A DNA stretch of 64,000 bases from Siphonodentalium dalli (lineage: Eukaryota; Mollusca; Scaphopoda; Gadilida; Siphonodentaliidae). The stretch is from NCBI GenBank assembly GCA_032622095.1, contig CP136067.1, forward strand, positions 39,661,549 through 39,725,548, given 5' to 3'. Below are positions 1 through 64,000 of the stretch, piece by piece. The notes under the pieces were generated by a model. It was not told the DNA's origin, ran no database searches, and was given only the letters and a program-made list of their open reading frames with translations. Each line of letters begins with the position of its first letter. Positions within the stretch are counted from its first letter, which is position 1. The translations under genes were made by a program, and so were the position numbers.

Positions 1-469
1 CGAAATACAGCTCAAGTCCGAATTTCGTTTTAATCCGATAATTTTTGCGTGAGTTATGGCCCCTTTTTTGACGTAATTTGACTTAGAAAATTCCTGAAAT
101 TTGTTGTCCGGATGATAACTTTAGTTAGAGTGAACCGATTTCAATCAAATTTGGTATGTGGGTTTATTAGGAGAAAAGACAGCTCAGATTCGAATTTGGG
201 TTCCGTCCGCCAATTTTCACCGGAGTTATGCCCCTTATTTGACGTAATTTGACTTAGAAAATCCCTGAAATTTGTTGTCCGCATGATAACTTTACTAGAG
301 CTTATCGGATTCAATGATAATTTGGTATATTACTTTCTCCCACCAAAACACAGGTCAAGTTCAAATTTGAGTTCCGTCCGCCAATTTTTACCAGAGTTAT
401 GCCCCTTTTTTATCAGTTTCCTCCGACCCAAGAGAGGGCGTATATTGCACGCCCAGCGTAGCTCTTGTT
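1..469 (+). repeat. Dispersed repeat A, copy 1 (truncated by window start)
   Basis: Two to three diverged tandem units of about 150 bp contain phrases such as GAGTTATGCCCC and GATGATAACTTTA. The copy ends in GGGCGTATATTGCACGCC followed by AGCTCTTGTT. The same end (GGGCGTATTATG...GCTCTTGTT) closes the copy at 16191-16610, and its reverse complement opens the copy at 7167. No transposase is present. The family looks non-autonomous and I cannot assign its class. Confidence 0.6.
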
Positions 470-670
470 GGAATTACCATGGGCTTATTTTGCCATGTGC
501 TAACTATGCTCTTGTTTCCAAATAAAACTCTCCAAAAAATGCACCTTTTTTGGGGGACCTGAGGTGAGAGACCTTTTATCATACATTCTCAATGTGATCA
601 TTGGGTTTTGACTGCGATAAAAGTTGACCAAATTTTTAACGCGTTCATAGTCCCATGTCCACATTGGATC

Positions 671-781
671 CATCGTTCAGAGCTTTCCGATGAATGGCAA
701 CAAGCCATATTTCCGACTAAATCCTGAAATGTTACCCATAATTCTGCTGTGGTTAAGGAGTCGATTACTTAGGGCATTACT
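671..781. repeat. Half copy of palindromic repeat D
   Basis: The stretch from GAGCTTTCCGATGAATGGC to GTCGATTACTTAGGGCATTA matches the right arm of the palindromic element at 15260-15486. It lies immediately upstream of the first PSMD2 exon in the window. Only one arm is present. Confidence 0.6.
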
Positions 782-803
782 ATACCTTGTCAAATCTTCA
801 CAG

Positions 804-950
804 GGACGTCAATTGGAGCAACCAATGTGGATTCTGCCAGAAATAACCTTGCTGCTTCATTCGTCAATGGTCTTCTGAACACAGCTTTCGGGCAAGACAA
901 ACTGCTGATGGAAGATGGCAACAAATGGCTGTATAAAAATAAAGACCATG
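804..950 (+). CDS. PSMD2: PSMD2 (26S proteasome subunit RPN1), first exon in window
   Basis: PSMD2/RPN1 is the large scaffold subunit of the 26S proteasome base. It docks ubiquitin receptors and shuttle factors next to the ATPase ring. This internal exon follows acceptor TTCACAG and ends before donor GTTAGT. It encodes a segment containing [16 protein letters not shown] and GQDKLL, ending in [11 protein letters not shown]. This corresponds to the region just before the proteasome/cyclosome (PC) repeats, roughly residue 350-400 of about 900 in known orthologues. It starts in phase (two bases complete a codon) and ends with one base of the Gly codon that the next exon finishes. Twelve exons to 27409 join without a frameshift and give about 499 residues. 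Upstream exons lie outside the window. Confidence 0.93.
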
Positions 951-1295
951 GTTAGTGCATATCTTAAAGTCCTTCGTAACGGGTAAATGTGCAAAAAATA
1001 TACACAAGTCTGGAAACAGTACCACTGAGAAGAACATGAAGAAATAGATAAGGCCAAACAAACAAAAATATTTGATTCTCAGGCAGTTTTTTTTATATCA
1101 ATGAGGGAGCGAGGGTTTTATTTCTATTTTTTATTTTTTTCTGACCATAGACTGGCACATAGTAAGCATGGGTTATTATTATACCTTCCCAGGTCGAGAA
1201 AAATATAGGGAGAACTGTGTAATGGATATAAACTAATTTAATCTGATATAACGAATGACAAATTATGACAATGTAATATGCGCACATCATATAGG

Positions 1296-2653
1296 GTAGT
1301 CCAAGTCTTCTCGTACTAAAGCCGGCTAAGATATTGGGATGGAGGTGCCGGTCTTTAGTCCGAGTTCGTCCCGTATAGTCTATTATGACACGACTTACGC
1401 CCACGATCTGTGGCGGGAATCTGTGTTGTATTTTACTCGATTTACCTAATAAATCAATACATGATGCTATATACATCGGAAAGAGAGACATCTTATGGTC
1501 ATAATGGTGTATAATAATCTAACTTTCATGTTACATTACGCATAGAATATTCCGGTTGATTGTCACCAACATCGCTGTTTTTATATTTTGTTTACTTAAC
1601 TGAAAGCCGAAGTCAGGTTCCGAAGAATTCCGGCATTGTCCGCTGGGTATTCTAGTTTCCGTTTCTATATATAGCGCGGGGTTTTCCGAACAAAATGGCG
1701 AAAACCGATCGCCCCAAAGTCCAGTTTCCTATGTGCTTTGAGAACAATTCCCGCACTAAAAACTTAATGACATAATGGAGGATCAGAACGGTAGTTTTGT
1801 TGACAATTTTCGCAAGCAACTTGTCAAAATTGGAGCAAATTAGAACTCTTATGTCTGACTTGCCATGCGTGTGATGTGCATTTTGATTTGTGTGTTGATA
1901 AAATAATCGGAGAACCGAATCACACAGTTTCGAAATATAGTTCTTCCGTTTCAGTGGGACTTTTCAAACTTAAGGTTCAAAATGTATACAAATTTTGTTT
2001 GTTTTTTTTGTGTGCATAACAAGAGCAATATATTGCCCTGTTCGCTTAGTATATATCTTAATTTCGCGGAAGTCCACCAAATGTGGGTGAAATGTAGCAC
2101 CATATAAGGCATATTATTTATTCTAATGCTCGTTGTGTTTACACTGTTTTAAACTTTGAGAGGGTTATAATTCCCGTAATTTATTTAATGTATTACATTT
2201 ATATCTCCAATGTTTAATTAATCTATTTATTTTTTATTTATTGACACACATAATTACGATTACAATGGAGAATTCATCGTAATTTGCGTTGTTAGTCCAA
2301 AATCTACGGAATATTTTCAACGGAAAATGCCGAACACAGTTCGCGAGGTCAACTGAGTTCGCATACTTTAAAAAAATTGTAAACATTGCGATAAATGTCT
2401 CTTTTCGCATTAAATTACCGCTTTCAATTCACAACTGATGTGGGTTTCAGATCAAATAGCATGTCTTCTGTTGAAAATATCCGTTTATTGTCGCAATTGT
2501 GATATTTTATTTCATATAATTGTGGTTTTATTTGAGCGGGTCACTAACGCTTAAGTCGTGTCATAGGAATGCATGGGCCTGGAACTCGGACTAAAGACTG
2601 GCACCTCCATCCCAATATCTTAGCCGGCTTTAATACGAGAAGACTTGGACTAC
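1296..2653. mobile_element. 1.36-kb non-autonomous DNA transposon with 72-bp inverted termini
   Basis: Arms 1296-1368 and 2582-2653 are inverted copies with only about two mismatches. They start GTAGTCC and end GGACTAC. The direct repeat ATATAGG (1289-1295 and 2654-2660; 8 bp if the preceding C counts) flanks both sides as a target-site duplication. The interior has no transposase. It contains a TATATATAG box near 1667 followed by ATGGCG at 1694, opening a 26-codon reading frame. The element sits in the intron after the first PSMD2 exon. Superfamily is not assigned; a 7-8 bp duplication would suit hAT- or Merlin-like enzymes. Confidence 0.75.
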
Positions 2654-3045
2654 ATATAGGGATTAAGTTACCTATAATGATATATATATTGATATCATTT
2701 TAACACGCAGAACTACATATCCGATTCATATAAAAATACAGAACGTAAATACAGTTGAAACAAAAGAAAAAGTAATCTTCCAAACTATTGTAGAAAGTCT
2801 TGATTGACTTATTCCCCTGACTAATTATAGGCTGTATATGTACCGCAATTGATGATAGAAAATAACACTTCAAATAATAATCATAAACATGGCAGATTTT
2901 TTTCAATGAGGCTATGCCTGAGAATCAAAACCTTTTTTTTTTTGGCCTAAACGTTGTTCAAATATTAATTATTGATAGCTCTCTAATAATGAGATTGCAT
3001 GTGTTGAAATCATTGTTATGCAAATAAAACTGTTGCAGCGATTAA

Positions 3046-3130
3046 CCCTTCCATGACTGGAGCTTCCTGAAATTTTGCGAAAACCATGTGCCAATGTATT
3101 CTCTTATATATGCGAGTCTCTCATATCAGT
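3046..3130. repeat. Remnant of palindromic-cassette element
   Basis: TTAACCCTTCCATGACTGG leads into CATGTGCCAATGTATTCTC and TTATATATGCGAGTC, then the similarity stops. This is one arm of the 69-bp cassette (see 6651) in a diverged context that recurs near 13040, 14240 and 20900. Confidence 0.5.
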
Positions 3131-3191
3131 CAATGTTATTCCAGAAGGAAGGCAGCTAGCTTGAGCGTGCATGACAAGTGTTATCTGTTGT

Positions 3192-3795
3192 CAGGGTTCG
3201 CGCTGCCCCTTGCCAAATTTGCCAATGGCAAAAATAATTCACATTTGGCAAAAAATATTTTCATTTGGCAAAAATTTTGGCAAGTCACTTTTGATTCCTC
3301 AAGAAAGTTTATTAATTTTTGTCAATCAATACCACTCATTTCAGGAAACTCTCATTATTAATGGTATTAGTGGTGATTTACACATGTATAAGTTTATGAA
3401 AAGTTAACACCAGTCAAGATGCAATTAATCTGATATCATTAGTATCGACGGGTGGAGGGATTGCTATTGTGTCTGGTTGTGGTGTTTACATAGCTAATCC
3501 TCTTTGTTTCGATATGCCTTTCTGATGAAGAAACCCTTCTACAACTGCATTGTTATGTTGTTGGTTTATTGTGCTATGATAAACCCAAGTATAGAGGCGA
3601 GAATTGTTAATAACTAACTGCATTCCTATCGATATCAAAGGTTGCTCAAGCAGCGATTGTTGAAATAGTCAAAATAAAAGAAACAATGTTGTATAAACTG
3701 ATAGCATTTGGCAACTCATAACAGCATTTGGCAAAAATTATTTTCATTTGGCAAAATGTTTGGCAAAAATAAATTTTGGGCCAGCGCGGACCCTG
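3192..3795. mobile_element. hAT-like non-autonomous element with perfect 8-bp target duplication
   Basis: The termini CAGGGTTCGCGCTG (3192) and CAGCGCGGACCCTG (ending 3795) are imperfect inverted repeats of hAT type. The 8-bp direct repeat TCTGTTGT flanks both ends (3184-3191 and 3796-3803). The inner arms are inverted repeats rich in CATTTGGCAAAA. The element is 604 bp with no transposase, in the same PSMD2 intron as 1296-2653. Confidence 0.85.
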
Positions 3796-4245
3796 TCTGT
3801 TGTGCACCCAGTGTGTGGTCGTCAAATCCAGGTTTGTTAAAACCACACAGTAAACAATTGCTATCAGACATTATTTTTGGTATTGATCAAGTATTGAACA
3901 TTGAAAACTGAGTAAACTAAGCGACGTATCTTCGGTGCAGAGCACAGAGATAAAAAGAAAGCTTGACTTACTTGCGAGAGCTTTTATAGAAATGAAACAG
4001 GTCATTTCTGGTTGACAAGTCCTTGGAATAAACGTACCATAGGTATTTTATACCATTTTTTGACCTATGGATATTTATGTTACATAACGGGTTTAACAAG
4101 AAATCGCGGCCCGATTTTTAACGTAAACTCTTTTGCGAAGCATGAAGTGTCCAAGATACTTATAATAGGAGATACATAGTTTGGGTAAAACATATTATGT
4201 TTTGAGATACCTCTCACCGTTTAACTAAACATTCTAATATTACAG
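3796..4245. other. Intron sequence, nothing recognised
   Basis: This unique-looking AT-rich sequence runs from the right end of the hAT element to the next PSMD2 exon. I saw no open frame, hairpin or repeat. Confidence 0.5.
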
Positions 4246-4352
4246 GTATGCTTAGTGCCACAGCCTCACTTGGTCTAATATTACTGTGGGATGTTGACGG
4301 AGGTCTTTCACAGATTGACAAGTATCTCTATTCATCAGATGACTACATTAAG
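4246..4352 (+). CDS. PSMD2: PSMD2 exon, start of PC-repeat region
   Basis: The exon is preceded by ATTACAG. It encodes [20 protein letters not shown] and continues to [12 protein letters not shown], one of the most conserved stretches of RPN1. The first two bases finish the Gly codon from exon 804-950, and the exon ends in phase 0. The donor used must be GTTCGT, because only that joins in frame to the next exon (AGALLACG). A better-looking GTAAG lies four bases further on at 4357. Confidence 0.95.
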
Positions 4353-5278
4353 GTTCGTAAGAAAATTTGCAGAAATTTAGTAAGCCCCTTTGATTTGATT
4401 CAATGCGATTTGGAATCTTTTATCTAATTCGATTCAATTCGAAATTGGCTGCCCTGATTAAAATTTTATCGAATCTCTTCCATCAGGTGCATTCCCATTA
4501 TTTCTATAGATTACAGATTACATACAGCACTGCTCTTGCACTATGAAACTTCGTATTACTAACAAATGCTAACATACAGACAACTGTTGCAAATTATCTA
4601 TATATAGACAGCCCAATCTCTGTAAGAATGACGTAAACCCAACAGGACTCCAGTTTCACATCAGAAGGAAATTACATTCAAACTAATTGGCAAACCTCAC
4701 CTTTCCATATACTACCATTGGTCAAGAAGTTCAAAATTATACAATTTAAATGGCAGATTTCAGTACTACGCATGGAGATTGACAAAAGTTCTCAAAATCA
4801 TCACAAAGAGTTACTCCCCATCTGCCACTCATCGAAATTCAATGATTCACATCCGTTATATTTATGATGAAAATGAGCTGTATGCTCATTCTAGTTTACT
4901 GTATTTCTTGTAGCTTCTGCAGGCCTTAAAATCCGACGAAAATCCGAATCATGATTCTCATTTTGATTCTCAAAAAAAGTCCTGATTCCCTGTAGAAACG
5001 CTATGTTTGATTCTCGCAAAATTTGTGGATTTTAAGGCCTGTTCTGATTTCTTTGCTTTATCGATAGACAGTCTATTGCGAAGAAGACGCATTAGTATGG
5101 TTAGGTAATACAAAATCCATTGATGATCAATTACTGCTACTGATTTAAATGTTTAAATATTTCGTCCCTTCACATATGTATCTGAAACATAAGTATATGG
5201 GTATTTATTGACCAGGCAGAAGCCTAGCTCTTGTTGAGCATGAATGAAATTTGTATCCATGAGTAAATTCAATTTCAG
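4353..5278. other. PSMD2 intron, nothing recognised
   Basis: AT-rich intron. Short CGAATC/GATTC-rich stretches at 4390-4480 and 4920-5040 (AATCCGAATCATGATTCTC) resemble pieces at 13750-14130 and 17690-17800, so they may be an old dispersed repeat. No coding potential seen. Confidence 0.4.
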
Positions 5279-5406
5279 GCTGGCGCGTTGCTTGCCTGTG
5301 GTATAGTTAACTCTGGAGTGAGAAATGAATGTGATCCAGCTCTCGCCTTGCTATCTGACTACATCATGCATAACACAGCGATCATGAGGGTCGGTGCTAT
5401 TATTGG
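5279..5406 (+). CDS. PSMD2: PSMD2 exon, PC repeat
   Basis: The acceptor is AATTTCAG. It encodes [20 protein letters not shown], continuing [12 protein letters not shown] and ending VGAIIG. The alternating small/hydrophobic ACGIVNSG block is a typical proteasome/cyclosome repeat of the toroid. The exon ends after two bases of a Gly codon, before donor GTAGGT. Confidence 0.95.
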
Positions 5407-5489
5407 GTAGGTATCGGACAATGTTTATGTCATATATGACAGTAAACGCCTTATCAGTCTACTGTATCTACCCCATACCATTTTTAAAC

Positions 5490-6110
5490 AAGACAACCAG
5501 ACCACAAGTTCATATAATTCCTTTTGCACATCCCTCTTAGGTTGGGATTTTACAACTGGTACTCCAAGCTCTCCAACTTTTGGAAATTTCCGACATGACA
5601 TCCCCCATCAAGTTAAAGTTTGGGGCCAACCTGACATCCCCCATAACATGATATGCAAACCACTGAAATTTCAAGGTGAAGATCCCTGCTCAACGAAGAT
5701 CTTCCAGCTATGTCCCTGTTTAGAACTACTTGTCTTAAGTCATTTTGACAAGTACTGAATGTTGTAGTCTTCAGAGTCCCAGTCTTTGCAGTCTGGTGAG
5801 CGACCCACTGTCATTGACTGTCTTGTTAAACAAGACAACCAGACCACAGTCCTTAGTTCATTTTGCACATCCCTCTTAGGTTTGAATTTTACAACTGGTA
5901 CTCCAAGCTCTCCAACTTTTGGAAATTTCCAAGGTGATGTCCCCCATACAGTTAAAATTTGTGGCCCCATGACATAAGATACACACCACTGAAATTTCAA
6001 GGTGAAGTTCCCTGCTCAACGAAGATCCTCCAGCTATGTCCCTGTTTAGAACTTCTTGTCTTATGTCATTTTGACAAGTACTGACTGTTGAAGTTTTCAG
6101 AGTCTCAGTC
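5490..6110 (+). repeat. Tandem duplication of about 0.3 kb in a PSMD2 intron
   Basis: The sequence from CAAGACAACCAGACCACA at 5492 recurs at 5829. Shared phrases include TTTTGCACATCCCTCTTAGG, ACTCCAAGCTCTCCAACTTT and TCCAGCTATGTCCCTGTTTA, the last ending near 5720 and 6050. The copies differ by scattered substitutions, so the duplication is not recent. Confidence 0.8.
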
Positions 6111-6366
6111 TTAGGTTTTAGGACTATCTTTTAATTTGTGAATTTTTATTTAATCAGCATTTTACAATCAAGTTGTTTTATTATACAAATATGTTATCAC
6201 ATCCTATGTCAAGCGACTATGAACACAACGTGTTGTGAAACAGGCGCTCTTCAAAAATAAAAAAATAAAAATAAATACACTAGATGTGCTTAAATTGGGC
6301 TTTGATCAACAATCCTGATTGCATATTATGTTTCTAAAATAATTTTGTTTAATTATCTATCTTCAG

Positions 6367-6454
6367 GTTGGGCTTGGCTTATGCCGGCTCCAACAGATCA
6401 GATGTGATATCCTTACTATTACCAGTGCTATCAGATACCAAGGCCAATATGGAG
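6367..6454 (+). CDS. PSMD2: PSMD2 exon, PC repeat
   Basis: The exon follows ATCTTCAG and precedes donor GTAAAA. One base completes Gly, then [20 protein letters not shown] and LSDTKANME follow. The GLGLAYAGS core is a PC repeat of RPN1. It ends in phase 0. Confidence 0.95.
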
Positions 6455-6620
6455 GTAAAACTGCTCTCACTGACCTTACTCTGGGACTATCCTACCCTGA
6501 TTTGCGAAGGGTCTTGGCCTTTTCAAAAGATCTTTATCGTTCTAATTTACAAAAATTGTGCAATATCAGGAATGTCCTCATTCAAGTTTTACATGTATCA
6601 AAAATTATTTCAATTCATTT

Positions 6621-6999
6621 TTAACCCTTTACCCAACAGAAGGGCCCTGTGCCAATGCATTCTCTTATACATGCGAGTCGACCATTGGTCGCCTCGCATA
6701 TATAAGAGAATGCATTGGCTTAACACATTAAAAATTATAAAATTGTTAAAGAATGTAAGAAAAAATGGTAAAAAGTGTTTTTTTTAGGCCAATGCATTCT
6801 CTTATATATGCGAGGCGACCTATGGTCGACTCGCATATATAAGAGAATGCATTGGCACAGGGTATAACTGTAACTATCACAATGTGGCCAAGGAGCCGGT
6901 TCCAATGATATCCATATTTGTATGGTTCTATTGAGACAGACCGAAGATATTTTAGGCTGTTGAAGCTTTATTTGGCCGGTTTGTTGGGTAAAGGGTTAA
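6621..6999. mobile_element. piggyBac-like MITE (family P1) carrying two palindromic cassettes
   Basis: The ends are TTAACCCTTTACCCAACA and TTGGGTAAAGGGTTAA: a TTAA target duplication plus CCCTTT-type inverted termini, the hallmark of piggyBac-class elements. Inside are two 69-bp cassettes (6651-6719 and 6788-6856). Each is a near-perfect hairpin and the second is the reverse complement of the first, with an A/T-rich spacer between them. There is no transposase. Related copies are at 13268, 18910, 25004, 27900 and 40439. Confidence 0.88.
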
Positions 7000-7166
7000 G
7001 AGTTTATTCAATGAATAAAGTTGATCACTACACTACCATTTATCACAATTACCGATATGTAACAAGGTGAAGGTTGCTGGTAAGAGAAGTATAAACAAAA
7101 CACATGTGGTATTATCGATTATTACAGTATTACCTGTTTGTTTTTTTTGCTCATTGACAATTATTA

Positions 7167-7702
7167 ACAAGAGCATGCCGTCGGGGCGTGGCATAATACA
7201 CCAGTTTCTGGAGTAGAGTGGGGCATGTAGACAGAAACCATACTTGAACTTGATCTGTATACCAAATTTGGTTCAGTTCACTCGATTTAATCTAAAGTTA
7301 TCATCTGGAAACCGCATATCAGGTAAAATCTAAGTCGAAAAAGGGGCATAACTAATGCGGACGAAACCCATATTCGAACTTGATCTGTATTTTGGGGTGG
7401 TAAACTATAATACCAAATTTGGTTCAGATCACTTGATTGAATCCAAAGTTATCATCCGGAAACCGTAAATCAGGTAAAATCTAAGTCGAAAAAGGGACAT
7501 AACTCAGTCAAAATCATGCGGACGAAAACCCATATTCGAACTTGATCTGTGTTTTGGGGTGGTAAACTAAAATACCAAATTTGGTTCACTTCACTCGATT
7601 CAATCTTAAGTTATCATCTGGAAACCAAAAGCAGACGGATGGACGGCGGACGGACAACTCATTTACATAATACGACCGTTTTTTCAAACGGGCATATAAA
7701 AA
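7167..7702 (-). repeat. Dispersed repeat A, copy 2
   Basis: This is the reverse complement of the copy at 16191-16610. It opens AACAAGAGCATGCCGTCGG and closes with CGACCGTTTTTTCAAACGGG. The interior contains three diverged units of roughly 120 bp with TTCGAACTTGATCTGTAT and AAAGTTATCATCTGGAAACC. Confidence 0.65.
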
Positions 7703-7854
7703 GTGTTAAATTCTGCACTGGGAATTTTCAGTTCCAGTTTGATTTCACAAGAAGTCACAAACTGGAAACAAACCTATTCCAATTTAATACTGGTATAAAT
7801 TTATTCGGAATAATGACATGTAAATTTAGCAGGGAACTTCTCAAGCCTTGAATA

Positions 7855-8271
7855 GTGTGTCTGTCATTTGCAGAATGAGGTCCCCAGAGGGTGAATTTAG
7901 TGACATTATCCCGCAAGGTGGGCTAGTGTCACCAAATTCACCATCTGGGGACCTCATTCTGCTTATGCCTCAACTGCTATGAGAGACCTAGGATCAGATT
8001 GAAGTTCCCTAGTTGAAGTTGGTGACATTCATCCATTGGTCACCTCAAGTATGCATTTTATCTTCTGCAAATTAGGGGATATAGAAACTGAACAGAAGGG
8101 AAAAAGTAACTAAAAATAATGTTAATCTGAGACTATAGATACTTCCCAGAAGATGAGGCCTAAGCAGAATGAGGTCCCCAGAGGGCGATTTGGTGATGCT
8201 AGCCTGCTGTGCATGGTAGAATCACAAAATTCACCCTCTGGGGACCTCATTCTGAAAATGACATACACACT
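7855..8271. mobile_element. MITE family C, copy 1
   Basis: The termini GTGTGTCTGTCATTTGCAG and its inverse (ending ATGACATACACAC) sit next to TA on each side. Just inside each end is a small hairpin of AGAATGAGGTCCCCAGAGGG with its complement (7873-7963 and 8165-8253). The whole is an inverted repeat containing two further palindromes. Other copies are at 19354 and 23763. Confidence 0.75.
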
Positions 8272-8549
8272 ATATCCAGGCTTGTCCGTACTTGAGAGAT
8301 TGATTCCCGAGCTTGAACTTTGGTTGAAATTGACACCATATTGTTTACAACATACCGATATGAGCACTCGCCACTCATGATTTTGGTGTTGAATGGGTCG
8401 CCGTATATCACTCTCCTGAAACAATTGCCACGGTTCACTCAGGAAATGTTCAGATAATTTTGTTGAACTTGTTATCTGAACATTTCTCACAAATGAATAG
8501 GAATCCTTCTGTATAATGTGTTCACCTGGCTGTCATCTTATAAAGTTAT

Positions 8550-8709
8550 TATATAATGTTGTGTACAGTATGTGTTTTTCTTGTACGAATCCAGGTTGTG
8601 GTGAAAAGTCATATTGGACGAGACACACAGTGTCGAGTCCGATATACTTTTCACCACAACCTGGACGAGTACAAGAAAAACTCATACTGTACACAACATT
8701 GTATAATGA
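8550..8709. repeat. Long perfect-type hairpin, 70-bp arms
   Basis: The arm with TTGTGTACAGTATGTG...CCAGGTTGTGGTGAAAAG (to about 8620) is matched by its reverse complement at 8637-8709 with a few mismatches. The loop is about 16 bp (GAGACACACAGTGTC, itself palindromic). Likely a fold-back MITE; I see no other copy in the window. Confidence 0.7.
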
Positions 8710-9993
8710 CATTTTTATTATCCATCTGTATGTTTATCCAAATTTTGAGAATAAAACTTTTGTGGTTATTTTTGGTATTTGGCACTTAATTCTCTATAAA
8801 AGCCTGTATTTTGATCATCAGAAAGCATGATTTGGAAAAGTAAACACGGAAGTGAAAAAAAAACTCAATGTGGAAGTGAAACGTCTGCAAAATCAACCAG
8901 TGTTGCACACGCATCACAATTTCACAGATTCATTTCTCAATCGAGTTAGTTCGTGACGTCACTGAGTCCCGATAAAAGAGTGATATTGCACACTTGGGAG
9001 TCCAATATGACATTCGGGAGTCCAATATGACTTTTTCCCGGATTATCACGTGGCGGCTTTTGCCCAATCAGAAAAGGTGTTAGTTAAGGGGTGGATAATA
9101 ATATATTTTCTGAGCATCCATCCAGATGAGTAATAGAACATTCTAATGAATAGTTTTATTAATTTAAAGATACGTGGTGGGTATAGCTGTTAAAATAGTC
9201 AGATCCTTTAAAACTGTCATAAACATAAAGAATATTATATAATAGACATAAATATTGCGTACATTGCATGTTATTGTCACATTTGTATGTTTTGTTATGT
9301 AACCAAACATCAAAAACGTTACAGAACCATTTGTTTAAAGACAAACACTCGGAACTACCAGATCATCCAATGAAAATTGTTCCGTTGCGATGTGGAAGGC
9401 TAAGATAAAATTATTGGTGACATCAACAATCGCATTCAAATCACTCCCAATTTTAATTTTAATCAACCCATTCTACCCGCTATCAGTTCAAAATCCAGCT
9501 AATCCACTTTAGTTCATGATTGGGAAACGATCAGCAGAAAACGTGTTCATAATATAATTGTTCTTGTAAAGAGATTAATATTTTTCAATCCAGTTAGTAT
9601 TTTCTCCTAACCTATATATGGTAATACATACCAAATAAGTAATTTACAATGATAGTATTGTGAGTTGTAACTTGTAGACGCACCAAATTGTGCACGAATC
9701 TAAATAAGGAAATGATGCAATATTGTGACTCTGCTTATAAACAATTCACTGCGCTTTATCAAGAAATTAACAACACTCTACCTGCATTTTCTCTGACACA
9801 AAGCATGTTTTGTGAATGATATCGCATTCATATCATCTTTATGCTAAACTATTAATATATTCTTGAGGAAATTATCATTATTTGATAAAATTTTATTTCT
9901 AAATTATAACCTACAACGAAGGCCGCCCATCCCTTCAATATGATAATCTATATAGTGATGAAAGGATTAAAATGAGATGCTTTATCTTGTCAG
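8710..9993. other. PSMD2 intron, mostly unrecognised
   Basis: Around 8990-9030 the phrase GGGAGTCCAATATGAC occurs twice in tandem. At 9164-9190 TTTAAAGATACGTGGTGGGT resembles the right end of the element at 26110-26641. Nothing else is supported. Confidence 0.4.
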
Positions 9994-10156
9994 GTTGTTG
10001 GTATGGCTGCTCTGTCATGTGGTCTCATCGCTGTCGGCACCTGCAATGGGGAAGTTTCATCTTCGATTCTACAAACAATGATGGAGAAATCTGAGTCCGA
10101 TCTAAAAGACACATATGCCAGATTCCTAGCTCTAGGATTAGCTCTTACATATCTAG
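9994..10156 (+). CDS. PSMD2: PSMD2 exon, PC repeat and following helix
   Basis: The acceptor is CTTGTCAG. It encodes [20 protein letters not shown], then [20 protein letters not shown] and [13 protein letters not shown]. These match the RPN1 segment with the conserved [12 protein letters not shown] motif. It ends one base into a Gly codon before donor GTATAT. A damaged copy of the 3' part of this exon lies at 13658-13754. Confidence 0.95.
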
Positions 10157-10311
10157 GTATATATTTTTGCCAGTCCTAAAATGGTTACATATGAGATTTC
10201 ATCAGAGATGTTTTTCCTGTCGAATTTCCACTTATTATATCAGTCACTTGATGTTAACAAAAACACTTATAATCTAAATTTATATATCAACTAATAATAT
10301 AAATATTTTTA

Positions 10312-12973
10312 CCGTAAATTTCGGTGTATAAGTCGCATCTTTTTGACCTGAATATATAGCCCAGAATATTGGTGCGCCTTATACAACGGTAACTCAAAAT
10401 CGGGGTGAAATCTTGACTCATTTTCGGAGAGTTTGAGCCACGATCGGTAAGTACACAAGTGTCGGGAGACAAGGAGATATTCACAGTAAATATCGGCGGA
10501 GATTCAGCCACAAAACGCTCCATAAAGACGGATAATATTCATTGAATTAAAATATTGAAAACAGTTATCTTACTCTTCACTATTATTAACTTTTATTCCC
10601 AAAATCCCGGAAAGAAATATTAGCAAACAGCAGCAAATTCACAAACAGTTGGCGTCCTTGACCTTACTGTGTAACAATTCTCAGTGGACACGTGCAAAAT
10701 TGACCCACATTCAATGACGGCGGTGTCATCGCTTTGATGTCTGCAGTGTTAATTGCGACATAGTAAACTGTTTGGAAGCTGCACGTGGCTCTAACTGCTA
10801 CCATATTACGTCACATCGGAATGTTTATTTAAAGCCCGGGAAGGAATGAGCATAAAACCCAGCTGACTCCAAATATTTTAACGAGGCTTCAGTGCGAATT
10901 AGCCGCGAACTCCTGTTAAATTGATATTACATAAACATTATTTTATGCTGTACGCTCCGGGTGCAAACATTTAATCCCCACATTGAGTATATTTGACACT
11001 TAATACTGAGGAGTGCATTGCATCACTATTAGCCCAAAGCGTTTGCATTCATGATCCGCGACAATTAGGCGACAACTAAATAAACGAGGCCATTATCCTA
11101 AAACAAAAGTAAGCCGAGTCTCAATTTTATATTCCTATAAATGATAGGATATTTTGTGTCTTTCCTCATACCATAAATTTCTATATATATTCACATACTT
11201 CGATCATTATGGATAAACGTGGGATTAAGCGCAAACGTCAGAGTTACGAAACCAGATTTAAGTTGGAAGTGGTTAAGTTTGCAGAACTTAACGGTAACCG
11301 TGCTGCCGAAAGACAGTATGGTGTCAGTGAGAAATTGGTAAGAGATTGGAGGCGATCGAAGGACGTTTTATCCGAAATGCGTCGAGACAAGCGAGCTAAC
11401 CGTTGTAAGAGTGCGATGTGGCCTGAACTTGAGCAGCGAGTTGTCCGGTGGATTGAAGAAAGGTGCTCATCTTTGCTGGCTGTAAGCAGAAATTCAATTC
11501 GGATCCAAGCGATCATATTAGCCAAGGAAATGGACATACCCGACTTCAAGGGCCACAACAGTTGGGTGACGCGATTTATGAAACGAAATAAACTTTCACT
11601 ACGCGCCAAAACCAGGATTTCACAGAAAATGCCAAAAGATTACGAGGACCGGCTATTCGAATTTCAACGCTTCGTAATCAAGCAACGAAAAAGATACGAT
11701 TACTCCCTCGATCAAATCGGCAACATGGACGAGGTGCCGATGTATTTCGACATGCCACCAGAACGCACCGTCAACAAGCTTGGGGAGAAGACAATTCAGA
11801 TTAAGACGACCGGCCACGAGCGATCCCATTTCACCGTCGTCCTTGCCTGCATGGCTGATGGTTCAAAGCTGAAACCGACTCTGATATTCAAAAGGAAGAC
11901 GATTCCGAAAGAAAAGTTCCCCCCAGGTGTAAATATCCGAGTTCAGAATAAGGGGTGGATGGACGATGCCGGCATGCAGGAATGGGTTGAATCCTGTTAT
12001 AATAAACGAAACGGCGGTCTACGCCAAAAAAGATCATTGTTAGTTCTGGACAGCTTTAGCGGACATAAAACAGACGGCGTTCGCTCAAAATAAAAAAATT
12101 CCAACGTCGACATGGCCGTCATCCCCGGCGGCATGACCAGCATTCTTCAACCGCTCGATGTCTGCCTAAATAAACCATTCAAAGCCAGCATCAGGGAGCA
12201 ATGGTGTTAGTGGATGTGTGATCCAACCCAGATGGTGTTCACCAAAGGAGGGAATCTGAAGCGCCCGTCACTCCCCCTTGTCGCACAATGGGTCGTCAAC
12301 GCGTGGGAAAAGATCGACCCCAAGATGGTCATAAAGTCTTTTAAGAAATGTTGTATTTCGAATGCCATGGATGGCACCGAGGACGATGTGCTATTCAGCG
12401 ATGTTGTTTGTGAGAAAGGTGAAAGCGCGAAAGTTGTAGATGAATGTGAGGATGAATGTGAGGATGATGTGTTCATAGAAAGTTCGTATGTAGAAGTGTA
12501 TGATGATGCTTTGTCAGATGCTGAGTGGTTTAAATTGTTTATTGATAACGAGGAAAGTGATGACGAAAGTGAATGAATGTTATTGTTGTTGAAATGTCCG
12601 TTTTGTGCATTCCGTGTATTAAATCATTCAGTTCCCATTCCATATTTTTATTGTTTGTCTATTGCAAATGTCGTTCGTTTTGATAAATTGTGCTGTGCTA
12701 TGAATTGTTATGTTATACTGTGTGTTTAAATAAATCATTCTAACGTAAATAACTTTCTTTTCTCCATTTCTTCTCCTCCCAAATGTGATGTGTGAATACT
12801 TGCTCTCAATACTTACCAGTACAATACTTACCATGCACGGAAGTTTTCTGAAATTCCAGCATCTAAAAATGGGTGCGTCTTATACAAAGGTATTTCACAA
12901 AAGGCAGGATTTGGGGTTGAATAGTGGGGGTGCGTCTTATACACGCACGCGACTTATACACCGAAATTTACGG
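10312..12973 (+). mobile_element. pogo-type Tc1/mariner DNA transposon
   Basis: A perfect 25-bp terminal inverted repeat begins CCGTAAATTTCGGTGTATAA and ends with its complement (TTATACACCGAAATTTACGG). It is flanked by TA at 10310-10311 and 12974-12975, the Tc1/mariner target duplication. Subterminal GTGCG(C/T)CTTATACA motifs are repeated inside both ends. The interior carries one transposase gene on the + strand. Intact ends and near-intact coding suggest a fairly recent insertion in the PSMD2 intron. Confidence 0.92.
11209..12576 (+). pseudogene. pogo-family DDE transposase with two in-frame stops
   Basis: The frame starts at the ATG at 11209 and runs in one frame to 12576 (455 codons plus stop). 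It is interrupted by TAA at 12091-12093 and TAG at 12208-12210, with no frameshift. Approximate order: N-terminal helix-turn-helix (residues 10-55, YETRFKLEVVKFAELNGNRA), CENP-B-type helix-turn-helix (about 65-140, with SWVTRFMKRN), then the DDE_1 catalytic domain. Catalytic-site landmarks are GNMDEVPMYFD, LLVLDSFSGHKTD and, after the first stop, the IPGG...QPLDV block. The C-terminus is acidic. The first stop falls between the second and third catalytic acids, so the truncated product should be inactive unless the stop is read through. Confidence 0.9.
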
Positions 12974-13019
12974 TAATCATTTGTATCATATATTTATTAC
13001 ATATCATTTAACATTAATT

Positions 13020-13267
13020 TTTCCTTCCTTTACTGGTGCTTCCTGAAATTTACAAAAGCCATGTGCCAATGAATTCTCTTATACTAGTATGTACAAGTCT
13101 CCCATAGGGAGCCTAGCATATATAAGAGAATACATTGGCCTAACAATAATTACCTTGGCCTTGTAAGCCAGTGCATTCTCTAATGTATGTGAGGCTCGCA
13201 TATATAAGAGAATTCATTGGCACATGGTCTTTAATGATGCACCATTGCAGCTCCTGTCATGACAGGG
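13020..13267. repeat. Cluster of decayed palindromic cassettes
   Basis: Three diverged cassette arms are present: CCAATGAATTCTCTTATAC near 13066, GTGCATTCTCTAATGTATG near 13172, and TATATAAGAGAATTCATTGG near 13198. Flanking TGGTGCTTCCTGAAATTT and GCTCCTGTCATGACAGGG also flank remnants at 3046 and 14260. These appear to be older relatives of the 69-bp cassette in a different element background. Confidence 0.5.
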
Positions 13268-13652
13268 TTAACCCTTTACCCAACAGAACGGCCCTGTGCC
13301 AATGCATTCTCTTATAGGTCGCCTCGCATATATAAGAGAATGCATTGGCTTAACACATTAATAATTATAAAATTGTTAAAGAATGTAAGAAAAAATGGTA
13401 AAAAGTGTTAAAAAAAGATTTTTTTTTTAGGCCAATGCATTCTCTTATATATGCGAGGCGACCTATGGTCGACTCGCATATATAAGAGAATGCATTGGCA
13501 CAGGGCATAACTATAACTATCACAATGTGGTCAAGGAGCCGGTTCCAATGATATCCATATTTGTATGGTTCTATTGAGACAGACCGAAGATATTTTAGGC
13601 TGTTGAAGCTTTATTTGGCCAGTTTTGGCCGTTTTGTTGGGTAACGGGTTAA
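13268..13652. mobile_element. piggyBac-like MITE P1, copy 2
   Basis: TTAACCCTTTACCCAACAGA starts the element and TTGGGTAACGGGTTAA ends it. Cassette 1 (13298-13348) has lost part of its left arm. Cassette 2 (13431-13499) is full length. The right end abuts a copied fragment of a PSMD2 exon. Confidence 0.85.
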
Positions 13653-13657
13653 ACAGT

Positions 13658-13754
13658 AACAAACGATGATGGAGAAATCTGGAGAAATCTGAGTCAGATC
13701 AAAAAGACACATATACCAGATTCCTAGCTCTAGGATTAATTCCTACATATCTAG
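13658..13754 (+). pseudogene. PSMD2: Damaged partial copy of a PSMD2 exon (from 9994-10156)
   Basis: About 95 bp match the 3' part of the exon at 9994-10156, including ATGATGGAGAAATCT, AAAAGACACATAT and CCAGATTCCTAGCTCTAGGA, and reaching the CTAG/GT exon end. GGAGAAATCT is duplicated inside and there are several substitutions. No acceptor is evident, so it should not be spliced as an exon. The pogo transposon and a P1 MITE lie between original and copy. Confidence 0.85.
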
Positions 13755-14321
13755 GTGCATATCGTGATTTCGATGCATCACGAGATCCGATCCGATTCCT
13801 TGCCGATTTGATTCCATATTTTTAAATTATCGCAACTTAGAATTTTTCCATAAAATGATTCGACAACTCTCGTTGAATATGTTTCTTATCAAATTCAGAT
13901 GTGAAATAAATATTGTGAACTATAAATTTTATTGATTACACAAGTATTTCTAAATTGAACAGTTTAAATATCATGATAAGATAATATACTGTTTAAAACT
14001 CCACTGACCCGCTGTCAGTCTTTATTAATGAAAAAACTTGGAAGCAGCCAATGTCATACCCCAGAGTAGCTGCGATGTGCATCGAATCGTCAGGCAAAAT
14101 AATCGTGATTTGAATCGAATTGTGAAGTTACGGCCCTAGCAACCTACCTTCTCTGTGTAGTATATGCAACACAGAGTAGTCAGTGAGCCTTTAATACCAA
14201 TCTTGGGGACATACAGGTTAGCGATTATATATATAAGAGAATGGATTGGCACAGGGTTTTCGCATTATTTCAGGAAGCTCCAGTCATGAAAGGGATAACT
14301 AACACTTCATTTCTGTTGTAG

Positions 14322-14423
14322 GTAAGCAGGAAGCCGTAGATGCCACGCTGGTCACATTAGAAGTTATTGGAGAACCATTGAAATCCCTGGCTACTGTGCT
14401 CGTCGATGTCTGTGCTTATGCAG
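14322..14423 (+). CDS. PSMD2: PSMD2 exon
   Basis: The exon follows CTGTTGTAG and precedes donor GTCAGT. It encodes [20 protein letters not shown] then [14 protein letters not shown], matching the RPN1 helix pair that ends in the near-invariant VDVCAYAG. The Gly codon is split at both ends (phase 1 in, phase 1 out). Confidence 0.94.
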
Positions 14424-15259
14424 GTCAGTGAAAGATTTATGTAACAGTGGAAAATGGTGGAAATTCAAGAAAAATTAATCTTGATGATAGACATATAATG
14501 ATGATGCTACTAAATAATAGCGATTCCTTGATTACTCGATCCGATTTGATAAATTTCAACAATAACATTTTTAGAAATGCCACTTCAATTATCAGAATCG
14601 ATTAATTGCCCAAAAATAATGCTATTACCACTGTCAACTATATATAGTATACACAGTCTGAGTCAACTTTTTACTGGGCCACTAATAAGTCTCGATGGTG
14701 AAACATAGTAGATTTCAAAAATCGATATCTAATAACTCTGAGCTTAATTAATAGGTGGGTTCCTCGACTTGAATCAAATATTTTTTTCCCCCGAATCCAA
14801 ATAAATAGTCATTGAGGGGCACTTAATCGGATTATGTATCTTTAACCACTTCGCTGCTAAATGACATCATGACGTCGTGTGCTGGGCTGTTGACGTTATT
14901 ACCATTTTTCAGTGGGAAAATATAATGGGAATATCACAAGAACCATAATGCTGACTCAGTTGAAAGGATATTATCGTTCACAATCGTGGAACATCACACA
15001 CTGTTTGAAACTTCGAGATACAGTTATTCCGATGCACCAATCTCTGAGTTCCAGTTATGTATAATGGCCTACTGCTAGTGTGCTGAACTTAGCTGAAGTA
15101 GGTCCATAGTACCTAGGAACCATATAGGACACAGCGTGCACTTTTATGTCCGTAATGGTCACAGACGTCATAGCCGTGAAGAGGTTCATAGTATAACACT
15201 GATAATGCAAATATTTTAAAGACATTATTATTGACTTACTTCAGTGAATGAAACCGATA

Positions 15260-15486
15260 AGTTATCGACTCCATAACCACAGCAGAATTATGGGTAACTT
15301 TTCAGGATTTAGTCGGAAATATGGCTTGTTGCCATTCATCGGAAAGCTCTCTGTGAGAGCTTTCCAATGAATGGCAACAATCCATATTTTCGACTAAATC
15401 CTGAAAAGTTAACCGACTAAATCCTGAAAAGTTACCCATAATTCTGCTGTGGTTATGGAGTCGATTACTTAGGGAATTACTGTACT
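15260..15486. repeat. Palindromic repeat D, full fold-back copy
   Basis: The left arm runs from CTCCATAACCACAGCAGAAT to GAAAGCTCTC. After a 5-bp centre the complementary arm returns to TTCTGCTGTGGTTATGGAG. The right arm carries a tandem doubling of GACTAAATCCTGAAAAGTTA. The element is flanked by an unusually long direct repeat, ACTTCAGTGAATGAAACCGA, at about 15239 and 15484. Half copies occur at 671-781 and 27813-27899. Confidence 0.75.
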
Positions 15487-15794
15487 TCAGTGAATGAAAC
15501 CGATACATTAGTAACCAAACACTATCTCCACTCGAAGAATGTGACAATAAACTAAGATTTAAAATTCTAACCACATCGACTGTGCCATTTCAGAGAACAC
15601 AACGTTTGAACTATGCACAAATTTGAATATTTACTACTTTATTCGGGACGATTTATTGGGCATATACATTACGGCAATGATTCCACCAACAATAGTCACT
15701 GTATATAATTTGTTTATAACAATAACACTGTTTACTGCCTATTTTGATATACAATTTATGAATTTAGCTTATTTTGGCATAATTCTCATTTTAG

Positions 15795-15865
15795 GAACTG
15801 GAAATGTTTTGAAGATTCAACACCTGTTACATATATGCTCAGAACATGACGATTCCAAGGATCAG
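15795..15865 (+). CDS. PSMD2: PSMD2 exon
   Basis: The acceptor is CATTTTAG and the donor GTATGC. It encodes GTGNVLKIQHLLHICSEHDD and SKDQ, matching the RPN1 block that precedes the charged lysine-rich loop. It ends in phase 0. The exon is 71 nt. Confidence 0.93.
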
Positions 15866-16190
15866 GTATGCTTTTGATTCATAATTAATTCAAACACATT
15901 AAATCGTTTATTTACATGCATATACCTTGTTTACAGACACATAGACAGTTCAGACGCTCCCTCATCGCCCGTCATTTCTGTCATGGATCTTATGTATCTG
16001 AAATATTTATTGTTCATATTAAACCATTGCAACAAGGAGTCAACCTTCTGAAATGAATGTACACTAGGCTCCTGCAATCATTCAAGTTTCAATTCGATGT
16101 GGAATCATGCCAAAGGTTCGATTTGATTCGATCACAAAGATTCTATAACTTATTGAACCCTCCCACAGAGGGAGACTCCTGCAACTTTTT

Positions 16191-16610
16191 ATACGCCCGT
16201 TTAAAAAAACGGTCGTATTATGTAAATGGGTTGTCCGTCCGTTGTCTGTCCGTCCGCTTTTGGTTTCCGGATGATAACATTAGATTGAATCAAGTGAACT
16301 GAACAAAATTTGGTATATTAATTTACCACCCCAAAATACAGATCAAGTTCGAATAAGGGTTTCATCCGCATGATTTTGACTGAGTTATACCCCTTTTTCG
16401 ACTTAGATTTTACCTGATATTCGGTTTCCAGATGATAACTTTAGATTGAATCGAGTGAACCTAACCAGATTTGGTATACAGATCAAGTTCAAATATTATT
16501 TCGTCTTAAGTCAAAGGTTTCAAACAAATGAATTAAACCTTGCCCCACTCTACTCCAGATACGGGCGTATTATGCCACGCCCCGACAGCGTGCTCTTGTT
16601 TCTAATAAAT
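16191..16610 (+). repeat. Dispersed repeat A, copy 3 (most complete)
   Basis: It begins TATACGCCCGTTTAAAAAAA followed by CGGTCGTATTATG, where CCGTTT and AAACGG form a terminal hairpin. GTCCGTCC repeats and two units with GAGTTATACCCC and GATGATAACTTTAG follow. It ends GGGCGTATTATG...GTGCTCTTGTT. Reading frames through it are incidental. Confidence 0.65.
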
Positions 16611-17180
16611 TATCAAGAAAGTCCTCAAAACATTGACTATATCTCATTTAACTGAAGGGAGAATGCAATAACCACATAAATTATGTAGCAATCATTATGG
16701 TACACACCATATTCTCGACTCCTAGACCCTTGACCTGTAGGGAAGTGTACTGAGTATGTTGTAGCTGAGCAGAATTAGATTTCCCACAGTTGTGTCACCA
16801 ACCAAGTCATCATTCCGCGCAAGATAGTCCGTTCAGGCCAGTTGTTATTTAAAAACTTTTTCAATAGAATTATTGGTTGCGTAATAATATCCTTGCTGAA
16901 CATCCTGATACATGATGCAAATGATGCCTTTAAATGTATGACGCTCACATTCGCAATGATTATTGAATGACAATGACAAGTACCGCCATATATATATAGC
17001 TGGAAATTGAATTACTTCCCTTTGCACTGGAGCGTCACGTGGAACACATTGCATTACTCCCTTTTTCACGGAAGTACATTTATGATCGATGCCGCGCCGC
17101 ATGATAGACATCATGTGTTAATTCCCCAAAATCGTTTTCTCTATAGTATTCACAGTACAAATGTGCCTCCATCTGGTGGA

Positions 17181-17545
17181 AGTGGTAGCCCAGTGGTTAG
17201 AGTGTCTGACTTGTAATGGTGTCAACGCACCGGCGTGAGTTCGCCCCTGTCGGTGGACTATCATCTCCGCAACAGTGGCTTGGCCGGATTAAGCGGTGTG
17301 TGTGCTATATATAGCCACACGCTGTTTCAAATATTGTGCCAGGTTGTGACCCTTGGGCAAGGTCACTTGTACGTGCTCGCTTCGTCATACCTAGACAACA
17401 GATAGGGACCTGGTTGTTGGGTAAGTGTAAGCTGAGAGCAATCTTGTGAAGCCCCACTATGGCAGCATACAGAAGACTTGGCATTACTCAACAGCTGGGG
17501 TAATAATGTGAAGGGCTTAGGGCTTCATCATTACAGTTATTATTA
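17181..17545 (+). repeat. tRNA-derived SINE
   Basis: The head contains a pol III A box (TAGCCCAGTGGT, 17186-17197) and a B box-like GAGTTCGCCC (17237-17246) at tRNA-like spacing. The body holds CCCTTGGGCAAGGTCACTTG, a phrase typical of conserved SINE domains, and AGGGCTTAGGGCTTCATCAT. The tail is ATTATTATCAT. The head is too degenerate for a functional tRNA cloverleaf. It lies in a PSMD2 intron. Confidence 0.8.
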
Positions 17546-18418
17546 TCATATTCCGTTTTCATTTATCAAATCAATTCTCCAGTATAATCAGCCAAAATAT
17601 TACAGTGTATGGCCATGATGAATTGATAGATTATCTGTGATGTTTTCTGTATAATCGCTGTGACGAAAACATAAATATTCTTAATGTCGCTGTACTTTTG
17701 ATAATGGTGATTCAATTTGAGGTTCAATTTTATGTGAAATTTTCTCCCTGATTCGATTTAATGTTTGATTCGTTGAAAAAATTGTAATTTTCAGAATCCT
17801 AATGTACACTAATTGTACTTAGGGGGGAGTGTACATGACAGTCTATCTATAGATATTTAGATATTTGGCACTTTCAGCCTAAAATATTGAATAGTTGGAG
17901 ATCTTTTAGTCTGTATTGTTAACATTTGAAAAAAAAAACATCTTGCTTAGATGCGCCTTTCATTCTGCTAATAAAGTATATATCTATCAATGTCCCACTC
18001 TGATAGATAGAATTTATTCACGAATATTGAAGTAAAAAATATCAGATTATACAACACTAAATAAATCACATTGGGTTGATGTAATCCGAACTCACCCTGC
18101 ATGGTAATCTATTTCAGTGTTGTATAGCCACAGACAGGGTTCACTTCACGCTGGCCTGAAAATTATTTTGCCCAAATAAATAACTTTGGCCAAATTGAAA
18201 AAATATGTGATTATTTTGAAAACCGAAACTGAAACAAAAATATGAAATACACAAAGATAACACATAAGTTTTTAGTTGGAAAACAATTCCGATCAAAATA
18301 TGTACTTATGCAAAATCTAAAATAGGTCCAGTTGACAACGTATATCAACATAAATGAGCACTGATTTGCTGCTATTGTCTTGTTTTGAAACGCAAATATG
18401 TAAAATGTTGACACTTGA

Positions 18419-18659
18419 TTAACCCTTTGAGTGCCAGGGGCCGATCTCATCGGCCCTAAACCTACAAAATAAGTCTGTTAAAGAATATAAGAATAAATTA
18501 TTAAAATTGTGAAAAAAAAAATGAAAAAAAAATTGTTAGGCCAATGCATTCTCTTATATATGCGAGGCGACCTATGGTCGACTCGCATATATAAGAGAAT
18601 GCATTGGCACAGGGTATATGGGTTGATACAAAAATCGGACCTGGCAATCAAAGGGTTAA
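18419..18659. mobile_element. TTAA-flanked MITE (family P2) carrying one cassette
   Basis: The ends are TTAACCCTTTGAGTGCCAGG and CCTGGCAATCAAAGGGTTAA, a TTAA duplication plus a terminal inverted repeat of about 22 bp unlike family P1 beyond CCCTTT. It carries a single full cassette at 18540-18608. This is an independent carrier of the same palindrome. Confidence 0.82.
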
Positions 18660-18778
18660 GAAAGGACACATTAAGACATAACAACTGTGATCAAAAGATC
18701 TAGACCTCACTACATATATCCTCTTTTAGGCATGATACTAACAGCAAGCTCTATCTTCTCATATTATTCATTTTCTAG

Positions 18779-18878
18779 GAGGAGAAAAAGGATGATAAAT
18801 CAAAGAAAAGTGACAAAGATTCTAAAGATTCAAAAAAAGAAAAGGAAAAATCAGGACCTGATCTGTCAGTACAACAAG
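18779..18878 (+). CDS. PSMD2: PSMD2 exon, lysine-rich loop
   Basis: The acceptor is TTTTCTAG and the donor GTATGG. It encodes EEKKDDKSKKSDKDSKDSKK and then EKEKSGPDLSVQQG. Orthologues carry a similar charged, low-complexity K/D/E/S insertion between PC repeats at this point. The exon enters in phase 0 and ends one base into Gly. Confidence 0.9.
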
Positions 18879-18909
18879 GTATGGAAACTATCACTGCAAC
18901 TGTTACACT

Positions 18910-19300
18910 TTAACCCTTTACCCAACAGAAGGGCCCTGTGCCAATGCATTCTCTTATATATGCGAGTCGACCATAGGTCGCCTCGCATATATAAGAGAAT
19001 GCATTGGCTTAACACATTAAAACTTATAAAATTGTTAAAGAATGTAAGAAAAAATGGTAAAAAGTGTTAAAAAAAGGATTTTTTTTAGGCCAATGCATTC
19101 TCTTATATATGCGAGGCGACCTATGGTCGACTCGCATATATAAGAGAATGCATTGGCACAGGGCATAACTATAACCATCACAATGTGGTCAATGAGCCGG
19201 TTCCAATGATATCCATATTTGTATGGTTTTATTGAGACAGACCCAAGATATTTTAGGCTGTTGAAGCTTTATTTGGCCGGTTTGTTGGGTAAAGGGTTAA
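18910..19300. mobile_element. piggyBac-like MITE P1, copy 3
   Basis: TTAACCCTTTACCCAACAGA opens and TTGGGTAAAGGGTTAA closes. The cassettes at 18940-19008 and 19089-19157 are both full length and mutually reverse complementary. It starts only 32 bp downstream of a PSMD2 exon donor. Confidence 0.88.
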
Positions 19301-19353
19301 TCAAGAAACTGAATGTGTGTTGATTTTGTTGCGTCCCATGTAAGCTGGATATA

Positions 19354-19731
19354 GTGTGTCTGACATTTGCAGAATGAGGTCCCAGAGGTTGAATTTAGTG
19401 ACCCTATCCGCACAGTGGGCTAGCAGCACCAAATTCACCATCTGGGAACCTCATTATACTTGGGCCTCAACCTAGGATCAGATTGAAGTTCCCTAGTTGA
19501 AGTTTGTGATGTTCACCCAATAGTCATCTCGATAATGCATTTTATCTTCTGCAAATTCGAAACTGAACAGAAGAGGAAAAATAACTAAAACAATGTTCCC
19601 AGCAGATGAGTCCTAATCATAATGAGGTCCTCAGAGGGAAAGTTTGGTGATACTAGCCCACTGCTGTTTAGCGTCACTAAATTCACCCTCTTGTACCTCA
19701 TTCTGAAATTGTCAGACACACTTTTCCAGGC
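19354..19731. mobile_element. MITE family C, copy 2
   Basis: It has terminal GTGTGTCTGACATTTGCAG and its inverse CAGACACAC, with two internal AGAATGAGGTCCC-type palindromes (19372-19455, 19621-19703). It is more diverged than 7855-8271. A solo half palindrome of this family is at 20243-20292. Confidence 0.7.
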
Positions 19732-20538
19732 TTTGTTCTATGTAGTCTGGATCACCACACATTTCAATGTAGACCAACTTTCGTTCATACTTCATGGAAT
19801 GCAACAAGTGTATGGATCTCCGTTCTTATAAGTGTGGCCATTAAACAATTTTGCTCCAAAAATCAGGCGAGTGAGTGGCTTTTTTTCCCCTTGGTTTAAA
19901 CATTGTTTATTTCCCATCATATTTATAATTACATGAACAGTTTATACATGAGTTGACACAATAATAGAATGACAGATCTGGTTGATTTATGTTTATGATG
20001 TGTATCTGATGAGAGGGGATAACAACAGTAAGCACATGGCTTTTATGGAAGTAGTTCTCCCATTGTGTTTTTTTGGTCCTGTAAAATATTTCAGCAGCAG
20101 ATAGACATTATAGATCTGTTTGATATGTGTAATGTGAGTAAAATTGTAGGTTGACAGAAAGAAAGAGAGAGAGAGCAAAAGAAAGAAAAGAGGGTAGTGA
20201 GTGAAAGGTGCCAGATTACATATGTTACATGTGGTTCCCATCACTAAATTCACCTTCTGGGGACCTCATTCTGCAAATATCAGACACACTATAACCAGAC
20301 TTGTACTGATGAACACAAAATTATTAACAGAGCAGTAAACAGACTGGGAATAAGTTAGATGCAGTGGGCATTTTAGTGATGTTGCGATGCCTGAGAACAC
20401 GGCTTTTTTTAATGGCCTGTTTCTAATAATCAAGTATATGTTTTGGGATTCTAATTCACAGGCATAAATGTGTTGGGTAATGCATTTATGCGTTTAGTGA
20501 CTATGTAATGTACTTATATGTGTATTTTTAATTAACAG
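19732..20538. other. PSMD2 intron
   Basis: Contains a purine run of GAAAGAGAGAGA type near 20160 and the solo family C arm (ACCTTCTGGGGACCTCATTC, 20249). Otherwise nothing recognised. Confidence 0.4.
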
Positions 20539-20621
20539 GTATAGCTGTACTCGGTATAGCGCTTATATCTATGGGAGAAGAGGTCGGTGCAGAAATGTCT
20601 TTCAGAGCTTTCGGGCATTTG
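20539..20621 (+). CDS. PSMD2: PSMD2 exon, PC repeat
   Basis: The acceptor is AATTAACAG and the donor GTAAGT. It encodes [20 protein letters not shown] and SFRAFGHL, matching the strongly conserved RPN1 PC repeat with the MGEE motif. It enters in phase 1 and leaves in phase 0. Confidence 0.95.
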
Positions 20622-21367
20622 GTAAGTATTTCATAACAATCAACGTGGTATACGTGATTCAGAGCTCAATGGGAAGAACAATTCGGTGTGGCCTCTAAAT
20701 GGGAGTTTAAATTTTTTTTCTCCAAGTTTCCCCTCAATATAGCTGAAATACAGTCGTACAAGCATAAATCCAGATGGCCACCAAGGTCACGTGACCTCTA
20801 TAGGGTTGACAAAGTGGCTACACGTGGCCCAACTATATGTCCACTCACCTGTGAAGTTTGAACAAATTATATCCAAGGATACCTGAGATACACCACATTA
20901 ACGCTTTCATGATGGGAGCTGCGGTGTTGCAGCATTAAAGATCCTGTGCCAGTTCTTTCTCTTATATGCGAGTCGACCATAGGGAGCCTCGCATACAGAC
21001 CTGTTATTTGTCACGGATTCGCCGTGAGACTCTGCTTTCAGCAATAATCAGCATGCATCTCACGGTGTCATGGCGACACCTCCTAATCTCACGGTTTGCA
21101 ACAATCTTCTCAAACAAAAAAATAATTAAAAGTTACTTTCGTTTTCGTTGTACTAATAACGCGGTAAGCGAGAATATGCGAGACTACCTGGGTGCGATTG
21201 TTTAGCGTCCAGTGCAGACACTGATGTTACGCAATAATAACGCGATAGCTTGGAGTAGCTGCCAATTTGCCGCGGGTAATTAGTCTGGCAATAAATGGTT
21301 TGTCACCCACTAGTTTTAACAAACAAAGGATGAATGAGATGAGCAACCTCATGTTATATAACTAATA

Positions 21368-21800
21368 CTAGAAGGTGCCCCGACTTCGTCCGGGCTTTGA
21401 CCTTGAATTGACCATTTTGAAGGTCAAGGTCAGGTGGGGGTAACGATTTGACCCGTCCAAAACACTGCCTGGACAAAAGTACCCGACAAAAGTACCCATC
21501 GAATTCCATCCGATTTGACCTCGAATTGATCATTTTGAAGGTCAAGGTCAGGTCGGGGTCACGATTTGACTCGTCCAAAACACTCAGTGGACAAAAGTAA
21601 CCCTATGTATCAAATTTCGTGGAAATCCCATCAAAATTCGCGATTTGACCTTGAATTGACCCGATTTCAAGGTCAAGGTCACGTCGCACGGGCAAATGAA
21701 TAGGCTTATGAGACTCCCCATACGAAAGTATCCCTAGACACTAATTTTCATCGAAATCCCGTGATATTCATATGACACTTTTCAAGTTGAACTCTGACAT
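21368..21800 (-). mobile_element. Helitron 3'-end fragment
   Basis: Read on the - strand the fragment ends GTCGGGGCACCTTCTAG followed by T. This is a GC-rich hairpin (CCCGGAC-GAA-GTCGGGG) a few bases before CTAG-T, the diagnostic Helitron terminus. The interior has two diverged units of about 115 bp with TCAAGGTCA in most. No TC start is seen before the TTAA element at 21817, so the 5' end is missing or displaced. Confidence 0.7.
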
Positions 21801-21816
21801 TTCATTTATATTGGCC

Positions 21817-23378
21817 TTAACCCTTTGAACCCTGGCTCCCCACAACGATCGACACCCTGACCCTGGGCTCCCAGTGGTATTTTTTATATTGTGGCCAGTG
21901 TTTAGATGTATGGTGTTGTTTATGTTCAAGTGGTGTCACATTACTGAAACTTTAGATGTATGTTCCCCATGGACCACTGATTAATTTACAATCTGGTTAC
22001 ATTGCCACGTGGTCACTCCCTGGTAACGGTTGCTAGGCATCTACCCGATATTGAAAGTAAAATACAATTATAGCTTTTACGGTCGTAATTCAGCCCAAGG
22101 AAATGGCGTTTTTGATGCAGTCAACACCCTATTGTGAAATTTGAGATATATCTGGCCAGAAGTCTGATCCTAACTTGTATTTAAGGGTGGCAACTGTTGC
22201 TAAGCAAATACCCCAAATGATCGAATGACACTCACCATTGCCCTGTGAATCCAATTGTATTATGCCCCAATTTATACATTTTTGGCATGCACATGCTGAT
22301 GGTTATGTTCAAATGGTGCTACAGGTCTGAAATTTTACAGGTATGTTCCCATGGGCCACTGTGTATTTTTTTTAGAACGGTATACTTTGCCACACGATCA
22401 CTCCCTGGTAACGGTTTCTAAGCAACTACCCGGAACTGGAAGTATAATGCAATTATAGCTTATCGCTAAGAAACGGCATTTTCTATGCAGTCAATACCCT
22501 ATTGTGAAACTGGAGATACATCAGGTCAGAAGATTGAACCTACATGTAGTTTGTATTTAACGGTATCAATGGTTGCTAAGCATACAGCCCAAGTGATCGA
22601 ATGACACCACTTCCCTGTGCATTCAATGGCATTACGTCCCATTTTAGAAATCGCCTAAAAGGCACGGTGATGGTCATGTTCAAATGGTGCCATGAGTCTT
22701 AAACTTTACATAATTGCTCACTAATGCACGATTTGACCACGTGTTTGTAATGTGCACGCGCAAGTAGATCGGACTAGATGGTATTGTGACCATGCAACCC
22801 ATTTCCACAGTACTACTTTGGTGCAATGTCAAAACGTGCAGCTGTATAACGCAAATTTATGTACTATGAAGATCCTTGATGTGATTGTATCATTTCACAA
22901 AAATCCATACATTTATCATTTTATCCTATGCGCATGCGCGAAACAAATCGACTCAAATAAGAAACTGCGTGCGCCTTCCTCGCATATGACAGAACATAGC
23001 ACTGGTTATGTATTCAATACTAATTTAAACCAAAAAGAGTGATCGAAATGGTGTCTTTCTACAATCCTGCGAACCGCGCAACAATGTAGAGCTTTACCCG
23101 AATCGCTTCAAATAATGTACGTTTGTTGAATTCTGCGCTGTGCGCATGCGCGTGTTTTCTACCCCAACTAGTCGGCAACAAACTCATACACATGCACCCA
23201 TGGAACTGCTGAAGTTCCTTTGGATCATTTACATAGATATAAGTGGATATACCAATGGTTATAACATGTATACACATGTTACATAGGTTTATGATGTCAC
23301 TGAATGCTGCTGGCCGGTCGGGTGTATGAACGTTTTCTGGCTGGCCGCTTTTGCGGCCAGTCGGGTTCAAAGGGTTAA
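21817..23378. mobile_element. 1.56-kb TTAA-flanked element (family P3), non-autonomous
   Basis: The ends are TTAACCCTTTGAACCC and GGGTTCAAAGGGTTAA (12-bp inverted terminus plus TTAA). The right subterminus holds the hairpin CTGGCCGCTTTTGCGGCCAG. Two diverged interior units of about 430 bp share CTCCCTGGTAACGGTT and GTCAACACCCTATTGTGAAA-like phrases. No transposase frame is visible. Third TTAA family of the window. Confidence 0.78.
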
Positions 23379-23762
23379 GAGTATTTATCTTTTATTGTCC
23401 TGCCCATATTTGAATTTAGCTCTGTGGGGGTATGCCAGTACCCAAGGTCCTTACCCTTGTTGTTCAAATTGTGACACAAGATTAAAATATAATCAAGGAA
23501 AATATTATTTACTATTTGTTATATTTGTTTTCTAAGTGTCCTTCATTCAAACAAAATTTATTTAGTTTATAATATTATCTATGCTGCAAGTTGTGATAAG
23601 CCATCTTCCCAAGTGCTTTAAACATGTCGTGTCGCCCAAGGTGGGTAATGTCCGGTTCTGATCTAGTGCACTTGTTTATTTTATTGTAAGTGCCTATACT
23701 AGTATTTCTGGATGAACGCCCTACTTTTCTATTTATCACAATTTACTGCCGGGTCTGAGAAT

Positions 23763-24360
23763 AAGGTGCCTGACATTTGCAAAATGAGGTCCCCAGAGGG
23801 TGAATTTATTGACACTATCCTGCATTCACCCTCTGGAGACCTCATTCTGCTTAGACCTCATCTTCTTCACATAGATTCTGTTTCTTTTTTAGTTTCTTCT
23901 CTGTATCCCCAAATTGGCAGACAACACATTGCATAGTCGAGGTTCCCAGTGGGTGTACATCACAATATTCACCATTAGGAACTTCAATCTGAGACTTTGT
24001 CTCCCATAGCAGATGAGGCCATGCAGAATGAGGTCCCAAGAGGGTGAATTTGGTGATGCTAGCCCGCTGTGCGGGATAGCACCACAAAATTCACCCTCTG
24101 GGGACCTCATTCTGACAGATGGAAATTTAGACCAAGAATAGACTAGTTTAGTTTCTTCTCTATATTCCCAAATTGTCAGACGACACATTGCAAAATCGAG
24201 GTTCCCAGTGGGTGTACATCACAATATTCACCATTAGGGAACTTCAATCTGAGTCTATGTCTCCCATAGCAGATGAGGGCGTGCAGAATGAGGGATAGTG
24301 CGGGATAGCATCACTAAATTCACCCTCTGGGGACCTCATTCTGTAAATGACAGGCACACT
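23763..24360. mobile_element. MITE family C, copy 3 (extended)
   Basis: It begins GTGCCTGACATTTGCAAAAT and ends ATGACAGGCACAC. Inside are three GAGGTCCC...GGGACCTC palindromes, and an internal block (TTCCCAGTGGGTGTACATCA) is duplicated at 23941 and 24203. It ends about 30 bp before a PSMD2 exon acceptor. Confidence 0.7.
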
Positions 24361-24392
24361 TAACTCAGACTTGTTTACTGCTTTGTTTACAG

Positions 24393-24561
24393 TTGAGGTA
24401 TGGAGAGACGGTTATCAGGAGGGCAGTCCCTCTTGCACTTGGGCTAATATCTGTATCAAACCCCAAGCTCACAATTCTGGAGACACTGAGTAAATTCTCT
24501 CACGACAGCGACCCAGAGGTGGCTCACAATTCCATTCTTGCCATGGGCATCGTTGGAGCTG
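24393..24561 (+). CDS. PSMD2: PSMD2 exon, PC repeats
   Basis: The exon follows TTGTTTACAG and precedes donor GTATGT. It encodes [20 protein letters not shown], then [20 protein letters not shown] and [16 protein letters not shown]. The RRAVPLAL and SKFSHD.DPEV motifs are signature RPN1 sequence. It enters in phase 0 and ends one base into Gly. Confidence 0.96.
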
Positions 24562-25003
24562 GTATGTACATGTATTGCTAAGTTTTTTTGAAACATTTTA
24601 ATACATTAAAATCCTTTAATAATATTGAAGTTCTGTGTCTGATATATTGTTAGGTAAATTATTATAATTATATACTTTCACCAGCTTTTCGTTGTGTTGA
24701 GGGTATTATGTAGTTATTTATTCAACTGTGCTCTGTCAATTACCTTTCCTATAGAGTTGAATTGGGCCATGTAATAATCTCTTACAATTAACAAAGTTAT
24801 TTATTTATCAAAATCCTTACCTACATATAATGTACATTGACATATTCCATTGAAATATAATCCAAGGTCTTCAATAGGATAGGATATGATATTCTGTTTC
24901 AATATGCACATATATCATTAGTACATAATAAATTTTAGTTACATTATATTGAAAATTCGAGGGGGTGGCTTAGTCACTGTCAGGCTAGACTGTCAATTGT
25001 CAC

Positions 25004-25404
25004 TTAACCCTTTACCCAACAAACCGGCCAAAACCGGCCATATAAAGCTTCAACAGCCTAAAATATCTTCGGCCTGTCTCAATAGAACCATACAAATATG
25101 GATATCATTGGAATCGGCTCCTTGACCACATTGTGATAGTTACAGTTATGCCCTGTGCCAATGCATTCTCTTATATATGCGAGTCGACCATAGGTCGCCT
25201 CGCATATATAAGAGAATGCATTGGCCTAAAAAAAATCTTTTTTTTAACACTTTTTACCATTTTTTCTTACATTCTTTAACAATTTTATAATTTGTAATGT
25301 GTTAAGCCAATGCATTCTCTTATATATGCGAGGCGACCTATGGTCGACTCGCATATATAAGAGAATGCATTGGCACAGGGCCGTTCTGTTGGGTAAAGGG
25401 TTAA
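25004..25404. mobile_element. piggyBac-like MITE P1, copy 4
   Basis: The copy is inverted relative to 6621. TTAACCCTTTACCCAACAAA opens and TTGGGTAAAGGGTTAA closes. The cassettes 25157-25225 and 25306-25374 are full length. GGAGAAATCTGAGTCC, right after the TTAA, matches 15-16 nt of the PSMD2 exon at 9994-10156. Confidence 0.88.
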
Positions 25405-26109
25405 TTAGGAGAAATCTGAGTCCAAAAAATCATTTATGAGATGTTATGTTTTACTGTGTTATAAACCGATACACATTGTATTGAAAGAAGTTGGTCATCA
25501 CATGTGATAATACTGACCACCTGGTCATGGGATTACTGTCCATTGGCTGTGAACTCCGGCAGTAAGCTGTGATAATCGTTGAAGGTCAAGTATTAAGCTG
25601 GTATCTCCCAGATGAGATCATATACATGTGGTAATTTATAAATGCTATTTACGCCGACTCGTTTGATACATCGATTGGGGGGTATTATTATGTATAACAT
25701 CTCTCTATTATACAGATCATTTTGACTACTCATATAATTCCAAATCCCTCATTTCTTATGTACAATTTATCAATAGGTTTCATTGTTGCAGGAACCATAC
25801 AGTTGGGGGCAACATCACTAGGGTAATAGGATAGGATGGCCCAATTTATTGACAAATCAGATCATCAGACTTATTATTGTTATTGTGTCATATACATGTA
25901 CAGAATGCTATGGACTCTTGAATCAGAAACTGTTTGCAAATGGGTTTCTGAAGGCATGAAAATTAACTCTCAACAATCTGACTACATACCGTCTGCAACG
26001 AGTTCTATTAATGATGTGAGAATTTAATTTGGCTATTATTCTGGGTTTTTTTTTCTCGCCCTTCGGCATTGTACTTTGCTTATTTAAATATATGGTTGGC
26101 AAATAGCAG

Positions 26110-26641
26110 TTAAAGGCACAGGCGGCGTTCGTTGCAGAACTATTCATATTTGTTCAAATCGCCATCAACAGAAGGAATATTAAAAAATATATAGTTTTGT
26201 TTATATGCCAAACATAATCAGCGCGTAAATAGTATATTGTCGTCAAGACGTACGATGGGGTACGTAAACAAGAGCATGCTCGTGTTACAGAAGTGTTGCT
26301 TCTGTTTACATAACACAGCGCAATTCTATTGGTTAATCACACACACATGATATAAACGCTCTTTATTATTTCCAAATCAGGAAAACAGTAACAAATAACG
26401 CTCTTTATGTTTACCATATCCTGATCTAAACAAAAGCCAGGTTCTGTAACATTTTTTTTTTGCTTTTGTTTACATAACAAAGGAAAAACATTTGACAATG
26501 ACATACTATTTATTCCATATTTCTGATTGGTATAAGAACAAAGTCTGTCTATATTTTACTATTCTTTCTGTTTATGATGGTTATTGACGGAGGTGAATAT
26601 TTTAACAGCATACCCACCGCCAACGCCGCCCGTATCTTTAA
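26110..26641. mobile_element. Putative MITE with 20-bp inverted ends
   Basis: TTAAAGGCACAGGCGGCGTT (26110-26129) and AACGCCGCCCGTATCTTTAA (26622-26641) are inverted with two mismatches. The interior is AT-rich with TGCTCGTGTTACAG and GTTTACATAACA(A/C)AG repeats. A relative of the right end occurs near 9164. No clear target duplication. Confidence 0.6.
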
Positions 26642-26756
26642 ATGATAAATCCAAATCCAACAGTTATGATGTCGTACATGAAATCATGAAAGTTGACATA
26701 ATTTTCGTCGTCGTCACTCTAGGTGACAAGTTGCAACTTATAATCTAAAATTTCAG

Positions 26757-26978
26757 GAACAAACAATGCCAGATTGGCAGCCATCTTACGACAGCTTGCT
26801 GTTTATCATGCCAAAGATCCAAACAATCTGTTCATGGTTCGGCTGGCACAAGGACTGACGCATCTTGGAAAAGGAACACTAACGCTGTGCCCATACCACT
26901 GTGATAGAGCTCTGCTCAGTCCGGTGGCAGTGGCTGGACTAATGGCTGTCATGGTATCATGTCTGGATGTCAAGACTT
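26757..26978 (+). CDS. PSMD2: PSMD2 exon, last PC repeats
   Basis: The acceptor is AATTTCAG and the donor GTAAGT. It encodes [60 protein letters not shown] and [14 protein letters not shown]. The [15 protein letters not shown] block is near-invariant in RPN1. The exon closes the PC toroid and ends one base into a Leu codon. Confidence 0.96.
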
Positions 26979-27290
26979 GTAAGTATGAATACATTTACCA
27001 TAGGATGTTTTTAAAATTTATTAGTTGAAATCCCTTACTGAAGTGATGTGGAACACACTGCTGTGGTCGTTGAATGTGAACAGAGAATAAACCAGTTATT
27101 TTCACGAAATTTATTTATAAGCTGGCAGCTCGTTCTTATATATGAATTATATGCAGCTATTGTCGTTTGGTGGAAAAATTGCAAGTCAGTGCATATATAA
27201 GAGGATGCACTGGCACAGGGTCTTTAATGCTGCACCAGTGCAACTTGATGGAGTGCATACATTGATGGATATCAATCCTTTAATTTTCAG

Positions 27291-27409
27291 TAATCCTTGG
27301 AAAATCTCACTACATCCTCTATCACTTGGTATCAGCCATGCAGCCACGTATGTTGGTGACATTCGATGAAGAACTGCGACCGCTACCAATCTCAGTACGA
27401 GTTGGTCAG
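27291..27409 (+). CDS. PSMD2: PSMD2 exon, penultimate coding segment
   Basis: The acceptor is AATTTTCAG and the donor GTGAGT. It encodes [40 protein letters not shown], ending in phase 0. Orthologues continue for about 55 more residues to the C-terminus. That final exon is not visible between here and the gap or after it. Confidence 0.95.
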
Positions 27410-27812
27410 GTGAGTTCAAAGTATTGTTAACACTTTCCATATTAAATGGATTCTCCCAATCAGTTAAAAAGTGCACATCAGAATGGTCTATTATATAATT
27501 GGAGGGATGTTAAGTCATAAAAGCAGACAACAGATAACTTAAAAGAGAAGTGCAGAACGAGCTAGTGCTGTATTTTGATTAGTTATCAACACTGCGGTAT
27601 GATAACCAACACCGTCTTGCACCGCCCACATTATTCTCTTCAAGGTATATTGGCAGTTCAATAATATTGCGACAGGTTAGGCCTAAGGGATACACTACAT
27701 GTATAAACTGATAACCAATCAAACATTTTCACACAAACACTTTATCTCCATTTGAATACAATGAATGTGTTGTGACGTCAGTCGAAGCATAACTACCACT
27801 GGCACAGGACTG

Positions 27813-28298
27813 TTACAGTAATGCCCAGAATTATGGATAACTTTTCAGGATTTAGTCGGAAATATGGCTTGTTGCAATTCATCGGAAAGCTCTCAGTGAT
27901 TAACCCTTTACCAACAAACCGGCCAAAACCAGCCAAATAAAGCTTCAACAGCCTAAAATATCTTTGGTCTGTCTCAATAGAACCATACAAATATGGATAT
28001 CATTGGAACCGGCTCCTTGACCACATTGTGATAGTTACAGTTATGCCCTGTGCCAATGCATTCTCTTATATATGCGAGTCGACCATAGGTCGCCTCGCAT
28101 ATATAAGAGAATGCATTGGCCTAAAAAAAATCTTTTTTTAACACTTTTTACCATTTTTTCTTACATTCTTTAACAATTTTATAATTTTTAATGTGTTAAG
28201 CCAATGCATTCTCTTATATATGCGAGGCGACCTATGGTCGACTCGCATATATAAGAGAATGCATTGGCACAGGGCCCTTCTGTTGGGTAAAGGGTTAA
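27813..28298. mobile_element. Half repeat D (27813-27899) with P1 MITE copy 5 (27900-28298)
   Basis: The left arm of repeat D (GAATTATGGATAACTTTTCA... GAAAGCTCTC) is followed by a P1 MITE from TTAACCCTTTACCAACAAAC to TTGGGTAAAGGGTTAA. After it, GGAGTCGATTATTTAGGGCA continues repeat D. The MITE therefore sits at the TTAA of repeat D, although about 90 bp of the right arm are missing. The cassettes 28052-28120 and 28200-28268 are full length. Confidence 0.82.
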
Positions 28299-29093
28299 GG
28301 AGTCGATTATTTAGGGCATTACTGTAGTCCTAACATTTGGCGGGATTAATGACGTGACGTTTTCAGTGATTGAATTAGCCTGGCAGTCCATGCATACTTG
28401 TCTGGGGCATTCCACGCATGTGGGAGGGATGATTCAAATTTCAAATTCAAAAGTCCTTTTCGATTCCTACCTAATTCAACGATGACATGAAACATGCTAA
28501 TGTGAAAGTATGCATGTACAATACTGGATTCACTGGAATTTTCCATCGCAATAATACAGTCGGAGACATTCTGATAAACATAGTTACGGTTTCCTTTCAA
28601 TTTGACGAAATTCAACTATTTATGGCACATTAATTTCAAACACAAACTTATTCCTGAGTGGAATAGTTTAACTGAAAAATTTACTTTATTTTGAGACACA
28701 TTGTCGTTCACTCATTTTCTCTCGGAAGTCAACACCCCTTGCTGAAATAGATTAGAAGGATTGGTATTTGATATACTCACCTGCAAATCCAGATTGTCGG
28801 ATGCTGCGCCGGGACTGTGAGATTAGGAAATAGGACAGAAAGGCAGACAGATTTATGTTTGAATATAGTTTATCATACAAACTATTTGTGGTTGCCATTG
28901 CCAGTGCACAAGTTACTTGATTAGACACTAATGTAACAAAATTCAGCATGAAATAACTCTATTTTTGAACAAACAGTCCTGTGCACGATATACCCGTGTA
29001 ACAGTTTATCCCCCCCCCCCCCCTGGGTATTTCCCCCACCCCCCCCCCCCCCCCCCCCACTCATATATTTTTTTTCCTCATTTATTTCTTACC
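28299..29093. other. Sequence between last PSMD2 exon seen and the gap
   Basis: Contains one candidate - strand exon (28781-28814) and, near the gap, C-tracts (CCCCCCCTGGGTATTTCCCC) like those ending the hAT elements at 41105 and 45896. The expected final PSMD2 exon is not found here. Confidence 0.5.
28781..28814 (-). other. Candidate 34-nt exon on the minus strand
   Basis: On the - strand, a pyrimidine-rich tract ending TTTCCTAATCTCACAG precedes 34 nt starting TCCCGGCGCAGCATCC. The excellent donor GTGAGTATAT follows after GGATTTGCAG. The segment is more GC-rich than its surroundings. One frame reads SRRSIRQSGFA. Parent gene unknown; it could be untranslated. Confidence 0.4.
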
Positions 29094-29193
29094 NNNNNNN
29101 NNNNNNNNNNNNNNNNNNNNNNNNNNNNNNNNNNNNNNNNNNNNNNNNNNNNNNNNNNNNNNNNNNNNNNNNNNNNNNNNNNNNNNNNNNNNN
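29094..29193. other. Scaffold gap (100 N)
   Basis: Exactly 100 N, the usual placeholder for a gap of unknown size, bordered on the left by C- and T-tracts. The missing last PSMD2 exon and the 5' part of the zinc-finger gene at 29771 may lie in it. Confidence 0.95.
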
Positions 29194-29770
29194 GGCCCAC
29201 CACCCCTCTACCTGCAATGTTTTTCTTTTTTTCGCCCAATTTTTGGGACCCACCCCCAAAATCTTACAAAAAACATAAAATATAAACCAAATCATAGCCT
29301 AGCAAAGAATTGTTCCGTTTCTTATTATTTAATACTATTCCCAGCATTTTAATAAACCTCTGAACTGCTCTAAAGGGAGATAATTCTATTAGTATAAAAT
29401 GTGGAAATGCTGAATGCATGCACTTAAAAACATTGGGCATTATGCCATAAAACATAATAATTATGAGGTAATACATGTCCTGATATCCTCAATAACTCCA
29501 TATTCTTTTATATAACAATAGTATAAGATGTTTTTGAGCCAAGGCCCAATAGTAATACTGTAGTAATAGGGGTAGAACAAATTTCATCTCCCCTATTTCT
29601 GTGATATATATCTGCACATGGGTATGATGGGACCCAAGGAAAGTCACACTCACAGCAGCTCACAGTCTAAATACATGTATGTATGTCATGTTGGTGTGCA
29701 GATTGACATATACCAATATTAGTGAAGAATTGGTAGTATTATTAACTTATTATCAGAGTATAAAGTTTAG

Positions 29771-29963
29771 TTTAAAGCCAGCGGAGATATCCAAGCCACG
29801 GTCACCTTGTACAAACCGTCCGTATACATGTGGGTGCCCCCTGTGCAATGTGGTTTACTGGACGTATCACATGGAAACCCATTATAAGAACAAGCATCCT
29901 GGATCAGACTGTCCAGTTGAGATATGTGACTCTGAGAAAGTTCGCATGAAGAGAGTTTCATAG
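29771..29963 (+). CDS. Terminal exon of an unidentified zinc-finger gene
   Basis: The acceptor ATAAAGTTTAG precedes an exon read in phase (one base finishes a codon). It encodes LKPAEISKPRSPCTNRPYTC, GCPLCNVVYWTYHMETHYKN, KHPGSDCPVEICDSEKVRMK and RVS, then stop TAG. C-P-L-C followed by H-x4-H resembles a C2H2 finger (C-x2-C-x11-H-x4-H), and two more Cys follow. I do not recognise the gene. It could also be a domesticated transposon-derived zinc-finger protein. The upstream exons are not visible and may be in the gap. Confidence 0.55.
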
Positions 29964-30761
29964 ATTACCTGTGCAGTTTGATCCAGGGTTGGTATGATTT
30001 ATAATTAGTTTCAAGAACAAAGTTCATATTAGTCATGTTTATATTCTAGCTTTATGTTGCATATGGAATAAGTTGAGACTTTAATACCAAAAGCTACTTT
30101 TATAGTTACATTGCTCTATCCTGCTATATCCTACATTGAATATCAAAGCAACCAATAATGAACAAGCAACTAATAATTACAATACCATATGTATTGGCAG
30201 TCAAATAACTGGAACTCCAGATATACTATCTTACTACGTGTATCTGTACAGTACGTAACTGCTTAGACTTGTGAATAATAACTGTTGTTGAATTAATATC
30301 ACAAAAGGCTAAGCTTTCATATTGTTATCCAAATAGTATGAACTTTTTGTATGAGTTATTTTGTTTTATAGTTTTAAACCAGTGGAATTGTTATTTTTGT
30401 TTGTATCATCAAGTTTATCTTGATAACAAATAATATCCATTATGTGGATTAAGAACAGAAGATGGTAATCATTTCATAATTATGCTTATATGCAAGCATT
30501 GTCGACTGATCGTGTCTGAGCATATAATTATGTTATAACAGTAAACAAATTTGTCAAAAGTAATTGCAAAATTCATCACAGAATTCATCAATATAAACTC
30601 AGCTTTATATTTTGTTCAAACCCTTAAAGGGATACACATGTGTGTATATATAGCTATAACATACACTTTGACATCCAATTAAAGGCTATCTTGGATATGC
30701 ATATTATAAATGTTTGTTCTTATGTTTTAATGTTTGTTATATGATTTGTTTATATATATAA
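29964..30761. other. Probable 3' flank/UTR of the zinc-finger gene
   Basis: AT-rich, unique-looking sequence after the stop codon with no repeat or open frame. I could not fix a polyadenylation site; AATTAAAGG at 30680 is a weak candidate signal. Confidence 0.35.
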
Positions 30762-31522
30762 CTAGAAGGTGACCCGACTTCGTCCGGGGTTTGACCTTGA
30801 ATTGTCTATTTTGAAGGCCAAGGTCAAGTGGGGTCACGATTTGACCCGTCCAAAACACTGCCCGAACAAAAGTACCCGTCGAAATCCATCCGGTTTTACC
30901 CGATTTGACCTTTTAACCCGATTTGATTTCCACTCAAGTATATAAACGCGCCTCATATACACACGCTCATTAATTATCAAGTTTCAACGTAAAGATAAAT
31001 TACAATCGGTGCCCGAGATATCGCCAAGACGTCTGAAACAGTCAAATGCATCGGCAGGTTAAGAGTTAACGTGATCTAACTTTATGACCTCTAACGACGT
31101 CATAGAAGTTACGCATTGTTTTTACCCTGATAGAAGATCGTACCACTTCTTCTTAATAATTGAGGCAGATAACTAAAACGGATACATACATATTATATAT
31201 CGTTGGAAAGAGGAAACACGAAAGATTCTCATAGTGTCATTATTATGACTGGCATGTTATTATTCGCGCTGTTTCGAATCGATTTGTAAGCACCGAACTG
31301 AAATATATTAGCGCAAAACGGCGTAAAAACAGATTTGACCTCGGCACGTGAAAAGTTGACCTCGCACGGACAAATTAATAGGCCTATGTTAGTCCTGACC
31401 CGAAAATACCCCCACATACCAAGTTTCATCGAAATTGGCTCAGCCGTATTTGAGTCCATCGATTACTGACAGACAGACAGATAGATAGATACACACACAG
31501 ATCTTTCAAAATATATAATAGA
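30762..31522 (-). mobile_element. Helitron unit 1 of a three-unit array
   Basis: On the - strand it starts TCTATTATATATTTTGAAAG and ends with hairpin CCCGGAC-GAA-GTCGGG, then TCACCTTCTAG-T. TC...hairpin...CTAG are Helitron termini. No Rep/helicase gene, so non-autonomous. The next unit abuts with no base between. The forward left flank of the whole array is A (30761). Confidence 0.82.
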
Positions 31523-32398
31523 CTAGAAGGTGACCCGACTTCGTCCGGGCTATTAAAATACCAACTTTCAAGTCGATTGCTCCACCCGTTTCATAGATCT
31601 GGTCTGCGCATGCGCGAAGCTGGTGTCGCACGTGCTCGGCGACCCGATAAAATTCGTATCCGGGGCAAGATACATTCACATACCAAATTTAAAGTCAATA
31701 TCTCAACCCGATTTCGAGATCTCGTCTGCGCATGCGCGAAGCTGGCGTCGCACGTGCTCGGCGACCCGATAAAATTCGTATCCGGGGCAAGATACATTCA
31801 CATACCAAATTTCAAGTGGATAGCTACACCCGTTTCCGAGATATATAGCCCAATGTCATTTGCGGATACCTCGGCCGGTGATGAGTTAACGCGACACAGT
31901 CAAATGCATCGGCAGGGTGAGAGTTAACGTAATCTAACTTTATGACCTCTGACGACGTCATAGAAATTACGCATTGATTTTATCCCGATAAAAGCATTGT
32001 ACCACTTGTACCTAATAATTGAGGCAGATAACTAAAACGGATACATACATATTATATATCGTTGGAAAGATGAAGCCACACAGATTCTAACCGTGCAAAT
32101 TATATGACTGGCAATTTATTATTCGCGCTATATCGAATCGATTTGTGAGCACCGAACTGAAATATATTAGCGCAAAAACGGCGTAAAAATAGATTTGACC
32201 TCCGCACGTGAAAAGTTGACCTCGCACGGACAAATAAATATGCCTATGTTCGTCTCCGGCCGAAAATACCCTAAAATACCAAATTTCATCGAAATTGGCT
32301 TAGTCGTTTTGGAGTCCATCGATTTCAAACACACACACAAACAAACACACACACAAACAAACACATACACACACAGATCTTTCAAAATATATAATAGA
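31523..32398 (-). mobile_element. Helitron unit 2 of the array
   Basis: It has the same kind of ends as unit 1 (TCTATTATATATTTTGAAAG on the - strand; CTAG at the 3' end) and shares much of its left part (TGACCTCTGACGACGTCATA). It contains two tandem 122-bp units, each with TGCGCATGCGCG (31605-31616, 31727-31738), and a CA/AAAC-rich microsatellite at 32328-32375. Confidence 0.82.
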
Positions 32399-32896
32399 CT
32401 AGCCGATGAGCCCGACGTTGTCCGGGCTATTCAAAAACCAAATTTCAAGTCGATAGCTCCACCCGTTTCCGAGATCTGGTCTGCGCATGCGCGAAGCTTG
32501 CGTCGCACGGGCTCGGCGACCCGATAAAAATCGTATCCGGGGCAAGATACATTCACATACCAAATTTCAAGTCGATAGCTCCACCCGTTTCCGAGATCTC
32601 GTCTGCGCATGCGCGAAGCTGGTGTCGCACGGGCTCGGGGACCCGATAAAATTTGCATCCGGGGCAAGATACATTCACATAGCAAATTTCAAATCGATAG
32701 CTCCACCCGTTTCCGAGATCTCGTCTGCGCATGCGCGAAGCGGGCGCCGCACGGGCTCGCCAATACGACAACGACGACCGCCTGGTCAAACTACATTCAC
32801 GTACCAAGTTTCGTCCCGATCGGTCAAGAATCGTAGATTTGTATTAATGACAGACAAACATACATACAGACAGAGGTCTTCAAAATATATATGAGA
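32399..32896 (-). mobile_element. Helitron unit 3 of the array
   Basis: On the - strand it starts TCTCATATATATTTTGAAGA and ends AGCCCGGACAACGTCGGGCT (hairpin), then CATCGGCTAG. Three 122-bp tandem units carry TGCGCATGCGCG at 32482, 32604 and 32726. The forward right flank is T (32897), so the entire 30762-32896 array sits between A and T, the Helitron target. A second member is at 62660-63292. Confidence 0.85.
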
Positions 32897-33168
32897 TATA
32901 TCTTTCATCTGTCGAAATCTGGTACATTAATTTTGACATACATCAGCATACATACACCCCTAAATGGTAGTTAGTTCTGGTTAGTATGTTTTAAATAGCC
33001 TAGTGTGTCATATGGTTGATATTAACAGATTACATGAGCACAAAAACAGTGATTTTAAGTGGAGGAAAAAATTTGCATTTTTGGTCATTTACGCATTTTT
33101 TCCGGGTCCAAATGACCCACCCACCCCCGCCCTATATATGGAATTTTTGTGCGCGACCCCCCCCCCCT

Positions 33169-33190
33169 GGTTTGTTGGGTAAAGGGTTAA
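33169..33190. repeat. Solo end of a P1 MITE
   Basis: GGTTTGTTGGGTAAAGGGTT followed by AA is identical to the right terminus of the P1 MITEs, including the TTAA. It follows a C-tract with no other MITE sequence. Confidence 0.6.
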
Positions 33191-34283
33191 CGTGAATCGT
33201 TTCTCATTTTGACCAAATTATATCTGCTTCATGCTGTTATCCATCTTCATCAGACAGAGTGATGAGCTCTGCGGAACTGATGTTTTGTCATTGTCGCAAT
33301 GCTCGGTCATTTCCAGATTATCGGCCATCTCAAAAGGAAACGCAATTCTTCAGATTTCGTGTGTCTGCGACAGTTTCGGAGCTATGAGAAACGAGACACC
33401 TCAATGGAACCGGTCATCCGGAAATTAGATTCTCAAGGCAACCGGAAGTGATGAATCACCGGTCGAGTGGAAAGACGTCTAAATCAGCGCCATCTAGCGT
33501 CGAATTTCTTATTTCTTCACTGAAGCAATTATAACATTTCTAGAAGGTGTTTCCTACAAACGAAAGATAAAAACCGATACCCTGGATGTTACGGATTTGG
33601 ACACAGTCTAGTGAAAATCGAACATAAAATTAATCCCGCCACTCTTTGTTCCGGTGCGCGTGATGAGTAGAATGATTATTCGCACGCAATATATCGAACG
33701 CGTGCCCAAAACGTGCAGATGTCAACACAGATTTTTATCAATGATGGCTATTGTTCGTCTTAAATGCCAGGACGGAATGTTATCTAATAATTTGGATATC
33801 TCTTCATTGAGCTACCTTCGTCCGTATCGATTTCTATGTCAGTCAGACCATGGGGGATCTGATATGTGAATATTGTTATTTTAAAAGAGAACATGGCATG
33901 CATCATGCCGGTGAATTTTTCATATGACAACGCGATGGGCTGCAATTAGCTTAACGTGAAGCATGTTCTCCAGAATTTAGATTGTGTCAAATTGCCGGTT
34001 AAAGTTTGAAATGAAGGATACCCGACGTCCGACGAGAGGGCCGTATTGACATCCATCGCAGAAATGATAGACTTCAGGCAGTTAAGTGGGTGTCACCCAC
34101 CCCCATACAGCAGATTACCAGCTAATACCGAGGGATGAGTCCTGTGTATATATACGGGATAACAAAATACGGAATCTAATATAGATTTACATGTAACACT
34201 AGCTATATATATGCTATCCTTTCGCAAACCTTTGCTAGAGCAATGCCCATATAACATCACCATATATGGGGTGGGATATGACA
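33191..34283. other. Unassigned region with promoter-like motifs
   Basis: A less AT-rich patch at 33230-33700 includes CAACCGGAAGTGAT (33438), a good ETS-type site, and GCGCCATCTAGCG (33489), which resembles a CTCF core. On the - strand ATGGCCGAT opens a 36-codon frame ending near 33219 without a convincing donor. A TATATATAC run is near 34148. I do not call a gene here. Confidence 0.35.
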
Positions 34284-34728
34284 TAGATCGTGTCATGAAT
34301 CTCTACTCTGGCTGACGCCCGTAGAGCTCATATTCCACCAGTACAAAACCTTTGAACTTTTGACAGGGAACCTTATAAAGTCGATATAATAATGCGGAGA
34401 ATATATTTCTTAGCTATTATCTGTTCCTTAATAATATACTTCACTGCAGGTGAAGGTCCCAACTCAAAATTTCACGATTTAAGTGACTATGTATACGCGA
34501 GTTTGCTTTGCGTCGTGTACAAATATGGAATTTCTCCTGGGTAAATAATTCAATGTTTATTGGGATATCGGCTCACAAAAGTAACAGAAAAAATTCAATT
34601 TCGAGTTGGGACTTTCACCTACAGTGAAGTATATTATTAAGGAACAGATAATAACTAAGATATATATTCCCGAGTTATTTTTTCGACTAAGAGTAGAGAA
34701 TTCATGACATGACATGATCTAGGTATGA
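34284..34728. mobile_element. MITE family G, copy 1 with 66-bp fold-back core
   Basis: Outer inverted ends are ATCGTGTCATGAATCTCTAC and its counterpart near 34690-34725. The core arms 34405-34471 and 34598-34664 are complementary (GTTCCTTAATAATATACTTC / its inverse). A related copy is at 51288-52600. Confidence 0.68.
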
Positions 34729-36102
34729 CCATGCATTGGGCTAGAATCACGTTAGCGCTGTAAAAACTTCATTGGCAATATGGCCATTGAACACCAGTTG
34801 GGGAGGGTGTGTCGGGTTTTAAAAAGAGAACATGGCATGCTGTAGTGAAATTTTTCATATGACAGTGCGATGTATATATTATCAATTAGCTAGACTTGAA
34901 GCATGTTCTAGAGAAGTTAGTTTGGGTCAAATTACAGTTTAAAACTTAAAGCCTATAAACTATCTCTGGTAAGACACTAAGAGAGAGTGCCGCATACAAC
35001 GATGGTGGACTGTCTTTCTTCAACACCGGAATGGGCTGGTCGGCTGAACAGATACGAGAATATCATCCCTAACCCCTAAATGTCCGTTAACCTTTTCTTT
35101 ACAAAATACCAATCGAAGCGTAGTTCTCTCTTACAGCGGAGGTGCTAAGACCAATCGTGCATTTTGTGATAAGAGCATGAAACTTGGCATATGCAAATAT
35201 GACTTTCCATGAATCGTTTGAAGATTTCCACCCAACTCGGTTGTCATTGCAACGGCGGCCATCTTGCTTGGGGGGGGGGGGGGGGGCAACAATGGGACAT
35301 TTTTAATCGATAAAATCCACTTTACCACCGAATTATGATATTGGAAAGCTAAAACACTACTATATATTTGCTTAGCCATATTCTGAAATTTGTGGTAGCG
35401 TAGTGGTCTGATTATATAAACATGGTTACCATGGCAAAGTACAAGTACTATAGATTCTGAATATAATTTTTCGAGTTAAATTTGTTTATGTTAAACAAAA
35501 AAACAAATATATTATTTGAAAGTAGAGCATATCTTTCGTTTTGGGCTGCTGTCATAAGTAAAGTACCTAGTTGCTATAGAAACGGTATGTAAACAATATA
35601 TGCCTATTTTGAGAAAGCACATCTCAACAGCTAGACGACACATTTTTGTGGGGCGGATTGATGACAAAATCATTAATTTTATAGTTAAAAAGCACCACAG
35701 ATGTTGGCACATAAGTACAACACGTGGATATCACCAGACCTGGAAACTGCCCAAATGTTCAATAATGACTATGACAATCCGCATCAGGATTCTTGAACTA
35801 CAGTGTACTATGTCATGGGGATTTACGATAGTTGTGATTTTAGCAGGTGTCACAATCATGACAACCTCACGGTGGGGAACCACGTGGTTTCGAGTTGATG
35901 AGTATATGACGCTCTCAAAATGGCCGAGAAATCGCAAACGCGACCAGAAACGAGGAAAAAGTAAGAAAGTATAGGATATGACATCTTACATATTATTTTG
36001 TCAGCTACGAGTATTTTTCAAACAATTTGATACTCCATTTGTGTCCAAAATACACAGATATCAAAAGCATGGTGAGATATTAAGGACATCTGTCTAATAT
36101 AT
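34729..36102. other. Unassigned intergenic sequence
   Basis: Contains GCATGTTCTAGAGAAGTTAG at 34902, resembling GCATGTTCTCCAGAATTTAG at 33962, and a preceding AAAAGAGAACATGGCATGC (33883 and 34821): a diverged direct repeat of about 100 bp. A G-tract lies at 35270-35286. A 124-codon frame at 35600-35974 has no recognisable domain and is not called. Confidence 0.4.
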
Positions 36103-37532
36103 TTAATATTGAACAAGGCACTCGCCAAGGGGGCGTGCTATCACCGTTCCTATATCTCGTCTTTATCGATGACCTTCTGAACGAACTTGCCAGATCACCA
36201 GAAGGGCTTCATATAGACAACATTTCATGTTCATGCCCAACAACTGCAGATGATGTATGCATTCTGTCGTATTCTGAAGGTGGGTTGAAAAGACTGTTGG
36301 AAACTTGTTACAAATATAGCAAACTGTGGAAATTTGATTATTCGATTGTCAAGAGTGAAATAGTCGTCTTTTGTGACAGCAATACAGGCATAAGCTCTAA
36401 TGTAAAAACTGATGTGTCAAAATGGTTTTTGGGACCACACCCTTTAAAGGAGGCTGAAACCGTTATTCATTTGGGCATTCCCCAAAATAATCGTTCAAAT
36501 CGCTCAAAGAATATTGACAGGGCATGCGAAATGATGAGGCGAACATTTTTCGCTGCTTGCAGGTCACCAGTTACCAAGTACCTCACACCTTCAACTGTTA
36601 TTACTTTATTTAAACTTGTTGTTATACCGAAGGCATTGTATGGCTGTGAAATGTGGTACGGTCTCAGTGAAGCACACTACCTACTTCTCGAACGGTCATA
36701 TCGTATGTGTGTCAAAATTATTCAGGGCCTACCAAAGAGAACGAGTACCGAGCTATCCCTATCACTCCTCGGACTATCGCCTCTTCGAGTTGAAATAGAT
36801 AAGAGAAAATTGTTATTCATGGGTTCGCTCATAAACTTGCCGAACGGTCATGCTGAAGCACTAAAAATATTTCTGTTCAATGTGTATGGTCATCTCATGT
36901 TTAACCGGCCGTTGATAGGCTTCGCAAGGGATATATTTCCAATTTTACATAGGTAAAATCTATACCAATATCTCACTACCTTTGTAAATAGCGGAATGTT
37001 TCCATTGCAAAGCCACTGGAAGGAGCTCGTGAACTTGAACTTGAATATTAATACCCCTAACGCAACAGCTACTGCCAACTTAACGAATGCACATCTGACT
37101 TTTTTCCGCACGGTAAAGCCTTGTCCAAACTCAGTATGGAGAGGTTGGTTGATCGCTAGAGAAAAACCCAAAATATTGGCGAAATCTCTTTGCATGGCAA
37201 ACATCCTCTCCAAAACTACATATGACAACGCTGCAGTGTGCAAACACTGTCACTCCTCGTATTCATACCTGATGTCACATATGTTCCTTCACTGCTTCTC
37301 CCCTCACATTCAAGAACTGAGAAACGCCTTCTGGTACAAAATTCTAAACAAACACGGAGTGCAAGTATACACATTGCTAGACAATCTCACACCAGAAGCG
37401 TTTCTCGCATATGCAGCCGGTGGCACCAGTCACCCAATTATGACGCAATTATGTGACGAGGAAATTCTTTTCATGGACTGCCTCACATTTATATGTATTT
37501 TGTGCTTAATTGACACATCCATGTATGATTAA
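36103..37532 (+). pseudogene. 5'-truncated non-LTR retrotransposon (LINE) reverse-transcriptase fragment
   Basis: The frame from about 36103 contains QGTRQGGVLSPFLYLVFIDD (reverse-transcriptase motif with the conserved QG.LSP) and TTADDVCILS (the catalytic ADD). Thumb and C-terminal regions follow. A single TAA at 36954-36956 interrupts the frame, which resumes without a shift to 37532. The C-terminal part has a CKHC...H...HC zinc-knuckle-like motif. Endonuclease and ORF1 are absent. The fragment lies downstream of, and antisense to, the contactin-like gene. Clade not assigned. Confidence 0.85.
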
Positions 37533-38017
37533 TAGCATATAACATTCATGTGCACTCTTTCTGTATATAATTATTGTTTGTACAGCACTGGTCATGTCAT
37601 TGACGGTGCAACTCACTCATGTATATATTATCTTCATGTGTTGGAGGAATAAACATTATCTCTCTCGTAACAGCCGAATGCTATGTTTTTGTTAGTTCCA
37701 CATACATTATGTTTTTGTGCGTTTGCACCAGCCTCGATCATTTTATATGCGTGGTACTCACTAACCTCGAAACCACGCGATTCCCCACCGTGACCCTGCA
37801 TTCAAGTTCCACAGCGTCAATGAAAATATGGTAAGCATCAAGGATTCAAGGTGCATACATGTGCATATATGGGATAAACTAAATAAGACGAAGAAGTTAT
37901 GCAAAAATTAATTTAGTTGATTCAATAAATGATTAGAACTTTAGTGTAATATGTAAATCTCAACAATTAAATAAAACAATTATAAAAATAAAAGAAAATA
38001 ATACATGTATATAAATT

Positions 38018-38148
38018 TCATATAGAGTAGTGCGATCGTAAAACGAATGCAGCAGATATCAATGAGAATATTGCAATAGCATTAGGCCTAATATTTACAG
38101 AAGACGCCCGTATATCGGTTATTGATGGGTCAAACCTCACCATACCAC
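38018..38148 (-). CDS. CNTN: Contactin-like gene, last coding exon (GPI-signal tail)
   Basis: The acceptor TTTCAATTTGCAG precedes GGT. Two bases finish the Gly codon split from exon 43189-43363, then GMVRFDPSITDIRASSVNIR and PNAIAIFSLISAAFVLRSHY follow with SI and stop TGA. A short polar linker and a hydrophobic run (AIAIFSLISAAFVL) at the extreme C-terminus fit a GPI-attachment signal, as expected for contactins, though the tail is short. The phase fit over a 5-kb intron supports the assignment. Confidence 0.82.
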
Positions 38149-38413
38149 CTGCAAATTGAAAGAATATTATTATAATTCATAAGCTGTTCATTTTCTCAAC
38201 TCTATACGAAGAAACGAAATTAAAAAAAAACCAGAATACAAGTAAAAAATATTGCTACTAATAATAAGCCAAGCCTCTGTGACAGTTTGGTATATGTGTG
38301 GGGCAGATAGGGCCACTTTGTGAATCTACATGTATTCACTTTTCTTCCCGCCACAAAATCACGTGACTGCGAGTGCCAGCTGCCATGTGCATACATTTGC
38401 CGGTAACTAAACG

Positions 38414-38507
38414 GATATATAGAATATGCTACGTACTGAACAGATATGTAGAATATGCTACGTACTGAACAGATATGTAGAATATGCTACGTACTGAACA
38501 TATATGT
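38414..38507. repeat. 31-bp tandem repeat, three copies
   Basis: AGAATATGCTACGTACTGAA occurs three times in a row with a TATATGT linker, almost without differences. It lies in the last contactin-like intron. Confidence 0.85.
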
Positions 38508-39747
38508 ATATTACTGCACGCTTGTTCATAGAAGTACAGTGTTATTGCTGTTCCATATTTACAAATACGCATCTCATTGACGTAACATGACGTACACGAC
38601 GTTCGCCTCAACCATGACACCGGAACTATTTAAACTAGAATGCACTCAGAGAGATGCCAACGTGCGCAAAAATGTAATAAACAAAAATTTAAAAAATAAT
38701 TTCACTGTATTTTACTTAATTAATTTAATTTAATTTAATGTTAGCAAAAAAAGACAATTACCATTTCTCATTTCATCACAGATAAAAGGCAAATTACTAT
38801 ATTAATCATTTAACTAATTAAAACCAATTCCATGTTGCCGAAAGGATGAGACTTTAATATCGATTACATTTTTTTCAGCGGCATATTTTGATTTTCATTT
38901 TCCGATAGTCAAAGTTGACCAAAGGAGCAATTATTAGAAATAATTAATACCATTTGTGTAAATATTGATAGCAGCCAATATGCAACAATAAATATAAATA
39001 ATTAATCAATAATCAATCAATAACTATCATTTTATGTAATAATAAACTCTTCAAACGGTGTTTGTGTCAACAAATGCGTTTTGTTTTGTGTTACGTCATT
39101 CGTCGTATTTGACCCGGAACTCGGCTGAAGGTTAGGCTATTCAGCCTATTGCGTCGAATTACGAAATCGCGTTTTGAATGTCTCTCTTTTCCCGCACGAT
39201 AAAAAGAGGTTTTCGCACGAACCAAAAATGATAAAACTTCCCAATTATAAGTAAAAATACCCAAATGAAGGAGTCTGTGTAGGTCCCGAAGGAGTCTATA
39301 GACTCTTTGATATAGAGTTCTGATGGAGAAAATGTAGGTCGATCTATTTTTGTCATAACTCTGACGTAATTTGACCTGGGAGAAAAAATCGAAATCGAGG
39401 CTCACTACGAGCATGCCAGTTTTAAATATAGAAACAAGGAATCCCGACAAATGGCGATATCGGCGACAAACAAATAATCGAAAACAACACTTAAAATAAA
39501 CATATCAAAAACGCGGCACAGTAAAAATGTCAGAACGCCACGAGGTTTTACGTCGTTTTTGGTGACGTCATGGAGTGAAACGGAGTAGGGTGACACCAAC
39601 CTACGAATCTGTCTGATCGCCCTACTGTTGCGCGAGCGCACGTAATAATAGCATCATCACACATGACAAAACACGCCCTGTACGCATGCGCCTAAATAAA
39701 CCTTCTAAGTCTGTATTTTTAATGCACGGATTCTAGGGCGGGGACAT
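38508..39747. other. Contactin-like intron, nothing firm
   Basis: AT-rich sequence with a TTAATTTAATTTAATTTAAT run at 38719 and an ATAATTAATCAATAATCAAT stretch at 38998. No gene or clear element recognised. Several - strand open frames around 39090-39640 have no family resemblance. Confidence 0.4.
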
Positions 39748-40310
39748 GTAATAAACACAGAACGACACGTGTGTTAATGTATCGGTTGATACGGAATTTG
39801 TGCCTACACGGAAGGATATAACTCGAGGCTGCGCATCTCGTTCTTTCATTCCGAAGTAGCACTCGTGCCGTATCAACAAACCCATTAATACACTCGAGTT
39901 GTTCTCTGTATTTATTATACGTTTGTTCCTGGAATTAGTGTGCTTGCTGTTCCATATTTACACATTCGTATGGAACACGTGTTCCATACGCATCCCTTTG
40001 ACGTCACGCAGCACAAATGACATTCCCATTAACTATGAAACCGGGACTATAAAATAAAAAAATGACACATACACATGACAAAACAAGCCTTGTGTGTGCC
40101 TGAATTAACCTTGTAAGTCTGTTTTTTTTATTTTCCGGATTCCAGGACGTGTGGTGTGTAATAAACACAGAACGACACGTGTGCTAATTGTTTTTCGATA
40201 CGGCACTTGGGCCACGCGGAAGAATCGAGTTCTCTTTCTATCTTTCTGCGCTGGCACTCGTGTCGTAACAACAAACTCATTAACAAATTCGTGTCGTTCT
40301 TTGTGCCTAC
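39748..40310. repeat. Two diverged fold-back repeats in tandem
   Basis: GTAATAAACACAGAACGACA at 39748 and its partial inverse (TTGTTCTCTGTATTTATTAT, ending 39919) form one hairpin. A second hairpin with the same left arm starts at 40158 and ends near 40310. GATACGG/CCGTATC lie just inside. Probably two MITE copies of one family. Confidence 0.65.
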
Positions 40311-40438
40311 GTTTGGAGGGAATATAAATCCATTGGCACCTGAAGTTGTGCCACGAGGAAGGATAGAGTTCTCGTTTTGTCGTGTCCTTCTGAGTATATA
40401 TATTTGGTATCTGATCTATAATCGGTCGATAAGCCCCT

Positions 40439-40904
40439 CATAACCCTTTACTCAACAAAACGGCCAAAAACGACCAAATAAAGCTTCAATAGCCTAAAAT
40501 ATCTTCGGTCTGTCTCACTAACACCATACAAATATGGATATAATTGGAACCGGTTCATTGGCCACATTGTGATGGTTACAGTTATGCCCTGTGCCAATGC
40601 ATTCTCTTATATATGCGAGTCGACCATAGGTCGCCTCGCATATATAAAAGAATGCATTGGCATAAAAAAAATCTTTTTTTAACACATTTTACCATTTTTT
40701 CTTACATTCTTTAACAATTTTATAATCTTTTCTTACATTTTTAAACAATTTTTATAATATTGTTTTACATTCTTTGACAATTTTATCATTTTTAATATGT
40801 GTTAAGCCAATGCATTCTCTTATATATGCGAGGCGACCTATGGTCGACTCGCATATATAAGAGAATGCATTGGCACAGGGCCGTTCTGTTGGGTAAAGGG
40901 TTAA
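40439..40904. mobile_element. piggyBac-like MITE P1, copy 6 (expanded spacer)
   Basis: The left end is ATAACCCTTTACTCAACAAA (TTAA mutated to ATAA) and the right end TTGGGTAAAGGGTTAA. The cassettes 40593-40661 and 40806-40874 are full length. The spacer has a triplicated TCTTACATTC(T)TTAACAATTTT block, making this copy longer than the others. Confidence 0.85.
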
Positions 40905-41104
40905 CAATTGAATTGTTCATATAATGTGGACTATAAGATTGCAGGCTTTATGCCCCACCACTGATTACAGAAACAACTGGGATTTGTTATGTGGATTTCG
41001 TTTATAGATAAAACAATCTATCGCACTGTTGACGATTTTTCCCATCGAATTGCGAATTGTTCATTTGTGGAACATGATATGGCAGGTCCTACGCCTCACA
41101 ATTG

Positions 41105-41382
41105 CAGGGGCATAGGAAGCTATATTTATTGGGGGGGGGTATCATGGGGCGTATAAAAGAAGTTTGTATATGAGGGGCCACATTCGATAATCTTTATAAT
41201 GGTACCCCCAACCGCTAATTTCCCATATATAGTATACTATATATTTTATGTCAAACTGTACAGAGAATGTGACTGGTTAGGTTGAATAAATAAGAAATAC
41301 AGTTTAAGTGTTGACCATTTTCTGGAATTTTTTTGGGGGGTATTTACCCCCCCCCCCTTACCCCCCGGTTCCTACGCCCCTG
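41105..41382. mobile_element. hAT-like MITE with perfect 8-bp target duplication
   Basis: The ends CAGGGGCATAGGAA and TTCCTACGCCCCTG are inverted. CACAATTG occurs at 41097-41104 and 41383-41390. Internal G-run and C-run tracts sit near each end. It is inserted into one unit of a local duplication (ACAGAAACAACTGGGATTTG at 40968 and 41393). Confidence 0.85.
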
Positions 41383-41527
41383 CACAATTGACTACAGAAA
41401 CAACTGGGATTTGTTATGTTGACTTAGTTTAGAGATAGAACATGCACTCTGTTTCACTATTGGGTGATATTTTCCCCATCACATGCAGGTACTCCGTGTT
41501 ATTGTCTGTTGATTGTTGAAGTCGGAC

Positions 41528-43188
41528 GTGACCCAACCTAACAACTATCTCACCCAGCGACCCAATCTAACAACTATCTTACCCAGCGACCCAATCTAAC
41601 AACTATCTTACACAGCGACCCAATCTAACAACTATCTTACCCAGCGACCCGATATCAATATCTTACCCTGCGACCCAATTTAACAACTATCTTGCCCAGC
41701 GACCCAGTCTAACAACTATCTTATCCAGCGAACCAAACCCAAATTCACCGAATCTAAAAACTATCTTACCCAGCGACCCGATCTAACAACTATCTTACAC
41801 AGCGACCCAATCTAACAACTATCTTACCCAGCGACATAAACTAACAACTATCTTACACAGCGACCCAATCTAACAGGTATCTTACCCAGCGACCCAAATC
41901 TAACAACTACCTAACCCAGCGACCCAATATAACAAATATCTTACCCAGCGGCCTAATCTAACAACTATCTTACCCAGCGACCCAGTCTAACAACTATCTT
42001 ATCCAGCGACCCGATCTAACAACTATCTTACCCAGCGACCTAAACTAACAACTATCTTACCCAGCGACCCAATCTAAAAACTATCTTACTCAGCGACCCA
42101 ATATAACAACTATCTTATCCAGCGACCCAAACCCAAATTTACCCAAATCTAACAACTATCTTACCCAGCGACCCAATCTAACAACTATCTTACCCAGCGA
42201 CCCAATCTAACAACAATCTTACCCAGCGACCCAAACCCAAATTCACCCAAATATAACAACTATCTTACCCAGCGACCCATTCTAACAACTATCTTACCCA
42301 GCGACCCAATCTAACAACAATCTTACCCAGCTACCCAAACCCAAATTCACCCAAATCTAACAACTATCTTACACAGCGACCCAATCTAACAACTATCTTA
42401 CCCAGCGACCCAATCTAACAACAATCTTACCCAGCGACCCAAACCCAAATTCACCCAAATCTAACAACTATCTTACCCAGCGACCCATTCTAACAACTAT
42501 CTTACCCAGCGACCCAATCTAACAACAATCTTACCCAGCGACCCAAACCCAAATTCACCGAATCTAACAACTATCTTACCCAGCGACCCATTCTAACAAC
42601 TATCTTACCCAGCGACCCAATTTAACAACAATCTTACCCAGCGACCCAAACCCAAATTCACCGAATCTAACAACTATCTTACCCAGCGACCCAATCTAAC
42701 AACTATCTTATCCAGCGACCCGATCTAACAACTATCTTACCCAGCTACCCAATATAACAACTAACTTACCCAGTGACCCAATCTAACAACTATCTTATAC
42801 CATGCGACCCAAATTAACTGTCTTACCCAGCGACCCAGTCTAACAACAGTTTCTATCTTACACAGCGACCCAATCTAACAACTATCTTACCCAGCGACAC
42901 AGTCGAACAACTAACTTAGCCAGCGACCCAATCTAACAACTATCTTATACCCTGCGACCCAATCTAAAAACTATCTTACCCAGCTACGCAATCTAACAAC
43001 TATCTTACCCAGCGACCCAATCTAACAACTATCTTACCTATATATAACGACCCAATCTAACAACTATCTTATCCAGCGACCCAGTCTAACAACTATATGA
43101 CCCAGCGACCCAATGTAACAACTATCTTACCCAGCGACCCAATCTAACAACTATCTTATCCAGCGACCCAATCTAACAACTATCTTAC
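41528..43188. repeat. 29-bp minisatellite abutting a contactin-like exon donor
   Basis: About 55 units of ACCCAGCGACCCAATCTAAC plus AACTATCTT run to the border of exon 43189-43363. A longer variant containing AACCCAAATTCACCCAAAT recurs every three or four units between 42120 and 42670 (higher-order structure). On the transcribed (-) strand each standard unit reads CGCTGGGTAAGATAGTTG. This is the same as the last exon bases plus the 5' splice site of that exon. Confidence 0.95.
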
Positions 43189-43363
43189 CCAGCGTGAAGT
43201 AAATTGTAGGAGACATGGTTCCTTTGCCGCCTCGATTCCACCCAGACACGCGGACCTCATAGAGCTCATCCTTCTCAATGTTTCTAATAACCGTCTCAAA
43301 CACCTTGCCGAGGTAAATCTCTCGGGCAATTACCAGATCCTCATTAGCTTTCATGTAAGTAAT
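43189..43363 (-). CDS. CNTN: Contactin-like gene, exon for second half of last FnIII domain
   Basis: The acceptor is CTTATTCGACAG and the donor GTAAGATAGT. It encodes ITYMKANEDLVIAREIYLGK, VFETVIRNIEKDELYEVRVS and GWNRGGKGTMSPTIYFTLG. The YEVRV...NRGGKG..SP pattern is the F-G strand region of a fibronectin III domain, and the TLG end matches the junction before contactin GPI tails. It enters in phase 0 and ends one base into Gly. Its donor is the first unit of the 29-bp minisatellite. Confidence 0.9.
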
Positions 43364-43589
43364 CTGTCGAATAAGCATGTAGTAAACAGTTAGTCCATTG
43401 ATCAGTATGTGGGTTGTCTCGTAGAGTTTGGAAAGTATACACTAGAATGGTAATGGCTGAATACATTAGTTATTTATTTATTATATTTAAAACACTGAGA
43501 CGTGCCCATTCTCGATTTGAGAATGAACTCTTCGTCGTTTGTTATCGTTGCTTCCAAACATAATATTTGTTGAAGTTGTCATTTAACGG

Positions 43590-43987
43590 CGCACTAAATT
43601 TTCGAATGACCAGATTACATTATACACAACATATCCCATAATATATACATTTGGAAGAGGAACCAAAAATATACATATTCCACCAGAATACGGACCAGCA
43701 TGGGGCCTTGGAGCGTCCACCAAGTGATAGAGATTCTCAGATTCATTCCAAGGATCCCCCTTGTCAACCCACAATGCATCAGAATTCAAACTAAGAGATA
43801 TAGATATTCCCCTTCCATTGGATCAAAATTAATTAATTAACACACCTCAGTACCTCGACAACAACAATGTTCCCGGTTTATTCGACCGAATCAGTTGATA
43901 ATACAATGTTTTGGAGCTTCCTCTTTCAAATGGTACGGAATATGTTGTATATAATGTGATCTGGTGGTTCGAAAATTAAGTGGGCCT
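43590..43987. mobile_element. MITE family E, copy 1
   Basis: CGCACTAAATTTTCGAATGA opens and TCGAAAATTAAGTGGGCCT closes, inverted to each other. Internal phrases ATATTCCACCAGAATACG and GAGCTTCCTCTTTCAAATGG are shared with 47085 and 52991. Confidence 0.7.
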
Positions 43988-44492
43988 TTAATGTAAGCTG
44001 TACAGTACAAATTTCTTTAGGCGTGATTTTATCAAATATAAAATATATACTAAGTATATCTCTTCTAATCAAGTTTTTTTTTATAGATTCCGATAAAATA
44101 ATAAATATGATTTTAATTGAAGCTATCAATTAATATCGTTTTTATTTATAATTTGTTCATATAATACCTATGCCCTACCAATAGCGGGACATGAATGGGC
44201 TATTTTAAGAAAAGAAGAAAAACAGAAACGAATATGCAGAGCACCCTCCATAAAGGCAAATGTCCAAGAGATAGTTTGCCGCTAAAGGTCTGCTCCATCG
44301 GAAATGAGCCACTTTACTGTACTTTCATAGACCAATAATATACATCTTCAGTTCTATATATCAGTGTTTTATTTTAAAAAAAACCATGCTGTTAGTATCA
44401 GACTGAAGTCAGTCTTGAAATCGGGTTTTATAATACAAAAATATGGTGTAGTAATTATGGTCCGGAAGAGATAACATTTCTACAACGAATAC

Positions 44493-44680
44493 TTTGTATA
44501 TAAGGATTAACTGTCATGTGGACTGTTTTTATGGAGATGTAACCGTGAGGTAGGCCTAAGTGGTCATAACTTGTGTAAAACCCGAAGGGATTTACATACA
44601 AAGTTATGACCACTTACCTCATGGTTAAATCTCCATAAAAACAGTCCACATGACAGTTAATCCTTATATTTATATACATT
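44493..44680. repeat. Fold-back repeat, about 80-bp arms
   Basis: ATAAGGATTAACTGTCATGT... and its complement ending GACAGTTAATCCTTAT pair almost throughout. The loop is near AACCCGAAGGGATTT. Single copy in the window. Confidence 0.7.
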
Positions 44681-45080
44681 TAGCGAAAAAGCCACTTTGT
44701 AAATGTATTTAAATCGAAAAGTGTATCGTGACAAAACCAGCCCAAAATATCCCATAGCACCCTTGGCAAAAGTTAACAGGAACAATTTCTTTATATTGAA
44801 ACCTGAAGATTTAATTTAAGTCAATCCTGTGCGAGTCCAAATGCGCCCAAAACATTACGCGTTTTTCTTTCCGGTATCGATGACGTATCGATGTAATTAT
44901 GGGGTTGCAGTTATGAGCTATTGTGCGTTCATCGAGAAATAACTGCAACAAGTCACGTGGGCGCCGACCAATCGGAATGCTGGATTTAGTGATAATCACA
45001 CTTAGTATGTAAATATATATATTTGATCTCATTTTTGTATGCCAAAGCTGTGAGAGCAGCGACGAAGATAAGATACACAC

Positions 45081-45196
45081 CTTGTATCCCCGGAGTGGCT
45101 CCTCTCGAACTGTCGTCGTTACACCCTGCCACGTGATCAATACCGAATCTACACCATGCGACCACACTGTCACGTATTTGGGGAAGGTTTGTGGAG
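45081..45196 (-). CDS. CNTN: Contactin-like gene, exon for first half of last FnIII domain
   Basis: The acceptor is TTTCCTCTAAG and the donor GTGTGT. Two bases complete Ala, then PQTFPKYVTVWSHGVDSVLI and TWQGVTTTVREEPLRGYK follow. The P..V.V...G.DSVLITW....EPLRGYK pattern is the A-C strand half of an FnIII domain with the W typical of the B strand. It ends in phase 0 and joins to ITYM of the next exon. Confidence 0.9.
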
Positions 45197-45303
45197 CTTA
45201 GAGGAAACAAAAACATAAAATAATATCAATAATAAATAATGCCAACGATTACCACATGTGCCAAAAGTGTAGGGGTGATAGGAAGACAGTCAGTCATGAC
45301 TAT

Positions 45304-45770
45304 ATGTGACCCGCCATATAAAATCCAGTCGTAAGTCGGGATTTTTTTTACCCGGTGCCAATGCATTCTCTTATATATGCGAGTCGACCATAGGTCGCCT
45401 CGCATATATAAGAGAATGCATTGGCCTAACAATTTTTTATCATTTTTTTTAAATAAATGTTTCTTACAATTTTTAGGACATAAAATAAAAAACATCCATT
45501 ACCCTGCAGGGAGCCCCTCATATATATAGAAGCATATAGAAGAGTGTCGTCTGCTCATGTTTGTCTGGCGCTCTGTATGGGTGAAATTATAAAATTGTTA
45601 AAGAATACAAGAACAAATTATTAAAATTGTAAAAAATTGTTAGGCCAATGCATTCTCTTATATATGCGAGGCGACCTATCGTCGACTCGCATATATAAGA
45701 GAATGCATTGGCACAGGGTAAAAAAAATCACAACTTACGACTGGATTTGATATGGCGGGTCACTATATCA
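45304..45770. mobile_element. MITE family H carrying two cassettes
   Basis: GTGACCCGCCATATAAAATC and its inverse GATTTGATATGGCGGGTCAC are the termini, with no TTAA. Inside each end, TTTTACCC(G/T)GTGCC leads straight into a cassette (45357-45425 and 45644-45712, reverse complementary). A third, unrelated carrier of the cassette. A half copy is at 52731-52975. Confidence 0.8.
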
Positions 45771-45895
45771 CTCCAATATACATATATAGTCTGCTATATT
45801 AATTTGTAATTGTACTTTCCATGTATGTATATTGTAAATAAATTATCCTATATCCTATCCTGTCCTGTAGCGTAGAATAAGTAGGATGCCAGAGC

Positions 45896-47042
45896 CAGGG
45901 ATGTGGCTAGAGGGTCTCCGCTGGGGGGGGGGGGGGTGTTCCTTGGGAATTTCCAACTGCACCCCCCCCCCCCCTTGAGTCGGAATCACACCAACATAAT
46001 TCCATTTGCACCCCCCCTTGAGTCGCAATAATTCCATTTGCACCCCCCCCTTGAGTCGCAATAATTCCATTTGCACCCCCCCCTTGTACCTCATGCTCAG
46101 GCCTAATTTCCTATATATTCAATAAGCCATGCTTCTATTTTCCCAGTATGAGAACATTAAGATATTTTAACCTGAAAATTGCCCCCAAAAAAAACAACTA
46201 GTGATCTAATTCCAGACAAATGCACACAGCTACCGACAACAGACCATGAAACACTGGGCCGACCATGGTTGTTTGGCCCGGTGTGAAATGTTTTTGAAAA
46301 CTATATACAAGAAAATCGCAAATCCTAGCATCTAGACTGGCCTCAACTGAAGTTTTCCTAGTGGAAAATTCTTCAACTGATGACCATTTATGTCTACAAG
46401 ATTGACCAAATGTAGTAAAATATTGTTTTGCTAAACTAATTAGCAGTTTTGTATTGGCCATGTGGATGGGGCAATGACACACCGGGCCGACCATGGTTCG
46501 GCCCGGTGTGTGAAAATTTTGAAATCTGAACAAGAAAATCGCAAAATCCTAACATCTAGACTAACCTCAAGCCTTCCTTCCTACTGTTGGAAATTTCAAA
46601 CCCTACACCCCACTTAGTTGGAAAATTTCCAACTGATGACAATTCCAATGACAATGTTGACCAATTGTATGACAATATTGTTTTCTTAAATTAACTAGAA
46701 GTTTTTGACTGGCCACGGGGGAGGGACCAGGACACAAGCTTTCCAAATGTTGGAAATTTCCAACCTGACACCCCCCCCTAAGGTTGGAAAATTTCCAACT
46801 GATGTCCATTTCTGTCAAAATTTTTAACCAAAAATAGGAACATATGCAAAAATTGGTCGAAAAACAATAAATTCCCCCCAATAAATTGTTTTATAATCAA
46901 ACTACAAGAACATTTTCAACCAATTGTTGGTGTGAAATTTCGTTGTGGCAGGTATGAAATTTCCAACTATTGAAAATATAGCTCTCTGCTGGGGGGGTGA
47001 GACACCCCCCCCCCCACACCCCCCCCTCTAGCCACATCCCTG
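45896..47042. mobile_element. hAT-like element with G/C tracts and perfect 8-bp target duplication
   Basis: CAGGGATGTGGCTAGAGGG opens and CCCTCTAGCCACATCCCTG closes. GCCAGAGC flanks both sides (45888-45895, 47043-47050). Long G- and C-runs lie just inside both ends, and the interior repeats GGAAATTTCCAACC/TTCCAACTGATG phrases. No transposase. A related element is at 54309-55270. Confidence 0.88.
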
Positions 47043-47084
47043 GCCAGAGCACGAATCAGTGGCATTATTAATTGACAAGCTTAG

Positions 47085-47508
47085 AGGCCCACTTAAGTTT
47101 TGAATGCCCAGATTACATTATTCCATATTATATACCATTTGGAAGAGGAACCAAAATAATATATATAATATTCCACCAGAACACGAAGCAGCTGTGGCCA
47201 AGGACTGTCCACCAAGTGATAGAGATTCATTCCAAGACTCCCCCTTCTCAACACAGAATGCATCAAAATTCAAACTAAGAGATAGAGTTATTTCCCTTCC
47301 ACTGAGTATAATAGACTTTATAGTACAGTCCGGATCAAAATTAAATGCAGGAAACACCTTGGTACCTCGACAAAAACAACATGTTCCCAGTTTATTCGAC
47401 CGGACCAGTTAATAATACAATGTTTTGGAGCTTCCTCTTTCAAATGGTATGTAACATGGAATATGTTGTATATAATGTGATCTGGTGAATCGAAAATTAA
47501 GTGGGCCT
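47085..47508. mobile_element. MITE family E, copy 2
   Basis: AGGCCCACTTAAGTTTTGAA opens and TCGAAAATTAAGTGGGCCT closes. The body is clearly related to 43590-43987 (GAGCTTCCTCTTTCAAATGG). Confidence 0.78.
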
Positions 47509-47586
47509 TTAATAACAATATCCTATAATCTCATGTCAAACAGGATATTTTTGCAACCACCTAAGCGTGACTTTGTAAAACTCTGG

Positions 47587-50500
47587 TATAGGTTACCCAC
47601 AACTAATTATTTTCCATAGGCGACAGTGTTAACTAAAAGTCCCGTCGGCCATGGCTTTGACCTAGTTGAGCTTCTAGTGGTCAATTTTCCCTTAGAACGT
47701 CATCCTCTGCACCAGTATGTGACAACAAACGCGCCCTTTTCGGTATTTTTTTCAAACGATAATCTTGCATTTCCACAACTACCCCATTTACTGCAAAAAA
47801 AATCAGCAGCATAAAAATACCCAGACCCCTTCCGTAACTTCTGGACGGCACCAGACTCTTCCTGGACATCTAAACATACACGATCGCCATATTTACGTAG
47901 GCTATGATTTTCTGTTCCCGATTAGGGATATTTCCCTCAGTGATAATCAACCAATCAGCAGCCAGAATTTTTTTTTATGCTGACTCGAGTTTCCCTACAC
48001 AAATTCAAGAAAAGTAACTCTATATAATTAGTTGTTTGTAACCTATATTTGAAAAGAAAATTGAAGTTTGATCGTGTAAACCGCGCCAATTTTACAAAAA
48101 AAGCTTTACCGTGATACAATAGAAATATAGGAGTTATTGGACATCCTATTATCTCCCAGCGGTCATTTAACCCACATACCCCGTTTTAAAATTAACAATT
48201 TTTTTGGGGTAAGAAATAACACCAGTAATAGAATCCTGATAAATCTGGAAGCGCAGTTTAGTAGAAAAGATACTAATGTCTCATGTTAGGCTTGTCATAG
48301 ACATATATACTGCACAGTGTCGCATGTCCCATGTCCATCCACTCACTAGTGGGGATATTATGACCACAAATGTGACCACACCCCAAATTCAGGGTTTTTC
48401 ATCATAATTTAATTTGTAAAAACCGACTCGCGTGCATAACGCACACGATAGAAAGTAATATGTATAAGTTTTGAAAACTAGTCACGTACATCTACCATAC
48501 GTTTTAAGGAATTTATCTAATTTTGAACAATACAATGTTTAATTGCATTTGAAATAGACCCCCCCCCCCCCTCAAAATTTCACCATCCGATGATGGTTTG
48601 GTTCAATGATAGGCGGATGTCCCTTTAAATTTCAGTACTTTTCAGGAGTTTGAGTCGAATTTCTATCAGAGAAACTTCCATCACCTCGACCGTGCTATTT
48701 TGAACATTAAAGGTCCACCCATATGCACAAAATGGATGATTTTCAGAAAATTTCGCCTCCGGAAAAAGTTGAAGTTCCGGCGACAGAGGGTTAATAAATG
48801 TCTCGCATAATCTGAAAATGGGTCTGTAGGGCGTGAAAATATAATAACTCAACAAAACGAGTGAGTCTTTGTTTATCAGTGTTCCTAAATTCGCTGCCCT
48901 GAACGATATTTGAAAAATGTGATTTTTTTGCCTATAGGTTACCCACAACTAATTATTTTCCATAGGCGACAGTGTTAACTAAAAGTCCCGTCGGCCATGG
49001 CTTTGACCTAGTTGAGCTTCTAGTGGTCAATTTTCCCTTAGAACGTCATCCTCTGCACCAGTATGTGACAACAAACGCGCCCTTTTCGGTATTTTTTTCA
49101 AACGATAATCTTGCATTTCCACAACTACCCCATTTACTGCAAAAAAATCAGCAGCATAAAAATACCCAGACCCCTTCCGTAACTTCTGGACGGCACCAGA
49201 CTCTTCCTGGACATCTAAACATACACGATCGCCATATTTACGTAGGCTATGATTTTCTGTTCCCGATTAGGGATATTTCCCTCAGTGATAATCAACCAAT
49301 CAGCAGCCAGAATTTTTTTTTATGCTGACTCGAGTTTCCCTACACAAATTCAAGAAAAGTAACTCTATATAATTAGTTGTTTGTAACCTATATTTGAAAA
49401 GAAAATTGAAGTTTGATCGTGTAAACCGCGCCAATTTTACAAAAAAAGCTTTACCGTGATACAATAGAAATATAGGAGTTATTGGACATCCTATTATCTC
49501 CCAGCGGTCATTTAACCCACATACCCCGTTTTAAAATTAACAATTTTTTTGGGGTAAGAAATAACACCAGTAATAGAATCCTGATAAATCTGGAAGCGCA
49601 GTTTAGTAGAAAAGATACTAATGTCTCATGTTAGGCTTGTCATAGACATATATACTGCACAGTGTCGCATGTCCCATGTCCATCCACTCACTAGTGGGGA
49701 TATTATGACCACAAATGTGACCACACCCCAAATTCAGGGTTTTTCATCATAATTTAATTTGTAAAAACCGACTCGCGTGCATAACGCACACGATAGAAAG
49801 TAATATGTATAAGTTTTGAAAACTAGTCACGTACATCTACCATACGTTTTAAGGAATTTATCTAATTTTGAACAATACAATGTTTAATTGCATTTGAAAT
49901 AGACCCCCCCCCCCCTCAAAATTTCACCATCCGATGATGGTTTGGTTCAATGATAGGCGGATGTCCCTTTAAATTTCAGTACTTTTCAGGAGTTTGAGTC
50001 GAATTTCTATCAGAGAAACTTCCATCACCTCGACCGTGCTATTTTGAACATTAAAGGTCCACCCATATGCACAAAATGGATGATTTTCAGAAAATTTCGC
50101 CTCCGGAAAAAGTTGAAGTTCCGGCGACAGAGGGTTAATAAATGTCTCGCATAATCTGAAAATGGGTCTGTAGGGCGTGAAAATATAATAACTCAACAAA
50201 ACGAGTGAGTCTTTGTTTATCAGTGTTCCTAAATTCGCTGCCCTGAACGATATTTGAAAAATGTGATTTTTTTGCCTATAGGTTACCCACAACTAATTAT
50301 TTTCCATAGGCGACAGTGTTAACTAAAAGTCCCGTCGGCCATGGCTTTGACCTAGTTGAGCTTCTAGTGGTCAATTTTCCCTTAGAACGTCATCCTCTGC
50401 ACCAGTATGTGACAACAAACGCGCCCTTTTCGGTATTTTTTTCAAACGATAATCTTGCATTTCCACAACTACCCCATTTACTGCAAAAAAATCAGCAGCA

Positions 50501-50736
50501 TAAAAATACCCAGACCCCTTCCGTAACTTCTGGACGGCACCAGACTCTTCCTGGACATCTAAACATACACGATCGCCATATTTACGTAGGCTATGATTTT
50601 CTGTTCCCGATTAGGGATATTTCCCTCAGTGATAATCAACCAATCAGCAGCCAGAATTTTTTTTTATGCTGACTCGAGTTTCCCTACACAAATTCAAGAA
50701 AAGTAACTCTATATAATTAGTTGTTTGTAACCTATA
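47587..50736. repeat. 1.34-kb tandem array: MITE F, spacer, MITE F, spacer, MITE F
   Basis: Three nearly identical 460-bp elements (47587-48047, 48933-49392, 50277-50736) alternate with two nearly identical spacers of about 885 bp (48048-48932, 49393-50276). Each MITE begins TATAGGTTACCCACAACTAA and ends TTAGTTGTTTGTAACCTATA. The differences I found are run-length changes in an A tract (47795 region) and C tracts. The array stops exactly at a MITE end. Confidence 0.92.
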
Positions 50737-50738
50737 AG

Positions 50739-50957
50739 CATGTGTCACTGAGTCGCGGCCATATTGGATCCATCCAACCCGGTTCCGCTGTTTTATTGCT
50801 ACATGTCAAAGTTCTGGATTAGCATTCCATATATAAATTCATGAATATTCAAAAGTTCCATATTTGTAACGCTACTCCAGAACTGTGACCTGTAGCACTA
50901 AAACAACGGAACGGGGCTGGATGGATCCAATATGGCAGCGACTCGGTGACAAAGCTT
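50739..50957. repeat. Fold-back repeat next to the MITE F array
   Basis: GAGTCGCGGCCATATTGGAT at 50753 and its inverse (ATCCAATATGGCAGCGACTC) form arms of about 65 bp around a 90-bp centre. It starts 3 bp after the last MITE F. Confidence 0.72.
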
Positions 50958-51040
50958 ATTGGAAAAAAATATCCTGATAAATTACTGGATATATAGATAC
51001 AAACGAATGAATTAATTAGGAATTCGAGTTTATAACTTAC

Positions 51041-51230
51041 CATATGACCACACTTCAATCATATACGTCTCACTCCTGGGTCCTGCGCCAGCGGAGTTGA
51101 ACACCTGCACATCGGTGTAGTATTTACGACCCGGTTTGAGCCCTATCATCATTGCTTCAGTTAGATTAGAACCATAACAATTCACTCCGTTACTCGGAAC
51201 AGTTTCTGTCTTTGCGTCCCAGTAGTTAAC
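51041..51230 (-). CDS. CNTN: Contactin-like gene, FnIII exon (second half of middle domain)
   Basis: The acceptor is TTTTCCCAAG and the donor GTAAGTTATA. It encodes VNYWDAKTETVPSNGVNCYG, SNLTEAMMIGLKPGRKYYTD, VQVFNSAGAGPRSETYMIEV and WSYG. GLKPGRKYYTDVQVFNSAGA is the E-G strand signature of an FnIII domain (L.P...Y...V...N..G.G). NLT is a potential N-glycosylation site. It enters in phase 0 and ends one base into a codon. Confidence 0.92.
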
Positions 51231-51287
51231 CTTGGGAAAAATACCAACAAAAACACATACTACAGGATTTTATAACCTCATGATCTG

Positions 51288-52600
51288 GATCAAGCCATGA
51301 ATCTCTATTATGGCTAAAGCCCGTATATAGAGATCATATTCCACCAGTACACCTGGGAACTTTTTGAAGTTTTGACAGGGAACCTTGTGCAGTCGAAACA
51401 ATAACGCGGGGAATATATTTCTTATTAACGCCACCGGTGTATATTGTTGGCCAAATTATAGAAATCCATGGTCCTATGTATAGGAATCACGGAACTACAT
51501 GTAAATGGTTTCCCATAGGCGACAGTGTTAACGTTTTGGCCAAATTCACTGAATTGAAGCCTGCAGGCCATATCAGTGATGTTTACCCGGCTAGATTGAC
51601 ACCAGTTGGTCACGAAAATGGACGAAAAATCATAGGTCATGTGTTTACTTTTTAAAATAAATCCCCAAGTGTACGACAGGGCTATCCCACAGCCAAATTT
51701 GATCTGGACAAATCCAGAACTACAGCAGCTAGTTAAATAAATTTCCCGCTCACAAAAATCCATTCCCCCATTCATTCACCAGTTTAAATTATTTAGATAT
51801 GATGTACAAATCAAATAAACGCGATGTCATCCTTTAATAACGTGTCGCATGTATCAGGTGAAGGGCATTCTTCAGTTACCTTCACCTTTAGCATTCCACG
51901 GTGTACTCGTTCCCCGACTCTAGAACACATTTAGCTCCCTGATTCCTATAGGTTTTATAAATAGATAATTGGTTTTTCAGGTTATTTTGGGACGCGTTAA
52001 AGTTGTACTGCGACCTCGAGTCCGGTAAAAGCTGTAGTTGGAATGTCCAAGTTCGTGAAAGTTCTATTGACTATGCCGATGATTTGAGAAGCTTTATTGT
52101 TTTAGGATATTGTAGAAAAGCTAATCTGGCCGTGTCAAATTGAGCTATAGCAATGGGATATCTAGCAGGACAACACATTTCGGGTTTTCGTGGGGTGTGT
52201 ATTCGCTGGATGTCTTATAGTTGCAGTATATAACTACATGTATTATTTAACGGAATTCTGAGGCGGTGCATTCATGTAACAAATATATTTTATATTATAT
52301 TTTATATTTATGGCTAATACTATATATGATCTTGGTGGCGTTACCATTTCTGACTATGGTTTTCTTGGTTATTATGTTCCTTAATAATGTACTTCACTGA
52401 AGGTGAAGGTCCAAACTCGAAATTTCACGATTTTCTAAGTGACTTTGTGGGCGATTTTGCTTCGCGTCGCTTACAATTATGGAATTTCTCCTGGGTAATT
52501 AATTCAATGTTTATTGCGATATCGGCTCAGAAAGGTCACAGAAAAGCATGCAATTTCGAGTTGGGACATTCATGGCATGATCCACTCGTGATTTTGATTT
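51288..52600. mobile_element. MITE family G, copy 2, interrupted by a nested element (51426-52343)
   Basis: ATATTCCACCAGTACA and TTTTGACAGGGAACCTT match 34330-34375. The similarity breaks at 51425 and resumes at about 52365 with GTTCCTTAATAATGTACTTC. The insert has TAACGCCACC at its left and GGTGGCGTTA at its right, a 10-bp inverted terminus, and no gene. The right arm of G is mostly lost. Confidence 0.6.
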
Positions 52601-52730
52601 CAGCTGAATTAAACTGAATTATTAGCTAGCGGAGACCGCAACAGAACCCAAGGGTTACATCCATTTATATACCTATAGATATTTTAAACACTCTACCCCC
52701 CCCCCTTGACGTACTATCCAATTTGTTTTA

Positions 52731-52975
52731 CCCTGTGCCAATGCATTCTCTTATATATGCGAGTCCACCATAGGTCGCCTCGCATATATAAGAGAATGCA
52801 TTGGCCTAACAATTTTTTACAATTTTTATAATTTGTTCTTGTATTCTTTAACATTTTTATATTTCACCCATACAGAGCTCCAGACAAACACGAGCAGACG
52901 ACACTCTTCTGTATGCTTCTATAATGTGTGGGGCTCCATGCAGGGTAATGGATGTTTTTTATTTTATGTCCTAAA
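52731..52975. repeat. Half of MITE H with one cassette
   Basis: TTTACCCTGTGCC leads into cassette 52737-52805. Then GGGTAATGGATGTTTTTTAT and TCTGTATGCTTCTATA match the interior of 45304-45770 in reverse orientation. The outer terminus is missing. Confidence 0.7.
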
Positions 52976-52990
52976 TAGTTCATTGTTTTA

Positions 52991-53394
52991 GAGGCTCATT
53001 TAATTTAGTCCCCGATTATTTCTATACAGAATCACTGTTATTGACTATTGTTGGCATGAAACAAAACCAACAATATATATATATTCACCAGGCCCAGATT
53101 AAGAAGTGTCCACCAAGGGAGAGGATTATCAGATTCACCCAATACTTCCCAACTGTTAACCCAGAATGCATCATAATTCAAACTAAGAGATATAGTTATT
53201 CCACTTCCATTGAGAATGATAGACTTTGCAGTACAGTCCGGATAAAAATTAAGCACATAACATACATCGGTACAACAGGTTATTCGACCGGATAAGGTGA
53301 TAATACAATGTTTTGGAGCTTCCTTTTACAAATGGTATATATTATGGAATATGTTGTTTAATGTGAAATGTAGATTCGAAAATTAAGTGGGCCT
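52991..53394. mobile_element. MITE family E, copy 3
   Basis: AGGCTCATTTAATTTAGTCC opens and TCGAAAATTAAGTGGGCCT closes. It shares the internal GAGCTTCCTTTTACAAATGG with the other copies. The most diverged of three. Confidence 0.7.
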
Positions 53395-54300
53395 TTAATG
53401 GGATGTTCATTAAAGGTTACATTGATGTAAATAGGGTACGGAGTGACATCTAGCGGATGCGGGAGGAATATATAGGAGAGAATAAAATAGACACTGGGTC
53501 CTGATTGGTCAATAGCCTTGTGTGCTTTTCGCATAAAAAAATCATCACACCTCTTCCCTATGATTTCCCATAGATAAAATAACCATTGGCACAGGAATTA
53601 ACCCTTTGTAGTGAAGTTTGAATTTTTTGGTGTGGTCTAAAATATGACAGTATTTTTTATCCGGTTCTGACACTAGTACACAAGATTTAAAGGCGAATTC
53701 CCTGCTAGACAGACATGATTTTTTTGTGTAAAAAGTTTCCCAAAATGTCAATTTTTCAGATTTAAAGAAAATTTTGGACCCAACATTTATATTGCCAACA
53801 GTATACGCTAAAACGTTAACACTGAGGCCTATGGAAAACATTTACACCAGTGTAACATAAAACAGGATCGTTTTGTGTTTGCACACGAATCCAGGTTTCT
53901 TTCCAGACACGAGGAGTAACTCTGAAGCTCATAAATCGACTCTTGTCACTATTCCAGCTTAGGATGGATAACTCTATGCACATAAAAATAATGGATTCTT
54001 CCTCCCGACGCTGTGTATGATCTCACATACCTGTGTATGATCTGCGGCGGTATGCAATACAACTTTTTAATACTTCTGGTAAACATATATATTGCTAATT
54101 TTACCATTTATATTGTTGTTTATTAGTCCTATATATATGTACCGCATATTACAACAAAGTGATATTTAAAGTAACACGTACACCGTGCCTCTATAAATCA
54201 GATACATTCATATTTACATAGCCCGCGGGTGTTACACTGAATAATGTTCGGTGATTTGTCAACTGCCGATTGGGTCATGCGTTTCATATCCCAATAAAAG
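53395..54300. other. Contactin-like intron, mixed remnants
   Basis: At 53816 GTTAACACTGAGGCCTATGG is an inverted relative of CCATAGGCGACAGTGTTAAC at 51514 and in MITE F (47617). It may mark the far end of a larger family F element spanning about 51.5-53.85 kb. A partial TTAACCCTTTG end is at 53598. No exon seen. Confidence 0.4.
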
Positions 54301-54308
54301 ACACAATA

Positions 54309-55270
54309 CAGGGACGTGTCTAGTGGTCCCCGTTTGTGGTGGGGGGGGGGTGTCCACATTGAAATTTCCAACTGGCCCCATTGAAACAGACCACATTTTA
54401 CCCCCATGTTCGCATAATCCTATATACAACCCTCCCGATTGGGTTGAATATTCCAACTGTTACCTCACTCAAGCTTTCCAACTGTTGGGAATTTTCAACC
54501 AGTAACCCCCTTAGGGAAATTTCCAACTAATGCTTTTTTTTTCTTTCTTTTTTTTGTTGTTTTTTTGTTTTGTTTTTGTTTTGTTTTGTTTGTTTTGTTT
54601 TGTTGTTTTAGTTTTGTGATACCCATAATATATGAGCAGGTGGATGCACGCACCCCGGTCCCACATATAGAGGCACCCCTGTCTTGAACTTCGATAGTGG
54701 AAACTTCACTAGTGACTTCCAGAGCAGTCTACCTTGCGGCACCTGTTGGCCGGCGGTCACCGAACATGCGGCCCCGGCCTGCACTCTGTGTTAGAAAACC
54801 CAAACACTAGATTATAGTTTTTCCAGTTGATACTTAACTTAAGCCACCACACATAAACCAAGACCGAATGATGGATGGACAGACGGACGGACAGATCCAA
54901 ACCATAATGCGCACGCTCCGCTAGAAATTTGGGGTATATTCTATGATTATATATTGATTTTGATATGTAAATATATGTATGTCGCACGGGAGTTGGGGCG
55001 CCCGATAATATGTATATACTAGTATCCACTGGTAGTCAAACAATACACATCCATGTATTAGCATGCGTGTATATGGCCGCTTGGGTCCCAGATAATAATA
55101 TTAACAATATGCTTAACACATGACATGTAAACCGCCAAACAACCGCCATTTGAATGAATGTGTTTGGTAATGTGGCTAAGTGGCCATGCATAAAATTTCC
55201 AACTGTTGAAAATTATGACCAAAGTTCGGGGGGATTAACACCCACCTCATGTCGCCACGTATGCTCCCTG
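54309..55270. mobile_element. hAT-like element related to 45896
   Basis: It starts CAGGGACGTGTCTAGTGG and ends CACGTATGCTCCCTG. The flanking octamers ACACAATA and ACACCATA differ at one base. The interior shares G-tract and TTTCCAACTGTTGG phrases with 45896-47042. A T/G-rich microsatellite (TTTTGTTTTG type) lies at 54532-54617. Confidence 0.65.
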
Positions 55271-55631
55271 ACACCATAACACGAACAGGCGCATAGAAGC
55301 ACACATTATACTTTATTATACCTCATATTAAAAGCCTATGTTAATTTCCCATAGGGTGTGATTTTACAATTTGCAATGTTTCCCGCCCATGAAACATTGC
55401 CGGTCACCTTTTTTTTGCAATGTTTACCGCTCCGACCGAAAGAGCCCGAACATGTTCACGGAAGCACCCGAACGAAATTTTATGACGTATTTTGACCGTG
55501 GCATTCAAACCGGAAACCCCAAATCGTCACGATTCAGACGACTTCCGCATTCTTCAAAGTAAACATCATGGATGCCGTTGTCAAATCGAAGCGATTCGCG
55601 GATGTTTCACCATGCTGACATGGTTATTCGG

Positions 55632-55786
55632 TATAATAAAAACAATGGTGACCTGGCTCGAGGGCAACATTGCGGATAGTCTCCACTTGGAACCAATGTC
55701 TCCCTCGGCTCCGCCTCGGGAGACATTGGTTCCTCGGGGAGACAATCCGCAATGTTGCCCTCGAGCCAGGTCACCATTTTTATAAT
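55632..55786. repeat. GC-rich perfect-type hairpin
   Basis: AATGGTGACCTGGCTCGAGG and AGGGCAACATTGCGGAT are followed, after ACATTGGTTCC-type inner arms, by the full complement ending CTCGAGCCAGGTCACCATTT. Arms are about 65 bp, in the intron 43 bp below a contactin-like exon donor. Confidence 0.78.
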
Positions 55787-55828
55787 GTTTAATTTGGGGT
55801 CTAAACAGTAATAGTAGCTTCAATATAC

Positions 55829-55950
55829 CTGATATCCCATGACCTCGCCACCGACGGCCAGCCTGGAGTTCTCCATGGGCGTCCATGTTACTATCATCGC
55901 TGTAGAGTTATATGGGTAGGCCCGTACGTTCTGGACGGCTGTTGGTGGCA
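55829..55950 (-). CDS. CNTN: Contactin-like gene, FnIII exon (first half of middle domain)
   Basis: The acceptor is TCTTACTTGTAG and the donor GTATAT. Two bases complete Leu, then PPTAVQNVRAYPYNSTAMIV and TWTPMENSRLAVGGEVMGYQ follow. PP..V.N(V)RA...NSTAMIVTW is a textbook FnIII A-B strand start, and GEVMGYQ joins in phase 0 to VNYW of the next exon. NST is a potential N-glycosylation site. The acceptor and first exon bases are repeated in the intron upstream. Confidence 0.92.
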
Positions 55951-58200
55951 CTACAAGTAAGAGAGACACAGTATTAACACGAAGAATAATTTCTGCAAAC
56001 TGCAAATGTTGCGACGTAATTATAGCCTATAACTATAGCTGAACGACTGTTGGTGGGACTATACAAATAAGAGAAACACAATATTAACACGAAGGTAGGA
56101 TTTCCAGTGAGATGTACAAAGGTTGCGACGAAACTATAACATATAACTATAGTTGAACGGCTGTTGGTGGCACTACCAATAAGAGAAACACAATATTAAC
56201 ACGAATGTATGATTTCCAGTGAGATGTACAAAGGTTGCGACGTAACTATAACCTATAACTATAGCTGAACGGCTGTTAGTGGCACTACCAATAAGAGAAA
56301 CACATTATTAACACGAAGTTAGGATCTTCAGTGAGGTGTACACAGATTGCCATGTATATATCTTGTAACTATAGCCTATAACTGTAACTATAGGTTACAA
56401 TACACCAAATACAAATTAGTAGTGTGATTTCCCCTGACACTACCAAGCTAGAATCAGCATACAAAAAATTATGGCAGCTGAATGGTCAATGATACATGGA
56501 TGAAAAGTGCACGAAAAAATGCACAAATGTGTTTCCCGTCGAGAAACATCAATTGTAATACGACCCTGCCTAACTATGCTTAAAAGCCATGTCCTGATTG
56601 GCCAGTGGCCCGAGTTACCATGGCTATCTCGTTCCAGTTTTGTGGTACAATTCTACTTTTTCCAATTGTACCACGAAAAAAATCGGTTTATTCAGATCGC
56701 GCACGCGACTTTTCCCGTCTTTTCTAACTCCGCGCAAACGGGGCATCAACGGAGTACACCCGCACCCGTAATCCCTTTGAATTTTGCTACATCTTGACAA
56801 TCTTGCGAATTTTCTAGCGATTTGTCGCTTGAAACCAGTTTGGTTGCCAATGAATATGGTCCAAATGATGTTATGGTATATTGATATATGTTACGACCAA
56901 AGAAAGTTACTTAATAAGTATATTAAATGACAAAATAAATCCATGGGGCCGGGCTGTGCATTCGTCGATTCGAATCTCGATCATATTCGATATTTCGGAA
57001 TCAAGTTGAAAATGAAAGCGTTTGTTCACCAGTACAGAAGGGGAATAAGATTAGTTTAGTAAACTAGATCATTTAGATCGCTTTGTGTAAGGAAAATGGT
57101 CCATAGTCGATGATCATATTCATGTTGTCCCAACAACGTTCAAAACAGAAATGACCCAATCGTATTTCCTGTACAATTTAAATGAAACGCACGGGCGCCG
57201 CTGAAAACACATCGTTTTTTAGCCAATCACAACGATTATTTCTAGAAGAGGTGCCTCGAAAAGTCAACGGGGGAATTTCATAACAAGACAAGACATTACC
57301 AGAATACTCCATGCAAAGAAATCGAGTACGCCCAATACGAATTACACCACGAAATGTTTTCTCACCTGAGACCGAAAAAGCGCAACATTTCGTTGACTAT
57401 TCATTCGAATTGTGACCATAAACTTTCAGTCGTATTACAAAAGAAATAAATACACGGTGTATCGGTGTGTATGGTCAAGTTGTACCACAAAAAACTGATT
57501 GTAGGACTCCGCTACGCGTCGTCCTACAATCAGTTTTTTGTGGTACAACTTGACCATACACACCTCTACACCGTGTATTTATTTCTTAAATATTACCACA
57601 TGGTAAACGGTTATGGCTGTGCAAATAGCGAATAATTTTATGGGAGGTGTTTGTGTTTTTTTCGATGTCATTTTTTTCTCAATTTTAAGGGTAGTGTGAC
57701 GTTTTGTCAAGCTGCAGTGTGATTTACCACGTTCACACGTACTTTTGTGCACATTTCTGTGTGTCTAAAAGGACGTTCTTTAATTTCAAATACTCGTGCA
57801 GGGTCAAAGCTTGCCTGCGAATACAGGCCAGCGGGATTTGTTAACACTGAGGCCTATGTAAATCATTTGGTGTATTGTAACCTGTACGGATGGTGTCGAC
57901 AATACCAATAAGAGAAACCCAGTATTAACACGAAGGTAACATTTTCAGTGAGGTGTGCAAATGTTGCGATATACCTAGAGCATATAATTATAACTGAACG
58001 GCTGTTGGTGGCACTGCCAATAAGAGAAACACAATATTTACATGGAAGTAGCACTTCCAGTTAGATGTACAACGGTTGTGACATAAACATAGCATATAAC
58101 TATAACTGAAATGGATGATGAAACCAATAAGAGATACATCATTAACACGACGGTAAGATTTCCAGCGAGATATATACACAGTTGCTACGTAACTATAGCT
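55937..58200. repeat. About 112-bp tandem repeat built from an exon acceptor (array interrupted)
   Basis: Units with GCTGTTGGTGGCACTACCAA then TAAGAGAAACACAATATTAA and AACTATAGC-type ends recur near 56048, 56160 and 56272, then after an inserted element near 57890, 58002 and 58110. On the transcribed (-) strand each unit reads polypyrimidine, AG, TGCCACCAACAGCCGT, like the 3' splice site and first codons of exon 55829-55950. Confidence 0.88.
56393..57882. mobile_element. 1.49-kb TIR element inserted in the acceptor-repeat array
   Basis: GGTTACAATACACCAAAT (56393-56410) and its exact inverse (57865-57882) are the termini. The right subterminus ATAGGCCTCAGTGTTAAC (- strand) resembles that of MITE F, and both begin (TA)TAGGTTAC, so it is probably a longer relative. 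An internal perfect hairpin, TGGTACAACTTGACCATACA type, lies at 57468-57566. No transposase frame. Confidence 0.75.
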
Positions 58201-58298
58201 CGTAACTATAGCTTGTAACTATAACAAAATCCGCACGAAAAATACGAAGTTTGGACTTGAGGACCGGTGGGTGATGTATACATTGGATATTCACTCAC

Positions 58299-58446
58299 AT
58301 ATCTCAGCAGAATAAATGATGCTGATTGAAGAGTTCTTTCCGAGTCCTAGTTGGTTATATGTTCCAACCATAGCGTCGTATTGCATGAAGTAGTTCTCCG
58401 CTCCGACAAGGGTCGCTAAATGGTTACTGTCCTTGTCCATCTTGAT
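58299..58446 (-). CDS. CNTN: Contactin-like gene, FnIII exon (C-terminal part of first domain seen)
   Basis: The acceptor is TTATTTTATTTTAG and the donor GTGAGT. It encodes IKMDKDSNHLATLVGAENYF, MQYDAMVGTYNQLGLGKNSS and ISIIYSAEI. Y.VMVGTYNQLG.G..SSI...YSAE matches the F-G strands and the conserved YSAE linker that precedes the next FnIII domain in contactins. NSS is a potential glycosylation site. It enters in phase 0 and ends one base into a codon. Confidence 0.9.
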
Positions 58447-59899
58447 CTAAAATAAAATAAAAAATTGTAAGTTTAATTATGTATTCAAAAAATTATTATC
58501 TACTGAACTAATAGGTAAATATTCAGCTACATGTAAAATCAAATCATGCTACATTTGCGATAGATAATCGTCATATCACTTGCCTCAAGCAACCTACAAA
58601 TTAGAATTATCACCTGAACATCCGCCCTTCCAGACAGCCATGTGTCATACACTGCGGCGTCAGTGAATTCTCAAATTTTCAAATTTTCAAACTATTATGT
58701 ATGTTAAGGCAAATTATGTACGACTTTATGTTGTCATAAAAATCTACCTGATTGTCTGGTTTCCGCCGTCCACTCTGTTTAATTAAAAAACTACATTATA
58801 TAGGGCCGTCGTGACCTCACAATATTATTCCGATTTAGTCTTTCTAACTTGTCCATCAAACCAAACATTATATAAGATATCTACTTTAAGTTCATAATTT
58901 ATACCATTTTCAATTAAAATATCAATATAGTATATTTAACATTAACACCAACCAGCAAACCTGAAACTACATACGTCATCATATGTTCTTATTGTATTAT
59001 TTATTCAGGGGCAGCAGGAAGACGGCCAGTAGGTCATGCTGCTCCTGTACAATACTATTAATTCTTATCATCAATGCTTTGTTATTAATTCTCAATTATT
59101 GTACAAATAAACATCTACATCTACATCTAAAAGAGTACAACGTCACGAGGATTGAAGAAGTCAGAAGTTAAAACCAGTTCAAATAATATTAGTTCACGAT
59201 TTCATTTTGATTTTGGCATTCAATCATGACACAAATACACTCTCCCCGCAAGAGAAGAGTTCCAATGACCGGGAAAATAGTAGACATTTTTTGTTATCAC
59301 TGGACCCGTGCTATAAATATAATTAACGGAAGTGAGGTTCCGGCTCACATTTCCGAGGCTATTCTTGCAAGTTGCAAAGCAAACCAACATGAATATGGCA
59401 TGTACGGTGTCAGATTAAAGGCATAGAAGCGAAACCAAGAACCTATCCAGGCATGCATCATGTATGATTTTCGAAGTGCTGACGACAATGCACGGAATAG
59501 TTCTGTCAAGTTGAGTCATCTACAGCAAACACGGAAGCAGTATGATTGTATTCCATTGTTTTCTACTTTAGGAGATAATTTTGAGCACCATCTTACTCAG
59601 AATCATACTTGCTTACGTTCTATAATAAACAATTACTGATGGCACATGATTTATCAACACCCGAATCTACTATCATATGGCAGCATGAAGTTGTACATTA
59701 TGGTTGGCGAGGTTTACTTCTGGGTGAGGTAGCCATATTGGCAGCCATCTTGCTTTTCTTGAAATACTCATATTCCGCACCCACTTTATGTTATACGGCA
59801 CAACACCATAACATCTTTACGGTAAATATTTCATTTCACCTTCCTTGTTGCAGCATGTTGCTGGACTAAATTATACACCAGTGAAACATATATAATTAC
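58447..59899. other. Contactin-like intron
   Basis: At 58985-59125 sequence ending AATAAACATCTACATCTACA plus TCTAAAAG looks like the 3' end of a LINE with a CATCTA tail. Around 59735 CCATATTGGCAGCCATCTTG is a small GCCAT-rich patch. No other feature recognised. Confidence 0.45.
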
Positions 59900-59992
59900 C
59901 TCTCTCCACAGTCCATCTGATTGGTGTGTCCTAAGACGATAATACACGACGTATCCGAATCCAGGTCCGCCATACATTTCCGGCGTCAGAGA
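59900..59992 (-). CDS. CNTN: Contactin-like gene, most 5' exon in window (FnIII)
   Basis: The acceptor is TATTCTTCAG and the donor GTAATTATAT; length 93 nt, phase 0 at both ends. It encodes SLTPEMYGGPGFGYVVYYRL and RTHQSDGLWRE. PEMYGGPGFGYVVYYR resembles the C-C' strand region of a contactin FnIII domain. Contactins are GPI-anchored neural adhesion proteins with six Ig and four FnIII domains. The seven exons here (324 residues) cover about the last third. Earlier exons were not found between 60,000 and 64,000. Another FnIII adhesion family is possible but less likely given the GPI-like tail. Confidence 0.85.
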
Positions 59993-60090
59993 CTGAAGAA
60001 TATAGAGAAGGATATGATACAAAATATTTTCATAATACAATATGTTAATACATTATAATATAAGTGAATTGATGTTCGTATAAGTATTGT

Positions 60091-60219
60091 GTGGAGTGCC
60101 GTGGCCCACAGATATTTGGCACAATGGACCTCGCCACCACAAAGCCATATATATAAGACTTATATATATGTCTTTAGGTTGGTGGGTCTATTGTTCCAAA
60201 TACCTGTGCCGTGGCATAT
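60091..60219. repeat. Fold-back repeat
   Basis: GTGCCGTGGCCCACAGATAT plus TTGGCACAATGGACC is complementary to GGTCTATTGTTCCAAATACC followed by TGTGCCGTGGCA. The loop is TATATATAAG-rich. A small MITE-like hairpin. Confidence 0.6.
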
Positions 60220-60344
60220 GACGGCCGCCTACCCGGCACCCCTGACTAACAGATTACAATCAATACTGGCTACATCAATTATTTTTCAGATTAAATTAAT
60301 ATTTAAATTGGATTTAGGTATAGATATAGATTCCAGCGAATAAA

Positions 60345-61130
60345 CCGATATGTTTTAGATTTAGAGATTACATTAGTGACGTAGGTTCATAACTCTGAAC
60401 GTCTTGAGCGACGGTTTAGAGATTACATTGGTGACGTAGGTTCCTGGCCCTGAACGTCTGAAGCGACGGTTTAGATATTACATTAGTGACGTAGGTTCAT
60501 GGCCCCGAACGACTGAAGCGACGGTTTAAAGATTACATTACTGACGTAGGTTGGTGAACGTCTGAATCGACGGTTTAGAGATTACATTAGTGATGTAGGT
60601 TCCTGAACGTCTGAAGCGACGGTTTAGAGAATACATTAGTGACGTAGGTTCATGGTTCCTGAACGTCTGAATCGACGGTTTAGAGATTACAATAGTGACG
60701 TAGGTTCGTGGTTCCTGGACGTCTGAATCGACGGTTTAGAGATTACATTAGTGACGTATGTTTCTGAACGTCTGAAGCGACGGTTTAGATACTACATTAT
60801 CGATGCAGGTTCCCGAACGTCTGAAACGACGGTTTAGATATTACATTAGTGATGTAGGTTCCCGAACGTCTGAAGCGACGGTTTAGAGAATACATTAGTG
60901 ATGTAGGTTTCTAAACGTCTGAATCGACGGTTTAGAGATTACATTAGTAACGTAGGTTCATGACCTGAGCGTCTGAAGCTACGGTTTAGAGACTACAATA
61001 TTGACGTAGGTTCCTGAACGTCCGAAGCGACGGTTGTATTTACATTAGTGACGTAGTTTACTGAACGTCTGGACGGTTTCGAGAATGCATTGGTGACGTA
61101 GGTTCCTGGCCCTCGGTTTAGATATTGTAT
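60345..61130. repeat. Minisatellite of about 45-60 bp with TGACGTAGG
   Basis: About 15 units of GAACGTCTGAAGCGACGGTT plus TAGAGATTACATTAGTGACG and TAGGTTC vary in length through extra CCTGGCC/ATGGTTC segments. Most units hold one TGACGTAGG, close to a CRE half site. Confidence 0.9.
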
Positions 61131-62133
61131 TAGTGACCTATATGTTTATGGCCATGTTAATATCGATATTGGTGATGGTGATATACGGGAAGTAATTCAA
61201 TGAGAGATGTTACCACGTGATCACGGTGCCGCATCGCTGGGAAGAATGATTATACGAAAATTGGTCTTTGATGATATGAGCGATTGCATGCAATGTCGAA
61301 TAATCACCAATTCAAGGTATCGATATTTTGTGGTATGCCGAAAAGAATATCTTTGATTGAGGTGATGACCGGATTTTCCTGCATGATGCGAGATTGAAAA
61401 TAAAATCCATGTTAGTGTCGATGTAGCAACATAAGTAAGTATGTTAGTAACAATAATTGTAGTTCCAATGAATCTGGTAGTGGTATAGCAGGAAATATAG
61501 CTTCGAATTCGCAAAGCCATCAGGCCCATAATAGGTCCTTCTCAGTATTGGGTAAGCGCCAGACAAGACCAAACAGGTTCAATTTCTCACAGCTAATGGT
61601 TTCCGCATGTGAGGTCTGAACACATCATGACCATTTCTATACTGAATGGATTCCCCCACTCTGTTATAAAACAATACACCTGGATGGTCTATTATTCAGT
61701 CTGAGAGATGTTCAGGTAATAAAAGCAGACGACAGATCATAAACTTGGAGAAGAATTATATTTAGTCCGGGAGCTGATATGGTACCCCTGCACCCCACGG
61801 GACTTAACTTCACCCCACTCATCAGTTTTCTTTCTTATTATGTCTCTCAACTTTTAAGCAATGTTAACACGAATAAAGTGGCCGTGTAATCACCAGGCAA
61901 GATGGCCGCCGTTTAAGTTTGATGCAATTTATAGAGCGAAAATATTGCCAAATGTATACACATGTGTATATGTTTGTGAAGCTAAGGCACAATTTCACCT
62001 TTATAGGGCAACATTGGAAATCCCCGTCAAAAGATGTCCACCGGAAGTATAAAATATGACTATTTTTCACTAATATCTTCTAGATCAGTTCTTGCTGTTT
62101 GAAACTGGTTGAGAATTGTTATTTTATTTTGCA
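61131..62133. other. Unassigned region
   Basis: At 61640-61745 ATGGATTCCCCCACTCTGTT and ATAAAAGCAGACGACAGAT resemble 27450-27535 (ATGGATTCTCCCAATCAGTT, ATAAAAGCAGACAACAGAT), an otherwise unnamed dispersed repeat. No gene recognised on either strand. Confidence 0.4.
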
Positions 62134-62659
62134 CTAGCAGATTAGCCCGCCACTGGCGGGATTGGTCCCATGGCTTTGGTCGATCCATTAATTTTTGTTT
62201 TTCAAGGTAACCCCGTACAGGCACGCCGACAGCATGCTATCATTTGCGGGTACCCGTTTCAAGGTCATGTTGGTGGACAAAATAACCCGACAAAAATATT
62301 CCCCGTCCCGAGTTGACCATACATAACAAATTTCACGTCGATGTCACAGCTGACGACCGATATATCGCCCAAGGTCATTTGTGGGTACCCGTTTCAAGGT
62401 CAATGTCACCTCAGGCGGACACACTGACCCGACGAGGCCCTAAGTACGAAATTTCGTCTCGATATTCCCAGTGTCCGAGACGGTCGATTGAGCCGTATTT
62501 ATACTCGTGTATATAAACGCTCTTTAACAACGACACCGCAGATACGAACGCTCCTTAATCATTAACCCTTAGATAGCAAGTTTCAGCTCAATCGGTCGAG
62601 CCGTTTTCGAGTCTATAAAGGATATACACATATACGGAAGACTCAAAATATATGGTAGA
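62134..62659 (-). mobile_element. Helitron unit A of a two-unit array
   Basis: On the - strand the 3' end is hairpin CCCGCC-AGT-GGCGGG, then CTAATCTGCTAG-T. The 5' end is TCTACCATATATTTTGAGTC. The stem differs from the other Helitrons by paired changes. It contains TTCAAGGTCA twice. The forward left flank is A (62133). Confidence 0.78.
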
Positions 62660-63292
62660 CTAGCCGATGAGCCCGACGTTGTCCGGGCTATTCAAAAACC
62701 AAATTTCAAGTCGATAGCTCCACCCGTTTCCGAGATCTCGTCTGCTCATTCGCGAAGCTGGCGTCGCACGGGCTCGGCGATCCGATAATATTCGTATCCG
62801 GGGCAAGATACATTCACTTACCAAATTTTCAAGTCGATAGCTCTACCCGTTTCCGAGATCAGGTCTGCGCATGCGCGAAGCTGGCGTCGCACGGGCTCGG
62901 CGATCAGATAAAATTCGTATCCGGGGCAAGATACATTCACATAGCAAATTTCAAGTCGATAGCTCCACCCGTTTCAGAGATCTCGTCTGCGCATGCGCGA
63001 AGCTGGCGTCGCACGGGCTCGGCGACCCGATAAAATTCGTATCCGGGGCAAGATACATTCACATAGCAAATTTCAAGTCGATAGCTCCACCCGTTTCCGA
63101 GATCTCGTCTGCGCATGCGCTGCACGGGCGTCGCACGAGCTCGCCAATACGACAACGACGACCGCCTGGTCAAACTACACACATGTACCAAGTTTCGTCC
63201 CGATCGGTCGAGAATCGTAGATTTGTATTAATGACAGACAGACAAACAAACAGACAGACAGACAGACAGAGGTCTTCAAAATATATATGAGA
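62660..63292 (-). mobile_element. Helitron unit B of the array (family of 32399-32896)
   Basis: It abuts unit A without an intervening base. On the - strand it starts TCTCATATATATTTTGAAGA and ends AGCCCGGACAACGTCGGGCT, then CATCGGCTAG. Four 122-bp units, three with TGCGCATGCGC (62866, 62988, 63110), and a (CAGA)n tract at 63236-63270. The forward right flank is T (63293). Confidence 0.85.
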
Positions 63293-64000
63293 TTTATCAT
63301 GTTAACTCATCATTGTAGCAATGAAATGTCCCATTATTGGGGTCCCGACACTCAAAATTTCGATTTTTCATAATGCTGTATAAAATGTCACAAAAATCAC
63401 ATTGGGATTCTAGTCATATTTCAACAAGTGAGCATACGTGTGCAAAATATAAGTGAGTACATGTAATACCATTACCTATGAATAATCAAACTAAATGGAA
63501 CAAAAATGGTGGCCGAATAATGGCATATATTTCCCGGGCATGCCCCGAAATCGCTTACTAGTTGTGGTTTATGAATAAAATCGACTAATCTGCCTTCTAT
63601 ACAATGAATACTAAAATTTATGAAGCACCTTGTTTAATTGTTACTATTGTAACCACTGACATTACCAGAAATATTGGATTTTTCTCTCACAAACTAGAAT
63701 CCCAATATTGATTTTGAAGAAATTCTATACCGCATTCTGTAAGTTTTGAGGGAAGGGAAGGGGCTCGGATCCCAAGAATGGCATTTTTCATTGCTCCAAT
63801 GATCAATTAACATAACAAAATACAAAATAGAATCACAATTTCTGCCAGTTTCAAACAGCAGAAACAGAATTAGAAGATATTAGTAAAAAATAGTAAATTT
63901 TTCCAATTCCGGTGGCCATTTTGACGTCTATCTTGGGCGGGTAGTTAACATTTCGAACTAAAAGGCGGTATTATGTCTTAGCCTTTACAAAAATATACAC
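63293..64000. other. Unassigned sequence to window end
   Basis: AT-rich. TCACATTGGGATTCTAG at 63398 and CTAGAATCCCAATATTGAT at 63695 are inverted over about 16 bp and may be arms of a decayed element. Inner GAATCACAATTTCTG-type pieces are not convincing. No exon seen. Confidence 0.4.

Follow-up and report, generated by a model that had tools for sequence, protein, structure and literature searches.

The DNA analysed here is a 64-kb window (C7:39661549-39725548) taken from a 2.2-Gb genome of nine contigs. Its minus strand carries the 3' portion of a contactin-like gene. Our joined gene model, predicted from the sequence, covers seven exons (59992-59900, 58446-58299, 55950-55829, 51230-51041, 45196-45081, 43363-43189 and 38148-38018) with matching phases, which together give a single open frame of 324 residues. 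The best match of the product among solved structures is Contactin-2 (E 2.9e-24), with other contactins next, and Pfam assigns fn3 domains to it. The arrangement of this 3' portion is contactin-like: fn3 repeats are followed by a hydrophobic C-terminal tail and a stop codon, and by eye this tail resembles a GPI signal.

The penultimate exon (43189-43363, minus strand) encodes fn3 sequence ending in ...SPTIYFTL-G and joins in frame in the seven-exon model through a phase-1 3' end, CGCTGG. The gene model places the true 5' splice site, GTAAGA, at 43183-43188 on the minus strand, and the junction and its phase are the same in two paralogs of the gene, one at C7:131.84 Mb and the other at C1:102.76 Mb. 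The last intron (38149-43188, minus strand) is bounded by in-frame exon joins on both sides and measures 5,040 bp from the exon coordinates. It is followed by the last coding exon (38018-38148, minus strand), which carries the GPI-signal-like hydrophobic tail and the stop codon; each paralog has a similar exon further downstream (E 0.009 in the C7 copy, 2.3e-4 in the C1 copy).

Two other repeats were observed in the window. An array of about 15 copies of a 49-bp unit (60360-61108) lies 368 bases upstream of exon 59992-59900 and stops short of it. A short palindromic element (CCAATGCATTCTCTTATATATGCGAG...) occurs at 40600-40920 and at other window sites, as well as in the flank of one paralog and after the donor in one of the fn3 loci sampled below (L011).

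A 29-bp array repeats the exon-intron junction

The last intron contains a 29-bp tandem array (41530-43194, minus strand) that overlaps exon 43363-43189 by the final six exon bases and repeats these together with the donor. The initial annotation had described this exon as ending in CGCTGG at the donor, with about 50 tandem units behind it that copy the last exon bases and the donor. The coordinates and the junction are as claimed: the exon reads CGCTGG on the minus strand and continues into GTAAGATAG, and the array unit is made of the same two parts, CGCTGG from the exon and GTAAGATAG from the intron. Tandem Repeats Finder reported the interval as overlapping rows with periods of 29, 58 and 104. 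Wrap-around alignment to the 29-base unit, from 43194 on, divided it into 60 rows, consisting of 53 full-type units, the first of which is the real junction, and 7 short spacer pieces. The spacers end in GAATTTGGGTTTGGGT or similar and belong to a 104-bp higher-order repeat that groups about three and a half 29-bp units. Upstream of its last six bases, the exon sequence departs from the unit. An array of this length is beyond chance.

The donor motif is retained in many units and lost in some, as had also been noted: with the true donor included, we counted 40 GTAAG and 34 GGTAAG, against 6 GGATAAG and 5 TGTAAG. Unit 2, the closest to the exon, has no GT. The units retain GGGTAAG and another GGG run. 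Mismatches to the consensus amounted to 20/319 in the proximal 11 units and 38/783 in the distal 27, given as raw counts over ungapped units.

The array fits the structural definition of a mirage. It spans the exon-intron boundary, its unit holds exon as well as intron sequence (the exon being that of the gene model), and a splice signal is present in many, not all, units (39 GTAAG decoys; GGATAAG in 6). Mirages as a kind are already known from lancelets, and the array in the contactin-like gene is a striking further case.

The same gene has an acceptor-side array

An fn3 exon of the same gene (55829-55950, minus strand) has a duplicated 5' end. Here an acceptor-side mirage (55931-56375, minus strand) is built from units of about 112 bp, each running from the end of the intron through the 3' splice site into the first ~20 exon bases, and comprises three decoy units and the real junction. 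Three more diverged copies of this unit, one of them partial, lie at 57882-58211 on the minus strand, about 2 kb upstream of exon 55950-55829. The two blocks are about 1.5 kb apart with other sequence between them and share a single intron. By eye, AG precedes TGCC in three of the six acceptor decoys and TCCC in one, and is lost in two. The contactin-like gene thus carries exon-edge arrays on both the donor and the acceptor side.

Exon-edge arrays elsewhere in the genome

For a base rate, we sampled 70 fn3-exon loci, namely the 30 best-scoring and 40 hand-picked from 150 fn3 matches. The first 30 were taken with 1.5 kb flanks and a 72% identity cut-off and the other 40 with 0.5 kb and 75%, settings at which misses are possible; a single C4 cluster accounts for 24 of the 30 best-scoring loci, and L037 and L038 look like mutual duplicates. 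Multi-copy exon-edge repeats were found at 2 of the 70 loci and a partial exon copy at 1. The first (L034; C4:35171330-35171826) is donor-sided, with 72-bp units that repeat about 40 bases of the exon end and the donor. Its neighbour L022 (C4:35168751-35169070; exon C4:35169072-35169311) has the same 72-bp mirage and stands outside the count. At the second (L080; C9:155569677-155569901), three diverged copies of the exon end and a donor-like site lie in the next intron. In the partial case (L064), a 38-base piece of exon-internal sequence recurs once upstream at 84%; inclusion of the splice site in this copy is not established, and the locus is listed apart. Because multi-copy repeats occur at two of the 70 fn3 loci and a partial copy at one more, we conclude that exon-edge duplication recurs in the host genome. 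The corresponding rate, about 3% of fn3 exons, is a rough figure from a small, C4-leaning sample.

Further loci were flagged and not counted. In L011 and L025 the repeat lies after the donor, in L096 and L101 it resembles a palindromic element, in L009 a 74.6% match is probably to a neighbouring fn3 exon, and in L071 the repeat starts about 140 bases beyond the domain.

A 27-bp array on C3 has about 29 copies and is rich in GGTAAGAT (C3:219907391-219908174; L001 492-1275). It begins where a possible 49-nt exon (L001 453-501) ends and is mirage-like in this respect. By eye, no other coding exon was found near it among plus-strand frames of at least 42 residues within 8.9 kb on the upstream side and 6 kb on the downstream side; the 49-nt exon is therefore unproven, and the C3 array was kept out of the count. 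In a separate search, PF07714 hit a tandem cluster at C2:149826765-150592731, where dozens of kinase-domain matches have almost identical scores and unbroken frames. The 24 kinase loci were mostly copies of one gene.

The junction probably seeded the array

The initial annotation had proposed that the exon junction itself was the seed, and had named the same 29-bp array elsewhere in the genome, away from this exon, as evidence that would speak against it. The genome search confined the unit to the locus: with up to 2 mismatches allowed, it has no match elsewhere in the 2.2-Gb genome, all 40 of 40 matches falling in the array, and the backward-pattern control gave 0. An 18-base junction sequence, with up to 1 mismatch, likewise has no match elsewhere in the genome (39 of 39 in the array; 4 for the backward-pattern control). 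An external origin of the array was also pursued through a DNA search and rejected. This search gave 7 matches including the query itself; the two on C3 are one different 27-bp array, the C9 match is a different short TTGGGT-type repeat, and three further weak matches, all on C7, align to the flank beyond the array.

In both contactin-like paralogs the equivalent exon ends YFTL-G in phase 1, with the junction TTACGTTAG/GTAAGAC in the C7 copy and TTCACATTAG/GTAATTA in the C1 copy. Tandem Repeats Finder found no tandem array past the donor in 715 (C7) and 571 (C1) bases. The next 9 kb of each paralog contain other short tandem repeats, and GTAAGATAG is absent from both strands of the 715- and 571-base stretches and of these 9 kb. 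Since the YFTL-G phase-1 junction exists in the two paralogs with no array next to it, it probably predates the 29-bp array. The exon bases within the 29-bp unit probably derive from exon 43363-43189, as judged from the paralogs. The proposed seed is thus supported twice, by a unit that is unique to the locus genome-wide and by two paralogs that keep the junction with no array adjoining it.

We also considered that the array was an intronic minisatellite at first and met the exon end by chance or through later spread, which we regard as unlikely. The position of the array says little against such a course. Within the contactin-like gene, 2 of 13 exon edges fall inside arrays, no excess over the 1.66 that array coverage would predict (P 0.51), a coverage that includes both exon-edge arrays in question; since position does no better than chance, the case for the array rests on the identity of the junction sequence. 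The genome is rich in minisatellites, and triple GGTAAGW patterns with gaps of 12-42 bases are common in it (13,153 matches), though fewer than for the reversed control (19,005). Donor-like arrays are accordingly not enriched genome-wide by this pattern, with 6,440 + 6,713 on the two strands versus 7,671 + 11,334 for the control; these counts are of matches, not arrays, and one array gives dozens among the matches listed. The unit contains only six exon bases, which also suits an intronic start. Yet these six bases encode the end of the YFTLG motif, which two paralogs keep without an adjoining array, and they run straight into the true donor. In the genome's other exon-edge arrays, the exon part amounts to about 20 to 40 bases, which further argues against an intronic start.

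Decoy donors are strong in prediction and would lead to stop codons

Apart from the true donor, 39 of the 40 GTAAG motifs are decoys, and by sequence the transcript would present dozens of U1-complementary sites, as the initial annotation had anticipated. The predicted U1 duplex is at least as stable as that of the true donor in 33 decoys, from RNA duplex energies with the U1 5' end. Past exon 43363-43189 the frame reads on into the intron as far as a stop at 43153-43151, which lies 38 bases in. Only unit 2 has its donor position before this stop, and unit 2 is the unit that lacks GT. For 39 of 39 GTAAG decoys the added segment contains an in-frame stop, so these decoys are unable to replace the true donor, and the earlier suggestion that the array buffers donor loss finds no support.

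Consensus mismatches were 15/228 in the donor core versus 43/874 in the rest of the unit (p = 0.32), and the donor cores of proximal and distal units did not differ (p = 0.38). The test covers 38 ungapped 29-base units of the 52 after the true junction and leaves aside gapped or inserted units and the 7 spacers. Neither keeping nor removal of donor bases is visible, in a weak test whose units are homogenised and non-independent.

These data bear on several functional readings. The array could be a splicing regulator, in which donors compete for U1, some transcripts are lost at decoys and array length sets the level of GPI-anchored contactin; this shares the mirage origin favoured below and differs in function alone. 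The 33 decoys predicted to pair with U1 no less stably than the true donor does, the stop behind all 39 GTAAG decoys and the reported use of human IFI6 minisatellite units as splice donors (PMC4526556, in the part available) are in its favour. We nevertheless find it quite improbable, given that donor bases show no extra conservation, that the unit nearest the exon has no GT and that lancelet mirages, in the available parts of the reports, leave splicing undisturbed (PMC3087553, PMC3902484).

A length-dependent brake has a similar logic: each added unit would be a U1-binding decoy leading to a stop, so that expansion would lower GPI-anchored contactin and vary it between individuals. We hold this to be very doubtful. 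If its wider form were true, with arrays arising continually at a few percent of the genome's exons, these would amount to a natural splice-choice library.

G triplets can have a role in splicing. The array might aid splicing, its U1-like sites and G triplets marking where a long intron begins and boosting recognition of the true donor. The units do retain GGGTAAG together with another GGG run, and the intron is 5,040 bp long; however, the donor bases carry no conservation signal and the paralogs share the junction without an adjoining array, which leaves this reading extremely unlikely. Overall, the inference on origin is supported, whereas the functional suggestions for the array lack support.

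Discussion

We think it likely that the array is a mirage that arose by tandem duplication of the exon-intron boundary and is now a near-neutral passenger, with the first donor in use. A segment of about 29 bp, beginning six bases inside exon 43363-43189, would have been duplicated in tandem, and the resulting array would have expanded and been homogenised through either slippage or unequal exchange, in part as the 104-bp higher-order unit. The spliceosome would normally pick the first donor, adjoining the exon, a choice that exon definition, an established concept, may help. Transcripts spliced at a decoy would acquire a premature stop and would probably be removed by nonsense-mediated decay. 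The array structure, its absence elsewhere in the genome, the gene model and the stops are read from the sequence; the order of the duplication events, the use of the first donor and neutrality are what we infer. The six shared exon bases count against the mirage explanation, being fewer than in the other mirages observed. By analogy with the reported donor use in IFI6, it is also not guaranteed that the array is tolerated without consequence.

An exon followed by 33 decoys predicted to equal or exceed its true donor is a sharp natural test of first-site choice by the spliceosome. If mirages do occur at a few percent of exons, at least one large animal genome would commonly harbour splice-site arrays and tolerate them, and, if common, mirages would be open to bulk study as a route to new introns or as an origin of splicing noise.

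Comparison with known systems

Tandem duplication across a boundary has been linked to intron gain in potato RdRp (PMC4974935), and tandem repeats at exon-intron boundaries of human genes have been discussed as a source of introns (PMC2812944), as given in the available parts of both reports. In these cases, as here, the duplication extends over an intron-exon boundary, and splice signals come with the copied segment. Unlike them, as far as those parts describe, no new intron or exon is evident at the contactin array, where the copies are intronic and high in number.

A human minisatellite with multiple splice donor sites, in IFI6 (6-16), was reportedly described by Turri et al. in 1995. Two downstream repeat units of IFI6 are reported to be used as donors, which gives three mRNAs (PMC4526556, available in part). 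The likeness, within what is available of that report, lies in minisatellite units with donor sites that adjoin an exon. The difference is that each GTAAG decoy in the contactin-like gene would, if used, bring a stop.

Within a partial coverage of the literature, we found the name mirage applied to no organism other than lancelets. The available parts of the lancelet reports (PMC3087553, PMC3902484) describe mirages in Adh3, globin, troponin C and PGBD5 genes, with units of 10-72 bp in Adh3 and about 150-160 bp in globins, and with 6 and 3 units in BflGb6 haplotypes; these mirages are reported as not disturbing splicing. The arrays described here are like them, to the extent of those parts, in being tandem repeats over a real exon-intron boundary, on either the donor or the acceptor side, and in that many, not all, of the units carry splice signals. 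Unlike the lancelet mirages so described, the contactin-like gene has 53 units of 29 bp and carries both a donor and an acceptor mirage.
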